Program-made: the position numbers and the translations under genes
Source of the DNA: Bifidobacterium callitrichos DSM 23973
GTDB taxonomy: Bacteria; Actinomycetota; Actinomycetes; Actinomycetales; Bifidobacteriaceae
Assembly: GCF_000741175.1 (NCBI RefSeq)
Contig: NZ_JGYS01000005.1
Span: forward strand, 124,001-188,000
Direction of reading: 5' to 3'
Length of the DNA stretch: 64,000 bases
The notes under the pieces: model-generated
What the model was told of the DNA's origin: nothing
The model's database searches: none
Seen by the model: the letters and a program-made list of their open reading frames with translations, nothing else
Shown here: positions 1 through 64,000 of the stretch, piece by piece
Layout of the letters: each line of letters opens with the position of its first letter
Position numbering within the stretch: position 1 is the first letter of the stretch

Positions 1-446
1 ATCGTGCCCACCGGATTGCCCAGCATGTGCAGGAACCGGGCGAGCTTGTCGACGGTGGCCACCCCTTCCTGTGGGCTGGCGGCGCTGACGGCGAAGATTG
101 CGAGCGTGTTCGACGGATTGCCGGCCATCTGAGAGGCGAGCGTGCCCACCTCCTCGGGCGTCGGGTCGGCGAACAGCAGCGGCATGTCCGGATCGGACAG
201 GGTGTCGCGTTCGGATGTCGGCACGATCGCGGCGTAGGCGCCTGCCCTGCGCGCCCGGCGCAGCGCGTCCATGCTCATGTCGTGGCCGGGGTGGAAGAGC
301 GCGCCTGGCTCGATCGAGTCGAGATCGTCGGCGAGCGAGGTGACGGTGACGTGTCCGGCGAACGGCGGCACCAGTTCCCACCCGTAATGCTCGACGAGGT
401 GCCCGAGGGTCATGCGCTGCATGATCGACTCATTGACTGCACTCAT
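1..446 (-). CDS. MurE-like protein with degenerate P-loop (partial, runs off the left edge)
   Basis: The N-terminal 148 residues are visible. They resemble the N-terminal domain of Mur ligases: a segment with LADDLDSIEPGALF, then GAYAAIVPTSE, then the strand-loop-helix where MurE carries its ATP-binding TGTNGKT. Here that loop reads AVSAASPQEG, with no GK[T/S], so ATP-dependent ligation by this protein is doubtful. The position directly after ftsI is where murE usually sits. Start ATG at 446 has AAAGGGAC upstream. It lies 28 bases after the ftsI stop and is probably co-transcribed with it. It may be a structural or regulatory paralogue, with a functional MurE elsewhere. The family call is moderate; the lost motif is seen directly. 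Confidence 0.6.
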   Translation of the reverse strand, partial: MSAVNESIMQRMTLGHLVEHYGWELVPPFAGHVTVTSLADDLDSIEPGALFHPGHDMSMDALRRARRAGAYAAIVPTSERDTLSDPDMPLLFADPTPEEVGTLASQMAGNPSNTLAIFAVSAASPQEGVATVDKLARFLHMLGNPVGT

Positions 447-474
447 AGTGTCCCTTTCATCATTGCGCCGCTTT

Positions 475-2298
475 TCACCAATCCACTGCAATAGCATCCG
501 TGCGCGGAGACGAGGTGGGCACTTCGTACTTCTGCATAAGGAATTCACCAATCTTGGCGAACAATGCGCCGGAGGTGAGACCGCCGTACGTGCCGTCGGG
601 ATCCTGCATGACGACGGTGACGACATAGCGCGGATTGTCGGCGGGCAGGATGCCGACGAAGTCGGCGATGATCGAGGTGAGCCGTCCGTCGGCTCCCGCG
701 ACCTCGGCGGTGCCGGTCTTCGCGGCGACGCGGTAGCCATTGACGCCGGCGGTGGCCTTGTACTCCTCGCCGACCGACTCCATAGCGTTCCTCAGCTGTT
801 TGGCGTACTGCTCGTCGATGACGCGCGTGGCCTCGTTGTGCACCTTGTCGGTGACGTGCCCGTCCGCGTCGGTGATCGACTTGATGATCGACTGCTTGCG
901 GATGACGCCGTCATTGGCGATGACGGAGATGGCTCGCGTCAGCTGCAGGGGGTTGACGGTGTATCCCTGGCCGAACAGGACGGTGTCCTTGGTGCGCCCG
1001 TCCCAGGCGGAGGGGGATGCGAGGATGCCGTTCGTCTCGCCGGGCAGATCGAGCCCGGTGGGCTGTCCGATGCCGAATTTGGTGAGCATCTCATGGCGCT
1101 GCTGGGGCGTCACGTTCTTGGCGGCCATGACCATGCCGACGTTCGACGAGTTCCTCAGGATGCCGGCGAGCGTCCAATGCTCGCTGCCGTGCTCGTGGGA
1201 GTCGTGGAACTTCTGTCCGTTCCAGTCGATCTCGTAGGGGACGGTGAACTTGTCGTCGATCTTGTGCGCACCGTTCTGCAGGATCGCGGCCATCGCGGGC
1301 ACCTTGCCCACCGATCCGGGCTCGAAGGTCTGCGTGACCGCACGGGAGGCGTTGAGCTTGGCCTGGTCGGAGCCAGCCTGGATCTGGTCGCTGTCCTCCA
1401 GGGCGATGATCTCGCCGGTGCGGCAGTCCTCGACCACGGCGACGCCCCACTTGGCGTGGAAGCTCGCGACCCCCTCGGTCAGGACCTTCTTGACGTACCA
1501 GTCGACATCGGCGTCGATGGTCAGACTCACGTCCTTGCCGTCGACCGCGTCCTTCGATTCGGTGACGGTGCCGGGGATGACCTCGCCGCCGAGGCCGCGC
1601 TGGTACACGGTGTAGCCGTCGGTGCCCTTGAGCGTCTCGTTGAGGGCGCTTTCCAGTCCGGCCGCGCCCTCACCCTCGTCGTTGACGCCTCCGAGCAGGG
1701 ATCCGAGCAGCGTGTTCTCGGCGTAGACGCGTTCGCTGCTCAGCTCGCCGTAGACGATGCCGGCGAGTCCCAGCTTGTCGATCTTGCGCTTGACGGCGGG
1801 GGTGACGTCCTTCTTGATGATGAGGTACTTGCCGTCGCCGTTGAGCTTGGCCCCCAGTTCGAGCGCGTCGACCTTGAGGATCGGGGCGAGCAGACGCGCC
1901 ACGGCGGCCGCGCCCGTGGCGCCGACCGGCTTGCCGTTGACCTGATGGCAGTATCCGAGCGTCTTGGCCTGCTTGGATCCGCACGCCACCGGCGTGAACG
2001 CGGTGGCGGCGTCGGGGATGCCGATGATGTTGTAGCGCTCGACGCTCTGGGCGAGCACCGTGCCGTTGGTGTCGGTGATCCTGCCGCGGTTGGAGCGGAT
2101 CGTGATCCTGCTGGTGCGCATATCGGTGGCCGCCTGCGCGGTGGCGCGCCCCTGCAGCAGCTGCACGCGGGCGAGCTGGAGCAGGCACGAGCCCGCCACC
2201 ACGGCGAGCACCATGCCGATGACGAGGCAGCGGAACATGAAGGAGTCCAGTCCATGCCTGCGCATGAACCCCTTGTAGAAGGGCTCCCTTCGTGCCAT
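475..2298 (-). CDS. ftsI: Peptidoglycan D,D-transpeptidase FtsI (class B PBP)
   Basis: Septal transpeptidase that cross-links peptidoglycan at the division site, 607 residues. A single membrane anchor lies at about residues 21-45, followed by the PBP dimerisation domain and the transpeptidase domain. Catalytic motifs are SVGK (Ser329, Lys332) after FEPG, SSN at 384-386 and KTGT at 527-530. The usual FEPGSTFK is FEPGSVGK here, but the Ser and Lys are kept. Its start abuts the ftsL-like stop, which indicates translational coupling within the division operon. Confidence 0.95.
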   Translation of the reverse strand: MARREPFYKGFMRRHGLDSFMFRCLVIGMVLAVVAGSCLLQLARVQLLQGRATAQAATDMRTSRITIRSNRGRITDTNGTVLAQSVERYNIIGIPDAATAFTPVACGSKQAKTLGYCHQVNGKPVGATGAAAVARLLAPILKVDALELGAKLNGDGKYLIIKKDVTPAVKRKIDKLGLAGIVYGELSSERVYAENTLLGSLLGGVNDEGEGAAGLESALNETLKGTDGYTVYQRGLGGEVIPGTVTESKDAVDGKDVSLTIDADVDWYVKKVLTEGVASFHAKWGVAVVEDCRTGEIIALEDSDQIQAGSDQAKLNASRAVTQTFEPGSVGKVPAMAAILQNGAHKIDDKFTVPYEIDWNGQKFHDSHEHGSEHWTLAGILRNSSNVGMVMAAKNVTPQQRHEMLTKFGIGQPTGLDLPGETNGILASPSAWDGRTKDTVLFGQGYTVNPLQLTRAISVIANDGVIRKQSIIKSITDADGHVTDKVHNEATRVIDEQYAKQLRNAMESVGEEYKATAGVNGYRVAAKTGTAEVAGADGRLTSIIADFVGILPADNPRYVVTVVMQDPDGTYGGLTSGALFAKIGEFLMQKYEVPTSSPRTDAIAVDW

Positions 2299-2751
2299 TT
2301 ACTTACCCTCCGTGGACTTGTAGCCGTTGAGATCGATGGATACGGAACTGGACTGCGGAACCATGCCCATGTCGCTGGCCTTCTGCGGCAGGGATGCCTG
2401 CAGCTGGTCAAGCTTGGCCTGATCGTCCTGGACGTCCTGGGTCAGACGGCTGATCGACGTCTCGATCGCCGACACCTCGAACGCGTTCTGCACCATCTGC
2501 GTGCGCAGCATCAGCGCGCCGATGAGGGTGGAGGCGAGGAAGACCACGGCCACGATGATGTGCACGGTCGGGGCGGAGCGGGTGCGCACCCACTCCATGA
2601 ACCGGCTGAAGCCTGCGGCGAGATCGTCCTTGTCCGTGCGTCCTCCGTTGACGACGCGCAGTTCGGGTCGCGATGCGGGCTTCGCCGCGGGCTCGGGCCG
2701 ACGCGAGGCCGGCACCGCGTTGGAACGCAGGGAACGTGCTGTGGCTGCCAT
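2299..2751 (-). CDS. FtsL-like septum formation protein
   Basis: A 150-residue bitopic protein: basic N-terminus, one membrane segment at about residues 60-82, then a heptad-rich helix (ISRLTQDVQDDQAKLDQLQ) outside the membrane. This is the FtsL/DivIC topology, and the place between rsmH and ftsI is where ftsL belongs. It would form the FtsQLB-type complex that activates septal synthesis. Sequence conservation in FtsL is low, so the call rests mostly on topology and synteny. It follows the rsmH stop by three bases. Confidence 0.8.
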   Translation of the reverse strand: MAATARSLRSNAVPASRRPEPAAKPASRPELRVVNGGRTDKDDLAAGFSRFMEWVRTRSAPTVHIIVAVVFLASTLIGALMLRTQMVQNAFEVSAIETSISRLTQDVQDDQAKLDQLQASLPQKASDMGMVPQSSSVSIDLNGYKSTEGK

Positions 2752-2754
2752 GAT

Positions 2755-3915
2755 CTAGTTCCTCTCCCCATACTGGCGGTCGGATGTGCTTGTTGTCTCG
2801 TACCGTTCGATGAAACGGCGTGGTATCGGTCTGACGAGCTCCACCGCGCGCAGGCGTACGGACGCCGATCGCGGGTTCGAGGCGATCTCCTCCTCATCGG
2901 CCTTGATCGCCCCGCGCGTGAGCTCCCTGAAGAACGGCCGCGCCTCGGGAGGCACCACCGGCATGTTCGGCGGCACGTCGGCGACGAGCCCGTCGTTCAT
3001 GAACGTCTTGACGGTCTTGTCCTCCAGCGAGTGGTAGGACTCGACGACGATGCGCCCGTGGCCGCGCAGTCGCAGTGCGATCTGCGGCAGGGTGCGGGCG
3101 AGCTTGTCCAGTTCGCCGTTGACCTCGATACGCAGCGCCTGGAACACGCGCTTGGCGGGGTTGCCCGCCGGCCGGTGCGCCTTGGGGACGACCTCGTCCA
3201 CAAGCGCGTTGAGCTCGGCTGAGGTGGTCAGGGGGCTTTCGGTACGGCGCATGACGATCTCGTGCGCGATCTGGCGGGAGAACTTCTCCTCGCCGTAGGT
3301 CCTGAAGATGCGCGTCAGGCTGCGTTCGTCGTATTCGGCGAGCACCCGTTCGGCGGTCAGCGGCTGGCTGACGTCCATGCGCATGTCGAGCGGCGCATCG
3401 TGCGAATAGGAGAAGCCTCGATCGGTCTCGTCGATCTGCAGGCTCGACAGACCCAGATCCATGAACGCGGCGTCCACGCGGCCGATGCCGTGCTCGTCGA
3501 GCGCCTCGGTGAATTCGTCGAAGGCGGCGTGCACGGGGATGAACCGGTCGGCCAGTCCCTCTCGCCGCATGCGCTCGGCGGCCAGTCCCAACGCCTCGGC
3601 ATCGCGGTCGATGCCGACCAGTCGGGCCTCGGGCACGGCCTTGAGGAATGCCGTGGCGTGTCCGGCGAGTCCCAGCGTGCAGTCCACGATCGTGGGATGC
3701 GCGTCGCGCCCGTCACGCCCGGCAGTGGCCTTCAGGCCGCCGGTGACGAGTCGCACGCAGTCCTCCAGCAGCACGGGACGGTGGATCGCCGCCAGATCTC
3801 GCTCCTGCGTCTCGGTCATATCGTCGTCTTTCCGTTCGTTCGTCTTCGTTGGTCCATTCGGTTCGCGCGGTTCTCGCGGCTCCGCATTCGCGTCGTTCGC
3901 GTCCATGCCGGTCAT
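2755..3915 (-). CDS. rsmH: 16S rRNA (cytosine(1402)-N(4))-methyltransferase RsmH (MraW)
   Basis: Methylates N4 of C1402 in 16S rRNA using SAM. The MraW core starts at HRPVLLEDCVRL (about residue 46); the SAM loop is DCTLGLAGHATAFL and the late motif VVESYHSLEDKTVK. The ATG at 3915 overlaps the mraZ stop by one base (TGATG) and has a strong GGAGGTGG eight bases upstream, inside the mraZ tail, so this start is preferred although it adds a polar 32-residue extension. An alternative ATG before TETQERDLAAIH has a weaker GGAAAG. Length is 386 residues. Confidence 0.95.
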   Translation of the reverse strand: MTGMDANDANAEPREPREPNGPTKTNERKDDDMTETQERDLAAIHRPVLLEDCVRLVTGGLKATAGRDGRDAHPTIVDCTLGLAGHATAFLKAVPEARLVGIDRDAEALGLAAERMRREGLADRFIPVHAAFDEFTEALDEHGIGRVDAAFMDLGLSSLQIDETDRGFSYSHDAPLDMRMDVSQPLTAERVLAEYDERSLTRIFRTYGEEKFSRQIAHEIVMRRTESPLTTSAELNALVDEVVPKAHRPAGNPAKRVFQALRIEVNGELDKLARTLPQIALRLRGHGRIVVESYHSLEDKTVKTFMNDGLVADVPPNMPVVPPEARPFFRELTRGAIKADEEEIASNPRSASVRLRAVELVRPIPRRFIERYETTSTSDRQYGERN

Positions 3916-4490
3916 CAGAACTCCACCTCCGGCAGCACGTCATCCGCGATGTTCGCGTAGTCCTGCTCCTTCTCGGCCAGATAGGACTCCCACGTGGCGC
4001 GGTTCCAGATCTCGGCGCGGGTGCCCACGCCGATCACCACGATGTCGTCCCCCAGATGCGCGTAGTCGCGCAGCATCTGCGGCACCAGCACGCGCCCCTG
4101 CTTGTCCGGCGTCTGGTCCACCGCTCCGGAGAGGAACACGCGCAGGTATTCGCGCGCCGCCTTGTTGCCCACCGAGACGCGCTGGATCTGCATCGCGATG
4201 CGCCGGAACTCGGCCACCGGCAGCAGGTAGACGCAGCGCTCCTGACCGCGGGCCATGACCAGTCCCTGTCCGAGCTGGCCACGCATCTTGGCGGGCAGGG
4301 CCATGCGCCCCTTGGCGTCGATCTTCGGTGTGTAGGTGCCAAGCATCAGAGCGGGCATGCCCAGATCGGCCATCACTCCGGCGACCCCGCCCATCGGCAT
4401 GCCGCCCATCGACTGCGTGGACTGTGCTGACTGGTCCGAACCGCCTTGGGCGGGGTCGAATGCCATGCCGTTCGCGTTTTCGCCGGTCAA
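3915..4490 (-). CDS. mraZ: MraZ, transcriptional regulator of the dcw cluster
   Basis: DNA-binding protein with two SpoVT/AbrB-like MraZ domains: first GTYTPKIDAKGRMALPAKMR, second after QTPDKQGRVLVPQMLRDYA. It controls its own division operon. The protein has an extra Met/Gly/Gln-rich N-terminus of about 45 residues before the first domain. A GTG at 4499 is in frame but lies inside the AAGGAGGTG Shine-Dalgarno. The TTG at 4490, eight bases after GGAGG, is the more likely start (191 residues). An internal ATG just before LGTYTPKID would give the usual family length of about 145. Confidence 0.9.
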   Translation of the reverse strand: MTGENANGMAFDPAQGGSDQSAQSTQSMGGMPMGGVAGVMADLGMPALMLGTYTPKIDAKGRMALPAKMRGQLGQGLVMARGQERCVYLLPVAEFRRIAMQIQRVSVGNKAAREYLRVFLSGAVDQTPDKQGRVLVPQMLRDYAHLGDDIVVIGVGTRAEIWNRATWESYLAEKEQDYANIADDVLPEVEF

Positions 4491-4540
4491 TCGCCCCACC
4501 TCCTTGCCGTTTCACTTCGGACACACCACGCCACACTGAT

Positions 4541-4577
4541 TCCCCACTTTACCCCACGACTCCCCATTTTTCCCCAC
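4541..4577 (-). promoter_or_regulatory. MraZ operator: four TGGGG repeats at 10-bp spacing
   Basis: On the minus strand TGGGG occurs four times with exactly 10 bases between starts (plus-strand CCCCA at 4542, 4552, 4562 and 4572). MraZ is known to bind direct TGGGN repeats of this spacing upstream of mraZ, so autoregulation is the natural reading. The array begins about 50 bases before the mraZ start and lies in the divergent mraZ-helD intergenic region. Confidence 0.85.
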
Positions 4578-4738
4578 CCGATCACACTTTCCGCGCTTTT
4601 TCACGGGGCCCGACCCGAACGGCGAATTCAACCGAAGTTCATCTTCCACGTCGGATCATGCAGTCCGATCGTTCGGGGGAAGGAGTAGATTGGGATACCT
4701 TGAATTTTTCGTTCAGACAAAAGGGAAACGGTACAAGC

Positions 4739-7018
4739 ATGTCGAGTTACGCCTCGCAACTTGAGGAGGAACAGCGCGCGGTGACACGCGCATACGACCG
4801 TCTTGACGCATTGCGCGCCGAAGCCAGGGAACGCCTCGACGCCGTGCGCGCCGCCGGCGCCCACGGCTCCCCCACGCAGCGCACCGAGCGCGACTCCTTC
4901 GCCACGATGTACGAGGACCGCCTCACCCAGCTGCGCTCGGTGGAGGATCGTCTGGTGTTCGGCAGGCTCGACGATTCGGCCGGAGGCCGCCGCTACATCG
5001 GGCGCATAGGGCTGACCGACAAGTCCCACAAGCCCATCCTCACCGATTGGAGGGCGGACGCCGCCCGCCCCTTCTACGAGGCCACCCCCTCGCATCACGG
5101 CGACATCGTGATGCGCCGCCACATCACCCTGAGCTTCCGAGAGGTGGTCGCCGTCGAGGACGAGGTGCTCGACGTGCACTCCGATCAGGTCGGCGAGGCG
5201 TCCAAATCCGGCACGCTCACCGGCGAGGGCGCACTGCTGGCCTCGCTCAGCTCCAGGCGCACCGGCAAGATGACCGACATCGTCGCCACAATCCAGGCCG
5301 AGCAGGACCACATCATCCGCTCGCAGATGGGCCGCGCCGTGGTGGTGCAGGGAGGCCCCGGCACCGGCAAGACCGCCGTGGCGCTGCATCGCGCCGCATA
5401 TCTGCTCTACACGCACCGGCGCACGCTGGAACGCTCCGGCGTGCTCGTGGTCGGCCCGAGCTCGGCGTTCCTACACTACATCGACCAGGTGCTCCCCTCG
5501 CTGGGCGAGACCGGCGTGGTCTCCCGCACCATCGCGGACCTCATCCCCGGCGTGCACGCCACGACGTTCGACACCCCGCGCGCAGCCCAGCTCAAGGGTG
5601 ACCACCGCATGGCCAACGCCATCCGCAACGCCGTCTCCTCCCGCGAGCGCGTGCCCGCCGACCTGCCCGTCGTGCAGATCAGCGGCATCCCGGTGCCGAT
5701 GCTGGCCGCCGACATCGAACAGGCGCAGGCCGAGGCACGCCGCACCCGCCAGCCGCACAACAAGGCGCGCGAGACCTTCGTCAAATCGATGATCTCCGCG
5801 ATGCGCGTGCGCTACGAGGAGCAGCTCGACTACACGCCCGACCAGGACGAGATCAACCGCGCCGTCTCCCTGCTGCGCATGAACGACAAGGTGCGTGTGG
5901 CGCTGAACCTCGCATGGCTGCCGATGACCGGCCCGTGGCTGATCGACGACATGTTCTCCAAGCCGGACAAGCTGCGCCGGTTCGCCCCGTGGCTGTCCGA
6001 CGAGGACGTGGCCGAACTGGTGCGCCCGAAGGGCTCGCCGCTGACCCGCTCCGACGTGCCGCTGCTCGACGAGGCGCTTGAACTGCTCGGAGACGACCCG
6101 AAGGTGGCCGCGCGTCGCAAGCGCGACGAGGCTCGCGCGAAGGAGGCCCTGCAGTTCGCGCAGGATACGCTCGCCCAGAACGGCATCGGCAACGGGCTGG
6201 TCACCTCGCAGATGCTCGTCGACCAGATCAACGGCGACGACGTGGAGCTGACCGCGCAGCGCGCCGGCCGCGACCGCGAATGGGTGTACGGGCACATCGT
6301 CGTCGACGAGGCGCAGGAGCTCACCGCGATGGACTGGCGCATGCTGATGCGGCGCTGCCCCTCGCGCTCGTTCACCATCGTGGGCGATGTGGCGCAGACC
6401 AGCGCCCTCGGCGGCACGCGCTCCTGGCCCAAGACGATGAACCGCCTGTTCGGCCGCGGCAATTGGGATCTCAACGAGCTGACCATCGACTACCGCAACC
6501 CGCAGGAGGTCTCCGATCTGGCCGGACGGTTCGCCGAGGCGCAGGGCCTGTACATCTCCACCGTGCATGCGGTGCGCCGTATCGCCGACGCGGTCACGCG
6601 CACCGTGGTGCCGGATCGCGGCGAACTGGTGGCGGCGGCCGCGCGGGAGGCCGCGGATCTCGCAAGGCGGTTCGTCGCCAAGGACGGATCCGGACGTGTG
6701 GCGATGATCGCCCCGGAGTCGCTGGTGGATACGCTGCGTCCGGCCGTCGCGGCCGCGCTTGCGGATGCGCTCGGCGCCGACGAGGCCGCGCGCATCGCCG
6801 ATCAGGAGCCGTGGGACCGCCAGGTGACGGTGAGCGGCACCGAGGAGGTCAAGGGCCTCGAATACGACGCGGTGGTGCTCGTCGAGCCAAGCCTGATCGA
6901 TCAGGAGTCGCCGAGCCGACTGGTCGCCGCGGCCGATCTGTATGTGGCGATGACCCGACCGACACAGCGTCTGGCCATCGTTCGGACCTCAATGGACGAA
7001 AAGGACCTGGAACTCTAA
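4739..7018 (+). CDS. HelD-type UvrD-like helicase / RNA polymerase recycling factor
   Basis: A 759-residue superfamily 1 ATPase of the HelD family, which in Gram-positive bacteria binds RNA polymerase and frees it from nucleic acid. An N-terminal coiled coil (LEEEQRAVTRAYDRLDALRAE) precedes the 1A domain. Walker A GGPGTGKT lies near residue 205, motif II is VVDEAQE, then GDVAQT, and the late helicase motifs are VSGTEEVKGLEYDAVVL and YVAMTRP. The ATG at 4739 has AAGGGAAA upstream; the longer in-frame extension has no ribosome site. It is divergent from mraZ. Actinobacterial HelD proteins of this size are class II. Confidence 0.88.
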   Translation: MSSYASQLEEEQRAVTRAYDRLDALRAEARERLDAVRAAGAHGSPTQRTERDSFATMYEDRLTQLRSVEDRLVFGRLDDSAGGRRYIGRIGLTDKSHKPILTDWRADAARPFYEATPSHHGDIVMRRHITLSFREVVAVEDEVLDVHSDQVGEASKSGTLTGEGALLASLSSRRTGKMTDIVATIQAEQDHIIRSQMGRAVVVQGGPGTGKTAVALHRAAYLLYTHRRTLERSGVLVVGPSSAFLHYIDQVLPSLGETGVVSRTIADLIPGVHATTFDTPRAAQLKGDHRMANAIRNAVSSRERVPADLPVVQISGIPVPMLAADIEQAQAEARRTRQPHNKARETFVKSMISAMRVRYEEQLDYTPDQDEINRAVSLLRMNDKVRVALNLAWLPMTGPWLIDDMFSKPDKLRRFAPWLSDEDVAELVRPKGSPLTRSDVPLLDEALELLGDDPKVAARRKRDEARAKEALQFAQDTLAQNGIGNGLVTSQMLVDQINGDDVELTAQRAGRDREWVYGHIVVDEAQELTAMDWRMLMRRCPSRSFTIVGDVAQTSALGGTRSWPKTMNRLFGRGNWDLNELTIDYRNPQEVSDLAGRFAEAQGLYISTVHAVRRIADAVTRTVVPDRGELVAAAAREAADLARRFVAKDGSGRVAMIAPESLVDTLRPAVAAALADALGADEAARIADQEPWDRQVTVSGTEEVKGLEYDAVVLVEPSLIDQESPSRLVAAADLYVAMTRPTQRLAIVRTSMDEKDLEL

Positions 7019-7028
7019 GGTGGGAAAC

Positions 7029-8228
7029 ATGCCTAAAGCACTGTTACTGGAAAACATTCATCCCGACGCGGCCCAGTCGCTGCGCGACCACGGTTTCGAG
7101 GTCGTCACGGCGAAGGGCGCGCTGAGCGAGGACGAGCTCATCGACGCACTTGACGGCGTCGACATCGTCGGCGTCCGTTCGAAGACAAGCGTCACCAGGC
7201 GCGTGCTCGAAGCGCGTCCGACGCTGTCCGCGGTCGGATGCTTCTGCATCGGCACGAACCAGGTGGATCTCGACTTCGCCGGCCGTCAGGGCATCGCCGT
7301 GTTCAACGCGCCGTACTCCAACACCCGTTCGGTGGTGGAGCTGGTGATCTGCGACATCATCTGCCTGATGCGCCGCATCCCGGCGCACACGCATCATCTC
7401 AAGCACGGTCTGTGGGACAAGTCCGCCTCCGGTTCGCATGAGGTTCGCGGCAAGACCCTCGGCATCATCGGCTACGGCAACATCGGCTCCCAGTTGAGCG
7501 TGCTGGCCGAGGCACTGGGCATGCGCGTGCTGTTCTACGACCTCGAGGAGAAGCTGGCGATGGGCAACGCCCGCCGCTGCGCCACGCTCAACGAGCTGCT
7601 GGAGCAGTCCGATGCGGTCACGCTGCACGTGGACGGCCGCAAGTCGAACACCGGTTTCTTCGGCGAGGATCAGTTCGCGCATATGAAGCAGGACGCGATC
7701 TTCATCAACGCCTCGCGTGGCTTCGTCGCGGACCTCGACGCCCTCAAGCAGCACCTCGACTCCGGTCACCTCTCCGGCGCGGCCGTGGACGTGTTCCCCG
7801 TCGAGCCGAAGAAGAACGGCGATCCGTTCATCACCTCTCTGGCGGACGAGGACAACATGATCCTCACCCCGCACATCGGCGGTTCGACGCTGGAGGCGCA
7901 GAAGTCGATCGGCCACTTCGTCTCCCAGCGTCTGGAGGACTATTGGGAGAAGGGCTCGACCTCGCTGTCGGTGAACCTGCCGCAGATCAATCTCGGTCCC
8001 AACCGCGGCGTGACACGCATCGCGCACCTGCACGCGAACCTGCCGGGCGTGCTCGCCCGCGTGAACCACGTGCTCGGCGAGGAGAACATCAACATCGCCG
8101 CCCAGTCCCTCGGCACCGAGGGTGAACTCGGCTATGTGGTGACCGATGTCTCCCAGAAGCCGTCGTCGAAGACGCTTGAAGCGCTGCGCGCCATCGAGGG
8201 CACGATCCGCATGCGCGTGATCTCCTGA
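7029..8228 (+). CDS. serA: D-3-phosphoglycerate dehydrogenase
   Basis: First step of serine synthesis: oxidises 3-phosphoglycerate to 3-phosphohydroxypyruvate with NAD. The 399-residue protein has the split catalytic domain, the NAD-binding loop GIIGYGNIGSQL, the signature NASRGFVADLDAL, the catalytic His in TPHIGGST, and a C-terminal ACT domain (ANLPGVLARVNHVLGEENIN onward) for serine feedback. It is the shorter E. coli-like form without the intervening domain of the mycobacterial enzyme. An in-frame GTG at 7020 lies inside the AAGGTGGG ribosome site, so the ATG at 7029 is chosen. It starts just after helD and may be co-transcribed. Confidence 0.95.
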   Translation: MPKALLLENIHPDAAQSLRDHGFEVVTAKGALSEDELIDALDGVDIVGVRSKTSVTRRVLEARPTLSAVGCFCIGTNQVDLDFAGRQGIAVFNAPYSNTRSVVELVICDIICLMRRIPAHTHHLKHGLWDKSASGSHEVRGKTLGIIGYGNIGSQLSVLAEALGMRVLFYDLEEKLAMGNARRCATLNELLEQSDAVTLHVDGRKSNTGFFGEDQFAHMKQDAIFINASRGFVADLDALKQHLDSGHLSGAAVDVFPVEPKKNGDPFITSLADEDNMILTPHIGGSTLEAQKSIGHFVSQRLEDYWEKGSTSLSVNLPQINLGPNRGVTRIAHLHANLPGVLARVNHVLGEENINIAAQSLGTEGELGYVVTDVSQKPSSKTLEALRAIEGTIRMRVIS

Positions 8229-8269
8229 CGGCGGTGTATGGCTCTGACGCATCTGCACGCCAGGGCGTG

Positions 8270-8310
8270 AAAGGGGCTGTGACTCCCCCGCTGGGAGTCA
8301 CAGCCCCTTT
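8270..8310. terminator. Bidirectional terminator between serA and nrdR
   Basis: An 18-bp perfect stem, AAAGGGGCTGTGACTCCC, with a five-base loop (CCGCT) between two convergent genes. A-run on one side and T-run on the other fit use in both directions. Confidence 0.9.
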
Positions 8311-8328
8311 CGTATGGCTTTCTACGTC

Positions 8329-8772
8329 TTATGCGTGCTTCAGCTCGTCGATCGCCGACTGGAAGTCGTCGAGGTTCTCGAAATTCTGGTAGACGCTGGC
8401 GAACCGCAGGTAGGCGACCTCGTCGAGGTCTCGCAGCGGCTTGAGAATCGCCTTGCCGACCTCGTCGGAGGTGACCTGAGCCTGACCGGTGGAGCGCAGA
8501 TCCTCCTCGACGCGCTGGCCGAGCATCTTCAGATCGTTCTCCTTGACCGGCCTTCCCTGGCATGCCTTACGCACACCCGAGATGACCTTGTCACGGTTGA
8601 ACGGCTCCAGACTCCCGGAGCGCTTCTCCACCAGCAACGTAGTGGTTTCCAGCGTGGTGAACCGCTTGTTGCAGTACAGGCACATGCGGCGACGACGGAT
8701 GGAGTAGCCGTCCTCGCTGACACGAGTTTCCACAACCTTGGTTTCGGCATGATGACAGTAAGGGCAATGCAT
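8329..8772 (-). CDS. nrdR: Transcriptional repressor NrdR
   Basis: Zinc- and nucleotide-dependent repressor of ribonucleotide reductase genes. The N-terminal zinc ribbon is CPYC near the start and CLYC about 28 residues later; the ATP-cone begins at LVEKRSGSLEPFNRDKVI. With the start at MHCPYC it has 147 residues, the usual size. An in-frame ATG four codons upstream (MVEF) is possible; longer extensions are not supported. It sits next to the LysM protein and lexA as in other actinobacteria. Confidence 0.93.
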   Translation of the reverse strand: MHCPYCHHAETKVVETRVSEDGYSIRRRRMCLYCNKRFTTLETTTLLVEKRSGSLEPFNRDKVISGVRKACQGRPVKENDLKMLGQRVEEDLRSTGQAQVTSDEVGKAILKPLRDLDEVAYLRFASVYQNFENLDDFQSAIDELKHA

Positions 8773-8878
8773 GAACTCCACCATACCGTGCCAATCACGG
8801 AAATTGCCATTCCCACGGGGTTTCGCATGACCAATCATTCGAAAATCCACCGGCGGACGCCGCAGGGACTCCCCTCGT

Positions 8879-9172
8879 CTAGTCATCCGGTTCCTCCACA
8901 GGCACGAGGATACGCTGACCCACCTCAAGCGACGTGCCTTCCAGATGGTTGAGCTCCACCAGCTCCTCCACCGATTGGTTGACGTCACCGCCTTCGGGCG
9001 TAACCATCTGCGCATAGGTCCACAGCGTCTGACCGGGTTGCACGGTATAGCTCTCCACCTCCATGGGCCCCGCCGCCGAATCGGCCATCGACGGACTGAA
9101 CGCACTCAATGCGGCCACTGCCACGAGCACAACCAGCAGCAGCGCCATGATCCTTGACAGGATTCGTTCCAT
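8879..9172 (-). CDS. LysM-domain membrane protein, likely SOS cell-division inhibitor
   Basis: A 97-residue protein with an N-terminal membrane segment (IMALLLVVLVAVAALSAF) and one LysM domain (SYTVQPGQTLWTYAQMV to VGQRILVPVEE). It is divergent from lexA, with LexA boxes between them and nrdR downstream. This is the arrangement of M. tuberculosis Rv2719c and resembles B. subtilis yneA, both SOS-induced proteins that delay division. The ATG at 9172 follows GAGGG; the in-frame upstream extension would cover LexA box 1. Function is inferred from domain and context. Confidence 0.8.
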   Translation of the reverse strand: MERILSRIMALLLVVLVAVAALSAFSPSMADSAAGPMEVESYTVQPGQTLWTYAQMVTPEGGDVNQSVEELVELNHLEGTSLEVGQRILVPVEEPDD

Positions 9173-9187
9173 GGTCACCACACCCTC

Positions 9188-9203
9188 TCGAACACTTGTT
9201 CTA
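9188..9203. promoter_or_regulatory. LexA box 1 (proximal to LysM gene)
   Basis: TCGAACACTTGTTCTA is a near match to the actinobacterial SOS box TCGAAC-N4-GTTCGA, 16 bases upstream of the LysM gene start. Confidence 0.85.
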
Positions 9204-9257
9204 ACGAACGGATGTACTAATTGTGGCATGAATGTTCGAACGGCGCAACCCGCCGTG

Positions 9258-9273
9258 TCGAACAAATGTTTGA
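9258..9273. promoter_or_regulatory. LexA box 2 (proximal to lexA)
   Basis: TCGAACAAATGTTTGA fits the same SOS-box consensus, 50 bases upstream of the lexA start, consistent with autorepression. Confidence 0.87.
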
Positions 9274-9323
9274 TGAAATGAACAATTCACGTTATGCTTA
9301 TCACATATTCGAAAGGAGAGCCC

Positions 9324-10127
9324 ATGAGCACCATCCCGTTCAACCCGGGCATCGCCGACGGCCAGACCGAGACGGCAAAACCGCTTACCGACCGTCAGCG
9401 CCGCATCCTCGAGGCGATCACTACGTACCAGAACGAGTGCGGCTTCGCTCCCTCCTTCAGAGACATCGGAGAGGCCTGCGGCCTCAAGAGCCCCTCCTCG
9501 GTCAAGCACCAGCTGCAGGTGCTGGCGCAGAAGGGCTATATCCGCCTCAATGCGAACAAGGGACGCGCCATCGAGATCCTGCGTACGCCCGACGCCGAGA
9601 CGGCGTCATCCACCGATCAGCATATCCCCATCCAACCGTCCCGTACGGCCGCGGACATCGAGGCCAATGACGGCGGGGAACGACGTTCCAGCGCCATCGT
9701 CTACCGGTTCCCCACCACGCTTGGGCAGGAGACGGACGAGGAGTCGTCGGATTCCCGTGACGTCCCGCTTGTGGGCCGCATCGCCGCGGGCGTGCCAATC
9801 ACCGCCGAACAGCATGTGGAGGATGTGATGCGCCTGCCCGAGCGTCTGACCGGTTCGGGCGGAAGACTGTTCATGCTGGAGGTGCATGGCGATTCGATGA
9901 TCGACGCCGCCATCTGCGACGGCGATTTCGTCGTGGTGCGCGAGCAGAACGACGCCGTCAACGGCGATATCGTCGCCGCCCTGCTGGACGGCGAGGCGAC
10001 GGTGAAGACCTATCGCAAGGAGCATGGCCATCTGTGGCTGATGCCGCACAATCCCGCTTACGCCCCCATCGACGGCACGCAGGCCACGATCATGGGCAGG
10101 GTCGTGACGGTTCTGCGCAAGCTGTGA
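9324..10127 (+). CDS. lexA: SOS response repressor LexA
   Basis: Repressor of DNA-damage genes that cleaves itself when RecA is activated. From the ATG at 9324 (AAAGGAGAG upstream) it has 267 residues: winged-helix domain (about 21-85), linker (about 86-148), cleavage site Ala155-Gly156 in RIAAGVPI, catalytic Ser191 in HGDSM and Lys228 in ATVKTY. The linker is long for the family and rich in Ser, Asp and Glu. The last 46 bases belong to a sequence repeated perfectly about 3.3 kb downstream, so the gene end may have been rebuilt by an insertion event. Confidence 0.95.
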
Positions 10128-10129
10128 TA
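10082..10129 (+). repeat. Direct repeat DR-L: lexA 3' end (upstream copy)
   Basis: 48 bases identical to 13338-13385. It covers the last codons of lexA and its TGA stop plus TA. The sequence after it, including the terminator, is similar but diverged between copies. Confidence 0.95.
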
Positions 10130-10147
10130 TAGCAGACGCCCCGCAGC

Positions 10148-10177
10148 AGAAAACCCCGGCACTGGCCGGGGTTTTCT
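10148..10177 (+). terminator. lexA terminator (upstream copy)
   Basis: Perfect stem AGAAAACCCCGGC with loop ACTG, followed by GTAG. It is flanked by A and T runs, so it can serve lexA and also the convergent histidine kinase gene. Confidence 0.85.
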
Positions 10178-10195
10178 GTAGGGCAGCACGCCAAC

Positions 10196-11395
10196 TTATC
10201 GCTTAATGACAGCTTCCATAGACCAGCGTCCAGCATCCTGTGATACCCGCATTGAACCGCCATACCGATGGAGCCTCTCCCCATATCGCCCCAAACCGGA
10301 ATGCATATGATGCATATCATCACTCATCCGTTTCAACGGGACGTCGGTGACTCTCATGATGTACTGACGTGGCAAGGTCTCGATGCTGAACACATAATCG
10401 AACCTCGGATCTGCGTGACTAGCTATGTTACCCAATGATTCCCGCATGAGACCAGTCAGTAAAGCCACGACCTCCGGCGTATCCTCATGATCACTCGTAT
10501 CGGGAAGCAGTATGCTCCCATTGAAGCCCATCGCCGTCAACCGTTGCCTCTGCCGATCCCCGATTTGCCGCAATCGATCAGGCAACACGGATTGCGGCAA
10601 TCGCTTCTCATCATTCAGATCGAACCCATCCGCAGTCCCCTCATTGAGCTGGTTGATGAGCTGACGAACGCCGATGTTGGCATGCATCATTGATTGCAGC
10701 GCATTGCTGAGTTCAGCATTATCGGAAGGTGATATCTGCATATGATGCCTGAGAATGAGTACTGCATCCGTGATGTCATTGGCGATATGGTCATGCAGCT
10801 TTTCGGTGACAGCATCTCTAGTTCGACATTCTCGCAAACGTTGCCGCATCAACGCCTTGTCCTGTTCCTGCCGCATGACATATCCTACAAGCATGGAAAG
10901 CAGTAAGGCCGATACGGGAAACAACAGATAGAGAAACAACATATTCGGCAGTGTGTGAGACGTGCCGACAACCAGATCCATTTCAAATGTGTTCAACGAT
11001 CCAGATACTACTCGAGTCATGAATGAAATGATTCCTATGACAATGGTTCCAGCTATCCCCTGCTCGATATTACAGTAACCCAACACTGCGACTGCAAACA
11101 TACAGGAGATGAAATAACTGTTTGGTAAAATAATGTCGGCCCCCGGGAATACTCCTATGACCCAGCAAAGCAGAATCATCCAACTACCTACATACGGATA
11201 TATATTGACGATCAACAATGCGGTACACGAAACGATCAATAATGATGATTGCGCAATTGAATAGTTGATTTCCATTAGTGGAAGTGCAATACAACAGAGA
11301 AGAATACAGATCGCGGATGGCATATACGTCCATGGATATCCACGATGATAGCGAGACAACAGATTTGCTACATCATCTTTGATAATGCCAAACAT
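10196..11395 (-). CDS. NarL-type sensor histidine kinase (island copy)
   Basis: A 399-residue membrane sensor: about six membrane segments (residues 25-175), then a dimerisation helix with the likely phospho-acceptor His201 in EKLHDHIANDITD, then an ATPase-like domain. The N-box region is ESLGNIASHADP and a GLGRYGERL motif is present, but the DxGxG ATP-binding motif is not: VTDVPLKRM stands in its place. It may be a weak or atypical kinase. It lies 12 bases after its response regulator and both read away from the exported-protein gene. The ligand is unknown; a peptide signal would fit the membrane topology. Confidence 0.8.
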   Translation of the reverse strand: MFGIIKDDVANLLSRYHRGYPWTYMPSAICILLCCIALPLMEINYSIAQSSLLIVSCTALLIVNIYPYVGSWMILLCWVIGVFPGADIILPNSYFISCMFAVAVLGYCNIEQGIAGTIVIGIISFMTRVVSGSLNTFEMDLVVGTSHTLPNMLFLYLLFPVSALLLSMLVGYVMRQEQDKALMRQRLRECRTRDAVTEKLHDHIANDITDAVLILRHHMQISPSDNAELSNALQSMMHANIGVRQLINQLNEGTADGFDLNDEKRLPQSVLPDRLRQIGDRQRQRLTAMGFNGSILLPDTSDHEDTPEVVALLTGLMRESLGNIASHADPRFDYVFSIETLPRQYIMRVTDVPLKRMSDDMHHMHSGLGRYGERLHRYGGSMRVSQDAGRWSMEAVIKR

Positions 11396-11407
11396 GGAAC
11401 CGCCATT

Positions 11408-12109
11408 TCAGATAAGGTGCTGTTGTTGGCAGATACGTATCGCTTCGAAACGTTGCCGAACGCCGAGCTTGCGTGCTGCATGACTTGTATGCGACTGCAC
11501 TGTTCCAACGGAGATATGCAGAGACTTTGCTATCTCCTTCGTGGTCATACCGCGGGCGTACATCGACAATATACCGATCTCGCGTTGTGAAATGCCCCGG
11601 ACATCTACTTCGCCGCGCACATGCTCGTACGCATCACGAGGCGTCATGAACTCCTGACTTCCATCCTGAACAATGTCCGCAACCTCATCTCGAAAGCCAT
11701 GTTGATTCGATCCACGCAATACATCAACGAACATGGCCGAGCCAACGGAGTCCTTACTTACCAGAGCCTGCGCACCCGCATCAACAAGGCGCGCACGATA
11801 CTGTTCGAGTGGATAGGCGGTGACGCCGATGAGGCGAATGGTCGACGATCGTCTGCGTAGCTCTCTACATACGTCCACACCGGATATGCCGTTAAGCACA
11901 AGATCGAGTATCACCACGTCGGGCTGCAGAGCATCATATGTGATGTGTTCCATAAGCCGCTGAGGCTTGGTCTCCTTCCAGATCACCTCCATATCCGGCT
12001 TACGATGCCGGATGAGCATATCTATCATCATTAATGCGCAGACATCATTGTCCAATATGCCGATACGCAATCGCCGCGATCCCCGGTCTTCCGCCATAGC
12101 TACTTTCAT
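11408..12109 (-). CDS. LuxR/NarL-family response regulator (island copy)
   Basis: A 233-residue regulator. The receiver domain has acidic residues ILDND and phospho-acceptor Asp69 in VVILDLVLNG, Thr in VTAYP and Lys in LVSKDS. The C-terminal LuxR helix-turn-helix is ISQREIGILSMYARGMTTKEIAKSL. It pairs with the kinase downstream. Two palindromes in the divergent promoter region are candidate binding sites. The start is uncertain: ATG at 12109 has no clear ribosome site, ATG at 12097 follows GAAAG. Confidence 0.88.
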   Translation of the reverse strand: MKVAMAEDRGSRRLRIGILDNDVCALMMIDMLIRHRKPDMEVIWKETKPQRLMEHITYDALQPDVVILDLVLNGISGVDVCRELRRRSSTIRLIGVTAYPLEQYRARLVDAGAQALVSKDSVGSAMFVDVLRGSNQHGFRDEVADIVQDGSQEFMTPRDAYEHVRGEVDVRGISQREIGILSMYARGMTTKEIAKSLHISVGTVQSHTSHAARKLGVRQRFEAIRICQQQHLI

Positions 12110-12191
12110 AATACTATATTACACCTAAAACTGACAACATCACGTTCGTTCCAGTTTTTCTTGAATCCTAGTTGCATCGGCATACATACCA

Positions 12192-12237
12192 TGACATAAT
12201 GTCAATTATTCGCATAGATGCGAATACATCTTATAAT
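12192..12237 (+). promoter_or_regulatory. Promoter and two palindromic operators for the exported-protein gene
   Basis: A -10 TATAAT lies at 12232-12237, with TTCGCA 17 bases upstream at 12209-12214 as the -35 region. That -35 lies in a perfect palindrome ATTCGCATAGATGCGAAT (12208-12225), and a second palindrome TGACATAATGTCA is at 12192-12204. The spacing suggests control by the adjacent response regulator. Operator identity is inference. Confidence 0.6.
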
Positions 12238-12257
12238 TCTTAAGAAAAGAGTACATT

Positions 12258-12875
12258 ATGAATATCAAGCGATGGAATATTATGTGCATAGTATTTACTA
12301 GTATATCCACTCTGCTTTTGCCTATTTCTGTATTGCAACAATCGCATGCAAATGAATCAAATTCATCTGAGCAGATTCCGAAAGAAATGTACGGACTCGA
12401 TTATTACATTTCTATTTCCAATAACAAGCTGTGCTTTGATTCCAACTCTGCTCTCTCGAACGGTTATTCCAATTCTGCTGTAGAGTTTGTTTCAAACCAA
12501 ATTAATTACATGAATACCGCAATCAAAACAGGATCAATACTAAATACTTATGATTATTCAGTAACTTCAACTTCGCTGACTACTTATGTTCTCTCGAAAG
12601 CAAAATGGATTAATAAGGAAGTACACCATTGGTACGGATTACATGAATTCTGGATGGATAGCGAGAAAACAAAGCAGTATATCTCAGGACTAGAGAAAGG
12701 AAATGTTGGGAATTATATACCAGGTTGGCTTGGCACCGTTGCTAAACTGTATAGCTCAGCCACAATAGCCGACGCCAAAATGGCAGCTCGTCCTGGACGC
12801 GGAATCATTATGCACAGCCAGTTCAGTGGCACGGGTATTACTTCTGTAGCCAGTATATGGCATCATTCACAGTGA
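12258..12875 (+). CDS. AT-rich exported protein of unknown function
   Basis: 205 residues. The N-terminus is a signal peptide (KRW, hydrophobic stretch to about residue 26, probable cleavage after SHA near residue 31). The mature part is rich in Ser, Asn, Tyr and Thr, has one Cys, and ends in a Gly/Ser/His-rich tail (GRGIIMHSQFSGTGITSV, then ASIWHHSQ). I do not recognise the family. The gene is much more AT-rich than the chromosome. It is the first gene of a unit facing a two-component system and is followed by a small membrane protein. That layout is typical of secreted effectors or bacteriocins with an immunity partner, which is only a hypothesis. Ribosome site AAAAGAG. Confidence 0.75.
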   Translation: MNIKRWNIMCIVFTSISTLLLPISVLQQSHANESNSSEQIPKEMYGLDYYISISNNKLCFDSNSALSNGYSNSAVEFVSNQINYMNTAIKTGSILNTYDYSVTSTSLTTYVLSKAKWINKEVHHWYGLHEFWMDSEKTKQYISGLEKGNVGNYIPGWLGTVAKLYSSATIADAKMAARPGRGIIMHSQFSGTGITSVASIWHHSQ

Positions 12876-12901
12876 CAAGACGATAGTTGGAGATGATGGA
12901 T

Positions 12902-13291
12902 ATGATCCGTTGGTTATTTGTTTGGGTTGGTTATATCGCCTATGTCGTCGTACTGAATCTTGGTGTGCACACAACCGGGCAAATGAGCATCGCGGATCAA
13001 ATGGCATTACCATTGGGAACGCATACCTGGTTTGCGCTGTGGTGCACGCTCGGGCTTGCCATTCCAGCATTCATCCGACTGTCACATGGGTACCCGAAAT
13101 CATTCGTCGCACTTACCACTGCGATCTGCACACTCGCATGGCTGTCCATGGGCATGCGGTATGCCCCCATCATTCAGATCGGCCCTCTCAATGAAACAAT
13201 CATCGATTGGATCAGCGATGGATTGAACCTTGCTTCAATAGTGGCATTAGGTATGGCGGCATGGCGGAGCTCCGGCGACGATTCCCGTTAA
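12902..13291 (+). CDS. Small four-helix membrane protein
   Basis: 129 residues from the ATG at 12902, which is nine bases after GGAG; in-frame TTG/ATG codons at 12887-12896 overlap that site. Four predicted membrane segments (near residues 3-20, 44-60, 70-86 and 105-122). It begins 26 bases after the exported-protein gene and is probably co-transcribed. No family recognised. A role in immunity to, or export of, its neighbour is possible but untested. Confidence 0.65.
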   Translation: MIRWLFVWVGYIAYVVVLNLGVHTTGQMSIADQMALPLGTHTWFALWCTLGLAIPAFIRLSHGYPKSFVALTTAICTLAWLSMGMRYAPIIQIGPLNETIIDWISDGLNLASIVALGMAAWRSSGDDSR

Positions 13292-13337
13292 CGGACATCG
13301 TCAGTCACAGAACCTGTCTTCACCTTTAGCCGATCCC

Positions 13338-13385
13338 GGCCACGATCATGGGCAGGGTCGTGACGGTTCTGCGCAAGCTGTGATA
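13338..13385 (+). repeat. Direct repeat DR-R: lexA 3' end (downstream copy)
   Basis: Identical to 10082-10129 over 48 bases, including the former lexA stop. No lexA reading frame precedes it, so it is a gene-end fragment left beyond the island. Confidence 0.95.
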
Positions 13386-13404
13386 CACTGAACGCCCAGC
13401 AACA

Positions 13405-13432
13405 GGAGACCCCGGCAACAGCCGGGGTTTCC
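13405..13432 (+). terminator. Terminator hairpin (downstream copy of the lexA terminator)
   Basis: Stem GGAGACCCCGGC, loop AACA. It matches the layout of the hairpin at 10148-10177 with several substitutions, and now terminates the exported-protein unit. Confidence 0.75.
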
Positions 13433-13521
13433 GCGTTTCTCAAGCAAAACGGGAATGGTATTGAGAAGCGGTCTCATTCCGCGAATACCGAGAAGGCACG
13501 AAGGAAACGAGGATTACGACC

Positions 13522-14472
13522 ATGGCACATACGCACGCACCGCTCGCGGAGAGGGGATCGAACGGATCCAAGGAGCATCAGCATCGGCTGACGGCGACGC
13601 TGGCCGTCACCGCCTCGGTGTTCGTCATCGAAGTGGTCAGCTCACTGCTGACCGGATCGCTGGCGCTGCTGGTGGACGCCGGTCACATGCTCACCGACAT
13701 GTCGGTGCTCATCGCCTCTACGGTGACGGCAATTCTGATGCGCCGCAAGCCCAACAATCACCGTACGTGGGGCTGGGCGCGCCTCGAGGTGCTGACGGCC
13801 GCAGCCGGTGCGATCGTACTGTTGATCGTTGGCATCTACGCTCTCGTGGAAGCGGGCATGCGCCTGTTCGGCGGCTCCGAGGCCGGCATCGAGGACATCG
13901 ATCTGCTGCTGTTCGTCGGCATCCTCGGTCTGGCGGCGAACGTGGCGTCGATCTTCATCCTCGCCTCGCAGCGCGGCGACAACATGAACATGCGTGCCGC
14001 GTTTCTGGAGGTGATGAACGACGCCCTCGGCTCGGTGGCGGTGGTGTTGTCCGCATTGGTGATGATGTCGACGGGCTGGGATGGGTTCGACGCGGTGGCA
14101 GGCGGCGTGATCGCCCTGATGATGATCCCGCGCGCGATCGCGCTGCTGCGCAATGCGGTGCGCGTGCTGCTCGAGGAGACCCCGGAGGGATTGGATCTGG
14201 ACGCAGTGCGCGAGCATCTGGAGCATGTGCCCCATGTAGTGGCCGTGCATGATCTGCATGCGAGCACGGTTTCGACCGGCATGCCGATCCTCATGGCGCA
14301 TATCGTCGTCGAGAAGGGCCTGACGATGGAGCAGGCCGCGGATATCCTCGAGCAGTTGCAGGACTGCCTGCGCGAGCACTTCCCCGTATCGGTGCCCCAT
14401 ACCACGTTCCAGTTGGAGCCGGAGGGCTACCGCTCCCCCTCCGACGATCAGATGCACCCATCGGAGAAGTGA
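13522..14472 (+). CDS. Cation diffusion facilitator (Zn2+/Co2+/Cd2+ exporter, CzcD-like)
   Basis: 316 residues: His-containing N-terminus, six membrane segments (about 25-205), then a cytoplasmic metal-binding domain. The transport site is DAGHMLTD in helix 2 and EVMNDALGS in helix 5. The usual HxxxD of helix 5 is ExxxD here, so metal preference may differ from classical CzcD. It likely exports zinc or a related divalent ion by proton antiport. The start ATG has a weak GAGG-like site upstream. No metal regulator is adjacent. Confidence 0.88.
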   Translation: MAHTHAPLAERGSNGSKEHQHRLTATLAVTASVFVIEVVSSLLTGSLALLVDAGHMLTDMSVLIASTVTAILMRRKPNNHRTWGWARLEVLTAAAGAIVLLIVGIYALVEAGMRLFGGSEAGIEDIDLLLFVGILGLAANVASIFILASQRGDNMNMRAAFLEVMNDALGSVAVVLSALVMMSTGWDGFDAVAGGVIALMMIPRAIALLRNAVRVLLEETPEGLDLDAVREHLEHVPHVVAVHDLHASTVSTGMPILMAHIVVEKGLTMEQAADILEQLQDCLREHFPVSVPHTTFQLEPEGYRSPSDDQMHPSEK

Positions 14473-14570
14473 CAGACACGCAAGCAAGAGTACATGCGAA
14501 AGATCGAGGGAGGGTACAGATAAAAATCAGGCCACTTCAGCCCGATGCCTAGGTGTCTGTCTGGTCGATG

Positions 14571-14950
14571 CCGTGGTGTTTCTGCCACGATTCGCATGAC
14601 GAGCCGATTCCACGCTGTTGTGCCCCTCTGCTCTTCCACAACACAACCGGAACCGCACTTTCGCGATCCTGTGGCAGCGATTCCTGTCACATCACAGGCG
14701 ATTTTGTTCTTTCGAACACTTGTGGCAACGGGCACTGCCACAACACGGCAAAATCCACGCAATACAGACGTTGTGACGAGCCTCTTAATTGCAGAATCCT
14801 TGAAATTCCGCCATTCCTTGCAAATCGCATCACAGACACCTCGAACGCGCATTGCCACAACGTGCCCGGAATTCCGTTTTCAAACACTTGTGACAGCGGA
14901 TTCCGCCATATCGCGCCGATTCGGTCGAAATGATCGCGTTGTGACAACAG
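14571..14950. repeat. Intergenic cluster A: inverted repeats of the word TTGTGGCA
   Basis: TTGTG(G/A)CA and its complement recur at least eight times in the gap between the CDF gene and ldh. Clearest hairpin: TTGTGGCA, eight-base loop, TGCCACAA at 14720-14743. Another is CGTGG-8-CCACG at 14572-14589. Reading frames across it look like chance products of the repeats. No protein or known RNA recognised. Confidence 0.6.
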
Positions 14951-15085
14951 GTACGAGACGCAGGCGCCGATCGATACGCCAATCAAGCTTTCTAGTCCGA
15001 GCGTCCAGCTCCAAGCCGTCCGGCTGGGATGATTATCCCGGTCGGCAAGTTCATCGCAAAGCCCCTTCCCGCCTATTCACGGCTA

Positions 15086-15125
15086 GGCGACCAAGACCAG
15101 CTACGCACTACCGACACAGACCCCC
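15086..15125 (+). repeat. Dispersed motif M, copy 1
   Basis: About 40 bases beginning GGCGACCAAGACCAG and ending in CCCCC, closely similar to 56474-56512. Both copies lie in the gap downstream of a minus-strand gene (ldh here, aspS there) and before a purine-rich tract. Confidence 0.7.
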
Positions 15126-15148
15126 ACACCGACATCCGATTATAAGGA

Positions 15149-15343
15149 AGATGAAGAGGAAAAGGGAGAAAGGAACAGACCAAGAAGCAAAGAAAAGGAA
15201 GAGGAAGAGCAAAAGGAAAGAAGAAGGGAAAGGGGAAGAAGAGAAGAGAGAAGAGAAGAGGAGGAAGGAAGTAAGGAAGGAAAGGAAGGGAAGGAAGAAG
15301 GGGGAAAGGAAGAGGGGAAAGAAGAAAAAAGCGGTGGCCTCCA
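15149..15343 (+). other. Long polypurine tract
   Basis: About 195 bases of almost pure A/G on the plus strand (only about eight pyrimidines), made of irregular GAAGAGG, GGAAAG and similar words. Open frames across it encode only Lys/Arg/Glu or Phe/Leu/Pro/Ser strings and are rejected as genes. It could form triplex or slipped structures. It lies just beyond the ldh terminator. Confidence 0.8.
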
Positions 15344-15371
15344 ACCAAGCAGGGCAAGGTTGGAGGCCACC
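15321..15371 (-). terminator. ldh terminator
   Basis: 14-bp perfect stem GGTGGCCTCCAACC (15333-15371) with an 11-base loop. On the minus strand it is followed by GCTTTTTTCTTC, a good intrinsic terminator for ldh. Confidence 0.88.
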
Positions 15372-15386
15372 GTAATCACAGCCCAT

Positions 15387-15422
15387 CACCGGCGCACGTG
15401 TGAATAACCACGCGCGCCGGTG
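15387..15422 (-). terminator. Second hairpin just after ldh
   Basis: Stem CACCGGCGCACGTG with one mismatch and an eight-base loop, ending 24 bases past the ldh stop. It lacks a T run, so it may act as a 3' stabilising hairpin ahead of the terminator. Confidence 0.55.
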
Positions 15423-15445
15423 ATGCCGGTTCAGTCAGAAGCCGA

Positions 15446-16426
<981 letters not shown>

Positions 16427-16673
16427 TTAGAGTGGACGTCCGCTTGCGGGCGGACATCATTCAACCAACGGCTCTCAATGTACTCCCATTACCTGACTTC
16501 GCATACACCGACACACGTCATGAATCGTTGGAAATACTGGATTGTTATCGCTCACAACATCATGCAGGGAACAATGTGGTAAAGGTCACATTGACAGTGC
16601 GTGAACATTCGTCAACACCCGGTCGGACACGCCGACAGAGCCGGTCCATACGCACCCGAGAGCCACCCGAGAG

Positions 16674-18182
16674 TCACCCGACGGAACGCTCCACCAGACG
16701 CGCGGCCAGACGGCTGTCGACATCCGCGACCACCTTCACCCCCTCGGCGAGCCATTCGATGCTGTCGACATGCCCGTACTCGCGCACCTGCGAGAGCAGC
16801 GAGCCGGCCGAATACGGCAGCAGGGCCTCGACATGCACGCCCGGGGTGGGCAGCAGCGCCTCGACCGCGTCACGCAGCTCGTCGAGCCCGCGACCGGAAT
16901 ACGCGGAGACGATGTGGGCGTCCGGCTCCAGCGCGGCGAGCCGCTCCAGCGTCGCCTCGTCGCATCGGTCGGCCTTGTTGAACACGAGCAGCCGTGGGAT
17001 CGATTCGGCGCCCTCGATGTCGGCGAGCACCTCGTTGACCGCGTCGATCTGCGAGAACGGATCGGGGTGGGAGCCGTCGACGACGTGCAGGATCACGTCG
17101 GCCTCGCCGACCTCCTCCAGCGTCGACTTGAACGCCTCGACCAGCTGCGTGGGCAGTCTGCGGACGAATCCGACGGTGTCTACGTAGGCGTACAGTCGCC
17201 CGTCCCGCGCCTTGGCGCGGCGCACGGCGGTGTCGAGCGTCGCGAACAGCGCGTTCTCGACGAGCTCGCTCGAACCGGTCAGACGGTTGGTGAGCGACGA
17301 CTTGCCGGCGTTGGTGTAGCCGACCACGGCGATGGTGGGCAGACCATAGCGGCGTCGGGATCCGCGCTTGACCTCGCGGGCCGGCGCCATCTCGCGGATC
17401 TGCCTGCGAAGCCTGGCGATGCGGGTGCGGATGACGCGACGATCCATCTCGATCTTCGTCTCGCCCGGGCCTCGCGAGCCGATGCCCGCGTCGGCGCCCG
17501 CCGCTCGACCGCCGGCCTGACGGGACAGCGAACCGCCCCAGCCGCGCAGTCGCGGCAGCATGTACTCGAGCTGCGCGAGCTCCACCTGCGCCTTGCCCTC
17601 ACGGCTGGTGGCATGCTGGGCGAAGATGTCTAGGATCACCGCGGTGCGGTCGACGACCTTCACCTTGGCCGCATCCTCCAGTCCTCGACGCTGGCTCGGC
17701 GGCAGATCGTCGTCCACGACGATGGTGTCCGCCTCCTCTCGCGCGACGATGTCGGCGATCTCCTTCGCCTTGCCGGATCCTACGTAGGTGGCGGCGTCGG
17801 GCTTGATGCGATGCTGCAGGAGGCCGTCGCACACGACCGCGCCCGCGGTCTCGGCGAGCGCGGCGAGTTCTCGCAGCGACTCCTCGGCCTTGGCCTGTGT
17901 GGTGAGCGCGGACGACCACACGCCGACGAGCACGACGCGCTCCAGACGCACCTTGCGGTATTCGACCTCGGTGACGTCCTGCAGCTCGCCGAGACCGGCG
18001 ACGTGCTTGAGCTGATTGCGGGATTCGCGCTCCTCCCACGCCTCATCGTGGCTTTCGGCCCATGGTGCGGATCCGCCGCCCTCGTCGATCAGGACCTCGG
18101 ACGCCTCGGCGAGCACATCGCCATGCTCGTCCCCCTCGGTCCGGTCTTCGTACTTCCCCATGGATTCGGCGTCGCGGGTCAA
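16674..18182 (-). CDS. hflX: GTPase HflX (ribosome-splitting factor)
   Basis: GTPase that binds the 50S subunit and splits stalled ribosomes under stress. About 502 residues: acidic N-terminal extension (1-60), HflX N-domain with GSGKAKEIADI, coiled linker around GPGETKIEMDRR, then the G domain: G1 GYTNAGKSS, G3 DTVGF, G4 NKAD. The longest frame starts at GTG 18188, but that codon is within AAGAGGTGG; the TTG at 18182 is better placed. A downstream ATG lacks a ribosome site. Confidence 0.92.
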   Translation of the reverse strand: MTRDAESMGKYEDRTEGDEHGDVLAEASEVLIDEGGGSAPWAESHDEAWEERESRNQLKHVAGLGELQDVTEVEYRKVRLERVVLVGVWSSALTTQAKAEESLRELAALAETAGAVVCDGLLQHRIKPDAATYVGSGKAKEIADIVAREEADTIVVDDDLPPSQRRGLEDAAKVKVVDRTAVILDIFAQHATSREGKAQVELAQLEYMLPRLRGWGGSLSRQAGGRAAGADAGIGSRGPGETKIEMDRRVIRTRIARLRRQIREMAPAREVKRGSRRRYGLPTIAVVGYTNAGKSSLTNRLTGSSELVENALFATLDTAVRRAKARDGRLYAYVDTVGFVRRLPTQLVEAFKSTLEEVGEADVILHVVDGSHPDPFSQIDAVNEVLADIEGAESIPRLLVFNKADRCDEATLERLAALEPDAHIVSAYSGRGLDELRDAVEALLPTPGVHVEALLPYSAGSLLSQVREYGHVDSIEWLAEGVKVVADVDSRLAARLVERSVG

Positions 18183-18315
18183 TGCCACCTCTTTTTCACG
18201 CGTTGCGTGGTATCACGATTGAACTATGGTTCCTTATTATACGGACCGACCAACGGACAATCGAACAATCATTCAAACGAACAAGTAAACGAACGAACAC
18301 GGAAGTGGAATGATC

Positions 18316-18981
18316 ATGACGCAACAGACGGAACAGTATTTCTCGGCCGAGCCATCCTCGAAGGACGTGCGGCGCACGCTCCACGTGACATTGCGCGGGC
18401 GTGAGGCGACGGTCCAGGTCTCCAACGGCGTGTTCTCCTCCTCGCGCGTTGATCTCGGCACGTCGGTGCTGCTCAGGCACGCCCCTGAGGCGCCCGAGAC
18501 CGGTCGACTGCTCGATCTGGGCTGCGGGTGGGGTCCGATCGCCCTCGCGATGGCGTTCGAGTCTCCCAAGGCGCAGGTCATGGCGGTGGACGTCAACGAG
18601 CGCGCGTTGGATCTCGCTCACGCCAACGCCGTGTCCAACGGCTGCGCGAACGTGCACGTCACGCAGGTCGACGAGTCCGGCACTCCCCTGCCGGCCGATC
18701 GCCAGCCCGCGTTCTGCGAGCCGATCGACGCGGACGAGACCTTCGACGCGATCTGGTCGAATCCGCCGATCCGTATCGGCAAGGAGGCGCTGCACACGCT
18801 GCTGATGGCCTGGCTGCCGAGGCTGAAGCCGAACGGCGCCGCCTATCTGGTGGTGCAGAGGAATCTCGGCTCCGATTCGCTGATCCCATGGCTGGACGAT
18901 GCGCTCGGAGAGGATTTCTCCGTGTCCAAGTACGCAAGCTCCAAGGGCTTCCGTATCATTGAGGTTTTGCGAAATAACTAA
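18316..18981 (+). CDS. RsmC-like class I SAM-dependent methyltransferase
   Basis: 221 residues. SAM-binding motif LLDLGCGWGPIAL, acidic VMAVDVNERAL, and NPP motif WSNPPIRIGKEAL, as in the RsmC/RlmG family that methylates N2 of guanine in rRNA. It is the short single-domain form common in Actinobacteria, so the exact target (16S G1207 or other) is not certain. The second of two close ATGs (18316) has the better distance to GGAAGTGG. It is divergent from hflX. Confidence 0.82.
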   Translation: MTQQTEQYFSAEPSSKDVRRTLHVTLRGREATVQVSNGVFSSSRVDLGTSVLLRHAPEAPETGRLLDLGCGWGPIALAMAFESPKAQVMAVDVNERALDLAHANAVSNGCANVHVTQVDESGTPLPADRQPAFCEPIDADETFDAIWSNPPIRIGKEALHTLLMAWLPRLKPNGAAYLVVQRNLGSDSLIPWLDDALGEDFSVSKYASSKGFRIIEVLRNN

Positions 18982-19038
18982 TAACTAGTGACATAGTGAC
19001 GCTAGTGATGCGGAAAGTCAGCGGGAAGTCATAAGGGA

Positions 19039-22000
19039 ATGCGTTTCGAATATCCGTCCGAACTGCCGGTTTCGGCCGCGCGCGATGAGATCGCGAAGGC
19101 CGTTCGTTCATCCCAGGTGGTCATCGTCTCCGGCCAGACCGGTTCTGGAAAGACCACGCAGCTGCCGAAGATCCTCCTCGAGCTCGGCAGGGGTTCGCAC
19201 GGCAGGCAGATCGTGCACACGCAGCCGAGGCGTATCGCGGCCCGCACCGTGGCCGAGCGCATCGCCTCGGAGATGGGAGTGCGCCTCGGCGACGAGATCG
19301 GCTATCAGGTGCGCTTCACCGACGAGAGCTCGCCGAGCACGCGTCTGAGGGTCGTCACCGACGGTATCCTGCTCGCGCAGATCCAGAGGGATCCGCAGCT
19401 GAGCCGCTACGACACGATCATCATCGACGAGGCGCATGAGCGCAGTCTCAACATCGACTTCCTACTGGGGTATCTCACGGCCCTGCTGCCGAAGAGGCGA
19501 GATTTGAAGCTCGTCATCACCTCCGCGACCATCGATTCGGAGAAGTTCCAGCGCCACTTCGAGGAGGCGCTGCACGAGAAGGTGCCGGTCATCGAGGTGT
19601 CGGGCCGCACCTACCCGGTGCAGGTGGTCTACGAGCCGCTCGGCACCGCGCCCGCGCTGATGCGCGAGGTGCCGGGGTTCGCCACCGGCGCCCGCCCCGG
19701 CGACGCCGACTACGAGGAGCTGGCCAACGCGATCGCCGACGACGGCTCCGACTCCCCCCGCGCCGGTAGGTCGGGCGGCAACGCCAATTCGCGGTTCGCC
19801 GACGACGCGATCACGGACATGCCCACGGCCGTGGCGCGCGCCTGCGCCGAGCTGGTCATCCACTCCTCGCATGAGCGCGGGCCGCGCGACATCCTCGTGT
19901 TCGCCTCGGGCGAGCGAGACATCCACGAGTTCGAGGCGGCGCTGCGGCATCACTACGGCCCGCGCGCCGACGACATGCGCCGTCCGGATGCGATCGAGAT
20001 CATGCCGCTGTTCGCGAGGCTTTCGGCCGCGGACCAGCACAGGGTGTTCGAATCGCATACGCATCAGCGCATCGTCATCGCCACGAACGTGGCCGAGACG
20101 TCGCTGACGGTGCCGGGCATCCGCTACGTGGTGGATCCGGGCAACGCGCGCATCTCCCGGTATTCGAAGACCGCGAAGGTGCAGAGGCTCCCGATCGAGC
20201 CGATCAGTCAGGCGAGCGCCGACCAGAGGAGCGGCCGATGCGGCCGTGTGGCGGACGGCATCGCGATCCGCCTGTATTCGCGCGAGGACTACGAGACTCG
20301 TCCGCGGTTCACCGAGCCGGAGATCCTGAGGACCTCTCTGGGCGCGGTGGTGCTGCACATGCTGTCGGTGGGCGTGGCGCGCACCGCCGAGGACGTGACG
20401 CGGTTCGGCTTCATCGATCCGCCGGACATGAAGGCCGTGTCGGACGGCTTCAACGAGCTGACCGAGCTCAAGGCCGTGGCCCGCCATCGCGGCGAGGTGA
20501 CGCTCACGCATATCGGACGCCAGCTGGCGCGCATCCCGATCGACGTGCGATTGGGCCGCATGATCATCGAGGCGGCGAGGACCGCATCCCCGAACACGCT
20601 GGCCGCCGTGCTGGTGGTCGTCGCGTTCCTGAGTCTGCAGGATCCGCGCGAGCGTCCGGATGACAAGCGCGAGGAGGCGGACCGCATCCACAACCGGTAT
20701 GCGGACGCCACGAGCGACTATCTGACGGCGTTGAACATCTGGGACCGTGTGTTCCAGGCGGATGGCGAGCCGAGCAACAACGCGCTGCGCCGCATCTGCA
20801 AGACCGAGTACTTCAGCTGGCTGAGAATGCGCCAGTGGAGGGATCTGGTCTCCCAGCTCAGGCAGATGTGCCGTGAGATGAAGTTCAAGGTGGGCGATCC
20901 CCTGCCCTCCACACGCGCCGGACTGGAGATCCGCCAGTTGCCGATCAACCAGCAGGCGGCGCATTCGCTGTGCTGCGCATGGGATGCGGACGGCATCCAC
21001 AAGTCGATGCTCGCGGGCCTGCTGTCGATGATGGGCATGCAGGTGATCCGCGAGCCGAAGGCGTCCGACTACGCGAACCTCAAGGGTGCGGCGAGGGCCC
21101 GTGCCTTGAAGCGTGCGCAGAAGATGTCGAAGAACGACTATCTGGGCGCGCGCGGCACGCATTTCGCGCTCTTCCCCGCCTCGGCGGTCTCCAAGGCCAC
21201 GCCGAGCTGGGTGATGTCGACCGAACTGGTGGAGACCTCGCGTCTGTGGGCCCGTTATTCGGCGGCGATCGATCCCGCGTGGGCCGAACCGCTGGCCGGC
21301 AGTCTCACGCGCACCACGTACGCCGAGCCGCACTGGTCCGGTTCGCGCGGCTCGGCGGTGGCGAACGCGAAGGTGCTGCTGTATGGTCTGCCGATCGTGC
21401 AGGATCGCACCGTGCAGTGGGGTCGCATCAACCCGCCGGAGGCGCGTGACTTCCTGATCCGTCAGGGGCTCGTGGAGGGCGACATCCAGCAGCGGTTCAG
21501 CTATGACGAGTTCGTCGCGAGGAATGTGAAGCTTCTCGAGGAGGCCGCGGACGACGCGAACCGTACGCGTCAGGTCGCCGAGACCGTGTCCGACGAGGAC
21601 CTGTTCGACTTCTACAACGCCGTCATCCCCAATGACGTGACCTCCGTGGCCGCGCTGGCGAAATGGTGGAAGGGCGTGCACGACGAGAACCCGAAGCTGC
21701 TGGACTTCGACCCAGAGAAGGTCGAACGTCTGCAGACGGCGGATTCGGTGAGTCTGGCCGACTATCCGGACCACTGGCATACGCTCGGCACGGACGGCCA
21801 GCCGATCGACCTGAGACTCAGCTACATCTACGATCCGAGCGACGAGAACGACGGCGTGACCGTACACGTGCCGTTGAAGGCCCTCTCGCGCCTCCTGCCC
21901 GATCAGTTCACATGGAACGTGCCCGGCCTTCTGGACGAGCTGATCCTCGCGATGATCAAGGCGCTGCCCAAGCAGCTGCGCGTGCAGTTCGTGCCCGCGC

Positions 22001-23178
22001 CGGACGCCGCGAGGAAGATCCGCTCGTGGATCGACGAGCACTACCCGTGTCTGCCGGGTTCGGGCGACATGCGCAAGCCGAACACGCCCCCGGACGACGA
22101 GACCGTCTGGCCGGATCTGGCGCACGTGTTCACCCGCGCTGCGATCGCCGTGATGGGCGCGCAGATCCACCCGGAGGTGCTGGGACCGGATCTGATCGCG
22201 CGCCTCCAGCCGTACCTGAAGATGACGTTCGTCGTCGAGGAACGAGCCGGCGGGCGATCCTCCGGGCGTCCCGGACGCGGCCGCACGCAGGTCAAAACGC
22301 TCGGCAGATCCAAGGACCTGAAGGCGCTGCAGGTGAAATTCGCCGCCGAAGCCAAGGAGTCGGCGCGCAACATGGTGCGCAAGCAGGCCGACAAGGCCGG
22401 CGACGCGGGTCGTCTCGTCGAACGCGCGGACCTGCTGCACAAGGCGGGAGCGACCACCGAATCGCGCGCCTCGATGCTCTGGCACGGCGCGCTGGACGCC
22501 TTGCGCCTGCCCTCCGACCGCATCTCCTCGCGATGGCTGGGCACGGAGGCGCTGATGCTCGCCTCGGCCCCGTACAAGTCGACGAAGGAACTGGTCGAGG
22601 ATCTGCAGCTCGCCGCCGTCAAACGACTCCTGCCGGATGTGGACCGTCTGCCGGACGACGAGGCGCTGGCGAACGCGGTGCTCGACGTGCGCGAGGTGTA
22701 CGAGGACACGGTCTACGCGGTCGCTCATGACGTGATCACGATCCTCAGACGCTACGCCGAGGTCGACAAGGCCGTATCGGGCAAGGCGGATCTGCCGATG
22801 CTCTCGGTGCTGCAGTCGATCCGCGAGCATATCGCGACGCTCGTGTTCCCCGGTTTCATCGGCGCCGCTCCCCCGACGGCCCTGAAGTCGATCGAACGCT
22901 ATCTCAACGCGGACCTCATGCGCCTGAACAAGGCGAAGCAGGACAAGAACCGCGACGTGCGCTGGGCGTGGGAGGCCGACGAGGCGCGCCAGCTGGTCGA
23001 CAAGGCCACAGCCGCCGCGAAGCGCGAGCCGGCGGGCCCCTCGCACGAGAGGATGATGAAGCGCGCGACCGAGGCCCGGTGGATGCTCGAGGAGTTCTAC
23101 GTGAGCCTGTGGGCGCAGGAGCTCGGCACACCGAAGCCCGCCAGCCTCAACCGCATCAAAAAGGCGCTGGCCGCCTAG
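19039..23178 (+). CDS. hrpA: ATP-dependent RNA helicase HrpA
   Basis: Large DEAH-box RNA helicase of 1379 residues, near the usual 1300. Walker A SGQTGSGKTT at about 31-40, motif II DEAHERS, SAT, QRSGRCGR, then the HA2/OB region and the long C-terminal domain characteristic of HrpA. Bacterial HrpA has been linked to mRNA processing and rescue of collided ribosomes. The ATG follows GGGAAG by about ten bases. It stands alone on the plus strand and ends at a TAG that is part of a CCTAGG repeat cluster. Confidence 0.95.
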   Translation: MRFEYPSELPVSAARDEIAKAVRSSQVVIVSGQTGSGKTTQLPKILLELGRGSHGRQIVHTQPRRIAARTVAERIASEMGVRLGDEIGYQVRFTDESSPSTRLRVVTDGILLAQIQRDPQLSRYDTIIIDEAHERSLNIDFLLGYLTALLPKRRDLKLVITSATIDSEKFQRHFEEALHEKVPVIEVSGRTYPVQVVYEPLGTAPALMREVPGFATGARPGDADYEELANAIADDGSDSPRAGRSGGNANSRFADDAITDMPTAVARACAELVIHSSHERGPRDILVFASGERDIHEFEAALRHHYGPRADDMRRPDAIEIMPLFARLSAADQHRVFESHTHQRIVIATNVAETSLTVPGIRYVVDPGNARISRYSKTAKVQRLPIEPISQASADQRSGRCGRVADGIAIRLYSREDYETRPRFTEPEILRTSLGAVVLHMLSVGVARTAEDVTRFGFIDPPDMKAVSDGFNELTELKAVARHRGEVTLTHIGRQLARIPIDVRLGRMIIEAARTASPNTLAAVLVVVAFLSLQDPRERPDDKREEADRIHNRYADATSDYLTALNIWDRVFQADGEPSNNALRRICKTEYFSWLRMRQWRDLVSQLRQMCREMKFKVGDPLPSTRAGLEIRQLPINQQAAHSLCCAWDADGIHKSMLAGLLSMMGMQVIREPKASDYANLKGAARARALKRAQKMSKNDYLGARGTHFALFPASAVSKATPSWVMSTELVETSRLWARYSAAIDPAWAEPLAGSLTRTTYAEPHWSGSRGSAVANAKVLLYGLPIVQDRTVQWGRINPPEARDFLIRQGLVEGDIQQRFSYDEFVARNVKLLEEAADDANRTRQVAETVSDEDLFDFYNAVIPNDVTSVAALAKWWKGVHDENPKLLDFDPEKVERLQTADSVSLADYPDHWHTLGTDGQPIDLRLSYIYDPSDENDGVTVHVPLKALSRLLPDQFTWNVPGLLDELILAMIKALPKQLRVQFVPAPDAARKIRSWIDEHYPCLPGSGDMRKPNTPPDDETVWPDLAHVFTRAAIAVMGAQIHPEVLGPDLIARLQPYLKMTFVVEERAGGRSSGRPGRGRTQVKTLGRSKDLKALQVKFAAEAKESARNMVRKQADKAGDAGRLVERADLLHKAGATTESRASMLWHGALDALRLPSDRISSRWLGTEALMLASAPYKSTKELVEDLQLAAVKRLLPDVDRLPDDEALANAVLDVREVYEDTVYAVAHDVITILRRYAEVDKAVSGKADLPMLSVLQSIREHIATLVFPGFIGAAPPTALKSIERYLNADLMRLNKAKQDKNRDVRWAWEADEARQLVDKATAAAKREPAGPSHERMMKRATEARWMLEEFYVSLWAQELGTPKPASLNRIKKALAA

Positions 23179-23224
23179 GAGCGCCCTAGGAGTGGTTTTA
23201 GGCTACCCCTAGGATGCCCCTAGG
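23174..23224. repeat. Four CCTAGG palindromes spaced 11, 23 and 11 bases
   Basis: CCTAGG starts at 23174, 23185, 23208 and 23219, from the hrpA stop into the yhbY upstream region. CTAG tetramers are normally scarce in high-GC bacterial DNA. The near-helical spacing suggests a protein-binding array, but none is known to me. Confidence 0.6.
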
Positions 23225-23281
23225 TTGGCCTGCTCCGATACAATACGACAGCACGAAAACGGATAAGGAGAAACATTCATC

Positions 23282-23587
23282 ATGGCACTGACCAAGAAGC
23301 AGATCAAGCAGCTGCGCGGCATGGCGAACAGCCTCAAGCCGCTCATCAACATCGGCAAGAACGACATCAGCGACTCGCTGGTCAAGCAGACCAGCGAAAC
23401 CCTCGCCAAGCGCGAGCTGGTGAAGATCAGCGTGCAGGACGGTTCCGGCCTCGACGCCAAGGAGGCGGCCGACAAGCTCGCCGGACAACTCGGCGCCGAG
23501 GTGGTGCAGACCATCGGCAACCGTTTCGTGCTGTTCCGCCGCTCGAAGCGCGACGACATCGAGCACATCGCCCTCGTGCGTGAGTGA
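23282..23587 (+). CDS. YhbY-family CRM-domain RNA-binding protein
   Basis: 101 residues forming a single CRM domain: LTKKQIKQLRGMAN at the start, the GxxG-type INIGKNDIS loop, and IGNRFVLFRRS near the end. In other bacteria YhbY associates with the 50S precursor and helps ribosome assembly. Strong ribosome site AAGGAG. Its stop overlaps a GTG that could start the MFS gene, so the two are likely one unit. Confidence 0.92.
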   Translation: MALTKKQIKQLRGMANSLKPLINIGKNDISDSLVKQTSETLAKRELVKISVQDGSGLDAKEAADKLAGQLGAEVVQTIGNRFVLFRRSKRDDIEHIALVRE

Positions 23588-23598
23588 CGCGGGGCGGC

Positions 23599-25062
23599 AT
23601 GGCTTCGCAGACTGATTCCCGTATTCCCGACGAGCGCATCCCCGGCAGGCTGATCGGCGCGATCGTCGCGACCGGATCGCTGGCCTTCATCGGCATCCTC
23701 ACCGAAACGGTGATGACGGTGCTCTTTCCGCAGCTCATGCGCGAGTTCCATGTGGACACCGCCACCGTGCAGTGGATCACGACGATCTACCTGCTGACGG
23801 TGGCCGCCACGATGCCGGTCTCCTCGTTCCTCAAGCGCCGGTTCCGTCTGAGGACGATCTTCATCGCCGCGGTCATGCTCGCGCTGACCGGCTCCATCAT
23901 CATGATCTTCGCGAGCGCGTTCCCGATGCTCATCATCGCCCGCATCATCCAGGGCGTGGGCTCGGGCGTCGCCACCCCGCTGATGATGAACATCATCCTC
24001 GAGCAGTCGCCGCGTTCCAAGATCGGCCGACTCATGGGCGTCGGATCCCTCGTCATCACGGTCGCCCCCGCCATCGGCCCGACCGTGGGCGGCGCCGTGA
24101 CGACCGTGCTGCCGTGGCGCGCTATCTTCGTCATCGCGATACCGCTGATGCTCATCGCCGCATTCGTGGGCCTCATGTGCATCGAGCAGAAGTCCCCCAC
24201 CGAGGCGGCGTATCTTGATCCGCTGCAGCTCACCGCGATCGTCGTCGCGCTGGTCGGCATGGTGCTGGGGCTCAATCAGGCCGGCGTGGCTGTGAGTGCC
24301 GCCGTGTCCGGACAGCCGGTCGGTACCTCGGGCGTGATCGCCGTGGCGAGCTTCGTGATCGGCCTCGCCTCGCTGATCGCGTTCGGTTGGCTGTCCCATC
24401 GTGCGTTCTCGCCGCTGCTGCGTCTCGGGATCCTCAAGGACCGTGTGGTGCTGCTGCATCTGGTGGCGTACCTGATCATGCCGATCGTCTCGATCGGATT
24501 CGGCTATGTGATCACCAACGTGGCGCAGCTTTCCCTTGGCACGAACGCGTTCCTCGCTGGCGCTCTGGTGCTGCCCGGCGCTCTGATCGGCGCCGTGTGC
24601 GCGCCGCTCGGCGGATGGCTCTACGACCGGTTCGGCGCGGTCCGTCCGGTGCTCGTGCCGTTCGGCATCGCGATCCTCGGCCCGGCGTTGCTGTTCGCGT
24701 TCTCGATGCACCTGACCCCGGCTCTGCTCGCCGGCTTCTACTTCATCTTCGGGTTCTTCTTCGCGCTCGGCAATTCGAACGTGATGACCAGCGCTCTGAG
24801 TTCGATCCCCCACGAGTTCGCGCCCGACGGCAACGCGATCTTCAACACGGCCCTCCAGTTCGGAGGCGCCGCGGGAACGGCACTGTTCTCGACGATCCTT
24901 GCGGTCGCGCAGGCCGGTCATGGCTCGGAGGGCTCCCCCGAGTTCATGCACGCGACCGCGGTCGGCGGCTCGTGGGTGTTCGCCACGATGACCGTCATCT
25001 GCATCCTCGGATGGCTCTCGCTGGCCGTGGCCTTCCGTATCCGTGCGGCACGGCACCGGTGA
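23599..25062 (+). CDS. MFS transporter, DHA2 (14-TM, EmrB/QacA-like) family
   Basis: 487 residues with about 14 membrane segments. Family signs are LTETVMTVLFPQLMREF in TM1, the motif-A-like LKRRFRLRTIF loop, and motif C-like GPTVGGAV in TM5. Such proteins export drugs or other hydrophobic compounds by proton antiport; the substrate cannot be told. The ATG at 23599 is taken; GTG at 23584 overlaps the yhbY stop and would add five residues. Followed by an intrinsic terminator. Confidence 0.87.
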   Translation: MASQTDSRIPDERIPGRLIGAIVATGSLAFIGILTETVMTVLFPQLMREFHVDTATVQWITTIYLLTVAATMPVSSFLKRRFRLRTIFIAAVMLALTGSIIMIFASAFPMLIIARIIQGVGSGVATPLMMNIILEQSPRSKIGRLMGVGSLVITVAPAIGPTVGGAVTTVLPWRAIFVIAIPLMLIAAFVGLMCIEQKSPTEAAYLDPLQLTAIVVALVGMVLGLNQAGVAVSAAVSGQPVGTSGVIAVASFVIGLASLIAFGWLSHRAFSPLLRLGILKDRVVLLHLVAYLIMPIVSIGFGYVITNVAQLSLGTNAFLAGALVLPGALIGAVCAPLGGWLYDRFGAVRPVLVPFGIAILGPALLFAFSMHLTPALLAGFYFIFGFFFALGNSNVMTSALSSIPHEFAPDGNAIFNTALQFGGAAGTALFSTILAVAQAGHGSEGSPEFMHATAVGGSWVFATMTVICILGWLSLAVAFRIRAARHR

Positions 25063-25100
25063 TATACGGACGATCAACCAAAACCGATAACCAATCAACC

Positions 25101-25140
25101 GAAGAAGTCCCCGAGCCGTCATGGCCCGGGGACTTCTTCG
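25101..25140 (+). terminator. Terminator after the MFS gene
   Basis: GAAGAAGTCCCCG / CGGGGACTTCTTC stem with an internal mismatch, flanked by A- and T-rich ends. It probably serves the convergent TM2 gene too. Confidence 0.85.
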
Positions 25141-25161
25141 TATTCCCGTCGACGGGAATCG

Positions 25162-25743
25162 TCAATCGTTCAGCTCAAGTCCCTGCGCATCCCGATGCCA
25201 GGGGCTTCCCGTACTGCTGCACAGGATGAGGATGCCTTCGACGAATCCCCAGATCGCCGCGGCGATCGGTCCCAATCCGAATGCGATCCAGCCGACCAAT
25301 GTGAGCAGGAGCTGCGCTACCGCCTTGCTCGTGTTACCCAGATAGAAGTTGTGCGCGCCGAACCCGCCGAGGAAGATGCCGAGCAGTCCCGCCGCGATCT
25401 TCGACTTCGTGCTCCTCGCCTCGTATGGACCGTAGTATGGGGCGCCCGGTCCATACTGGTATTGTCCGGCACCGTATGGCGCACTGTACTGTGAACCATA
25501 CTGGGTATATCCCTGGGTGTATCCGGGTGCACCATATCCCCCCGGTGCCTGCTGGCCGGCGTATCCCGCCTGTTGGCCATACTGCGCCGATCCTGCCGAC
25601 TGTCCGTCGTACGCCGGATATCCCTGACCGGGGTACCCGTTGCCGGCTTCCTGACTGGTGTTCCCGTTGTACCCCACCTGTCCTGATCCATCCGTCTGAT
25701 TCGGGGTCTGATTGATCTGATTGAACTGATTCGGATCACTCAT
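25162..25743 (-). CDS. TM2-domain membrane protein with Gly/Tyr/Gln-rich N-terminus
   Basis: 193 residues. The first two thirds are low-complexity (GQG, YGQQ, PYGAGQYQYG-like words) and presumably disordered. A TM2 domain follows: two membrane helices with GGFGAHNFYLGNTSKA between GIFL and LTLVGW. The cellular role is unknown in bacteria. The ATG at 25743 has GGAAAGGGAGGA upstream; a longer frame to 25785 has no ribosome site. Confidence 0.85.
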   Translation of the reverse strand: MSDPNQFNQINQTPNQTDGSGQVGYNGNTSQEAGNGYPGQGYPAYDGQSAGSAQYGQQAGYAGQQAPGGYGAPGYTQGYTQYGSQYSAPYGAGQYQYGPGAPYYGPYEARSTKSKIAAGLLGIFLGGFGAHNFYLGNTSKAVAQLLLTLVGWIAFGLGPIAAAIWGFVEGILILCSSTGSPWHRDAQGLELND

Positions 25744-25920
25744 CGTGACGTCCTCCCTTTCCAGCCGGATCAACCGACCATGCATTGTTGCATATATCTT
25801 CTCACATATCCGACGAACAGACTATGGATTCCGGTCCCCGTTGTCGAGACCCCTTGGGTCTGTGTCGGTTCTTGACTGCCGTCCCCTTACGGTGGCTAAA
25901 AAGGGTTGACTCCCGACGAA

Positions 25921-26071
25921 CGTACGCTGAGTTGTCGTCAGCGTACGCGGAACGTGGTCTTTCCCGCTCCATCACCCGTTTTCGTACGCTGCCCCATACT
26001 CAGCGTACGAATGCGGGTGATAACGAGGGGATGGCCACGAGGAACGTACGCTGATGGGGACTCAGCGTACG
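25921..26071. repeat. Intergenic element B: three CGTACGCTGA hairpins at exact 62-bp period
   Basis: Arms CGTACGCTGA / TCAGCGTACG form hairpins at 25921-25947, 25983-26009 and 26045-26071 with loops of 7, 8 and 7 bases. Starts are exactly 62 bases apart and each spacer is 35 bases. Spacer 2 resembles the reverse complement of spacer 1, so the whole 151-bp element is mirror-symmetric about the middle hairpin. It lies between the TM2 gene and the fru operon, with no reading frame of merit. Confidence 0.85.
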
Positions 26072-26108
26072 CGGAATGGGGGGTCGGGGTGCGGAGAACA
26101 GACAAAAA

Positions 26109-26152
26109 CGTGTGGGGGTGTGGCCCACGTACAGGAACCACACCCCCACACG
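26109..26152. terminator. Perfect 15-bp hairpin downstream of element B
   Basis: CGTGTGGGGGTGTGG, 14-base loop, perfect complement. It lacks a T run on the plus strand but has CGTTTTTGTC beyond it on the minus strand, so it could terminate minus-strand transcription leaving the fru operon. Confidence 0.65.
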
Positions 26153-26366
26153 CCGGATGAAGGAGGAAAGGATAAAGAGATGGTTGCCTTCCAACGGCGA
26201 TCGAGATTGGCGTACCATCCATGTGTCCGCCCGATCTTGTTCCTTCCGTCTCCTCCGGACTACCCGGAGAGTGGTAGGAAGAAATAAAATCCAGGACATC
26301 ACGGACCGAAGACGATCGACCCGAAACGGCTATTTCAGTTATTGATATTCACGGTGATCACCCGGG

Positions 26367-26414
26367 GTGTCCGAGGCCCGTTCCGTATGATCGGAACCGG
26401 GCCTTAGGGGACAC
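26367..26414 (-). terminator. Hairpin after fruG (fru operon end)
   Basis: Nested stem: outer GTGTCC/GGACAC and inner AGGCCCGTTCCG pairing with one bulge, 14 bases past the fruG stop. No T run follows; the hairpin at 26109 may finish the job. Confidence 0.7.
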
Positions 26415-26427
26415 TTACCGGGCTTGC

Positions 26428-27450
26428 CTATTTCTTGTCGCCGACGGCGGTCACCACACGCTGCAGGACCACGAAGACGAGGATCATGAGGCCGACGACG
26501 ATGGTCGTCCACTCGGCCGGGACACCGAAATCGGTGGTCAGCGGGTCGATGATCGAACGGACCAGAGCACCAAGTGCGGAGCCGAGGACGTAGCCGAAGC
26601 CGCCGGTGATGATCGTGCCGCCGATGACGACGGAGGCGACCGCGTCAAGCTCCCAGCCGACGCCCACCGTGTTCTTGGCGGAGCCGATGTTGGCGATGTA
26701 CACGATCGAGGCCAGCGCAGCGAGGGTCGCGGAGGTGATGTAGATCGTGAACTGGGCTCGACGGACCGGCAGACCCATGAGCTCCGCGGAGGAACGGGAG
26801 CCGCCGATGGCGTAGATCGTACGTCCGGTGCGCGTGTGGTGCAGGAGGACGTAGCCGCCGATCAGGACGATGATGGCGATGATCACGCCGAGGTTGATGG
26901 ACAGATCGTTGGAGATCTTCGGGTTGTCGATGATCTTGATCTCGTTGGAGATCACATCGAAGTTGTTGTTGTCCGGGAAGGTCAGCGAATCGGTCGAGAT
27001 GATGGAGGCGATGCCTCGAGCGAGGAACATCGTGGACAGCGTCGCGATGAACGGCTGCATGTTGAATTCCTCGATCAGGGTCGCGGCCAGCAGGCCGAAC
27101 GCTGCGCCGATCAGCAACATGATGATCATGACCAGGAAGGCGGGGACGCCCGCGATGGTCAGCTTGATGCCGATGACGGCGGTGATGGCGACGATGGCGC
27201 CGACGGACAGATCGATGCCGCCGGTCAGGATCGGCAGGGTCATCGCGACCGCCAGGATGATCAGATAGGCGTGGTCGATGAACAGGGAGGAGATGAAGCC
27301 CAGTCGCAGATAGGTGCCGAAGAGGGCCTGTCCCATGATGATCATCAGGATGAAGATCACGACTGCCGCAATGGTCGGAATCATCTGCGCGTCCATGCGA
27401 CGCGTCTTCTTAGCGGCCTTCTTGGCCGGGGTTGCCGTAGCTGTTGTCAT
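26428..27450 (-). CDS. fruG: Sugar ABC transporter permease FruG
   Basis: 340 residues, about nine to ten membrane segments, BPD_transp_2 (RbsC-like) family with the signature LTGGIDLSVGAIVAI. Length and order match B. longum FruG, the second permease of the fructose (also ribose/xylose) importer. Its ATG overlaps the fruF stop by four bases (27447-27450), indicating coupled translation. Confidence 0.92.
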   Translation of the reverse strand: MTTATATPAKKAAKKTRRMDAQMIPTIAAVVIFILMIIMGQALFGTYLRLGFISSLFIDHAYLIILAVAMTLPILTGGIDLSVGAIVAITAVIGIKLTIAGVPAFLVMIIMLLIGAAFGLLAATLIEEFNMQPFIATLSTMFLARGIASIISTDSLTFPDNNNFDVISNEIKIIDNPKISNDLSINLGVIIAIIVLIGGYVLLHHTRTGRTIYAIGGSRSSAELMGLPVRRAQFTIYITSATLAALASIVYIANIGSAKNTVGVGWELDAVASVVIGGTIITGGFGYVLGSALGALVRSIIDPLTTDFGVPAEWTTIVVGLMILVFVVLQRVVTAVGDKK

Positions 27451-28517
27451 GCTGCCACCGCCTTTGCTTGGGCCTTGAGCGCGCGCTTGCGCTTGAGTTC
27501 CGCGCTCAGGTTACGAACCTTGGGAGCCTGCATCACGCAGATCACGATCACGACGACGGCGAAGAAGGCCGGCGTTGCGGCGGAATCGATGCCGAGGGTG
27601 ATGATGGTCTTGCGGATCATGGCGATGATGACGGCGCCGACGGCGCTGCCAGAGAGGGAGAACTTGCCGCCGAGCAGCGAGGTGCCACCGATGACGACCG
27701 CGAGGATCGCGTACATCTCGAGATCCTGACCGGTCTTGACCACGTCGACGCGCATCACGGATGCGGTGGCGAACAGGCCGGCGACCGCGGCGAGAAGGCC
27801 GGAGATCGCGTAGACGAGGAAGAGGATCTTCTTGGGCTTGATGCCGGTCATGCGGGAGGCCTCGGGGTTGATGCCGACGGACTCGATGAACATGCCCATG
27901 GCGGTCTTGCGGCACAGCAGGCCGACGAGAGCCACGATGATGACGGCGATCACGAAGTTGGCCGGAATGCCAAGGATGAAGCCGTTGGCCATCCACCTGA
28001 GCGGTTCGCTGCCGGCGACCGCGGAGGCGTCGGTGTTCTCGCCGGAGGTGATGACCTTCGCCAGGCCTCGGCCGGCGAGCATCATGATCAGCGTGGTGAT
28101 GAACGGCTGGAGGCCGAGGAACGCGATGAGGGAGCCGTTGACGCATCCGACGACCATGCCGATGACGAGAGCCAGCAGGATGGCGACCCAGACGTTCATG
28201 CCGCCGTTGAGGGCCTGCATGGCCGCGGCGCCGGCGACCGCCATGACGGAACCGACCGAAAGGTCGATGCCCGCAGTGGAGATGACCAGGGTCATGCCGG
28301 TGGCGATCATCAGGTATCGGGCGGATTCCTGGAGCATCGTGATCAGCGGGCCGGCGAGACCGCCGGTGTTGCTGTTCCAGGACAGTGCCAGGAACGCGTG
28401 ATCGAACAGGGTGCACAGCAGGATCAGCAGGACGAGTGCGATGACCTCGACGGTCAGGTTCGAGGACAGCAGCTTCTTGAAGACGTTGTTCTTGTCTTCT
28501 TGCTTCTTATCAGCCAT
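27447..28517 (-). CDS. fruF: Sugar ABC transporter permease FruF
   Basis: 356 residues, RbsC-like permease with STAGIDLSVGSVMAV in the conserved membrane loop and EAA-like GIKPKKILF. It pairs with FruG to form the channel. Two adjacent ATGs follow GGAGG; the second (28517) is less crowded. It follows fruK by 11 bases. Confidence 0.92.
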   Translation of the reverse strand: MADKKQEDKNNVFKKLLSSNLTVEVIALVLLILLCTLFDHAFLALSWNSNTGGLAGPLITMLQESARYLMIATGMTLVISTAGIDLSVGSVMAVAGAAAMQALNGGMNVWVAILLALVIGMVVGCVNGSLIAFLGLQPFITTLIMMLAGRGLAKVITSGENTDASAVAGSEPLRWMANGFILGIPANFVIAVIIVALVGLLCRKTAMGMFIESVGINPEASRMTGIKPKKILFLVYAISGLLAAVAGLFATASVMRVDVVKTGQDLEMYAILAVVIGGTSLLGGKFSLSGSAVGAVIIAMIRKTIITLGIDSAATPAFFAVVVIVICVMQAPKVRNLSAELKRKRALKAQAKAVAA

Positions 28518-28528
28518 CATCCCTCCTT

Positions 28529-30058
28529 TCAGTTATTCACGTTCGTGTTGGCGATCGTCTCGACGATGGTGGACTGCGAGACGGTATCGTCGTTTTCGAT
28601 TTCGGCGATCTTGTGACGGTCCTTGAGGACCTCGATGTCGTCGGACAGACGGACGACCTCCTCGAGCTCCGAGGAGATGAAGACGACACCCATGCCCTTC
28701 GAGGCCAGGTCGAGGACGACCTGCTGGATCTCGGCCTTGGCGCCGATGTCGATGCCTCGGGTCGGCTCGTCGAGGATGAGCAGTTCGGGGTGCGTGGCCA
28801 GCCAACGGCCGATGAGGACCTTCTGCTGGTTGCCGCCGGAGAGGTTCTTGATCGGACGATCGGGATCGGCCGGTCGGACGTTCATCTCCTTCATGTACTT
28901 GTCGACGATCTCGTCCGCCTCCTTCTTCGGGATCGGCTTGAACATGCCTCGCGTGGCCTGCAGGGCGATGAGGATGTTCTGACGGACGGTCAGGTCGCCG
29001 ATGATGCCCTCGTCGCGGCGGTTCTCGGTGGAGTACGCGATCTTGTGCTTCAGCGCGGTGTACGGATCGCTGATGCTTACCTGCTGGCCGTTGAGCTCGT
29101 AGGTGCCCGAATCCGGCTTGTCCGCGCCGTAAAGCAGACGGCCAAGCTCGGTGCGGCCGGAGCCCAGCAGGCCGGCGAAGCCGACGACCTCGCCCTTGTA
29201 GATGTCGAGGTCGACCGGGTTGATGGTGCCCTTCTTGCCAAGGCCCTTGACGTCGACGATCGGCTTCTCGCCCGGGGTGATCTCGCGACGCGCCTTCTTG
29301 GCGCCGATCTGCGAGAGCTCCTCGGCGGACTTGCCGATCATCATGCCGATGAGCTCGTCACGCGGGGTGTCCTTGGTCATGACCTCCTTGATGAAGCGGC
29401 CGTTGCGCAGGATGGTCAGTCGGTCGGTGATCTCGTAGATCTGATCGAGGAAGTGGGAGACGAACAGGATGGCGACGCCCGAGTCGCGCACCTTGCGCAT
29501 GATGGCGAACAGGTCCTGCACCTCGTTGGCGTCAAGGGAGGAGGTCGGCTCATCGAGGATGAGCACCTTGGCGTTGATGACCATGGCTCGTGCGATGGCG
29601 ACCAGCTGCTGCATGGCGATGGAGATCGAGGACAGCGGGGTGTGCGGGTCGATGTGTTCGAGGCCCATCTGCGCTAGGTACTGCTTGGCGGCCTCGTGGG
29701 TCTTCTTCCAGTCGATGCCGAAGGGACCGCGCTTCTCGTGACCGAGCATCACGTTCTCGCCGACGGAGAGGTTGGTGCACAGGTTGACTTCCTGATACAC
29801 GGTGGCGATGCCGGCGTTCTGCGCGTCGAGCGTGCCGTTGAACTGCTGCGGCTTTCCGTCGACGACGATGGATCCGGCGTCGATCTTGTACACACCGGTG
29901 AGCGCCTTGATCATCGTCGACTTGCCGGCGCCGTTCTCACCCATGAGCGCGTGGACCTCGCCCGGGTAGAGCGTCAGATCGACACCATCCAGGGCCTTGA
30001 CGCCCGGGAACTCGATCGTGATGCCCTTCATCACGACGATAGGGGTTTTGTCTGTCAT
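28529..30058 (-). CDS. fruK: Sugar ABC transporter ATP-binding protein FruK
   Basis: 509 residues with two nucleotide-binding domains, as in RbsA/MglA. Domain 1 has Walker A GENGAGKST and Walker B LILDEPTSSLD. Domain 2 has the degenerate P-loop GLLGSGRTELG typical of the family, signature LSGGNQQKV and LILDEPTRGID. It energises sugar import through FruF and FruG. The ATG at 30058 follows AAAGGC; the frame extends upstream without a ribosome site. Confidence 0.93.
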   Translation of the reverse strand: MTDKTPIVVMKGITIEFPGVKALDGVDLTLYPGEVHALMGENGAGKSTMIKALTGVYKIDAGSIVVDGKPQQFNGTLDAQNAGIATVYQEVNLCTNLSVGENVMLGHEKRGPFGIDWKKTHEAAKQYLAQMGLEHIDPHTPLSSISIAMQQLVAIARAMVINAKVLILDEPTSSLDANEVQDLFAIMRKVRDSGVAILFVSHFLDQIYEITDRLTILRNGRFIKEVMTKDTPRDELIGMMIGKSAEELSQIGAKKARREITPGEKPIVDVKGLGKKGTINPVDLDIYKGEVVGFAGLLGSGRTELGRLLYGADKPDSGTYELNGQQVSISDPYTALKHKIAYSTENRRDEGIIGDLTVRQNILIALQATRGMFKPIPKKEADEIVDKYMKEMNVRPADPDRPIKNLSGGNQQKVLIGRWLATHPELLILDEPTRGIDIGAKAEIQQVVLDLASKGMGVVFISSELEEVVRLSDDIEVLKDRHKIAEIENDDTVSQSTIVETIANTNVNN

Positions 30059-30116
30059 ATCTTTGCCTTTGGGAGAAGGGAGATTGTTACCGTTTTGTGA
30101 TATTTCGACCCGACAT

Positions 30117-30157
30117 GCATGATGGTGCACGAAGCAGTACTTCATGCACCATCATGC
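30117..30157 (-). other. Hairpin in the fruE-fruK intergenic space
   Basis: 18-bp stem GCATGATGGTGCACGAAG with one mismatch and a five-base loop, no T run. Such hairpins after a binding-protein gene often stabilise the upstream message, so FruE is made in excess of FruK/F/G. Confidence 0.7.
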
Positions 30158-30220
30158 GTTTTCATGTGCGGTTTCGGTCCATCACGGATCCGGCCAGGGC
30201 CGGATGTCGATCAGTGTCGA

Positions 30221-31204
30221 TCAGTAGGCGCGGGAGCCGGAATCCAGAGCTTCCTTGGCGGAGGCGGCGTCGAACGTCTTGGACTCGATCTGGATGTCGG
30301 CCTCGACCTTCTTGCCGTCCAGATAGTCCTTGACGGCCTGAGCGGTCTCCTTGCCGAAGATCGGGTTGTACTCGATCACGAAGGAGAGGTCGCCGTCGAC
30401 GAGGGCCTGCAGCGCGTTCTTGGTGCCGTCGATGGTGACGACCTTGACCTTGCCCTTGAGACCGGCCGCGTCAATGGCCTGAGCGGCGCCGAGACCCATC
30501 TCATCGTTCTGCGCGAAGACGAACTGCGGGTTTTCGGACTTGTGGTTGTCCAGCAGGCCGGCGGTCACGGTCTTGGCCTCATCGGTGGACCAGTTGGCGG
30601 ACTGGGATTCGAGGACCTTGATGTTGGAGGCGACCTTGTTGTTCCAGCCGGTGCCGCGGTCCTTGACCACGGACAGGCCGGCGGGGCCCTCGAGGATGAA
30701 GCCGTTGGCGCCGTCCGGGAAGCTCTTGTTGATGAACTCGGCGGCCTGCTCACCGGCCCACTCGTTGGACGGTCCGATGTGGGAGACGATGGCCTTCTTG
30801 GCGTCGGCGTCCTTGACGTCCACGTTGCGGTCGACGGTGAAGACCGGGATCTCGGCCTCGGCGGCCTTCTTCAGGGACTCATCCCAGCCGGAATCCTCGG
30901 TGGAGGACAGGATGATGGCGTCGACCTCGTCGTTGACGAACTTGTTGAAGGCCTGAATCTGCTTCTGCTGGTCGTTGTTCTGGGTCGGCGAGTAACGAAG
31001 GTCGAATCCGGCCGCCTTGAACGCCGCCTGAATGTCCTTCTCGTTGGCGGTACGGAAGCCGCCCTCCGGGCCGACGGCGACGAAGCCGACGACCTTCTTA
31101 CCGGAATCGCCGCTGCTGGAGCTGGACGCGGAACCACAGGCGGCGACGCTGACCAGAGCCGCGGCGGACGCAACGAGCGCGATGGCCTTCTTCCAATTCT
31201 TCAT
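30221..31204 (-). CDS. fruE: Sugar ABC transporter substrate-binding lipoprotein FruE
   Basis: 327 residues, matching B. longum FruE in length. Lipoprotein signal with lipobox VAAC (Cys about 23), Ser-rich linker, then a periplasmic-binding-protein type 1 fold (KVVGFVAVGPEGGFRTANEKD ... IDGTKNALQALVDGD). It captures fructose-like sugars for FruFGK. First gene of the operon, with ribosome site GAGGAGG. A leader hairpin CCAAGGG/CCCTTGG lies at 31235-31254. Confidence 0.93.
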   Translation of the reverse strand: MKNWKKAIALVASAAALVSVAACGSASSSSSGDSGKKVVGFVAVGPEGGFRTANEKDIQAAFKAAGFDLRYSPTQNNDQQKQIQAFNKFVNDEVDAIILSSTEDSGWDESLKKAAEAEIPVFTVDRNVDVKDADAKKAIVSHIGPSNEWAGEQAAEFINKSFPDGANGFILEGPAGLSVVKDRGTGWNNKVASNIKVLESQSANWSTDEAKTVTAGLLDNHKSENPQFVFAQNDEMGLGAAQAIDAAGLKGKVKVVTIDGTKNALQALVDGDLSFVIEYNPIFGKETAQAVKDYLDGKKVEADIQIESKTFDAASAKEALDSGSRAY

Positions 31205-31292
31205 GGTGTACTCCTCCTCGAGTTATCGAGACTCCCAAGGGCTCATCCCCTTGGCTGTTTTCCTTGATGACGCTCCGTCATCGACAATCCCA

Positions 31293-31371
31293 AGTATGAA
31301 TCAAACATCGCGACCGTTCAATCTGAGGCGATAACGATTCGATAACAGCTTCATAACAAATTGATAACATT
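31293..31371 (-). promoter_or_regulatory. fruE promoter with four phased ATAAC repeats
   Basis: Minus-strand -35 TTGAAC (31321-31316), 17-base spacer, -10 CATACT (31298-31293). Upstream of the -35, ATAAC (plus strand) starts at 31331, 31342, 31353 and 31364, exactly 11 bases apart. That is a typical place and phasing for an activator or cooperative regulator. No regulator gene is adjacent. The rest of the fruE-31563 gap shows no gene. Confidence 0.55.
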
Positions 31372-31562
31372 GCCCTCCGAAGCCGAGATATCGGCGCGGT
31401 TTCGCCGTTTTCGAGCGATAATAGGGATGCCGTAACGAGGCGCCGAAGCCCCTACTACATAGTGGCGATGGCGCTACGTCGGATAGCTAGGTAACACGGG
31501 CGACGAGCACCGTCGCCTCACACCGAACAACGCAACATGACGCAACATGAAAGGAACCCTTC

Positions 31563-31832
31563 ATGGATACCGTTTTCCTCATCCTCAAGCAGATCGACGG
31601 CGTCAAGCATCTGGCCGGCGTGGCCGCCACCATCGGCGACGCGGCCGACCTGCTGGCCAAGTGGGAGCCGGAGTGCCCGGACAACTTCAACTTCCTGGGC
31701 ACCGAGGAGGTGTACGGCGTCAAGCGACACCTCTTTAACATCCCATTCAACATGCAGTACCTCATCTACGAGGTGCCGCTGAACTCCGAAGTGCCGCAGG
31801 AGCTCTTCAAGAGCGAGTACGGCGGCATCTGA
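31563..31832 (+). CDS. Small conserved protein of unknown function
   Basis: 89 residues, soluble, no domain recognised: a helical first half (ILKQIDGVKHLAGVAATIGDAADLLAKW) and a mixed second half with NFNFLGTEEVYGVKRHLF. Good ribosome site GAAAGGA, no frame defects, codon use like its neighbours. Followed by a strong hairpin. It is probably a real gene. Its end overlaps the apparent lpqB end, which is explained by a likely frameshift in lpqB. Confidence 0.75.
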   Translation: MDTVFLILKQIDGVKHLAGVAATIGDAADLLAKWEPECPDNFNFLGTEEVYGVKRHLFNIPFNMQYLIYEVPLNSEVPQELFKSEYGGI

Positions 31833-33699
31833 TCCGGCCCGTCCGCCCCACGCTCCATACGCATGCGAATTGCGCCCCGTTCCATCCGGACGGGGCGCAA
31901 TTCGTTACGTCACCTGCGTTATTGCGCCCCAGCGCGGTGACCTGGGATTCGGCGATCGACCATGATCCGTCAAGCGAACCAGAAACGGAACGCACGATGC
32001 CCAGATCGTCGAGCACGGCCAGCCTGCGATAGAGGGCAATCTGCCCGGAGGCCAATGCGATGACCGTCGAATCGGGCAGACGCTGCTGCGCATCGGGACC
32101 GGGCGTGATCTGACGGAACGCCTGCTGCGCGACCTGCGCGGAACCACGGTCGCCCTCCTTCCCGGCCGCACCGGTCGGCATCGCCGAAGTGACGTACACC
32201 AGATTCAGATCGTTATAGAACGTCACCATCGTCACATCACCGCGCTCGCTCACCTTCGTCGCCTGCGAGGACAGTTTGGACGGCGTCTGGCTGTCATCAC
32301 GACCGATTCCCGTCAATCTCACCCCGTCGTCCGCGGCCAGTGCCAGACGCGCCCCCTCCGGTGACACCGCGACCGAATGGATCACCTCATCACCCAGCCA
32401 GAGGGGCTTGATCTCACGGCTGACGCCGTCCCTCGACACGTACAGGCTGCGACCGTCACGGGACACGGCCCAGATCTCGCCGTCGAGACCGGAGGAGATC
32501 GAGGTCATGGCGTGCCCCGAGAACATGACGCCGCATGACGAGGCGTCCGCCTTGAGGCATTCGACGACGCCATCCGAACGCAATACGGCCCCGCCGGATG
32601 AGGAGAACGCGAATCCCCTCGCGTCATCGAATCCCTTGGTCTCACCCACGCGCAGCGGGCTCGATGAATCGAGCGAGACCACGCGGCCGTCGGTGAGCGT
32701 GTAGATGCCGACACTGGGCTGCTGCGCATCCAGATTGACGCCGCCGTCGATGTCCGAATAATCGGCGCCGTCGACCAGCAGCTTGAGCGGCGCGCTCACG
32801 ACCCCATCGCCCAGGGTCAACCGGATCAGATGGGCGAGAAGAGCGCGCTCCCCCGACGACAGTGCGAGGAACCCGTCCGTCAGCTGCACCTGCGGCTTGT
32901 TGTTCTCCATCGGCACGGAATCGACGGCGAGCATGACCTTGTCCGCATCAAGGCTCCTGATGGCCTCGCCGAGCCATGCCGGTCCGTCGGAGAGCACGGC
33001 TCTGACTGCCTGCGTACGCCAGTTGCGCCAACTGAACCATCTGACGTCGGGGACGAGATGCCTGCCGGCGGCGTCGACCCGATAGACGGAGACCTGACGG
33101 AACACCTGCTCGAAGTCGGCGGACGAGACGACGACGCCGTCGTCGAGCCCCGAGATGCGCCACTGTCCCGACTCCTTGCTCATCGTGAACGACAGGACCG
33201 TGGGATCGCCTTGGACGGTGGGGGTGAACAGGCCTTGTCCGTCGAGCCGTCCGATGACGTTCATCTCGACATCGATTTCAAGAGCCCCCGTCTCCACGGA
33301 GCTGGCACGCGGGATCGCCTTTCTGCTGTAGGTGGGCGTGCCGTCGTAGATGATGGCGGACGCGTCTCCGTTCCACGTGTCCGACGCCGATTCGGAGAGG
33401 TATTCACGGGCCACCCGGTAGCCATCGGCCTGTACGCCTGCCGGCATGGCGCTGAAGAACCCCTCGACGATGCCTTCGGGCTGGTCGTTCTGGGCGGGCC
33501 CTTCGGGGCTGGTGTAGACGCGTCTCGTCTGCTTCTCCACCGGTGCCGTGGCGCGGATCGCGCCGGATGTGGGCAGTCCGATGGGGCTTGAGCAGGCGGT
33601 CGTCGCCCCGAGCGCGAGGACGGCGAACGCCGCCGCGAACGCTCTTAGTATGCAATGCCGCACGCAATGCACGCCATGCATGTCATGGTTCCTGCGCAT
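31807..33699 (-). CDS. lpqB: Lipoprotein LpqB (MtrAB accessory), C-terminus probably frameshifted
   Basis: Extracytoplasmic lipoprotein that modulates the MtrB sensor. From the ATG at 33699 (GGAGGGG upstream) it has 630 residues: lipobox TTAC, GerMN domain (about 60-290), then a beta-propeller-like domain. It overlaps mtrB by 17 bases. The last 30 or so residues (from GRNNAGDV) are Arg/Cys/Trp-rich, cross a terminator hairpin and overlap the opposing gene. One base fewer in the GGGG run at 31927-31930 would end the protein TALGAITQVT at the TAA at 31905, just before the hairpin. The main domain call is secure. Confidence 0.85.
   Translation of the reverse strand: MRRNHDMHGVHCVRHCILRAFAAAFAVLALGATTACSSPIGLPTSGAIRATAPVEKQTRRVYTSPEGPAQNDQPEGIVEGFFSAMPAGVQADGYRVAREYLSESASDTWNGDASAIIYDGTPTYSRKAIPRASSVETGALEIDVEMNVIGRLDGQGLFTPTVQGDPTVLSFTMSKESGQWRISGLDDGVVVSSADFEQVFRQVSVYRVDAAGRHLVPDVRWFSWRNWRTQAVRAVLSDGPAWLGEAIRSLDADKVMLAVDSVPMENNKPQVQLTDGFLALSSGERALLAHLIRLTLGDGVVSAPLKLLVDGADYSDIDGGVNLDAQQPSVGIYTLTDGRVVSLDSSSPLRVGETKGFDDARGFAFSSSGGAVLRSDGVVECLKADASSCGVMFSGHAMTSISSGLDGEIWAVSRDGRSLYVSRDGVSREIKPLWLGDEVIHSVAVSPEGARLALAADDGVRLTGIGRDDSQTPSKLSSQATKVSERGDVTMVTFYNDLNLVYVTSAMPTGAAGKEGDRGSAQVAQQAFRQITPGPDAQQRLPDSTVIALASGQIALYRRLAVLDDLGIVRSVSGSLDGSWSIAESQVTALGRNNAGDVTNCAPSGWNGAQFACVWSVGRTGRIRCRRTRS
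31866..31904. terminator. Terminator between the small gene and lpqB
   Basis: Stem CGAATTGCGCCCCGT with an eight-base loop and perfect complement. It lies inside the apparent lpqB frame, but directly after a TAA at 31905 in the neighbouring frame. Confidence 0.85.
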
Positions 33700-35437
33700 G
33701 ATGCCCCTCCTGTTCCCCCTGCTCTTCGGGCTGCCCTTCGAGATAGTCGACGCTGCGGTTGTCGGCGACGCCGAATCCGCCGGTGACGACCATCCGGTCG
33801 GTGTCATGCCTAAAGTCGATCGGCAGTTCCGCGTCGGCGACCGGACCCTTGCCCGGGTCGCGCGGCAGGATGACGAGAAACCATGTGCCCTCGTCGAGTT
33901 TGGAGCGCACGCGGATCGTGCCCTTATGCAGTCTGGCGTCGGTCATCGCGATCGACAGGCCAAGTCCGGTACCGCCGGTGGTGCGGGCGCGCGAGGGGTC
34001 GCCGCGCCAGAACCGGTCGAAGACGTGCGTGACCTGATCCGGTGACATGCCGATGCCCCGGTCCCTGACGGATATGACGACGGCGCGGCGGTTGGCGGCG
34101 AGCTGCACCTCGATCGGATTGCCCTCGGCGAAGTCGATGGCGTTGGCGAGGAGGTTCCTGACGATGCGGATGATGCGGCGCGCGTCGATGCGCGCGAGCA
34201 CCTGGATGTTGGGCAGGTACACGTGAATGGGCACGCGTTTGGCCGCGGCGAGTTCGCTCACCTGGTCGACAGCCTCGTCGATGGGGTCGCGCACGTCGGT
34301 CTCGACGAGGTCGACGGCCGCGTATCCGGCGTCGTAGCGGGAGATCTCCAGCAGGTCGGCGAGCATGTCCTGGAATCGGTTGATCTGCCCGCCGAGCAGT
34401 TCGACGGTGCGACGGGTCATCGGATCGTACTCGTCCTTGCGGCTTTCGAGCAGATCGGAGGCCATGCGCATCGTCGTGACGGGGGTCCTCAGCTCGTGGC
34501 TCACGTCGGAGACGAATCGCCGCTGCATCGCGCCGGCCTCCTCCAGTTCGTCGATCTTCTGGTTCAACGCGCCGGCCATCGAGTTGAACGAGCGCTGCAG
34601 CGAACCGATCTCGTCGTTGCGGTTCTCCGGAACACGCGCGTCGAGATCGCCGAACGCGAACGTTTCGGCGGCGGCAGCCACCTCGGAGACGGGACGGACG
34701 ATGCCGCGCAGCGTGAACCACACGAGCAGGCCCATGAGCACGCTTAACGCGAGACAGACGACAAGCAGGTTGAGCTGGATCTGCAGCAGCGACGTCTGCT
34801 GCGTCTCGTAGGAGAACAGGGCAAAGAGGGCGAGCCCGTCGGTCGCGCCGAAGTCGAGGGAGGTGCCTAGCACCGCGGCCGGTACCCTGTCGCCGTCGGA
34901 GCCGGCGATGGAGACGGGCTGATAGAACACGCGGTCCGAAGTGTCAGAGGAGACGGCGACGCGGATGTCGTCGGAGATGTCGGACTCGTACGTGGGGTCC
35001 GTGGAGACCGGCACGATGAGCCGGTTCGACATATCACGGCTCCACAGGTAGACGCCGATCAGATTGGCCGCACCCTCGTTCTGCAGTGATGAGGCGATGT
35101 CGTTGACCAGCTGCTGGTACTGCACCGAATCGGACACGTCGGCGGAGTCGAGCGCGGTCTGCGCCTGCGAGACCATGTCGGAGAAGTCGGAGTGCGCCTG
35201 ATTGGTGACCTGGTCGATCATCGAGGAGCGCACGGAGAGCATCGACATGATCGAGAAGACGACCGCGACCGCCAGTGCGATCAGGACGACGAGAGCCACG
35301 GTGCGTGCCTGAAGCGATCGTCTGACCTCGGCGCGGCCGCTTCTGATCAGCCTGCGCCAGCTGAACCTTCGCCGGAGATGCGGCCCGCGACGCAGCCTGC
35401 CGGCGAGACGCTCGACGCTGCGCGACTTCTCGCTCAT
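33683..35437 (-). CDS. mtrB: Sensor histidine kinase MtrB
   Basis: 584 residues: basic N-terminus, TM1 about 47-66, extracytoplasmic sensor (70-215), TM2 about 221-241, HAMP (about 242-295), dimerisation box VSHELRTPV with His314, ATPase domain with N-box, DRGIGM and GLGLSIA. Actinobacterial MtrAB couples cell-wall metabolism and division. The ATG overlaps the mtrA stop by four bases. The full kinase motif set contrasts with the two atypical kinases elsewhere in the window. Confidence 0.94.
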   Translation of the reverse strand: MSEKSRSVERLAGRLRRGPHLRRRFSWRRLIRSGRAEVRRSLQARTVALVVLIALAVAVVFSIMSMLSVRSSMIDQVTNQAHSDFSDMVSQAQTALDSADVSDSVQYQQLVNDIASSLQNEGAANLIGVYLWSRDMSNRLIVPVSTDPTYESDISDDIRVAVSSDTSDRVFYQPVSIAGSDGDRVPAAVLGTSLDFGATDGLALFALFSYETQQTSLLQIQLNLLVVCLALSVLMGLLVWFTLRGIVRPVSEVAAAAETFAFGDLDARVPENRNDEIGSLQRSFNSMAGALNQKIDELEEAGAMQRRFVSDVSHELRTPVTTMRMASDLLESRKDEYDPMTRRTVELLGGQINRFQDMLADLLEISRYDAGYAAVDLVETDVRDPIDEAVDQVSELAAAKRVPIHVYLPNIQVLARIDARRIIRIVRNLLANAIDFAEGNPIEVQLAANRRAVVISVRDRGIGMSPDQVTHVFDRFWRGDPSRARTTGGTGLGLSIAMTDARLHKGTIRVRSKLDEGTWFLVILPRDPGKGPVADAELPIDFRHDTDRMVVTGGFGVADNRSVDYLEGQPEEQGEQEGHHAQEP

Positions 35438-36240
35438 GCGTCGGCGCGGGGCTCGGGCGGCACGAACTTGTAGCCGATGCCGCGCACGGTGACGATGACG
35501 CTCGGATGTTCGGGATCGTCCTCGACCTTGGCGCGCAGACGCTGCACGTGCACGTTGACCAGACGCGTGTCTCCGGAGGACTCGTACCCCCAGACGCGCT
35601 TGAGGAGGCTGGAGCGGCTGATCGCGTCGCCGGCCGAGGCGGCGAGCACGGCGAGCAGTTCGAACTCCATCGGCGTCAGGGAGAGGTCACGGCCGTCCCT
35701 GGTGGCGGTGTGGGCGAGACGGTCGATGACGATCGAGCCGCGTTCGATGCGGTTCGGATCGCCGTTGCCGCCCTGCGCCATCCCGGACGGGCCGGCGTCT
35801 CCGTTCGGGACGAGACCGCGGGCTCCTGCGGAGGAGCCGACGACACCGGCGGCCTTGGGCTGGATGCGGAAGCGGGCGCGGATGCGCGCCAGCAGTTCGA
35901 CGACCTTGAAGGGCTTCGACACGTAGTCGTCGGCTCCGGCCTCGAGACCGGCGACCACGTCGACGGTGTCGGATTTCGCGGTGAGCATGATGATCGGCAC
36001 GTTCGAGGAGGTCGCACGGATGCGGCGCGCCACCTCGGTGCCGTCGATGCCGGGCAGCATCACGTCGAGCAGGATGAGGTCCGGTTCGACGGTGGGGAAC
36101 ATCTCCACGGCGCGCAGCCCGTCGAGACAGGTGACGGTGCGGAATCCCTCGTTTTCCAGCACGATCGAGAGCATCTCCCCCAGCGCCTGATCGTCGTCGA
36201 CGATCATGATCGTCCTGCCTTCAAGCTCGTCCTGCGTCAT
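35434..36240 (-). CDS. mtrA: Response regulator MtrA
   Basis: OmpR/PhoB-family regulator, 268 residues, longer than the usual 225 or so because of a Gly/Pro-rich linker (about 131-170). Receiver with Asp59 in LILLDVMLPG, Lys in VSKPF, winged helix ending RGIGYKFVPPEP. First gene of the mtrA-mtrB-lpqB unit. Confidence 0.95.
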   Translation of the reverse strand: MTQDELEGRTIMIVDDDQALGEMLSIVLENEGFRTVTCLDGLRAVEMFPTVEPDLILLDVMLPGIDGTEVARRIRATSSNVPIIMLTAKSDTVDVVAGLEAGADDYVSKPFKVVELLARIRARFRIQPKAAGVVGSSAGARGLVPNGDAGPSGMAQGGNGDPNRIERGSIVIDRLAHTATRDGRDLSLTPMEFELLAVLAASAGDAISRSSLLKRVWGYESSGDTRLVNVHVQRLRAKVEDDPEHPSVIVTVRGIGYKFVPPEPRADA

Positions 36241-36298
36241 CGCCGGCCTCTTTCTGCCATCTTCCTTGAATTCCTCACTTCGCGATCATTGTAGTCCG

Positions 36299-37666
36299 CT
36301 ATTCGCCGCCGTGCAGGATCGGCCTGATGCGTTTGAGGTTCGCGGCGACCTCCCGCTCGTACCCGCGGTCGTTCGGATGGTAGTATTCGCGCCCGCGCAG
36401 TTCCTCGGGCATGTACTCCTGCGGGGCGACCGCGCCCGGCCAGTCGTGCGCGTATTTGTAGCCCTCGTGGTTGCCCCACTCCTTCATGAGCTTGGTGGGC
36501 GCGTTCCTCAGGTACAGCGGCACGGCGCCGATGCGTCCCGCGTCGACGTCGGCGAGCGCCGCGTTGATCGCGTTGTAGCTGGCGTTCGACTTGGGGGCGG
36601 TGGCCACGGCGATTGTCGCCTCGGCGAGGATGATGCGTGCCTCGGGCATGCCGACCAACGCCACGGCCTGCGCGGCGGCGACGGTGACCTGGAGGATCTG
36701 CGGGGCGGCCATGCCGACCTCCTCGGCGGCGGCGATCATGATGCGTCGGGCGATGAACCGCGGGTCCTCGCCGGCCCGGATCATGCGCGCGAGGTAGTGG
36801 ATTGCGGCGTCCGGGTCGGACCCTCGCATCGATTTGATGAACGCGGAGATCACGTCGTAGTGGTCGTCGCCGTCCTTGTCGTAGCGCACGGTGGCGGTGT
36901 CCATCACGCTCGAGACGATCTCGGGGGTGATGGTCGGGCGGCGCCTGCCCTTCTCGCGTGTCTTGTCGCCGGTGACGGCGCCGGCGGCCGCCTCGAGGAT
37001 GGTCAGGGACTTGCGCGCGTCGCCGCCGGCCATGCGCACGATTTCGGCGATGGCCTCGTCGCTGGCCTTGACCTCGCCTTTGAGTCCGTGCTCGGAGTCG
37101 AGGGCGCGTCGGACCAGTTCGGTGAGCTGTTCGGGTTCGAGCGATTCGAGTTTGACGACGACGGATCGGCTCAGCAGCGGTTTGATCACGGAGAAGCTGG
37201 GGTTCTCGGTGGTGGCGCCGATGAACGTGACGTCCCGGTTCTCGACGGCCGGCAGGAGCGCGTCCTGCTGGGATTTGGAGAAGCGGTGCACCTCGTCGAT
37301 GAACAGGACGGTCTCCTGTCCGCGTGCGACGAGCCGTTCGTGCGCGCGCTCGAGCACGGCACGCACGTCCTTGACGCCGCTGGTCACGGCGGACAGCTCT
37401 TCGAACACGCGTCCTGACTGGCGGGCGACGATCGTGGCGAGCGTGGTCTTGCCGACGCCGGGAGGGCCGAACAGGATGATCGAGCTCGGCGCGGTCAGGC
37501 TCCCACGGCTGGCCGGGTTGGCGAGGCGGCGCAGGGGCGAGCCCTCCCCCAGCACGTGGGACTGCCCGATCACCTCGTCGAGCGTGCGCGGGCGCATGCG
37601 CACCGCGAGCGGGCGCGTCACGTCGTCGGGCGCGTCGGATGCGGCGAACAGGTCGTTATCGGTCAT
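36299..37666 (-). CDS. rarA: Replication-associated recombination protein RarA (MgsA)
   Basis: AAA+ ATPase of 455 residues acting at stalled replication forks. RMRPRTLDEVIGQSHVLG, Walker A FGPPGVGKTT, Walker B LFIDEVHRF, sensor 1 GATTENPSF, then the RarA tetramerisation region with AIHYLARMIRAGEDPRFIARR. The frame start fits the family N-terminus, although GGAGG is only one base from the ATG. Monocistronic or read with the helicase upstream. Confidence 0.95.
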   Translation of the reverse strand: MTDNDLFAASDAPDDVTRPLAVRMRPRTLDEVIGQSHVLGEGSPLRRLANPASRGSLTAPSSIILFGPPGVGKTTLATIVARQSGRVFEELSAVTSGVKDVRAVLERAHERLVARGQETVLFIDEVHRFSKSQQDALLPAVENRDVTFIGATTENPSFSVIKPLLSRSVVVKLESLEPEQLTELVRRALDSEHGLKGEVKASDEAIAEIVRMAGGDARKSLTILEAAAGAVTGDKTREKGRRRPTITPEIVSSVMDTATVRYDKDGDDHYDVISAFIKSMRGSDPDAAIHYLARMIRAGEDPRFIARRIMIAAAEEVGMAAPQILQVTVAAAQAVALVGMPEARIILAEATIAVATAPKSNASYNAINAALADVDAGRIGAVPLYLRNAPTKLMKEWGNHEGYKYAHDWPGAVAPQEYMPEELRGREYYHPNDRGYEREVAANLKRIRPILHGGE

Positions 37667-37715
37667 GCCTCCACACTACCTCACGATTCGAACAGACGTT
37701 CTATGCACCCCGCGC

Positions 37716-40301
37716 TCACTCGCCGTCGATCGTGCCGACGCGGTAGTCGACGAAGACCACCTCACCGCTCTCCTGCGTCGAGTCAAGGTCGACGACGCCG
37801 GTGATGGCCCAGTCGTGGTCGCCGTCGGAGTCGTCGATGATCTGGCGCACCTTCCACGTGTGTTCGTCCTTCTCGTGGCGTTCGTCGAGGATGAACAGTT
37901 CGCCGGAGCGGGCCTTGGCGTCGGTGTTGACGTACTCGTGCTCGTCGTAGTAGTCGTCGAGCGCGTCCTCCCATTCGTGCACGCCGTAGCCCCAGTCCTT
38001 GTCGAGCGCGCCCAGCGTGTCCGGATCGTCCAGGTCCATGAGCGTGACGCGACGGAACAGGGCGTTGCGCACGAGCACGGTCAGGCCCCGACGGTCCTCG
38101 ACGACGGCGTCCTTCACGCCGGGTGCGGCGAGCGAGACGGCCGCCTCGGAGGCGTCGGCCGAGTCGCCGGCGTTCTCCCACTCATCGACGAGGCTCGAGT
38201 CGATCGAGCGCACGAGCACGCGCAGCCAGGCGATAATGTCCTTGAGCTGCTCGTCGCGCTTCTCCGGCGGCACGGTGCGGGCGAGCGCACGGTATGCGTC
38301 GGACAGGTAGCGCAGGAGCGTGCCCTCGGAGCGGGCGATGTTGTAACGGGCGATGTACCCGGTGAAGTCGGAGGCGGTCTCGACCATGTCGCGCACCACC
38401 GACTTGGGACTCAGCCAGTAGTCGTTGGCCCACGGCACGTCGTGGCGGTACTGGTCGAACGCTGCTTGGAGCATGTCCTCCAAGGGCTTGGGGTAGGTGA
38501 TCTCCTGCAGACGGTCCATGCGCTCGTCGTAGTCGAGGCCGTCGGCCTTCATGTCGGCCATGGCCTTGTCGCGTGCGGCACGCTCTTGGGCGCGCAGCAC
38601 CTGCTTGGGGTCGTCGAGCGTGGCCTCCACCATCGAGATCACGTCGAGCGCGTACGTGTCGGACTCGGGGTCAAGCAGTTCCAGCGCGGCGAGCAGGAAC
38701 GGGCTGAGCGGCTGGTCGAGCACGAAGTCGTCGGGCATGTCGAGGGTCATCACGTAGTCGTCACTGCCGTCGCGGGTCTTGAGGATCTCGATCACGTCGG
38801 TGTCGAACAGGGTCTGGAAGATCTCGTCGGCGCGCTGGTGCAGCTGCTCCTTCTGCTCGGGGGTCTGCGCCGAGTCGTCGATGAGGTCGTCGATGCGCTC
38901 GCGCGCGTCGCCGCCCTGCGCGACCTCGTTGAGCACCATCGAATGGGTGATCTTCAAGTGCGGGATGAGCGTTTCGGGCTCCATGTCGATGAGCTTGTCG
39001 AACGTGTTCTGGTTCCATGTGACGAAGCCCTCGGGTGCCTTCTTGCGCTTGACCTTCTTGAGCTTCTTCGGGTCTCCCCCGGCCTTGGCGACGGCCTTCT
39101 GGTTCTCGATCTCGTATTCGGGGGCCTCCGCGACGACCAAACCCTCGGTGTCGAATCCCATGCGCCCGGCGCGCCCTGCGATCTGATGGAACTCGCGGGC
39201 CTTGAGGCGGCGCATCTTGGTACCGTCGAACTTGGTCAGGGCCGTCAGGACCACCGAGTGGATCGGCACGTTGATGCCGACGCCGAGCGTGTCGGTGCCA
39301 CAGATCACGGGCAACAGACCCTGCTGGGCGAGCTGTTCGACGAGTCTGCGGTAGCGCGGCAGCATGCCGGCGTGGTGGATGCCGACGCCGGTGCGTAGCA
39401 GACGCTGGAGGATCTTGCCGAACGCGGTGGTGAACTTGACGCCCTTGATGGCCTCGGCGATGGCGGCGCGCTGCTCCTTCGAGGAGACGCCGGTGGAGGC
39501 GAGCGCCTGAGCGGTGTCGAGGGCCGCGTCCTGCGAGAAATGGACGACGTAGATCGGAGTCTCGCCGTTCCTGAACGCGAGTTCGACGGTTTTCTCCAAC
39601 GGGTCGAGCGTGTACTCGTAGCTCAGCGGCACCGGGCGGGGCGCGTCGGCGATCACGTCCACGTCGGGTGTGTCGTTCAGGTCCTCGAGTTTGTCGGCGA
39701 TGGCGTCGACGTTGCCGAGCGTGGCGCTCATGAGGAGGAACTGGGTCTGCGGCAGGGTGAGCAGCGGCACCTGCCACGCCCAGCCGCGCTCCGGGTCGCC
39801 GTAGTAGTGGAACTCGTCCATCGCGACGAGCCCGACGTCGGCGTGCTCGCCCTCGCGCAGCGCCTGGTTGGCGAGGATCTCCGCTGTGCAGCAGATGATC
39901 GGCGCGTCGGCGTTGATGTGGCTGTCGCCGGTGATCATGCCGACGTTGTCGCGGCCGAACACCTCGACGAGGTCGAAGAACTTCTCGGAGACGAGCGCCT
40001 TGATGGGGGCCGTGTAGTAGGAGCGCCGGCCGGTGCACAAGGCGGCGAAGTGCATGCCGAGGGCGACCAGCGACTTGCCGGAGCCCGTGGGCGTGTTGAG
40101 GATCACGTGGTCGCCTGCAAGGAGGTCCATGATGGCCTCCTCCTGATGCGGCCACGGCTCGATGCCCTTGACGTCCGACACCCAGCCGAAGAATCGTTCG
40201 TAGATGTCGTCGTCGGTCAGGTTGCGTTCCCGTTCGGTGCCATCCCACGCGGGGGCGAGCCGCCCCAGCGACCCGTATGCGTTGTCCTTCTCGTCAGTCA
40301 T
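37716..40301 (-). CDS. Ski2-like DEAD/DEAH-box helicase with DUF3516 C-terminus
   Basis: 861 residues. Superfamily 2 helicase motifs: WPHQEEAI, TPTGSGKS, MDEFHYY (DEFH in motif II), SATLGN, HHAGMLPRYR, GTDTLGVGIN, QIAGRAGR. The C-terminal half matches the actinobacterial DUF3516-type region (FVLDQPLSPFLLAALELLDP ... GLTVLVRNALFRR). Probably an RNA helicase in turnover or ribosome work; no precise role is established. It ends 49 bases before rarA in the same direction. Confidence 0.9.
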   Translation of the reverse strand: MTDEKDNAYGSLGRLAPAWDGTERERNLTDDDIYERFFGWVSDVKGIEPWPHQEEAIMDLLAGDHVILNTPTGSGKSLVALGMHFAALCTGRRSYYTAPIKALVSEKFFDLVEVFGRDNVGMITGDSHINADAPIICCTAEILANQALREGEHADVGLVAMDEFHYYGDPERGWAWQVPLLTLPQTQFLLMSATLGNVDAIADKLEDLNDTPDVDVIADAPRPVPLSYEYTLDPLEKTVELAFRNGETPIYVVHFSQDAALDTAQALASTGVSSKEQRAAIAEAIKGVKFTTAFGKILQRLLRTGVGIHHAGMLPRYRRLVEQLAQQGLLPVICGTDTLGVGINVPIHSVVLTALTKFDGTKMRRLKAREFHQIAGRAGRMGFDTEGLVVAEAPEYEIENQKAVAKAGGDPKKLKKVKRKKAPEGFVTWNQNTFDKLIDMEPETLIPHLKITHSMVLNEVAQGGDARERIDDLIDDSAQTPEQKEQLHQRADEIFQTLFDTDVIEILKTRDGSDDYVMTLDMPDDFVLDQPLSPFLLAALELLDPESDTYALDVISMVEATLDDPKQVLRAQERAARDKAMADMKADGLDYDERMDRLQEITYPKPLEDMLQAAFDQYRHDVPWANDYWLSPKSVVRDMVETASDFTGYIARYNIARSEGTLLRYLSDAYRALARTVPPEKRDEQLKDIIAWLRVLVRSIDSSLVDEWENAGDSADASEAAVSLAAPGVKDAVVEDRRGLTVLVRNALFRRVTLMDLDDPDTLGALDKDWGYGVHEWEDALDDYYDEHEYVNTDAKARSGELFILDERHEKDEHTWKVRQIIDDSDGDHDWAITGVVDLDSTQESGEVVFVDYRVGTIDGE

Positions 40302-40349
40302 GTCTCACTAGCTTAGTCGACGACCCGTTCCGGGGCGCGACGCCCGCGA

Positions 40350-40988
40350 TCACCCGAGCAGCAGCGGTGCCGCCCCGAGACGGCTGCGATGCCATCCCAG
40401 CACGGCGCACAGACCCAGAAGGGCGCACACCGCCAACCGTATCAGCACGTGATCGCCGAGATCCATCGGCAGCAGGGAGAATCCGAGCCACCGCGGCTGC
40501 CATGGCAGCGTGAACAGCGCGCATCCGGCCGCGCACATCGCGATCACGCATCCCACGCGCCCGAACAGGGCGACCGCGATCATCGCCATGGTCGTCACGG
40601 TCAGCGAGAACACGATGTTGAGCACCACCACCGGAAACGCGATCCAGATGTCGCGTCCGATCAGCCACGCGGTCGGAGCGAGCGCGGCGTAGCACAGCAT
40701 GACCATCGCGCTCAGGGCGCAGTAGCCTCCCAGATCCCTGCCCGACACCGCATCGACGATCGGCATCCGGGACATCAGGCACCGGCACATCAGGATGCCG
40801 CACAACGACAGCATCACGGTGTCGACGCCGATCCTCGGCATCGGCCCGAACCCCGCGTAGGGAACGGCCGGCATGTCAAACGCGGGTATGACGCCGCATA
40901 CGACGCCGATCACCCCGACCGCAAAGGCCGTCTTCGGATAGCGTGCGGACAGCCACATGCGCGGATCGCCTTCACCCTCACCGTTCAT
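40350..40988 (-). CDS. Membrane protein of an ABC-type system
   Basis: 212 residues from the ATG at 40988 (GGAGATGGAG upstream), overlapping the preceding membrane gene by 11 bases. About six hydrophobic segments, Cys- and Met-rich, no domain recognised. It is third in a tight unit after an ATPase and a larger membrane protein, so it is likely an ABC-2-like permease component. Substrate unknown. Confidence 0.65.
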   Translation of the reverse strand: MNGEGEGDPRMWLSARYPKTAFAVGVIGVVCGVIPAFDMPAVPYAGFGPMPRIGVDTVMLSLCGILMCRCLMSRMPIVDAVSGRDLGGYCALSAMVMLCYAALAPTAWLIGRDIWIAFPVVVLNIVFSLTVTTMAMIAVALFGRVGCVIAMCAAGCALFTLPWQPRWLGFSLLPMDLGDHVLIRLAVCALLGLCAVLGWHRSRLGAAPLLLG

Positions 40989-42348
40989 AGGACTCCATCT
41001 CCTCGAGCATGTCGGCCGTCCACTCGCAGGCGCGAATCTGCTTGTCATGACGCCGATACCACGCCACGAAATCCACATCCACCGAATCCCCGCCTATCTT
41101 CCTCCTCATCAGCTCATAGAGCCGATGCCGGGCGGCGGATTTGCCGATGTCGACGCCGGCCGAGCATTGGGGGCCGCCTCCCGACAGGTCGCCCGCCACA
41201 TCCGCGACGAGCTGCGAGCGAAACTCCCGTTCGGAGAGGGTGATACCGATGCTTGCATTGTTCAGACGCCAACGGTTCCTGTCGACCGGCTGCGGCATGC
41301 CGGGTATGGTTCGCGAATACGCCCCCAGAAGCCCCGGACCGATCAGCATATGACGTTCGCCAGGGTCGAACAGGCGATACGCGTTGTAGTCGACGTCCAT
41401 CATGACAGGAAGCTGCCGACGGTAATACCATTCGACGCATATCGTGATGTCGCCGCGGGTCTCGCATACCGCGGACGAACGGGGATCGGGGGCGACGATG
41501 TTCGGCTGCATCGCGATCACCAACGCCACCATCGCCGCGGGAGGCACGAGCCAGCAGGCGGTTCCCAATCGTTCCGGCAGCCGGAAGGCGGACAGCACGC
41601 CGATCGCGATCATGACCATGCAGATCGTCACCACCGCGAAGAACACCATCCTGGCCCAGGTGATGACGGGAGCCGTGACATCCCCAACCCGAGGGAAATC
41701 CAATCCCCAACGGGCAGAGAGGGCCAGATACGAACGACCCGTCGAGTTCACACTGAGCGCCATGGGAGCGGTGGAGACGACCGTGATGACGACCAGCGCC
41801 ACGGACAACGACAGATACGACGCCAGCCGGCTCGTCAGCACTCCGACAAGAAACGCGATGACCGGCCACATGCCGACGCCAAGCAGTATGGACGCCAATG
41901 CAAGGACATCACAACGGTCCGTGCCTTGGGCCTTCGCCGTCACGACGATCAACGGCACGAATCCCACCGCATATGAAACAACGCAGCCCAGCCATGACAA
42001 GGCGCACACGCGGCATACCCGACGCGCAACGCCACGGCCCGCCGAGGGAGGCGAAAGCACCGAATTCACGCCGAACGCCCGGGCCTGCATGGCGGCGTAT
42101 GCGCCCGCCACGAGCGACCCCGCCAACTGGGATTCACGCATCCTTATCTCCACGTCGTTCCAGACGGCGGGAGGCCATGACAGCCACCATTTGGATTGCA
42201 GCAGCGACAGCAGCATGATGAGCAGGCACATGGCCGCATACCCCATGCCGCCCAACGGGAAGGGGAACACGATACGTCCGGCGAGACGACGGAATGACGA
42301 TGACGATGCTGGCGTTGCCGATGGTGTTGCCGACGCAGATGCCATCAT
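40978..42348 (-). CDS. ABC transporter membrane protein with soluble C-terminal domain
   Basis: 456 residues: about six membrane segments in the first 285, then a soluble domain of about 170 residues (FDPGERHMLIGPG, ITLSEREFRSQLVADVAG). Its start overlaps the ATPase stop by four bases. I do not recognise the family. Together with its neighbours it looks like an export system for a peptide, lipid or similar molecule. The soluble domain may be extracytoplasmic, depending on helix number. Confidence 0.7.
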   Translation of the reverse strand: MMASASATPSATPASSSSFRRLAGRIVFPFPLGGMGYAAMCLLIMLLSLLQSKWWLSWPPAVWNDVEIRMRESQLAGSLVAGAYAAMQARAFGVNSVLSPPSAGRGVARRVCRVCALSWLGCVVSYAVGFVPLIVVTAKAQGTDRCDVLALASILLGVGMWPVIAFLVGVLTSRLASYLSLSVALVVITVVSTAPMALSVNSTGRSYLALSARWGLDFPRVGDVTAPVITWARMVFFAVVTICMVMIAIGVLSAFRLPERLGTACWLVPPAAMVALVIAMQPNIVAPDPRSSAVCETRGDITICVEWYYRRQLPVMMDVDYNAYRLFDPGERHMLIGPGLLGAYSRTIPGMPQPVDRNRWRLNNASIGITLSEREFRSQLVADVAGDLSGGGPQCSAGVDIGKSAARHRLYELMRRKIGGDSVDVDFVAWYRRHDKQIRACEWTADMLEEMESYER

Positions 42349-43142
42349 GCGCTCCCGACAGGGTCCGAACCACGCGCACCCGTATGTTCCGAACGGTCGA
42401 GAACCGCCGCATAGGCCAGTTCCCAGACCGATCCCAGACCGTCGCGCTCCCCGCCGAACGATCGGAACCGTTCGAGACTCCCATGGAACGCGACGCTCCC
42501 CCGATCGAGCACCAGCACATCGGAGGCGAGCGTCTGGATCTCGTCGACGATATGCGTGCTCATGACCACGATCACATCGCCCTGCGCCGCATAATCCTTG
42601 AGAAAGCGACGAATGTCCATACGCTGACGGGGGTCGATGCCCACGGTCGGCTCATCGAGGATCAGCACGTGCGGCCGGTGGGCCACCGCGCAGGCGAGGC
42701 CGAGCCTCTGGCGCATGCCGCCGGAGAGTTTGCGCACCTGCATGCCGGCCACATGCGACAGCCCGACCAGAGACAGCGCGTCGTACGCCGCCGCATTGCA
42801 GTCCGGAACCGCGACGCCGTGCGCCCACGCGCTGTACTCCACGTTGCGCAATGCGCTGGACCATTCCATGCATTCGAACTGTTGTGGCAGGAAGCCCATG
42901 TCAAGTCGCAGGCGATTGAGATCGGATTGCCGCCGCGGGTCGAGTCCGCCGACGCTGAAGGATCCCCGACTCGGAGCACACTGCGTGGCGAGCAGTCGCA
43001 GCAGCGTGCTCTTGCCGGCCCCGTTGGGTCCGAGGACCGCGGTCACACCGGTGCCGATGCGCATCGTCACGTCGCGCAGCGCCCACACAGCCCCGTGCCT
43101 GACCGACAACGACTCGCAGTCGATCCCAACCGCCTCGTTCAT
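42345..43142 (-). CDS. ABC transporter ATP-binding protein
   Basis: 265 residues with one nucleotide-binding domain: Walker A GPNGAGKST, Q-loop LPQQF, signature LSGGMRQR, Walker B VLILDEPT, H-loop STHI. The sequence type is that of ABC-2 exporters (CcmA-like). First gene of a three-gene unit; GGGGCGGT precedes the ATG. Confidence 0.9.
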   Translation of the reverse strand: MNEAVGIDCESLSVRHGAVWALRDVTMRIGTGVTAVLGPNGAGKSTLLRLLATQCAPSRGSFSVGGLDPRRQSDLNRLRLDMGFLPQQFECMEWSSALRNVEYSAWAHGVAVPDCNAAAYDALSLVGLSHVAGMQVRKLSGGMRQRLGLACAVAHRPHVLILDEPTVGIDPRQRMDIRRFLKDYAAQGDVIVVMSTHIVDEIQTLASDVLVLDRGSVAFHGSLERFRSFGGERDGLGSVWELAYAAVLDRSEHTGARGSDPVGSA

Positions 43143-43230
43143 ACCGCCCCATGATAATCAGCGATATGGCCAGCCCATCTTCGCCGTCGGACCGCAGCCC
43201 GCGGATGACAATGCGAGCCATCGCATATCA

Positions 43231-43382
43231 TCAATCGTCGGCCACCAGTCGACGCCTCACCTCGGCCTTGTCGACGTCCGGCGCAAGCGGAGGTCAGGTC
43301 ATGTTCATGTTCTTGAGGGTGGTGCACAACAGCTCGGAGACGACGGCGCGCGAATACAAGCGATTATCGTCGTTGCCTAGTA
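43231..43382 (-). pseudogene. Duplicated 3' end of ppk2
   Basis: About 150 bases with close similarity, including the stop codon, to the end of the intact ppk2 at 44997. Similarity also reaches some 70 bases beyond the stop (43160-43230 against 44935-44996). Substitutions have accumulated and there is no start. It marks the far side of the accessory block. Confidence 0.85.
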
Positions 43383-43700
43383 TCCTGCGTCGTAAATTCG
43401 TTGTTGAATTGACTGACTCTCAGACCCGCTTCACGGGCCGGCTCGTCCTGCAATTACGGACGCGCTACGCGTGCGTCATGCCGGCTCGCCTGTCGGTTTA
43501 CATGTCGCCTGCAAACAGTTCCGCTGTTTGCTTCGCAGCAACGTCCTGACAAGAGGAGCCGGGAATGGGATCAACGATTTTCCGGCGCGAGATACTGGAC
43601 ATTCGGCCGCGCCACCACAGACCGACTCAATTGCGCCGCCCGGCCGCGCCATTTCAGCCATGTCGTCCGGACGCGTCCTTGGCCATGCCCGCCCCTATCC
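43383..43700. other. Intergenic stretch without gene
   Basis: No convincing reading frame. It holds small hairpins, for example GCAAACAG-5-CTGTTTGC at 43511-43531. A processed RNA is possible but unsupported. Confidence 0.4.
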
Positions 43701-43953
43701 GTGCCATTCAACGCAATTTTCACCGGTTTTGGCGTTGAGTGGCACGACGATGCGTCATTGCCGCCTCACCGCCTTGTTGGCATGTTGTCAAAAGGGCCAT
43801 TTTCCAACGATTCCGCAATAGCCAATATCGCAAGGACTGTCCATGCCGCCGATGTGTCTGCCACTCAGCGCGGAAAATCGCCGAAATCGTGTTGAGTGGC
43901 ACGATTTTCTGCCACCCGACGAACATCAACCGATTGACCTGCGCTGAGTGGCA
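43701..43953. repeat. Intergenic cluster C: inverted repeats of TGCCACTCAACG
   Basis: Arms pair as GTGCCATTCAACG / CGTTGAGTGGCAC (43701-43745) and TGCCACTCAGC / GTTGAGTGGCA (43859-43901), with further single copies at 43910 and 43943. Inter-arm segments are A/T- and CG-mixed and share AAAATCGCCG-like words. No gene seen. Confidence 0.65.
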
Positions 43954-43997
43954 GACTCCTCACGTATCTGTCCCCGATCCGCCCCGATCGCCGTATC

Positions 43998-44124
43998 GGA
44001 TCCTATGGGATCGGACGTTTTCGCCGCTTCCCCCGCCCCCATAACGTCGGATCCTACGGGATCGGACGCGATGAGGCGAGAAATGGGGGCTCTCGTGGTG
44101 GATCCTAGGGGATCGGACGCGATG
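43998..44124. repeat. Intergenic element D: three GGATCCTA-GGGATCGGACG units at exact 51-bp period
   Basis: Units start at 43998, 44049 and 44100. Each contains a small palindrome GATCC-4-GGATC. Around the middle unit GCCCCCAT and ATGGGGGC face each other, giving mirror symmetry. The minus strand frame gives repeated SDPxGS words, but the frame has no other gene-like feature. Confidence 0.8.
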
Positions 44125-44231
44125 GGGTCGGACTGGACGCTCACTGATTCGATGGACGTCACAGCGACGCCCATCGGACACGACAAGGGGGCGTGATGAC
44201 CCTACTACGATTCTTTGCACGCACCTAGATC

Positions 44232-44274
44232 TTGAATTTCGTGCACGAAATAGGTAGACTTATGTGCACGAAAA
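44232..44274 (+). promoter_or_regulatory. Promoter and palindromic operator of the toxin-antitoxin gene
   Basis: TTGAAT (44232-44237), 17 bases, TAGACT (44255-44260). The spacer contains a perfect 16-bp palindrome ATTTCGTGCACGAAAT (44236-44251), and a partial second copy, GTGCACGAAAA, lies at 44264-44274. Ribbon-helix-helix antitoxins usually repress their own promoter through such sites. Confidence 0.7.
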
Positions 44275-44897
44275 GGGTGCGGGCCTTGGAACGCGCCGGC
44301 TCGTACGACATCATAATCCTGGGCCGAGTCACCGCACGGCACCCCCAGTCCAGCGTCGATGCACTGCGTTCGACATGGGCCCACGCTTGGAAGTACATGA
44401 CGAGGCTGGGCACCGATCCGATGGAAACCATGGCCATCGACTACGATCCGAAAGTACGTCTGGTCGAGATGATCGCATTCGATGCCGGCAACGGCAGCAT
44501 GATCATGTACCACGCGAACAACGCGCAGAAGAAGTTCCTTCGGGAACTGGGTCTGAGTGAACGCGACATCCGCAGGCTCATCGGAGGAGATGACATTATG
44601 GATCCGATCACCACGGCAGACGGCACGGTCGTCACGGAAAAGATGCTCGACCAGTGGCCCGCTGATGTCGAGCACGGTGTCTATCACGGCTCCCCCGGGA
44701 AGGTTGTCACCCGTCGACGTTTCGGCAGGCCGCGCACCTATGCCGAACCTATGGATACCGTGACATTGCGCGTTACCGCCGACACGCTCCATGAGGCCGA
44801 GCAGCTGGCAAACCACGACAACGTGAGTCGCGCCACGATGCTGCGCGAACTGCTGGACCTCGGGCTCAAGGAGAAACGTCGTCGCATGACTGCATGA
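44262..44897 (+). CDS. Toxin-antitoxin-like fusion (putative toxin domain + RHH antitoxin)
   Basis: One frame of 211 residues. Residues 1-112 form a compact domain (YDIIILGRVTARHPQSSVDA, FDAGNGSMIMYHANNAQKKF) of the size of small actinobacterial toxins. Residues 113-211 look like a separate antitoxin: TADGTVVTEKMLDQW, GRPRTYAEP, then a ribbon-helix-helix (VTLRVTADTLHEAEQL, SRATMLRELLDLGL). Met113 (ATG 44598) has its own ribosome site GGAGGAG seven to ten bases upstream, so the second part can be made alone. A TGA lies in another frame at 44591, where a separate toxin gene would have ended. Start ATG 44262 is weakly supported (AGGT); GTG 44277 is possible. Confidence 0.65.
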   Translation: MCTKRVRALERAGSYDIIILGRVTARHPQSSVDALRSTWAHAWKYMTRLGTDPMETMAIDYDPKVRLVEMIAFDAGNGSMIMYHANNAQKKFLRELGLSERDIRRLIGGDDIMDPITTADGTVVTEKMLDQWPADVEHGVYHGSPGKVVTRRRFGRPRTYAEPMDTVTLRVTADTLHEAEQLANHDNVSRATMLRELLDLGLKEKRRRMTA

Positions 44898-44996
44898 CGA
44901 CAGCCTGATCACCACAGTCGGTTGACGTGCATAATGGCTCCCATTGTCGCCGTCAGACCGCAACATCGCCGACGACAGCGGGAACCATCCATATCA

Positions 44997-46013
44997 TCAA
45001 TCGTCGGCCGCCAGTCGACGTCGGGCCTCGGCCTTGTCGATGTCCGGCGCGAGCGGAGGCCAGGTCATGTTCATGTTCTTGAGGGTGGTGCGCAACAGCT
45101 CGGAGACGACGGCGCGCGAATACCAGCGGTTGTCGGCGGGGACCAGATACCACGGCGCGGCGGATGTGCTCGTCCGCTCGAACACCTCCTGCCATGCAGC
45201 CATGTAGTCGTTCCAGCGGTCACGGGCGTCCAGATCGGATGCATCGAACTTCCAGTATTTGGTCGGGTCGTTGAGCCGCCCGAGGAAGTGGCGGCGCTGC
45301 TCCTCGCGGCCGACGACGAGGAAGATCTTGATGACCGCGCACCCGTCAGCGACGAGACTGCGCTCGAACTCGTTGACGAGGTCATAGCGGGCACGCCACA
45401 CGTCCTCGGGGAGAGTGCCGTACACGTGCGGCATGACGATATCCTCGTAGTGGGATCGGTCGAACACGGCGATCCACCCCGGGTCAGGCAGTTCGCGTTC
45501 GACCCTCCACAGGAACCCGTGGCTCGTCTCCTCATCGGTCGGCTTGCCGAAGCCATGGTAGTGGATGCCCATCGGATCGCCCTGACGGAAGACGTGGCGT
45601 ACGATCCCGCCCTTGCCGGAGGCGTCCATACCCTGCAGCACGATGAGCAGCCGCCGGTTGGAGCCTTTGACTCCGTTGGCGTAGAGCAGCCGCTGGTATC
45701 GGGCGATCTCCGAGGAACTCAGTGAGATGAACCGTTCGGCGTCGTACTTGTCGCCGTCGAAACCGGGCGTCGCGCCGGATTGCGCGTCGGCCACCTCGGC
45801 GAGATCGACTCCGTGGTGAAACATGAGCCGTTGCGCCGGCGGCATCGACCATACGGCGCTCAGCAGTTCGCTTGATTTCGCCGCGTTGGCGAGCCGTTCG
45901 GCGACGGTCGCGCTCTCCTCGATCAGTCCGATGCGCTCCTCGGCGAGATCCATCGCCCGGTCGATGCGCCGTTTGGCGGTCCTGTCCACTTTGACTTTGT
46001 CATCCTTGCCCAT
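44997..46013 (-). CDS. ppk2: Polyphosphate kinase 2 family protein
   Basis: 338 residues. Transfers phosphate between polyphosphate and nucleotides. Walker A GMDASGKGG, Walker B-like VFDRSHYED, lid Arg-rich VGREEQRRHFLGRLND. Sequence type is the polyphosphate:AMP/ADP phosphotransferase (PPK2) group; the preferred nucleotide is not certain. Intact, but its 3' end is duplicated 1.8 kb away at 43231-43382. Confidence 0.92.
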   Translation of the reverse strand: MGKDDKVKVDRTAKRRIDRAMDLAEERIGLIEESATVAERLANAAKSSELLSAVWSMPPAQRLMFHHGVDLAEVADAQSGATPGFDGDKYDAERFISLSSSEIARYQRLLYANGVKGSNRRLLIVLQGMDASGKGGIVRHVFRQGDPMGIHYHGFGKPTDEETSHGFLWRVERELPDPGWIAVFDRSHYEDIVMPHVYGTLPEDVWRARYDLVNEFERSLVADGCAVIKIFLVVGREEQRRHFLGRLNDPTKYWKFDASDLDARDRWNDYMAAWQEVFERTSTSAAPWYLVPADNRWYSRAVVSELLRTTLKNMNMTWPPLAPDIDKAEARRRLAADD

Positions 46014-46195
46014 GAGCCGATTCTACGCCCCGGGAACCGTCTTGCGCACGAGCACACACGTCGGGCGACGACCTTCGCATCGTCTCTTCATGGCACCATG
46101 CATGACCAATGTGATCATCAGGTACATACACGACCCACAGTGATACGATTGATCGTGAACGAAAATGATCACGCGTGACATTATGCGAGGATGAG

Positions 46196-46840
46196 ATGAT
46201 CACTGTCGGCATCGTGGATAACGACCCGTATGCGGTGTCCGTGCTCTCGAAACTGCTCAGGGAGTCCGGCATGGACGTCCAATGGGGAACCACCTCCGCC
46301 TCGGCGGCCCTTCGCCGTTGCCTGTTCGAATCGGCAACACCGCAGGTGCTTGTTTCCGACGTGCAGATGGACGACATGAACGGCATGGAGCTATGCCGCC
46401 AGATCCGTCAGCGCAAAACCACGCCGGGCATCATCATGATCACCGCGTATCCGCCGAAACGTTATCTCGAACAGGCAGTCAGAGCCGGTGCACAGGGGCT
46501 CTATCTCAAAACGGATGTGGCCGGCATCCGTACAGGGGTCCGAGCGGCGGCAACGGGAGACACCGCACAATCCGATTCTGGCTTCTTGAACTGCGTCGAG
46601 GCACGCAACGCCCTCCTGCGAAACGTCTCATCGAAAAGCGAGCTTTCCGAACGCGAACGTACGGTGATCGCCATGTACGCCGACGGCTTCACCACCGACG
46701 ACATCATGCGAAAGCTGTCCGTAAGCAAGGGCACCGTAGCCACCTACGAGAGACGCGCCTGCGCCAAACTGGGCGCCGCAACCCGCGCACAGGCCGTCGC
46801 AAAATACGTCCGCCTACTGACGACGGGAATGACATGCTGA
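46196..46840 (+). CDS. LuxR/NarL-family response regulator (second system)
   Basis: 214 residues from the ATG at 46196 (GAGG upstream). Receiver: IVDND, Asp55 in VLVSDVQMDD, Thr in ITAYP, Lys in YLKTD. HTH: LSERERTVIAMYADGFTTDDIMRKL. It resembles the island regulator at 11408 in both domains. Its end overlaps the kinase gene by seven bases. Confidence 0.9.
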   Translation: MITVGIVDNDPYAVSVLSKLLRESGMDVQWGTTSASAALRRCLFESATPQVLVSDVQMDDMNGMELCRQIRQRKTTPGIIMITAYPPKRYLEQAVRAGAQGLYLKTDVAGIRTGVRAAATGDTAQSDSGFLNCVEARNALLRNVSSKSELSERERTVIAMYADGFTTDDIMRKLSVSKGTVATYERRACAKLGAATRAQAVAKYVRLLTTGMTC

Positions 46841-47943
46841 AAGATCTACTTCAACAATACAAGCAATTCATTCAATTGCTAACAGACCATTGGATGACGA
46901 TCTGCGCATTGACAGCCGCAGGACTCGGAATAATAGAAATAACATTCTATGCCATAGGCGGATTGGCCGACTTTCCGATGATCATATGGTCTATCGCACA
47001 GATTAGCGCGACACTCGTAATGGCAAAATGGCACAAAAACGGCGCTTGGATAGTCGGCATTATTATGGCCGCAGGTACTTTATCCCCGCAACCAGTTTTG
47101 AATTCAGGATTGCTCTCAACCCTATGCGCTTTAGTCATACTATCCAACCTACATCTCATTCAAGCTATTGTACTAGCTAGCATCAACACAACCTCCTTGG
47201 CTATCTTTATCTATAATAATAGTATTTTGCCTTGGTCGACATTATTTAATTTCCTTACATTATATCTTTCAGCCATACTGCTAGGAAGAATGGTGCTTTG
47301 GCATAACAAGACGTTAGCCAATCGACTACAACAGGAAAAAGAAATAGAACAGCGAATGATTGCAGCAACAATCCATAACGAAATTGCTAATGGAATTAGT
47401 GTAGCTATACTTCAACTAGAAACTGACAACTATTCAACCAAAGAAATAAGCAAAGAATTAAAAACAGTATTGTCTAAAATTCATAACGTAATCCATGTGT
47501 TAGAGCAACCAAGAGACCCAAGCAACATCATTCAAGGCATTTACACTAAAGACGAACGACAGGAAATCAAACAATTATGCATTCAACAAGATACGCTACT
47601 TCACTCCTTAGGACTCAGAGGTAGAACAGTTATTCAGCTAGATGAAGATTCTATAAATAGCAACACCAAACATCTATTAACACAAATTCTATATGAAGCG
47701 TACACCAACATCGGAAAGTACGCCGATCGCAGCAAAGGTTACATTATCTCAATGTCCACCCAAGCAGGTCAAATATATATCACTGAGACAAATGTCATTC
47801 AAGATCACGCTAAAGATCTATCGGGACACTTTGGACTACAACAATTACAATCTCAAATAACCAAATCCGGAGGCTTACTGCAATACGGGCCAGTAGACAG
47901 CATCTCAAGAGAATGGCAGCTACTAGCAATCATTCCTGAGTAA
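46834..47943 (+). CDS. AT-rich NarL-type sensor histidine kinase (second system)
   Basis: 369 residues, ATG at 46834 inside the regulator 3' end. About six membrane segments (20-155), then TIHNEIANGIS with likely phospho-acceptor His181, N-box-like EAYTNIGKYADR, and FGLQQLQSQITKSGG. The DxGxG motif is absent (ITETNVIQDH), as in the island kinase. The gene is far more AT-rich than its partner, suggesting a different origin for the sensor. A longer upstream frame across the regulator is a shadow. Confidence 0.82.
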   Translation: MLKDLLQQYKQFIQLLTDHWMTICALTAAGLGIIEITFYAIGGLADFPMIIWSIAQISATLVMAKWHKNGAWIVGIIMAAGTLSPQPVLNSGLLSTLCALVILSNLHLIQAIVLASINTTSLAIFIYNNSILPWSTLFNFLTLYLSAILLGRMVLWHNKTLANRLQQEKEIEQRMIAATIHNEIANGISVAILQLETDNYSTKEISKELKTVLSKIHNVIHVLEQPRDPSNIIQGIYTKDERQEIKQLCIQQDTLLHSLGLRGRTVIQLDEDSINSNTKHLLTQILYEAYTNIGKYADRSKGYIISMSTQAGQIYITETNVIQDHAKDLSGHFGLQQLQSQITKSGGLLQYGPVDSISREWQLLAIIPE

Positions 47944-47971
47944 CAACAATAATTTATATATACGATGAACT

Positions 47972-48526
47972 CTATTTAGCAATTCTCCTTTCATTGAAGA
48001 CGAGTCTTTTGATAACTATTGCTACAACGATCCACGCGTAATATACTGCGAGCGCAATGTTGAGATACCACGTGGTAGCTAATTCAGCCGAGTTCGCAAC
48101 GATTGACGTCAACAAGACACATCCGCAGATCACCGTGATGCCATCGACGACCCGTTTCCCCGTCGTTCTTGTCCTACGAGTCAATTTCCGCCTCATCGGC
48201 GAGGAAATGTCATCGATCGCATCACGGATGGGATGCGGACGAATCACACTCGACAATCCGATCACCACTGCCCCGATTAGCATCATGACAGTGGACCGCA
48301 TTTCGCCGCCGGTCAACCGATTCATCCATTCCGAGGCGAAAACGGTGGACCAGAATATGCCATTGCCAACGAGCGCGAGTATCGTCTTGATCGCTAGTCG
48401 CATCTTCACATGACGAATCGGAGCATCAAGCACTGCGTCATCGACAAGATCGACCTTCCGTCTCACCACGGGAATCGATTGGCCATCAGGTTGTTGATCC
48501 CCGTTGATAATCCTCTGATCAACCAT
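47972..48526 (-). CDS. Membrane protein, four TM segments
   Basis: 184 residues from the ATG at 48526 (AAGGAAAGGA upstream). Polar N-terminus, two membrane segments (about 45-65, 75-95), a basic stretch KLTRRTRTTGK, then two more (about 115-135, 145-165). Convergent with the second sensor kinase. No family recognised. It may be a target or immunity-like partner of that system, by analogy with the island. Confidence 0.65.
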   Translation of the reverse strand: MVDQRIINGDQQPDGQSIPVVRRKVDLVDDAVLDAPIRHVKMRLAIKTILALVGNGIFWSTVFASEWMNRLTGGEMRSTVMMLIGAVVIGLSSVIRPHPIRDAIDDISSPMRRKLTRRTRTTGKRVVDGITVICGCVLLTSIVANSAELATTWYLNIALAVYYAWIVVAIVIKRLVFNERRIAK

Positions 48527-48666
48527 CGGATGTCCTTTCCTTGAAGTTGGAAGCCTCATCACTTCCGATACTTCTGATGGTACAGATCACGTACAGGATC
48601 ACCGAATGCGCTGTCCTCCTCAGAAAGACAGCGCGATTGACCAGACACGGACCTCCGCGATGATTA

Positions 48667-50226
48667 TCATCGCCCCTCGCGCCGGCCGCGCAGGTTCATC
48701 GCATATCCGGCGATGAGCGCGGCGACGGTGCCGATCGCGACGGCGATCAGGGCACGGCGACGCACGTCGACGATCGCGAGACCCGGACCGGAGGGCTTGA
48801 GCGCGTTCTCGCCGGCGGCCGCGTCGGAGGCGGGGTGCCCTCCCCTATCGGCGTACTGCGCGTTGACGACACTGGGCCCATTGATCGGACCCGACGCCTT
48901 GTCGGCGGACTCGGCGGTCTCGACCTTGACGACGTCGCCGTTCTCGTCGAGCGTGACGCGGGCGCACAGGGCCTTGGCCCAGTTGATGCGCTGCCAGCCG
49001 TCGCTCGACTTCCACAGAGGGTATCCCGAGTCGAGCGCCGTGGCCTTCAGAATCGCGTTCCTCTGGTCGGCGTGGAGTTGCGGGTATGCGAGTCGCAGCA
49101 CGTCGGCGGCACCGCGCGGAGCGGTGAACGCCTTGCCGGCCTCGCTCTTGTCCTGCGGGAAGCCGTAGGTCATGCGCGCCGTGTAGACGCGTACGGCGGA
49201 TGCCTGGTCCCTGACCGGTTCGGTGGCCACGGTGTCGAGGAAGTCGTTCGTGTAGCCGCCGCTCGAAGCAGCCTTGAGGTTCGTGATGCATTCGCCCAGC
49301 GTGGAGCCGTGCCCATCCGCCTTGCAGCGTTCGGTAAGGTACCCGCGCAGCTGGTTCGCAGCGGGCACGACGGCGTCGGAGAAGTCGTTGTGCCAGTACT
49401 GGCCGTTCTGCGCCGATCCGCCGATGCGCCCGCCCATGATGTCGAGCGGGTAGTGGACGCCGAGCACGATGCGGTTGTTGCCCGCCTCGGAGGTGCGCGC
49501 CATGATCTGCGGCGCGAGCTCTGGAATCATGCCGGCGAGCGCCACGCCCCACGAGTAGGCGGAGGTGGTGTGCCCGGACGGGTAGGAGCTGTTCTTCTGC
49601 AGGTTCGAGTATCCGGGGATGTGTTCGAGCCAGGAGGGTGATTCCTTGATATCGAGGGTCGCGGGGAGCCCTGCGAGGTCGTTGGTGCCGTCGTAGGTGC
49701 TCACGGAGCGGTCGAGGTAGGGTCTGGGGTGCATGGCGGCGCGTTTCGACTGGTAGGTGGAGGCAACGTTGAACTTGAACAGGTTGACGACCAGCCCCAG
49801 CTTGTGCTGGTTGATGCCTTCGCTCATGTAGCGGCCAAGGACCGGACCGAGAGAATCGGGCATGGTTTCCCGCGGGTAGAGGTCGGAGTCGATGAGGGCG
49901 CGTTTGCGCTGCGGGGTGAGCCCGTTCTCGTCGGCGTTCTCTGCGCCGAGATGGTTGATCTCGACGGCGAGGTCCTCGTCGCGTTTCATCGTGGCGACGT
50001 CGAGCACCTTGCCGCCGTTGGCTTTGTCCTTCGGTGCCTGCCAGTAGTCCTTCTCGTAGTCCGCGAGGAGCGCAACCCAGTCGGGGTTGGGCAGCTGGTC
50101 GGCCTGTGCGGCGGGCAGTGGCGCGGCGAGGGCGGCGAGCGTGAGTGGCGCAATCGTCAGAATGACGCACAGCGCGGCGATCACGCGGGAGGATACGGCA
50201 ACGGCGGATAGGCTGGGGAACTTCAC
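48667..50226 (-). CDS. Exported PAP2-family (class A acid phosphatase-like) phosphatase
   Basis: 519 residues: signal peptide (1-42, ending AQA), catalytic domain with KRAAMHPRP (KX6RP), SYPSGHT (PSGH) and NRIVLGVHYPLD (RX5HX3D; the usual Ser before Arg is Asn), and a C-terminal membrane anchor (about 490-510) with a basic tail. It faces outside, anchored at both ends or after cleavage. The substrate could be a phosphomonoester or lipid phosphate. Confidence 0.88.
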   Translation of the reverse strand: MKFPSLSAVAVSSRVIAALCVILTIAPLTLAALAAPLPAAQADQLPNPDWVALLADYEKDYWQAPKDKANGGKVLDVATMKRDEDLAVEINHLGAENADENGLTPQRKRALIDSDLYPRETMPDSLGPVLGRYMSEGINQHKLGLVVNLFKFNVASTYQSKRAAMHPRPYLDRSVSTYDGTNDLAGLPATLDIKESPSWLEHIPGYSNLQKNSSYPSGHTTSAYSWGVALAGMIPELAPQIMARTSEAGNNRIVLGVHYPLDIMGGRIGGSAQNGQYWHNDFSDAVVPAANQLRGYLTERCKADGHGSTLGECITNLKAASSGGYTNDFLDTVATEPVRDQASAVRVYTARMTYGFPQDKSEAGKAFTAPRGAADVLRLAYPQLHADQRNAILKATALDSGYPLWKSSDGWQRINWAKALCARVTLDENGDVVKVETAESADKASGPINGPSVVNAQYADRGGHPASDAAAGENALKPSGPGLAIVDVRRRALIAVAIGTVAALIAGYAMNLRGRREGR

Positions 50227-50336
50227 GTTCCCTAACCTATCCGCCGTTTCGCTACGTAGCGCGGAGTCCGACCGAACTCTGGGTGAACTCTTCGTGCCGG
50301 GTTAGCGCCATCCGAGCCTCACTCAGGCGACTCCGC

Positions 50337-51581
50337 TCAGATCTTCGGCCGGCCACCCAGATCGGGGTGACCCTTGCCGATGTCGTTGTGCGGCTTGAAT
50401 ACGGCGCGGTCGTGCTTCTCGCCGTGGCCGTACTGGTCATGCTGCTCGTGACCGCGACCATCGTGCTCGGCCTTGGCGTCCCTGGCGGCCTTGGCCTTGC
50501 GCGCCTGCTCCTCGCGGAACGGCACGCCGGTCTCCGGGTCCACCTGGCTTTCGGGATGCGTCTCGTCGTAGCCCTGCTCGTAGCGGGTGCGGCGCCAGTT
50601 GCGGATCGAGGCGTTGGTGCCGCGGTGATGCACGTGGTACTTGCGCGGCGCGCCGCCGAGCGGCAGCTCCTCGACCTCCTTGGCCACGGCGATCTGGTTG
50701 ACGTTGGACGGGTCCATGATCGCGATCGGGGCGACCGGTTCCGGTTCGGCGGGGGCGGCGGTCCTCTCCTGCATGCGCTCGGGCAGCCATTCGGCGAGGC
50801 GAGAGAGCAGCCAGCAGGCGATGAAGTAGATCACCGCGGCCATGACCAACGTCTGCAGGATGTTGAAGTACATCGAGCCGAGTCGACGCGACTCCTGCAG
50901 CAGGTCAGTGTACATGATGATCGAGCCCAGGGCGGTGTCCTTCAAAACGACGACCAGCTGGGTGACGGCGGCGGGCAGCATCGCGTAGACGGCCTGCGGC
51001 ACCTCGATCGACAGGAGCGACTGCGTTTCGGTCAGGCCCAGCGCAAGGGACGCCTCACGCTGGCCGTTCGGCAGGTTGCCGACGCCGGAACGCACCAGCT
51101 CGGCCACGACCGAACCGTTGTACAGGATCAGCGCGATCACAACCGCCCAGTAGGAGGGGCTCTGCATACCGGCGAACGCGAACCATCGCCAGAAGAAGAT
51201 CATGAGCAGCAGCACCGGCACGGCACGGCAGAACTCGACGATCACGCCGGAGACGCCGCGCAGCACCACGTTCGGCAGGAGTCGCCCCACACCGAAGACG
51301 AGGCCGAAGAGCACGGCGCCGATCACGGCGACGACGGTGGCCTGCAGGGTCATCAGCAGGCCCGGCAGGTAGAAGTCGGTCCACGCCTCCTGGTCGACGG
51401 CCGGCTTCCACAGCTCCCAGCTCAGCTGGTTCTCGCCGTCCGGCGGGTTGTGCAGTCGCATGAGGATCAGGACGATGACGATCGCGAAGATGACGCCCGC
51501 CACCCAGTTGAGGATGCGGATGCGACGGCGGCCCTTGGGACCGGGCGCGTCGAAGAGGACGGAATTCGAAGTATCGGCCAT
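50337..51581 (-). CDS. Amino-acid ABC transporter permease (GluD-like) with His-rich tail
   Basis: 414 residues from the ATG at 51581 (AGGAGG upstream). HisM-type permease domain (TM segments about 22-300) with the EAA loop REASLALGLTETQSLLSIEVPQ split by the usual Gly. After it comes a hydrophilic extension of about 95 residues, rich in His, Glu, Arg and Asp, not part of the family. Last gene of the operon. Confidence 0.88.
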   Translation of the reverse strand: MADTSNSVLFDAPGPKGRRRIRILNWVAGVIFAIVIVLILMRLHNPPDGENQLSWELWKPAVDQEAWTDFYLPGLLMTLQATVVAVIGAVLFGLVFGVGRLLPNVVLRGVSGVIVEFCRAVPVLLLMIFFWRWFAFAGMQSPSYWAVVIALILYNGSVVAELVRSGVGNLPNGQREASLALGLTETQSLLSIEVPQAVYAMLPAAVTQLVVVLKDTALGSIIMYTDLLQESRRLGSMYFNILQTLVMAAVIYFIACWLLSRLAEWLPERMQERTAAPAEPEPVAPIAIMDPSNVNQIAVAKEVEELPLGGAPRKYHVHHRGTNASIRNWRRTRYEQGYDETHPESQVDPETGVPFREEQARKAKAARDAKAEHDGRGHEQHDQYGHGEKHDRAVFKPHNDIGKGHPDLGGRPKI

Positions 51582-51586
51582 GTCGG

Positions 51587-52264
51587 TCACCTCCTGACCG
51601 CGAGCTTGTTGGACAGGTACGTGGTGAGCATGCCGATCGGGATGATCAGGATCACGTAGCCGAACGCGAAGATCAGGAAGATCTGGATGATGACGTCCGG
51701 ACGGAACTCGATCATCTGGCTCATCAGCGACGACGTCTCGGTGGAGACGGACGCGGCGGCGGCTACGGTCGAGTTCTTGAGCAGCGCGATCAGCGTGTTG
51801 CCGAGCGGCGCGACCGAACCGCGGAACGCCTGCGGCAGGATGATCTCGGTGGCCGACTGCATGAAGTCGAGGCCCAGCGCGCGCGCCGCCTCGGCCTGGC
51901 CGAGCGGCACCGTGTTGATGCCGCTTCGCAGCGACTCGCACACGAACGCCGCCGTGTACAGGCTCAGGCCGGTGACGGCCAGCCAGAAGAAGTTCGTGGC
52001 GAACGTGTCGGAGAACGTGAGCTTCAGCTGCGCGTAGGCGCCGAGCACCATGAACACCATGATGATCGTCAGTGGCAGGTTCTTGAACAGCTCCACGTAC
52101 GCGCCGGCCACGGCGCGCAGGGAGGAGATCGGCGAGATGCGCATCATCACGAGGATGACGCCCAGAATGGTCGAGAACAGGGCCGACCACAGGGTCAGCT
52201 CGATGTTGACGAGGAACGCGCCGAGCACGTCATACTGGCTGAACAGTTCGATGAATCCGTTCAT
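51587..52264 (-). CDS. Amino-acid ABC transporter permease (GluC-like)
   Basis: 225 residues, about five membrane segments, EAA loop QAEAARALGLDFMQSATEII. HisM family. It starts three bases after the binding-protein stop and ends five bases before the next gene, so the three are tightly coupled. Confidence 0.9.
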   Translation of the reverse strand: MNGFIELFSQYDVLGAFLVNIELTLWSALFSTILGVILVMMRISPISSLRAVAGAYVELFKNLPLTIIMVFMVLGAYAQLKLTFSDTFATNFFWLAVTGLSLYTAAFVCESLRSGINTVPLGQAEAARALGLDFMQSATEIILPQAFRGSVAPLGNTLIALLKNSTVAAAASVSTETSSLMSQMIEFRPDVIIQIFLIFAFGYVILIIPIGMLTTYLSNKLAVRR

Positions 52265-52267
52265 CGT

Positions 52268-53113
52268 CTACTCCTCCTCCCCTTCGTTCGGCGTCGGCGG
52301 GTTGTAGCGCACGTCGGGCGTGTACGAGGTGCCCTTGGTGTTGTCGGCGACGGCTCGCTTCCACGAGCCGTCCTGGATCATGTCGACGATCGCGTTGTTG
52401 ATCTGCGTGGCGAACTTGGTATCGCCCTTCTTGATGCCGACGCCGTAGTACTCCTGCGTGAACGGCTTGCCCACGACCCTGAGCTTCCCGCGCGAGGCGG
52501 AGGCGAGACCGGCGAGGATGATGTCGTCGGTGGTCACCGCGTCGACGATGCCGGAGAACAGGGCGGTCGCGCATTCGGCGTATCCGGGCTGCTCCATGAG
52601 CTGCACCTCGGAGGCGAACTTCTCCTTGACGGTGGCGGCGGAGGTCGAACCGGTCACCGAGCACAGGCGCTTGCCGTTCAGGTCCTCCGGACCGTTGATC
52701 GAATGGTCATCCTTGCGCACCAGCAGGTCCTGTCCGGCCACGAAGTACGGGCCGGCGAAGGAGACCGCCTTCTTGCGCTCGTCGGTGATCGAGTACGTGG
52801 CGAGGATCATGTCGACGTCGCCGTTCTGGAGCATGGCCTCGCGTTGCTTGGACGGAGCCTCCTTCCAGACGATCTCGTCCTCGGAGTAGCCGAGCTTCTT
52901 GGCGATGTACTTGGCCACGTCCACGTCGAAGCCGACGTACGTGCCGGACTTCTTGAAGCCCAGGCCCGGCTGGTCGAACTTGATGCCGATGCGGATCTTG
53001 CCCTCCTCGCTCTCGCCGCACGCGGCCAGGGACAGCGTGCAGGCGAGCGCGGCGACGGCGGCGATCACGCGACGCGCCGTCCGTTTCATATGCGTGTTGA
53101 ATGTGAATGTCAT
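52268..53113 (-). CDS. Amino-acid ABC transporter substrate-binding lipoprotein (GluB-like)
   Basis: 281 residues. Lipobox LAAC after a hydrophobic signal; SBP_bac_3 fold with GFDVDVAKYIAKKLG, DVDMILATYSIT and AVTTDDIILAGL. With its neighbours it matches the glutamate/glutamine importers of Actinobacteria; the ligand is inferred. A second in-frame Met (residue 9) is an alternative start. Confidence 0.9.
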   Translation of the reverse strand: MTFTFNTHMKRTARRVIAAVAALACTLSLAACGESEEGKIRIGIKFDQPGLGFKKSGTYVGFDVDVAKYIAKKLGYSEDEIVWKEAPSKQREAMLQNGDVDMILATYSITDERKKAVSFAGPYFVAGQDLLVRKDDHSINGPEDLNGKRLCSVTGSTSAATVKEKFASEVQLMEQPGYAECATALFSGIVDAVTTDDIILAGLASASRGKLRVVGKPFTQEYYGVGIKKGDTKFATQINNAIVDMIQDGSWKRAVADNTKGTSYTPDVRYNPPTPNEGEEE

Positions 53114-53137
53114 GTCGTGTCTGCCCTCCCCTATCGA

Positions 53138-53938
53138 TCAGTGGGTGAGGATCTTCGACAGGAAGTCCTTGGCGCGTTCGGTCTTCGGATGGTCGAAGAA
53201 CTCGTCGGGGGTGTTCTCCTCGAGGATCTGGCCGTTGGCCATGAACACGATGCGATCTGCGGCCTTGCGGGCGAAGCCCATCTCGTGGGTCACGCAGATC
53301 ATCGTCATGCCCTCGTGGGCGAGTTCGACCATGACGTCGAGCACCTCGTTGACCATTTCCGGGTCGAGCGCGGAGGTCGGCTCGTCGAAGAGCATGACCT
53401 TCGGACGCATGGCGAGTGCGCGGGCGATGGCGACGCGCTGCTGCTGGCCGCCGGAGAGCTGGGACGGCATCTTGTTCGCCTGACTGTCGACGCCGACGCG
53501 CGCCAGCAGGTCCATGGCGAGCTTCTCGGCCTCCTTCCTGTCCATGTGACGGACCTTGATGGGGGCGAGGGTGACGTTGTCGAGGATCGTCTTGTTGGCG
53601 AACAGGTTGAACGACTGGAACACCATGCCGACCTCGGCGCGCAGGTTCGCGAGCTCGCGACCCTCCTGCGGCAACGCCTTGCCATCGATGCGGATGTCGC
53701 CCGAATCGATGGTCTCGAGGCGGTTGATGGTGCGGCACATGGTGGACTTGCCGGAGCCGGACGGGCCGACGACGACGAGCACCTCGCCCTTGTTGACCGT
53801 GAGGTTGATGTCCTTGAGGACGTGCAGGTCGCCGAAGTGCTTTTCGACGTGGGTCAGTTCGACGAGTGGTCGGCCGGTATCGTTGCCCGGCACCAGCGGC
53901 GCCACGGGGCGCGTTTCTTCTTCTTGCTTTTCTGCCAT
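53138..53938 (-). CDS. Amino-acid ABC transporter ATP-binding protein (GluA-like)
   Basis: 266 residues. Walker [10 protein letters not shown], signature LSGGQQQRV, Walker [16 protein letters not shown] short acidic N-terminus precedes the domain. The ATG at 53938 has no ribosome site but lies about eight bases after a good -10, so the message is probably leaderless. First gene of gluABCD order. Confidence 0.92.
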
Positions 53939-53975
53939 AGTCGGGCAGTATAACCATGCTGTGTTACCTGCGTAA
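53939..53975 (-). promoter_or_regulatory. gluA promoter giving a leaderless transcript
   Basis: TTACGC (53975-53970), 17-base spacer, TATACT (53952-53947), then eight bases to the ATG. A transcript starting at the usual distance would begin at or next to the start codon. Confidence 0.7.
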
Positions 53976-54099
53976 CATCCGCCATCCCCCATGCGTTCAC
54001 TATGTGAGACCATCGGCGGACGTCGATCGGGGTGATATGCGAGTGTGATCGCTCACATCCCTTTACTTGCCTGAGACCTCGGCCACGCCGCTCATCTCA

Positions 54100-54654
54100 T
54101 CATGCGGCACGCGGCTTGCCGAGCGTCGGCACGAACGTGACGCCGGGGAGGTCAGCGAAGATCGACCCGTCGACCACGAGCTTCGACGGTCGGATGCCGG
54201 AACCCAGATACAGCTTCGGAATCGACAGGATGTGCTGGTCGACGAGCAGCGGCCATCCCTCTGGCAAGCCGATCGGCGACATGCCGCCCGACTCCATGCC
54301 GGTGGCCTCCACGGCCGCGTCGATCGGCGCGAAGCTCACCTTCGACACCTCGAGCGTGTGCTTGACCACGCCGTTGAGGTCGGCGCGCGTGTCGGCCGTG
54401 ACGAACGCGGCGGCGAACTGCGGCGGCGCCTTGCGGGTCTTGTGCGTGTGGACGACCACCACGTTGCCGGTGATGTTGAACGGGATATCGTACTTCGGGC
54501 ACCACAGGTCGGTGTCCGACTCCTCGTCCGAATTGATCGTCACCCCGAGGATCTTGCTCTCGGGCACGCCCGACGCGACCAGCTCGTTCAACTTGTCGAA
54601 CACCGGCTTGGCGAGCAATGACCCGTCATGCCAGTCCAGAATCTCCAACGCCAT
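54100..54654 (-). CDS. YbaK/EbsC-family aminoacyl-tRNA deacylase
   Basis: 184 residues, editing-domain fold that hydrolyses mischarged tRNAs such as Cys-tRNA(Pro). Family signs: VVVHTHKTRK, KVSFAPIDAAVEATGMESGGMSPIGLP and a C-terminal DGSIFADLPGV. A complete family-length protein, monocistronic. Confidence 0.85.
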   Translation of the reverse strand: MALEILDWHDGSLLAKPVFDKLNELVASGVPESKILGVTINSDEESDTDLWCPKYDIPFNITGNVVVVHTHKTRKAPPQFAAAFVTADTRADLNGVVKHTLEVSKVSFAPIDAAVEATGMESGGMSPIGLPEGWPLLVDQHILSIPKLYLGSGIRPSKLVVDGSIFADLPGVTFVPTLGKPRAA

Positions 54655-54766
54655 ATTTCCCCCTCCATACGCTCATGATGTTGCGCCCAAGCATAACGAC
54701 GGGCCGCCTTGGCACACCGACTTTCCTATAGGGATTGCCTATAGCCGGTTCCCGAGTCGACTCCCC

Positions 54767-54890
54767 TCCATCCACAACCCGCCCACCATCCATCACCTAT
54801 CACCCACTCGTCACTCGCCTATCATCCATACGCAACTCACCATCGCCAGTCCGCAACTCACCAATCACCCATCGCCACCCATCCACCCAC
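54767..54890 (+). repeat. CCATC/CACC low-complexity tract
   Basis: About 120 bases of irregular CATC, CACC, CAACTCACC words, almost devoid of G. It looks like decayed short tandem repeats. It leads directly into element E1. Confidence 0.6.
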
Positions 54891-54891
54891 C

Positions 54892-55059
54892 CATCGCGCG
54901 AACTGGAACCCCATCGCGCGGTGACTTGCCCATGAAGCGGTGAGGTGATTTCAGGAAACGGCGGAATACAGCCGTTTTCCATCACCGCTCCATGGGCAGG
55001 TCACTACTCGATGAGCAAGTCACCGCGTCATGGCCCTCGTAAGGGCTCGATGGGAAGCA
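54892..55059. repeat. Mirror element E, copy 1
   Basis: Units of about 19 bases (consensus CATGAAGCGGTGACTTGCC) start at 54892, 54912 and 54931, then a central hairpin AAACGGC-8-GCCGTTT (54956-54977), then three inverted units ending near 55032. Similarity to copy 2 continues to about 55059. The copies are offset by exactly 1620 bases. Confidence 0.85.
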
Positions 55060-55349
55060 TCGGACTCGCGTTCCTCGGCGATCCACGCCGAGACCTGAAC
55101 ATATCCACCCGGATACGTGTCGACGACGGTCACGTTGTGCGAGACGACATGCCGGCGCGAGAAGACGACGCATCGCCCGCAGGTGCGATCGATGAGCGTC
55201 GCGTCGTGCGAGACGACGATGCCGTTGTCGTCGAGCACCGCGCTCCAGCCGGTCGGGAACGATACGTTGACACTGTCGAACAACGGTTCCGGCGCGTTCG
55301 GATAGGTGAAGGCGATGCCGTTGAGGGTGAGAATCGATGGTTGTTGCAT
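55020..55349 (-). pseudogene. ABC-F ATPase remnant with internal deletion
   Basis: The first 45 residues (ILTLNGIAFTYPNAPEPLFD ... GWSAVL) are those of an ABC-F ATPase up to the P-loop. Then DDNGI runs straight into IVVSHDATLIDRTCGRCVVF, which belongs after Walker B in such proteins. So Walker A, signature and Walker B are gone. It continues through YPGGYVQVSAWIAEERE and ends inside element E1. Non-functional as an ATPase. The deletion may have used the repeated GGCATCGT-like sequence. Confidence 0.75.
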
Positions 55350-55464
55350 GAGTCGCGCGGCATTCGGTTGTCTTCCGTCTCCACGATCCACATCGGGAGA
55401 GGCTTATGCACATCATCGATTCGGTCATTCGACACGTCCGTCTCGGACAACTATCCTCTCCCAC

Positions 55465-56415
55465 ATGAACGGTTACAACGCGGTGCCGCAGAACGGCGAG
55501 GTACGCGACTACGTGCGCAATGGACTCGACGCGCAGGCGACGGCAAAGCTCTCGCAATGCTGGGAGCTCATGTCCCGTTTCCGTACCGACAGGAAGGTCT
55601 GGTTCTCATTGCATACCGCGCTCGAGCTGTGCAGGATCGAAAGGCCGCAACGCAGCACGCTGCCGAACAGCAGCTTCTACGTCACCGTGAGAAAAGGCAA
55701 ACAGCGATCGACCTTCGCCGATGTATCGTTCCACATATGGGATCAGCCGTTCAGGGTGCATACGTTCCCCAATGGAGTGTCCTGCATGCATCCCATCGAC
55801 GTATGGATACAGTTCGCACAATATCTGAACGTCGACGAGCTGATCGTCCTGCTCGAGGCGATCAGCAGACGATGCAGATATCCGATCGACGCCTTCACCA
55901 ACCGATTACCGGCGTTTCGCAGAATCGTGGGACGCAAACGGTGTGAGGCGGCGCTTCACATCGCCCAATCGTCGGATTCGGTTCAGGAGACTCGCGCACG
56001 ACTCGCCCTGCTTCGATTTGGCCTGTCCGCGCCGACCATCCTGCACGTCATCGTCGATCCGGTCAACAACGCACGATATACGGTCGATATGGCGTATCCG
56101 CAAGGCAAGGTCGCCATCGAATACGACGGCGACCATCATCGCCGGTTTCGGGCCCAGTACGTGCGGGACCAGCAGAAGCGCCGGCGTCTGCGTCAGATGG
56201 GATGGACCGTCATCGAAGTGTTCGCCGATGATCTGCTGACCGAAACAGTTCAGCGTGATTTCGCGCAGCAGGTCGCCGACGCATTGAAAACGCCCCTGCC
56301 GGGAAGACCTCAACTCGCATATCGGGCACTTACCGACCCGAAACTCGCCATACACGCGCGCAAGGGCGAGTATGCAAGAGCGACCCGGGCGCGGGGAAAC
56401 GCACGCGGGAGGTGA
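55465..56415 (+). CDS. DUF559-type protein with PD-(D/E)XK nuclease-like C-terminus
   Basis: 316 residues from the ATG at 55465. N-terminal helical part (AbiEi-antitoxin-like region in relatives), C-terminal VSR-like domain: ETRARLALLRFGL, VDMAYPQGKVAIEYDGDHHR, then LRQMGWTVIEVFADDLL. Glu, Asp and Glu positions fit the PD-(D/E)XK core. Such genes are common singletons in Actinobacteria; role unproven. It sits between two direct copies of element E beside a broken ABC-F gene. Confidence 0.78.
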   Translation: MNGYNAVPQNGEVRDYVRNGLDAQATAKLSQCWELMSRFRTDRKVWFSLHTALELCRIERPQRSTLPNSSFYVTVRKGKQRSTFADVSFHIWDQPFRVHTFPNGVSCMHPIDVWIQFAQYLNVDELIVLLEAISRRCRYPIDAFTNRLPAFRRIVGRKRCEAALHIAQSSDSVQETRARLALLRFGLSAPTILHVIVDPVNNARYTVDMAYPQGKVAIEYDGDHHRRFRAQYVRDQQKRRRLRQMGWTVIEVFADDLLTETVQRDFAQQVADALKTPLPGRPQLAYRALTDPKLAIHARKGEYARATRARGNARGR

Positions 56416-56473
56416 TGGCACGGCGTGTCGTGCATCCGTCGCCCGACGATCACATAGCGTGATGGCCCCGACC

Positions 56474-56512
56474 GGCGACCAAGACCAGTTACACTTACCG
56501 AGACACTCCCCC
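56474..56512 (+). repeat. Dispersed motif M, copy 2
   Basis: GGCGACCAAGACCAG followed by a similar tail ending in CCCCC, matching 15086-15125. It immediately precedes element E2. Confidence 0.7.
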
Positions 56513-56679
56513 ATCGCGCGATCTCGTTCCCCATGAAGCAGTGACTTTCCCATGAAGCGGTGAGGCGTTTTTGAGAAACGGCGGAATAAAGCCGTTTTTC
56601 ATCACCGCTTCATGGACAGGTCACTACTTCATGGGCAAGTCACCGCGTCATGGGCACTCCAAGGACTCGATGGGGATGT
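56512..56679. repeat. Mirror element E, copy 2
   Basis: Same layout as copy 1: units at 56512, 56532 and 56551, hairpin AAACGGC-8-GCCGTTT at 56576-56597, inverted units at 56602, 56621 and 56640. Some substitutions differ between the copies. Similarity extends to the CTCGATGGGG near 56674, which in copy 1 belongs to the ABC-F remnant. Confidence 0.85.
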
Positions 56680-56684
56680 GAGTA

Positions 56685-57030
56685 AAAGGGTTTAGGGATG
56701 GGGGGTGACAGTGTGACAGGAGGTAATGGAAAGTAACGGGAGATGAAGGGAGATAACAGGAGTAACGAAGTAACGAAGTACGGGAGGAGATGGTAACTGT
56801 GCAGGGTAACGGGGTAACGAGGTAACAGGAGGAGATGGTGACTGTGCAAAGTGACGGGAAGTAGCAGGAGGTAACGAAGGCAACGAAAGCAACAGAAGGT
56901 AACGAGGGTAACAGGAGGTGCGAAGGAGGCATACGAGGAGGCATACGAGGAGGCATACGAGGAGGCATACGAGGAGGCATACGAGGAGGCATACGAGGAG
57001 GCATACGAGGAGGCATACGAGGAGGCATAC
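56685..57030 (+). repeat. Purine-rich tract with nine 12-bp tandem repeats
   Basis: A G/A-rich strand with degenerate GGTAACGAGGTAACAGGAGG words, ending in nine copies of the 12-mer GAGGAGGCATAC (GCATAC at 56929 and every 12 bases to 57025). Frames in it encode only repetitive peptides and are rejected. Confidence 0.85.
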
Positions 57031-57031
57031 G

Positions 57032-57070
57032 AAAAAGGTGAGGCCATGCACTATGCATGACCTCACCTTT
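57032..57070 (-). terminator. aspS terminator
   Basis: Stem AAAGGTGAGGCCATGCA with one mismatch and a CTA loop. On the minus strand it is followed by a T run (TTTTTC). Confidence 0.88.
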
Positions 57071-57092
57071 CATTCCCTAATGGCGAAACGGA

Positions 57093-58892
57093 TCAGTCCT
57101 GATCCTCGTCCGGGTCGTAGTCGACGCCGGTCTCGGCACGCTGCTCGGCCGAGATCGGGGCCGGGGCGCCGGTCAGCGGGTCACGGCCGCCACCGGCCTT
57201 CGGGAAGGCGATGACGTCGCGGATCGAGTCGGCGCCGGCGAGGATCGACACGGTGCGATCCCAGCCGAGGGCGATGCCCGCGTGCGGCGGGGCGCCGTAC
57301 TTGAAGGCGTCGAGCAGGAAGCCGAACTTCTCCTGAGCCTCCTCGGAGCCAATGCCGAGGACGTTCAGGACGCGATCCTGGATGTCGTCGCGGTGGATAC
57401 GCACGGAGCCGCCGCCCATCTCCTCGCCGTTGCAGACGATGTCGTAGGAGTCGGACATGGCGTGCTCGGGATCCTTGTCGAACTTGTCGATCCAGTCCTT
57501 GCTCGGCATGGTGAACGGGTGGTGCATGGAGGTCCACTTGGAGTGGCCGACCGCCACGTCGTCGTCATCCGGATCGTCGGTGGGCTTGAACAGCGGGAAG
57601 TCGACGACCCACGTGAAGGCGAACTTCTTCGGATCGAGCAGGCCCTCACGGCGGGCGAGCTCGACTCGCACGGCGCCCAGCAGCAGCTGGGAGGACTCGC
57701 GGGAGCCGGCGGCGAAGAACACGGCGTCGCCGTTCTCGGCGCCGACGGCCTCCTTGAGGCCGTTGCGCTCCTCCTCGGACAGGTTCTTGGCGACGGGTCC
57801 CTTGAGCTCGCCGTCATCGGCGAAGGACACGTACGCAAGACCCTTGGCGCCGCGCTGCTTGGCCCACTCCTGCCATGCGTCGAACTGGCGACGCGGCGTG
57901 GAGGCGCCGCCCTTGAACAGGACCGCGCCCACGTACGGGGCCTGGAACACGCGGAACGGCGTGCCCTTGAAGTAGTCGGTGAGCTCGACGAGCGGGTTGC
58001 CGAAGCGCAGATCCGGCTTGTCGGAGCCGTACTTGTCCATCGCGTCCTGCCAGGTGATGCGCGGCAGCGGCAGCGTGACCTCGTAGCCTGCGGACTTCCA
58101 GATGGCGGCGATGACCTTCTCGGCCATGGCCATGACGTCCTCCTGATCGACGAACGCCATCTCCATGTCGAGCTGGGTGAACTCGGGCTGGCGGTCGGCG
58201 CGGAAGTCCTCGTCGCGGTAGCAGCGGGCCAGCTGGTAGTAGCGCTCGACGCCGGAGACCATGAGCAGCTGCTTCAGGAGCTGCGGGGACTGCGGCAGCG
58301 CGTACCAGGAGCCGGGCACGAGACGGGCCGGCACGACGAAGTCGCGCGCGCCCTCCGGGGTGGACTTGATGAAGGTCGGGGTCTCGACCTCGGTGAAGTC
58401 CATCTCCTCGAGCGCGTGGCGGGCGGCCTTGGTCATGTCGGAGCGCAGCTTGAGGTTGTACTGCATGGACGGGCGGCGCAGGTCGAGGTAGCGGTACTTG
58501 AGACGCACGTCCTCGCCGGGCAGCTTGTTCTCGGACTCGTTCTCGAGGGCGGTGGACACCTGGAACGGCAGCGCGTCGGCCTTGGCGAGGATCTCGATGT
58601 TCTCGGCCACGACCTCGATCTTGCCGGTGGCCAGATGGGTGTTCTCGTTGCCGTCCGGGCGCAGGCGGACCTCGCCGGTGACGCGGATGACGAACTCGCT
58701 ACGCAGCGGGCGGGCCACCTCCTCGTCGTAGATGACGACCTGCACGAGACCGGTGGAATCGCGAAGATCGATGAAGGCGACGCCGCCGTGGTCGCGACGA
58801 CGGTCGACCCAACCGGCAAGGGTGACCTTCTGACCGACCAGGGCCTCGGTGACCTCGGTCGCATGGTGTGTTCTGTAAGCCGTCTGGCTCAT
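57093..58892 (-). CDS. aspS: Aspartyl-tRNA synthetase
   Basis: 599 residues, class IIb synthetase: OB-fold anticodon domain ([23 protein letters not shown]), motif 2 around [18 protein letters not shown], bacterial insertion domain, motif 3 [13 protein letters not shown]. Whether it also charges tRNA-Asn depends on GatCAB elsewhere. Ribosome site GAAAGAGGAAGC. It is 81 bases downstream of hisS and probably in one transcript. Confidence 0.96.
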
Positions 58893-58973
58893 GCTTCCTC
58901 TTTCAGTGATTCAGTTTTCAGTGATCACAATGTTGGTTTTTCCGCCGCGCGCAGGGCACGGAGACATGAAAAA

Positions 58974-60353
58974 TCAGCCAATGACAACGGTTTGCCGGGC
59001 ATTAACAGTATCCGGCTCCCACGACGTGGCGTCGGCCGTGGCCTGATCGCCGGTGACGATGTTCTTGACCTCGTCTCCCGCGCCCTCCTGACCGGGGAAC
59101 CACACGTAGGGGATGCCGAGCTTGTCGGCGTACTTGATCTGCTTGCCGAGCTTGGCCGCGGTGGGCGCCACGTCGGCGGCGATGCCGCGCGAACGCAGCT
59201 CTGCCGCGATCCGGTTGGACGCGGCGCGATCGGCCTCGTCCCACACGGCCACGAGCACGCTGGCCGGGGAGACGCGGCTGGCGTGCGCGCCCGCGGTGTG
59301 CAGCATGTAGCTGACGAGTCGGCTCAGGCCGATGGACAGGCCGACGCCCGGGTACTTGCGGCTGCCCTGCGAGGCGAGGTTGTCGTAGCGTCCGCCGGAG
59401 CAGATCGAGCCGAGGGAGGCGGCGCCGTCGAGGAACGTCTCGTAGACGGAGCCGGTGTAGTAGTCGAGTCCGCGCGCGATCTTCAGATCGGCGATCACGG
59501 AGCCGGGGCGGATGGCCGCGGCCTCGTCGACGATCATCGCGAGCGTGGCGAGGCCCTCGCGGGCCAGCGCGTACGCCTCGGAGTCGGTGGCGATGCCGTG
59601 CGACGCGCACAGGGCGTCGAACCGGGAGGAGAGCTCGGCGCCGTCGGCGGCGGTCAGCTCGGCCAGTTCGAGGCAGGCACGGGCCTGCGACTCGTCCGCG
59701 CCGCAGTTCTCGACGAGCAGACGGGACACCTCGTCGGCGCCGATCTTGTCGAGCTTGTCGATCTCGCGCAGCACGCCCTCGATGTCGGTCAGGCCCAGTC
59801 CGCGGTAGAAGCCCTCGGACAGCTTGCGGTTGTTCGCGTGCACGGTGGCCTTGGGCAGGCCGAACGCGCGCAGGCGCTCGAGCGCGGAGACCATGACCAG
59901 CGGCAGCTCGACCTCGTAGTGGTCGGGCAGCTCGCCGGCGCCGATCACGTCGATGTCGGCCTGGACGAACTCGCGGAAGCGGCCCTCCTGCGGGCGCTCG
60001 CCACGCCAGACCTTCTGGATCTGCCACCGCTTGAACGGGAACGCCAGCTGGCCGGAGTGCTCGACCACGTACCGGCTCAGCGGCACGGTCAGATCGAAGT
60101 GCAGGCCGAGCCGCTCCTCGATCGGAGTGTCGGATTCATGCCCGACCTCCTGCAGACGGGACAGCAGGTAGATCTCCTTGCTGGTCTCGCCCTTCTTCAG
60201 CAGCGATGCCCCGGTTTCCACGGCACGAGTCTCGATGCCGAGGAAGCCGTTGAGCTCGAAAACTTCACGGAGCGTGTCGATGACACGCTGCTCCACAACG
60301 CGTTCAGAGGGGAGCCACTCTGGAAATCCTGATATTGATGCGCCTTTAGCCAC
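58974..60353 (-). CDS. hisS: Histidyl-tRNA synthetase
   Basis: 459 residues from the GTG at 60353 (VAKGASISGFPEWLPSERVV). The frame is open further upstream but that part overlaps the divergent gene and is not conserved-looking. Motif 2 is QKVWRGERPQEGRFREFVQAD, the His signatures are ARGLDYYTGSVYE and SGGRYDNL, followed by the anticodon domain. No ribosome site; AT-rich TATTATATT lies close upstream, so a leaderless message is possible. Confidence 0.95.
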   Translation of the reverse strand: MAKGASISGFPEWLPSERVVEQRVIDTLREVFELNGFLGIETRAVETGASLLKKGETSKEIYLLSRLQEVGHESDTPIEERLGLHFDLTVPLSRYVVEHSGQLAFPFKRWQIQKVWRGERPQEGRFREFVQADIDVIGAGELPDHYEVELPLVMVSALERLRAFGLPKATVHANNRKLSEGFYRGLGLTDIEGVLREIDKLDKIGADEVSRLLVENCGADESQARACLELAELTAADGAELSSRFDALCASHGIATDSEAYALAREGLATLAMIVDEAAAIRPGSVIADLKIARGLDYYTGSVYETFLDGAASLGSICSGGRYDNLASQGSRKYPGVGLSIGLSRLVSYMLHTAGAHASRVSPASVLVAVWDEADRAASNRIAAELRSRGIAADVAPTAAKLGKQIKYADKLGIPYVWFPGQEGAGDEVKNIVTGDQATADATSWEPDTVNARQTVVIG

Positions 60354-60453
60354 GAAATCAATATAATAGGTGAGGGTTGCGTCAACGTTGTGGAATTCCT
60401 CCATGACGTAGGGACGTACACCGCACATACTTCCAAGCTGTAAGGAGCTGGCC

Positions 60454-61872
60454 ATGGCCGACGAAAACGCCACCGAACCCGTGAACACCACCGAGACGAC
60501 CGAGCAGGCAGTGAAGCCCGCTGCGCCCAAGCCGAGCGCCATGCCGAAACCGCATGCGCCCTCCCCGGCCGCCTTTGCGAAGAAGGCTCCGGCCGCGCAT
60601 GTCGCCGCCCCCTCCCCCGCCGGGTTCTCGGAGGCGGACATCAAGCAGGCCGAGACCTTCGGCCGCGTGGACGACAACGGCACCGTGTTCGTCAAGGAGG
60701 GCGAGTCCGAGCGCGAGGTCGGCCAGTTCCCGGACGTCTCCAAGGAGGAGGCGCTGGCGCTGTACGCCCGTCGCTATCTGGATCTCAAGGCCAAGCTCGA
60801 CACGCTCGAGGCGCGCCTGAAGTCCAAGAACATCAAGCCGCGCGAGATCGACGACTCGATCAAGATGCTCGCCGAGGAGACCGAGGCCCCGGCCGTCGTG
60901 GGCGACATCTCCTCCCTCAAGGCCCAGTTCGAGGCGCTCAAGACCGCCGGCGAGGCCAAGAAGGCCGAGATCTCGGAGGCGCGCAAGGCCGCCATGGCCA
61001 AGGCCATCGAGGGCCGCACCGCCATCGTCGAGAAGGCCGAGGCGCTGGCCGCCTCGCTGGGCGAGAACACGAACTGGCGTTCCACCGCCGACAAGTTCCG
61101 TGCCCTGTTCGACGAGTGGCAGGCCCACCAGCGCAACAACGTGCGCATCGACAAGAAGGACGCCGACGAGCTGTGGAAGCGCTTCTCCGCCGCGCGCACC
61201 ACGTTCAACCAGGGACGTCGCAAGTGGGCCCAGGCGCGCGACAACGAGCGCAAGGAGGCCCGCACCGTCAAGGAGGAGATCATCAAGGAGGCGAACGAGC
61301 TCAAGGACTCGACCGCCTGGGGTGAGACCTCCCACAGGTTCCAGGAGCTGATGGATCGCTGGAAGCAGGCGGGCCGTGCCGGCCGCAACGAGGACGACGA
61401 GCTGTGGGCACAGTTCCGCGAGGCCGCCGACGCGTTCTTCAACGCGCGTCAGGCCGATCGCGATCAGATCTCCGCCGACGAGAAGCAGAACCTCGCCGCC
61501 AAGGAGGAGCTGCTCGTCAAGGCCGAGGCGCTGGTCCCCGTCGCCGACGAGAAGGCCGCCAAGCACGCCCGTCAGGAGCTGGCGAAGATCCAGGAGGAGT
61601 GGGATCAGATCGGCTACGTGCCGCGTGACGACATGCGCCGCATCGAGGGCCGTCTCGACGCCGTCGACAAGCAGATCAAGGCCGTCGAGGACGCCGCATG
61701 GAAGCAGTCCGATCCTGAGGCCGACGCCCGCAAGTCGAGCTTCGAGGAGCAGCTCAACGCGCAGCTGGCCGAGCTCGATCAGAAGATCGCCGCCGAGTCG
61801 GATCCGAAGAAGAAGGCCAAGCTGGAGGCCGAGAAGGCCACCAAGGAGCAGTGGCTCAACGCGGTGAAGTGA
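60454..61872 (+). CDS. DUF349 coiled-coil protein
   Basis: 472 residues: Ala/Pro/Lys-rich N-terminus (1-65), then three or more DUF349 units of about 75 residues, each with a W...F or F..L...W pattern (FRALFDEWQAH, WKRFSAARTTF, FQELMDRWKQAGRAGRNEDD, LWAQFREAADAFF), and a charged C-terminal coil. Conserved in Actinobacteria, with no firm function. Ribosome site AAGGAG. Divergent from hisS. Confidence 0.9.
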   Translation: MADENATEPVNTTETTEQAVKPAAPKPSAMPKPHAPSPAAFAKKAPAAHVAAPSPAGFSEADIKQAETFGRVDDNGTVFVKEGESEREVGQFPDVSKEEALALYARRYLDLKAKLDTLEARLKSKNIKPREIDDSIKMLAEETEAPAVVGDISSLKAQFEALKTAGEAKKAEISEARKAAMAKAIEGRTAIVEKAEALAASLGENTNWRSTADKFRALFDEWQAHQRNNVRIDKKDADELWKRFSAARTTFNQGRRKWAQARDNERKEARTVKEEIIKEANELKDSTAWGETSHRFQELMDRWKQAGRAGRNEDDELWAQFREAADAFFNARQADRDQISADEKQNLAAKEELLVKAEALVPVADEKAAKHARQELAKIQEEWDQIGYVPRDDMRRIEGRLDAVDKQIKAVEDAAWKQSDPEADARKSSFEEQLNAQLAELDQKIAAESDPKKKAKLEAEKATKEQWLNAVK

Positions 61873-61880
61873 TGTCCGGC

Positions 61881-61959
61881 ATCACACGATCAATCGTGTG
61901 ATCACAGGTTCGCCAAGACGAATGGCCGGTCGGCGTAGGATGCGCCGACCGGCCATTCG
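61881..61959. terminator. Two hairpins between the DUF349 gene and the coiled-coil gene
   Basis: First ATCACACGAT-CA-ATCGTGTGAT (61881-61902). Then a perfect 17-bp stem CGAATGGCCGGTCGGCG with a seven-base loop (61919-61959). It probably serves both convergent genes. Confidence 0.85.
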
Positions 61960-61999
61960 TCGTTTCGGATGTCGTCTCGGAAGATGTCGTTTCGGAAGG

Positions 62000-63982
62000 C
62001 TAGCGCTTGCGGGTGCGGGTCGTGTAGTTCTCCAGATGTCGTCCGATCGCCCCGATCACGATGCGTCCGGTGTCCGGGTTCCACGCGAAGTAGACGCGCA
62101 GCGAGGCATCGTCCTCCCGGTTGCCGATGCGCAGATGAGGCTCCATGAGCAGGGTCCGGCCATGGTCCTCGATCTGACGCAATCGCATGAACTTGGCGTC
62201 GCGATGCGTCTGCTGACCTTCGTTCTCGGCCAGTTCGAACCCTCCCACGTCCGGGTACGTCCTGAACCGGTCGCCCGGATTGCCGCTGCCCTGACCGGTG
62301 GCGTAGATGTCGTAGACCGCCGTGCACATCAGTTGCATGGCCTGCCAGACCAGAGACGGTTTGGTGACGCATTCGCGCAGCGTGCGCCATGCGTTGTCAT
62401 GCACGCTGATGCGATCCGGATACAACGTCTCGTAGAAGCGGACGATGTCCTGATCGTACCGACTGTTGGACACCCGGCTGTTCGAGACGAGCTTCGCGGG
62501 CAGCTTCGCCGAAAGCAGTCCGCGTGCGGCCTCGAGTTCCGCCGCCACGCCGGCGGATCCCGCCACACGCGCCATGATGCGCTGCCTCAGCTGCTCGTTC
62601 TTGCGGGTCAGCTCGCCCATCCGTCGTTCGTATTCGCGCGTCTCGTGTTCGAGCCGTCGGTTGTCGTCGTTGAGCAGGGCGATGATCTGCGCGTCCTCGT
62701 TCTGGTCCGCCATGGTGCGCATGCCAGTGACGCCCGTTCCGCCCGTCGCGCCGTTGCCGTTCGCCGCGACTTCGACCTGACTGTGTTGCGCCGTCATGGC
62801 CCGCAGCTCACGTTCCGCCTTGTTCGCGCGCCCCTTGAGTGCGATCTTGTCGGCGCGCAGACGCATCATCGACCGTTCGAGCAGATCGCGTTCCTCGTCC
62901 ATCAGGTTCTGCCGGCGTGAGAGACGGTCGTTGTCCTTCTCCAGATCGCGGATTCTGTCGTCGTATGTGGCCCGTTCGCGTTCCGTCTGCCGCCCCAGTC
63001 GTTCGATCCTGTTCGTCGCCTCCTTGAGCTGGCGCTCAAGACGCACCGATTTCGCCGTCTCCTCATGCCGGTTTCGCACACGCAGGATGGAGTCCACGTC
63101 CACCGTCATGTCCGGAATCCGCTCTTCGAGCAGGTCGCGCAGCAGCAGCGTCGCCGCGTCCCGGGTCCGGGTGCCGTCGGTCGGCGGCCAGATGGCGTCG
63201 CGCCACGTCGTCCCGTCAGTCCGCGTATCCGTAGTATCCGCAGCATCCGCAACATCCGCGACGGACCGCGTGAGGCTCCGATACGCGTCGATCTGCACGC
63301 GGGTCACGCTCGGATGCCGGCCCAGTTCGGCCGTGATCAGTCGCGCCAGCTTCGGATCCTCGTCCGGATCGTCATCACATGCCGGAAATGCGGGATGCGC
63401 CGCGTAGACGCGCACGGCGTCGGCGCGCGGTGACGAGCCCGGCATCCGTGCGTCGAAGACGCGGCGGATCTCGCCGATGGCGCGCATATCGCGCGGCACG
63501 CACACCATCATGTCCGGAAACAGCATGTCGTGCAGCGCATCGACGTCGATCAGAGGACGCCGCGTACCGGCGTCGAGGCCGACGACCGCCAGCGGCACGT
63601 CGCGCTTGGGATCGGACACGATGTCCCACAGGTCGTGCGCGCTGATGCGGGAGCGCGTTCCGTCCTGCACGACGCCGTCCCTCTCGTCCGCATCAGGCGC
63701 GGCCGACTGTGCCGTCACGGTCAGATCCATCATCGTCAGCGGCACGCTGGAGCATTCGCAGATCAGGCGTTCATTGTCGATCAGGAACCGCAGCAGGCGC
63801 GGCGGACGGGGATCGGGAAGGTCCTGCGCGACGCCGAAGCCGGATCGCTCGTCACGATACGAGACCGCGATATCCATGACCAGCGAACGGGCGTGACGGG
63901 CCGCACCGTCGTCCGGCTCGGACAACGCGATGTCGGTGCGCCACATCCGCGGGAACCGACGCAGCGACTCGTCGGGGTCCAT
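62000..63982 (-). CDS. Large coiled-coil protein with RelE-like C-terminal region (possibly extends past the edge)
   Basis: 660 residues from the ATG at 63982; the frame is open to the window edge, so the start is not certain (AGGAG lies about 13 bases upstream of this ATG). Residues 1-300: globular, unrecognised. About 300-480: long coiled coil (RLERQLKEATNRIERLGRQT, RRLEHETREYERRMGELTRK). About 500-660: conserved-looking domain with RYDQDIVRFYETLYPDRISV and a final MEPHLRIGN ... LRVYFAWNPDTGRIVIGAIGRHL. The last part resembles the core of RelE/ParE-type folds. Function unknown. Confidence 0.7.
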   Translation of the reverse strand: MDPDESLRRFPRMWRTDIALSEPDDGAARHARSLVMDIAVSYRDERSGFGVAQDLPDPRPPRLLRFLIDNERLICECSSVPLTMMDLTVTAQSAAPDADERDGVVQDGTRSRISAHDLWDIVSDPKRDVPLAVVGLDAGTRRPLIDVDALHDMLFPDMMVCVPRDMRAIGEIRRVFDARMPGSSPRADAVRVYAAHPAFPACDDDPDEDPKLARLITAELGRHPSVTRVQIDAYRSLTRSVADVADAADTTDTRTDGTTWRDAIWPPTDGTRTRDAATLLLRDLLEERIPDMTVDVDSILRVRNRHEETAKSVRLERQLKEATNRIERLGRQTERERATYDDRIRDLEKDNDRLSRRQNLMDEERDLLERSMMRLRADKIALKGRANKAERELRAMTAQHSQVEVAANGNGATGGTGVTGMRTMADQNEDAQIIALLNDDNRRLEHETREYERRMGELTRKNEQLRQRIMARVAGSAGVAAELEAARGLLSAKLPAKLVSNSRVSNSRYDQDIVRFYETLYPDRISVHDNAWRTLRECVTKPSLVWQAMQLMCTAVYDIYATGQGSGNPGDRFRTYPDVGGFELAENEGQQTHRDAKFMRLRQIEDHGRTLLMEPHLRIGNREDDASLRVYFAWNPDTGRIVIGAIGRHLENYTTRTRKR

Positions 63983-64000
63983 GACCGTGACCCGCTCCTG

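Follow-up and report, generated by a model that had tools for sequence, protein, structure and literature searches.

How did four genes of foreign composition come to lie between lexA, the gene of the SOS repressor, and the CDF-family cation efflux gene that is its ancestral downstream neighbour, and why are they bounded by two identical copies of the lexA 3' end? The locus is found in the window, i.e. the whole stretch of 64,000 nucleotides of Bifidobacterium callitrichos analysed here (Table 1). A preliminary description had reported a perfect 48-bp duplication of the lexA end 3256 bases downstream, with related but diverged sequence after each copy and genes of lower GC in between, and all of these features were recovered: the copies are identical at 48 of 48 positions, in direct orientation, with their starts 3256 bases apart in the window; past them, 33 of the next 45 bases are identical; and the genes of the intervening islet have a GC content of 39-53%, as compared to 65% for lexA and CDF. 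Altogether, the similarity of the two copies extends to 93 nt at 87%, through a GC hairpin that follows the repeat. Since lexA stops at 10127 (its start at 9294 is that of the longest ORF and may instead be 9324), the repeat comprises the last 46 bases of the gene plus TA. It is the longest exact direct repeat of the window with the exception of one 12-nt tandem array at 56924, whose registers are the only longer ones. A 101-base query that includes the lexA end gave three matches in the same genome: two were the copies themselves, and the third, on the opposite strand, was limited to the hairpin.

Table 1. Features of the lexA-CDF locus (positions in the window)
Feature	Position	Strand	Remarks
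lexA, SOS repressor gene	9294..10127	+	TIGR00498 E 6.5e-66, Peptidase_S24, LexA_DNA_bind
Copy 1 of the 48-bp repeat	10082..10129	+	Last 46 bases of lexA + TA
Spacer and GC hairpin after copy 1	10130..10180	+	Related to, diverged from those of copy 2
Putative sensor histidine kinase-like membrane protein, 399 aa	10196..11395	-	Matches in relatives
NarL/LuxR-type response regulator (RR), 233 aa	11408..12109	-	GerE 2.4e-16, Response_reg 4.7e-13
Conserved TTTTTCTTGAATCCTRRTTGCAT element, divergent promoter region	12155..12177	+	21/23 in G072
Protein of unknown family, 205 aa, secreted by the look of its N-terminus	12258..12875	+	GC3 0.37
Small membrane protein (by eye), 134 aa	12887..13291	+	Homologues in relatives
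46-bp junction, membrane gene to copy 2	13292..13337		Single occurrence in genome
Copy 2 of the 48-bp repeat	13338..13385	+	Non-coding remnant of lexA end
Extended -10-like motif TGATACACT	13381..13389	+	Begins within the former stop codon of lexA; may be a CDF leader promoter
Ancestral lexA-CDF spacer: hairpin, then operator-like AATGGTATTGAGAAGCGGTCTCA	13386..13521	+	Common to G072 and G068
CDF-family cation efflux gene	13522..14472	+	TIGR01297 E 8.5e-65; ancestral downstream neighbour of lexA

The genome is a draft in 33 contigs, and two loci could in principle have been joined at the 48-bp repeat during assembly. Nevertheless, we regard such an artefact as highly improbable, because ordinary reads are far longer than the repeat, which is located 134 kb inside the contig (position 134082), with no end near; besides, the sequence ahead of copy 2 is found once in the genome. 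The cargo is real, as a homologue of the secreted gene, 97% identical and from another source, is present in a cluster of 17 sequences.

The islet carries a cassette that is foreign in composition. The GC content is 0.474 in the kinase-like gene, 0.528 in the RR gene, 0.389 in the secreted gene and 0.517 in the membrane gene, versus 0.648 in lexA and 0.645 in CDF, and GC3 ranges from 0.37 to 0.58 in the cassette versus 0.84-0.93 in lexA, CDF and LDH. The 399-aa protein gave no match in Pfam or NCBIfam, and its probable role as a kinase is suggested by the adjoining RR and by a kinase-like motif seen by eye; matches to it at E <= 0.001 are present in 73 of the 112 genomes of the genus, the genome studied here included. 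On the same count, the membrane protein is found in seven genomes and the secreted-type protein in three. For the latter, a search of about 5.8 billion proteins gave two homologues at E <= 0.001, and its predicted fold (mean pLDDT 67) has no match in the PDB at E <= 0.001, the best being at E 1.0.

The preliminary description regarded insertion at a gene end that rebuilds the end as the mark of site-specific integration, yet noted the lack of an integrase in the islet. The lack is borne out: none of the four islet proteins, searched against Pfam and NCBIfam, matched an integrase, and a genome-wide search for the tyrosine family of recombinases (PF00589) returned 14 matches, none of them in the islet and the sole one on the same contig about 106 kb off. 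If the islet were nonetheless a decayed or cis-mobilizable integrative element (CIME-like), it would have been integrated at the lexA 3' end by a tyrosine recombinase, with the 48 bp as the core of attL and attR, and its integrase and transfer genes would have been lost or provided in trans. In favour of such an origin, the 14 recombinase matches are available elsewhere in the genome, and a perfect 48-bp repeat at the end of a housekeeping gene that has remained whole fits the size range and the target given for IMEs in PMC5704250. On the other hand, the islet lacks any mobility gene, and no second lexA end was detected downstream of lexA in any of the 111 other genomes of the genus or the 80 named loci, searched for exact words of the lexA end over 14 nt (108 of the 111 genomes have at least 8 kb of downstream sequence; 22 of the named loci, L004-L025, are from Bifidobacteriaceae and partly from the same genomes, and some have little downstream DNA). 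The strongest extra similarity to the lexA end among the matches listed (E 3e-4), in genome G056, lies inside an ORF that by eye looks like that of a transporter and was rejected. No integrase was seen by eye in the first 130 residues of ORFs at eight lexA loci in which the spacing is unusual or CDF is lacking, including 4 of the 17 that lack it.

The lexA-end pattern had no match in viral contigs, in a scan run without a positive control; in scans that reach close relatives only, the secreted protein had no match there, while the RR gave eight pattern matches, none of them a relative. A 99-base query against phages hit 11 records in pieces of at most 49 bases, all in the hairpin part and none in the 48 bp, and the whole islet had no match in plasmids. 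Among the publications listed, no title dealt with lexA as an integration site in Bifidobacterium. Moreover, the homology of the islet's ends continues for 45 bases past the supposed core, into the spacer and the hairpin, which is unexpected of an element-borne attP arm and points rather to two lexA loci. Thus, site-specific integration, as originally proposed, is not supported, and we consider the CIME-like origin unlikely. The broader notion that small integrase-less elements, mobilized in trans, use the lexA 3' end for attachment, which would place their cargo directly after the SOS repressor gene and next to the CDF promoter and tie its capture and expression to DNA damage, appears to us quite improbable.

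What the locus looked like without the islet can be judged from the relatives, one genome per species, so that species and not strains are compared. Of the 111 genomes, 94 have a CDF match downstream of lexA, on the strand of lexA in 23 of them, and in 91 of the 94 it lies within 600 bases of lexA; the empty site predicted in the preliminary description, a single lexA end followed by CDF, is therefore the common state. It also suggested a search for other cargo at the same place; no further case of the lexA end serving as target was seen in the sampled loci. In the window, copy 2 runs on into a spacer with an operator-like palindrome that is common to G072 and G068 and represents the ancestral spacer ahead of CDF. 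The spacer after copy 1 is also a lexA spacer, and one that is nearer to that of copy 2 than are those of 22 relatives: when anchored at the hairpin, the two match at 32 of 40 positions, while the best of the 22 relatives match copy 1 at 25 and copy 2 at 26. Ahead of the hairpin they match at 16 of 25 positions, a value reached by 36 of 100,000 shuffles. In the gene end, where the copies are identical, the best of eight relatives computed, G072, matches at 44 of 48. Because its spacer is diverged from but related to the lexA-CDF spacer, copy 1 came from a lexA locus as well.

Would two functional lexA loci be expected to combine a perfect gene end with a diverged flank? In six genome pairs whose next 45 bases match at 30-38 positions, the lexA ends agree at 45-47 of 48, although this gapless calibration is thin, with four pairs from one group of four genomes and none reaching 48 of 48. 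The next pairs down, with 28 of 45, agree at 46 and 39 positions, and other pairs reach 47 of 48 with just 14-16 of 45 after the gene. Two functional lexA loci thus usually show a conserved end followed by a diverged spacer, and the contrast seen here is roughly that expected of two lexA ends that were functional until recently. Had copy 2 been free to drift as non-coding sequence, with half of the 0.27 divergence of the spacer, the probability of no change in 48 bases would be about 0.001, or 0.04 if only 22 bases were free to vary; for a divergence of 0.20 the values are 0.006 and 0.10, respectively.

We therefore favour, at roughly even chances, the view that a recent insertion-duplication between lexA and CDF, with DNA from a sister lineage, left the islet as its scar. 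A putative donor in which the cassette stood right behind lexA would have supplied a segment made up of a lexA end, its own spacer and hairpin, and the kinase-RR-secreted-membrane cassette. This segment would have recombined with the resident lexA, which was kept whole via copy 1; the end of the resident gene, now copy 2, would have come to lie behind the cassette together with its spacer and CDF. The joining may have occurred by a single crossover (Campbell-type) or with assistance of homology. A stretch of 48 bp is short for RecA-type recombination, so it must be assumed that the duplicated lexA was later trimmed to this length; the 48 bp could then have been retained because they contribute the upstream portion of a promoter for the CDF leader. 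Both copies look like ends of functional lexA loci, as far as the thin calibration goes. Against this scenario, apart from the shortness of the repeat, the lexA-cassette order expected of the donor was found in none of the genomes of the genus, cassette genes occurring near lexA only in G072, where they lie behind CDF, and the junction at 13292-13337 has no detectable source.

The arrangement in G072, the sister of the genome studied here in a LexA+CDF tree (support 0.57), is no less compatible with a local rearrangement. There, CDF and LDH are separated by a kinase remnant, the RR and the membrane gene, all oriented as in the window. If the ancestor had the order lexA-CDF-cassette-LDH, a tandem duplication of the unit from the lexA end to the cassette, followed by reciprocal loss of the first CDF and the second cassette, would have switched the cassette to the other side of CDF while a lexA end stayed before CDF, the 48 bp being kept identical by gene conversion or promoter constraint. 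No mobility gene would be required. The nearest membrane gene is that of G072 (59% identity, the next 43%), as is the nearest full-length RR (63%, the next 47%; the RR of G045, which matches in three pieces at 36-65%, was left out of this ranking). The TTTTTCTTGAATCCTRRTTGCAT element is likewise shared with G072 at 21 of 23 positions, as opposed to at most 15 in shuffles of the region, and is not conserved in G045, G030 and G056 (11-14 of 23). However, neither a second cassette nor a second CDF has left a trace in the 973-bp gap between CDF and LDH in the window (best tblastn E 0.18); GC3 in the window's cassette is odd for vertical descent, given the in-frame values of 0.853 for the membrane gene and 0.857 for the RR in G072; and a perfect 48 bp beside a spacer diverged by 27% calls for gene conversion or constraint. 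On balance, we rate the tandem duplication as rather unlikely, behind the insertion-duplication and slightly ahead of the CIME-like origin.

The kinase, RR and small membrane genes occur together in five genomes: that of the window, G072, G045, G030 and G056, the kinase of G056 being on the far side of the membrane gene. When the surroundings of the four other cassettes were searched for direct repeats (24 nt or longer), G045 showed a 57-nt pair at 84% around its membrane gene, G056 had short tandem repeats and G030 had none; the one pair in G072, of 27 nt, is weak and fails to enclose the cassette.

Of the two causes offered in the preliminary description for the perfect identity of the repeat, recent exchange agrees with both the spacer comparison and the six-pair calibration, while functional constraint on the 48 bp may add a little: what speaks for it is the conserved extended -10-like motif, which in copy 2 extends across the former lexA stop. 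At this position TGNTANNNT is present in 17 of the 22 relatives, and copy 1 reads TGATATAGC, in which the last base is absent. The motif and both hairpins are absent from the list of a simple promoter/terminator scan; 'promoter' and 'terminator' are possible labels, drawn from conservation and reading by eye.

In Campbell-type insertion-duplication, a newcomer is flanked by a partial duplicate of the recombining gene and no recombinase is needed. The islet resembles such a scar in its partial lexA duplicate and its lack of a recombinase, and differs in that the duplicate measures just 48 bp, which presupposes trimming, and that a donor was not found. Tandem duplication with random loss is resembled in that the cassette of the sister genome lies across CDF in the same orientation, whereas neither a leftover cassette nor a leftover CDF is seen and the two cassettes differ strongly in composition. 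According to PMC5704250, IMEs with tyrosine integrases are flanked by repeats of 8-60 bp at stated types of target, and CIMEs are elements without integration and transfer genes that keep attL and attR. Like a CIME or IME inserted at a housekeeping gene's 3' end, the islet has the repeat and leaves the gene whole, and like a CIME it has no integrase; integration and transfer genes are absent, and the two copies are at most putative att sites. Unlike these elements, its ends share homology that continues into the diverged lexA spacer and hairpin, it has no element genes, the lexA end is unrepeated in the other sampled loci, and the cargo is a two-component unit of chromosomal type. A short perfect repeat at a gene end can thus imitate an att site: as the lexA ends of sister species are nearly identical while the next 45 bases diverge, a perfect repeat with a diverged flank is by itself no proof of an integrase. 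If the islet does prove mobile, lexA would be an integration target seen in no other sampled locus. As to the cargo, it comes closest to the NarL-type two-component systems of Bifidobacterium, with a kinase of a kind widespread in the genus and a GerE-type RR, and it is set apart from the other such units by the secreted gene, which was seen between the RR and the membrane gene in the window only.

Four genes in the window separate lexA from the CDF cation efflux gene, and they are enclosed by an exact 48-nt direct repeat (offset 3256) of which the first copy comprises the final 46 bases of lexA followed by TA. The perfect duplication of the lexA 3' end reported in the preliminary description was thus confirmed at all 48 positions, and similarity extends to 93 nt at 87%. 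In the 64 kb, the only exact direct repeats that exceed this pair in length are registers of a perfect 12-nt tandem array (AGGAGGCATACG, about 109 bases, about nine copies). In its own genome the lexA end matches only these two copies, a third match being the hairpin alone on the opposite strand; that the duplication is an artefact of assembly is extremely improbable. The lower GC of the enclosed genes and the absence of an integrase among them, both claimed earlier, were likewise borne out, and the islet carries no mobility gene.

Features of the lexA-LDH region and the tandem array (window coordinates)
Feature	Position	Strand	GC
lexA			0.648
lexA stop codon	10125-10127
Copy 1	10082-10129
Kinase-like membrane protein	10196-11395	-	0.474
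NarL/LuxR response regulator (RR)	11408-12109	-	0.528
Protein of secreted appearance	12258-12875	+	0.389
Small membrane protein	12887-13291	+	0.517
Copy 2	13338-13385
-10-like motif, copy 2	13381-13389
-10-like motif then GC hairpin	13381-13430
AATGGTATTGAGAAGCGGTCTCA with palindrome	13454-13476
CDF cation efflux gene	behind copy 2		0.645
CDF-LDH gap	14473-15445
Imperfect repeats in gap	14608-14915
Purine-rich tract in gap	15184-15326
12-nt tandem array	from 56924

The secreted-protein family has hardly any database relatives: two homologues were found among about 5.8 billion proteins, one of them 97% identical and in a 17-sequence cluster, and distant relatives occur in two genus genomes. Its predicted fold is of low confidence and has no PDB match. 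This gene was observed as part of the kinase-RR-membrane unit in the window alone.

The lexA region was extracted from each of the other 111 Bifidobacterium genomes in the searched collection. A CDF match (E <= 1e-5) was found downstream of lexA in 94, on the same strand as lexA in 23, as in the window, and on the opposite strand in 71; 91 of these 94 matches come within 600 bases of lexA at the closest point, so relatives with CDF directly behind a single lexA end do exist. The remaining 17 have no CDF match in the stretch examined, including L109, whose downstream sequence spans only about 800 bases. When exact words from about the last 63 bases of lexA were sought again downstream, a repeated lexA end was found neither in the 111 genomes (108 with at least 8 kb downstream; longest recurring word 14 nt) nor in 80 named loci (13 nt), and the suggested reuse of this site by other cargo found no example there. 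Loci L122 (G009) and L123 (G012) have lexA-CDF gaps of 4-6 kb with other ORFs, L157 (G074) has one of about 1.1 kb, and L086 (G071) has no CDF match near lexA; none repeats the lexA end.

Cassette genes within the lexA stretch occur in one of the 111 genomes, G072, the sister of the window in a LexA+CDF tree comprising 37 sequences (the window and 36 of 38 loci tried; support 0.57, and 0.968 for both with genome G068). In G072, lexA is followed by CDF, a kinase remnant (-), an RR (-), a membrane gene (+) and, by eye, LDH, while G068 has lexA, CDF and LDH without the cassette; a related unit therefore lies in the same neighbourhood and orientation, across CDF from its position in the window. 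The G072 kinase matches only at residues 18-131 and 359-399, and its RR is 63% identical to that of the window, the next full-length match (E <= 1e-40) being 47% in G056. A 23-nt element of the divergent promoter region is identical at 21 of 23 positions in G072 but at only 11-14 in three further cassettes, where shuffled sequence attains 15 at best. These three, in G045, G030 and G056, unite kinase, RR and membrane genes at sites distant from lexA; the G045 RR matches in three pieces (36-65%), and in G056 the kinase lies across the membrane gene from its usual side. In G045, a 57-nt direct repeat (84%; L205:8154-8210 and 9156-9212) surrounds the related membrane gene. The CDF-LDH gap is 973 bp in the window vs about 220 bp in G068, and contains imperfect TTGTGGCA/TGCCACAA repeats.

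Copy 2 is followed by TACACTG, a hairpin, CGCGTTTC and AATGGTATTGAGAAGCGGTCTCA, close versions of which recur between lexA and CDF in G072 and G068, and on this sequence comparison copy 2 is the old chromosomal lexA end. The spacer of copy 1 is a lexA spacer too: it agrees with copy 2 at 16 of the 25 positions that precede the hairpin (reached by 36 of 100,000 shuffles), and 32 of its 40 hairpin-anchored bases match copy 2, compared with at most 25 in each of 22 relatives.

The perfect repeat beside diverged terminators had been read as a sign of recent exchange. When each of the 111 genomes was compared with every other, without gaps, over 48 gene-end bases and the next 45, six pairs had 30-38 of 45 matches behind lexA, with gene ends of 45, 46 and, four times, 47 of 48, although a group of four genomes supplies four of these pairs, and pairs with spacer indels are lost (47/48 pairs with 14-16 of 45 exist). 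Two pairs at 28 of 45 have gene ends of 46 and 39. The window copies (33 of 45, 48 of 48) stand one above the best of the six, so functional lexA ends from two sister lineages would look nearly identical to them. A copy non-coding during spacer divergence is expected to show changes within the 48 bases, and the probability of none is about 0.001 (0.04 if only 22 bases are free); a spacer divergence of 0.20 gives 0.006 (0.10). This speaks for recent exchange rather than an old duplication, barring gene conversion. We put insertion-duplication from a sister lineage at about an even chance, and a local tandem duplication with loss is rather unlikely.

Functional constraint on the 48 bp, also proposed, is possible. 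An extended -10-like TGNTANNNT follows lexA in 17 of 22 same-strand relatives (G039, the 23rd, excluded), mostly 24-33 nt upstream of the hairpin (the position listed for L091 is that of a false hit lying earlier). The motif starts within the lexA stop codon in both copy 2 and G072; copy 1 has TGATATAGC, lacking the final base. A -35-like GTGACG was seen by eye 18 nt upstream, within the 48 bp, but a consensus promoter/terminator scan listed neither the -10-like site nor the hairpins. This candidate promoter could be the reason why a lexA end was retained ahead of CDF. The motif and hairpin may form a leader or tiny RNA with attenuation, and the TGAGANNNNNTCTCA palindrome within AATGGTATTGAGAAGCGGTCTCA, with close versions in relatives, is perhaps a metal-regulator operator.

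The islet reflects an ordinary kind of event, the horizontal gain or the rearrangement of genes at the border of a gene, although the scar is unusually clean. Site-specific integration at the lexA end by a CIME-like element, i.e. one without integration and transfer genes that keeps attL and attR, is quite unlikely: the target is not used a second time in the genomes and named loci searched, viral contigs hold no match to the lexA-end pattern, neither the RR nor the secreted protein has a close relative in them, and plasmids hold no islet match. The repeat length and the type of target agree with those described for tyrosine-integrase IMEs and CIMEs (PMC5704250); the lack of a mobility gene speaks against integration, as does the lexA spacer shared by both copies, which would be unexpected for an attP arm.
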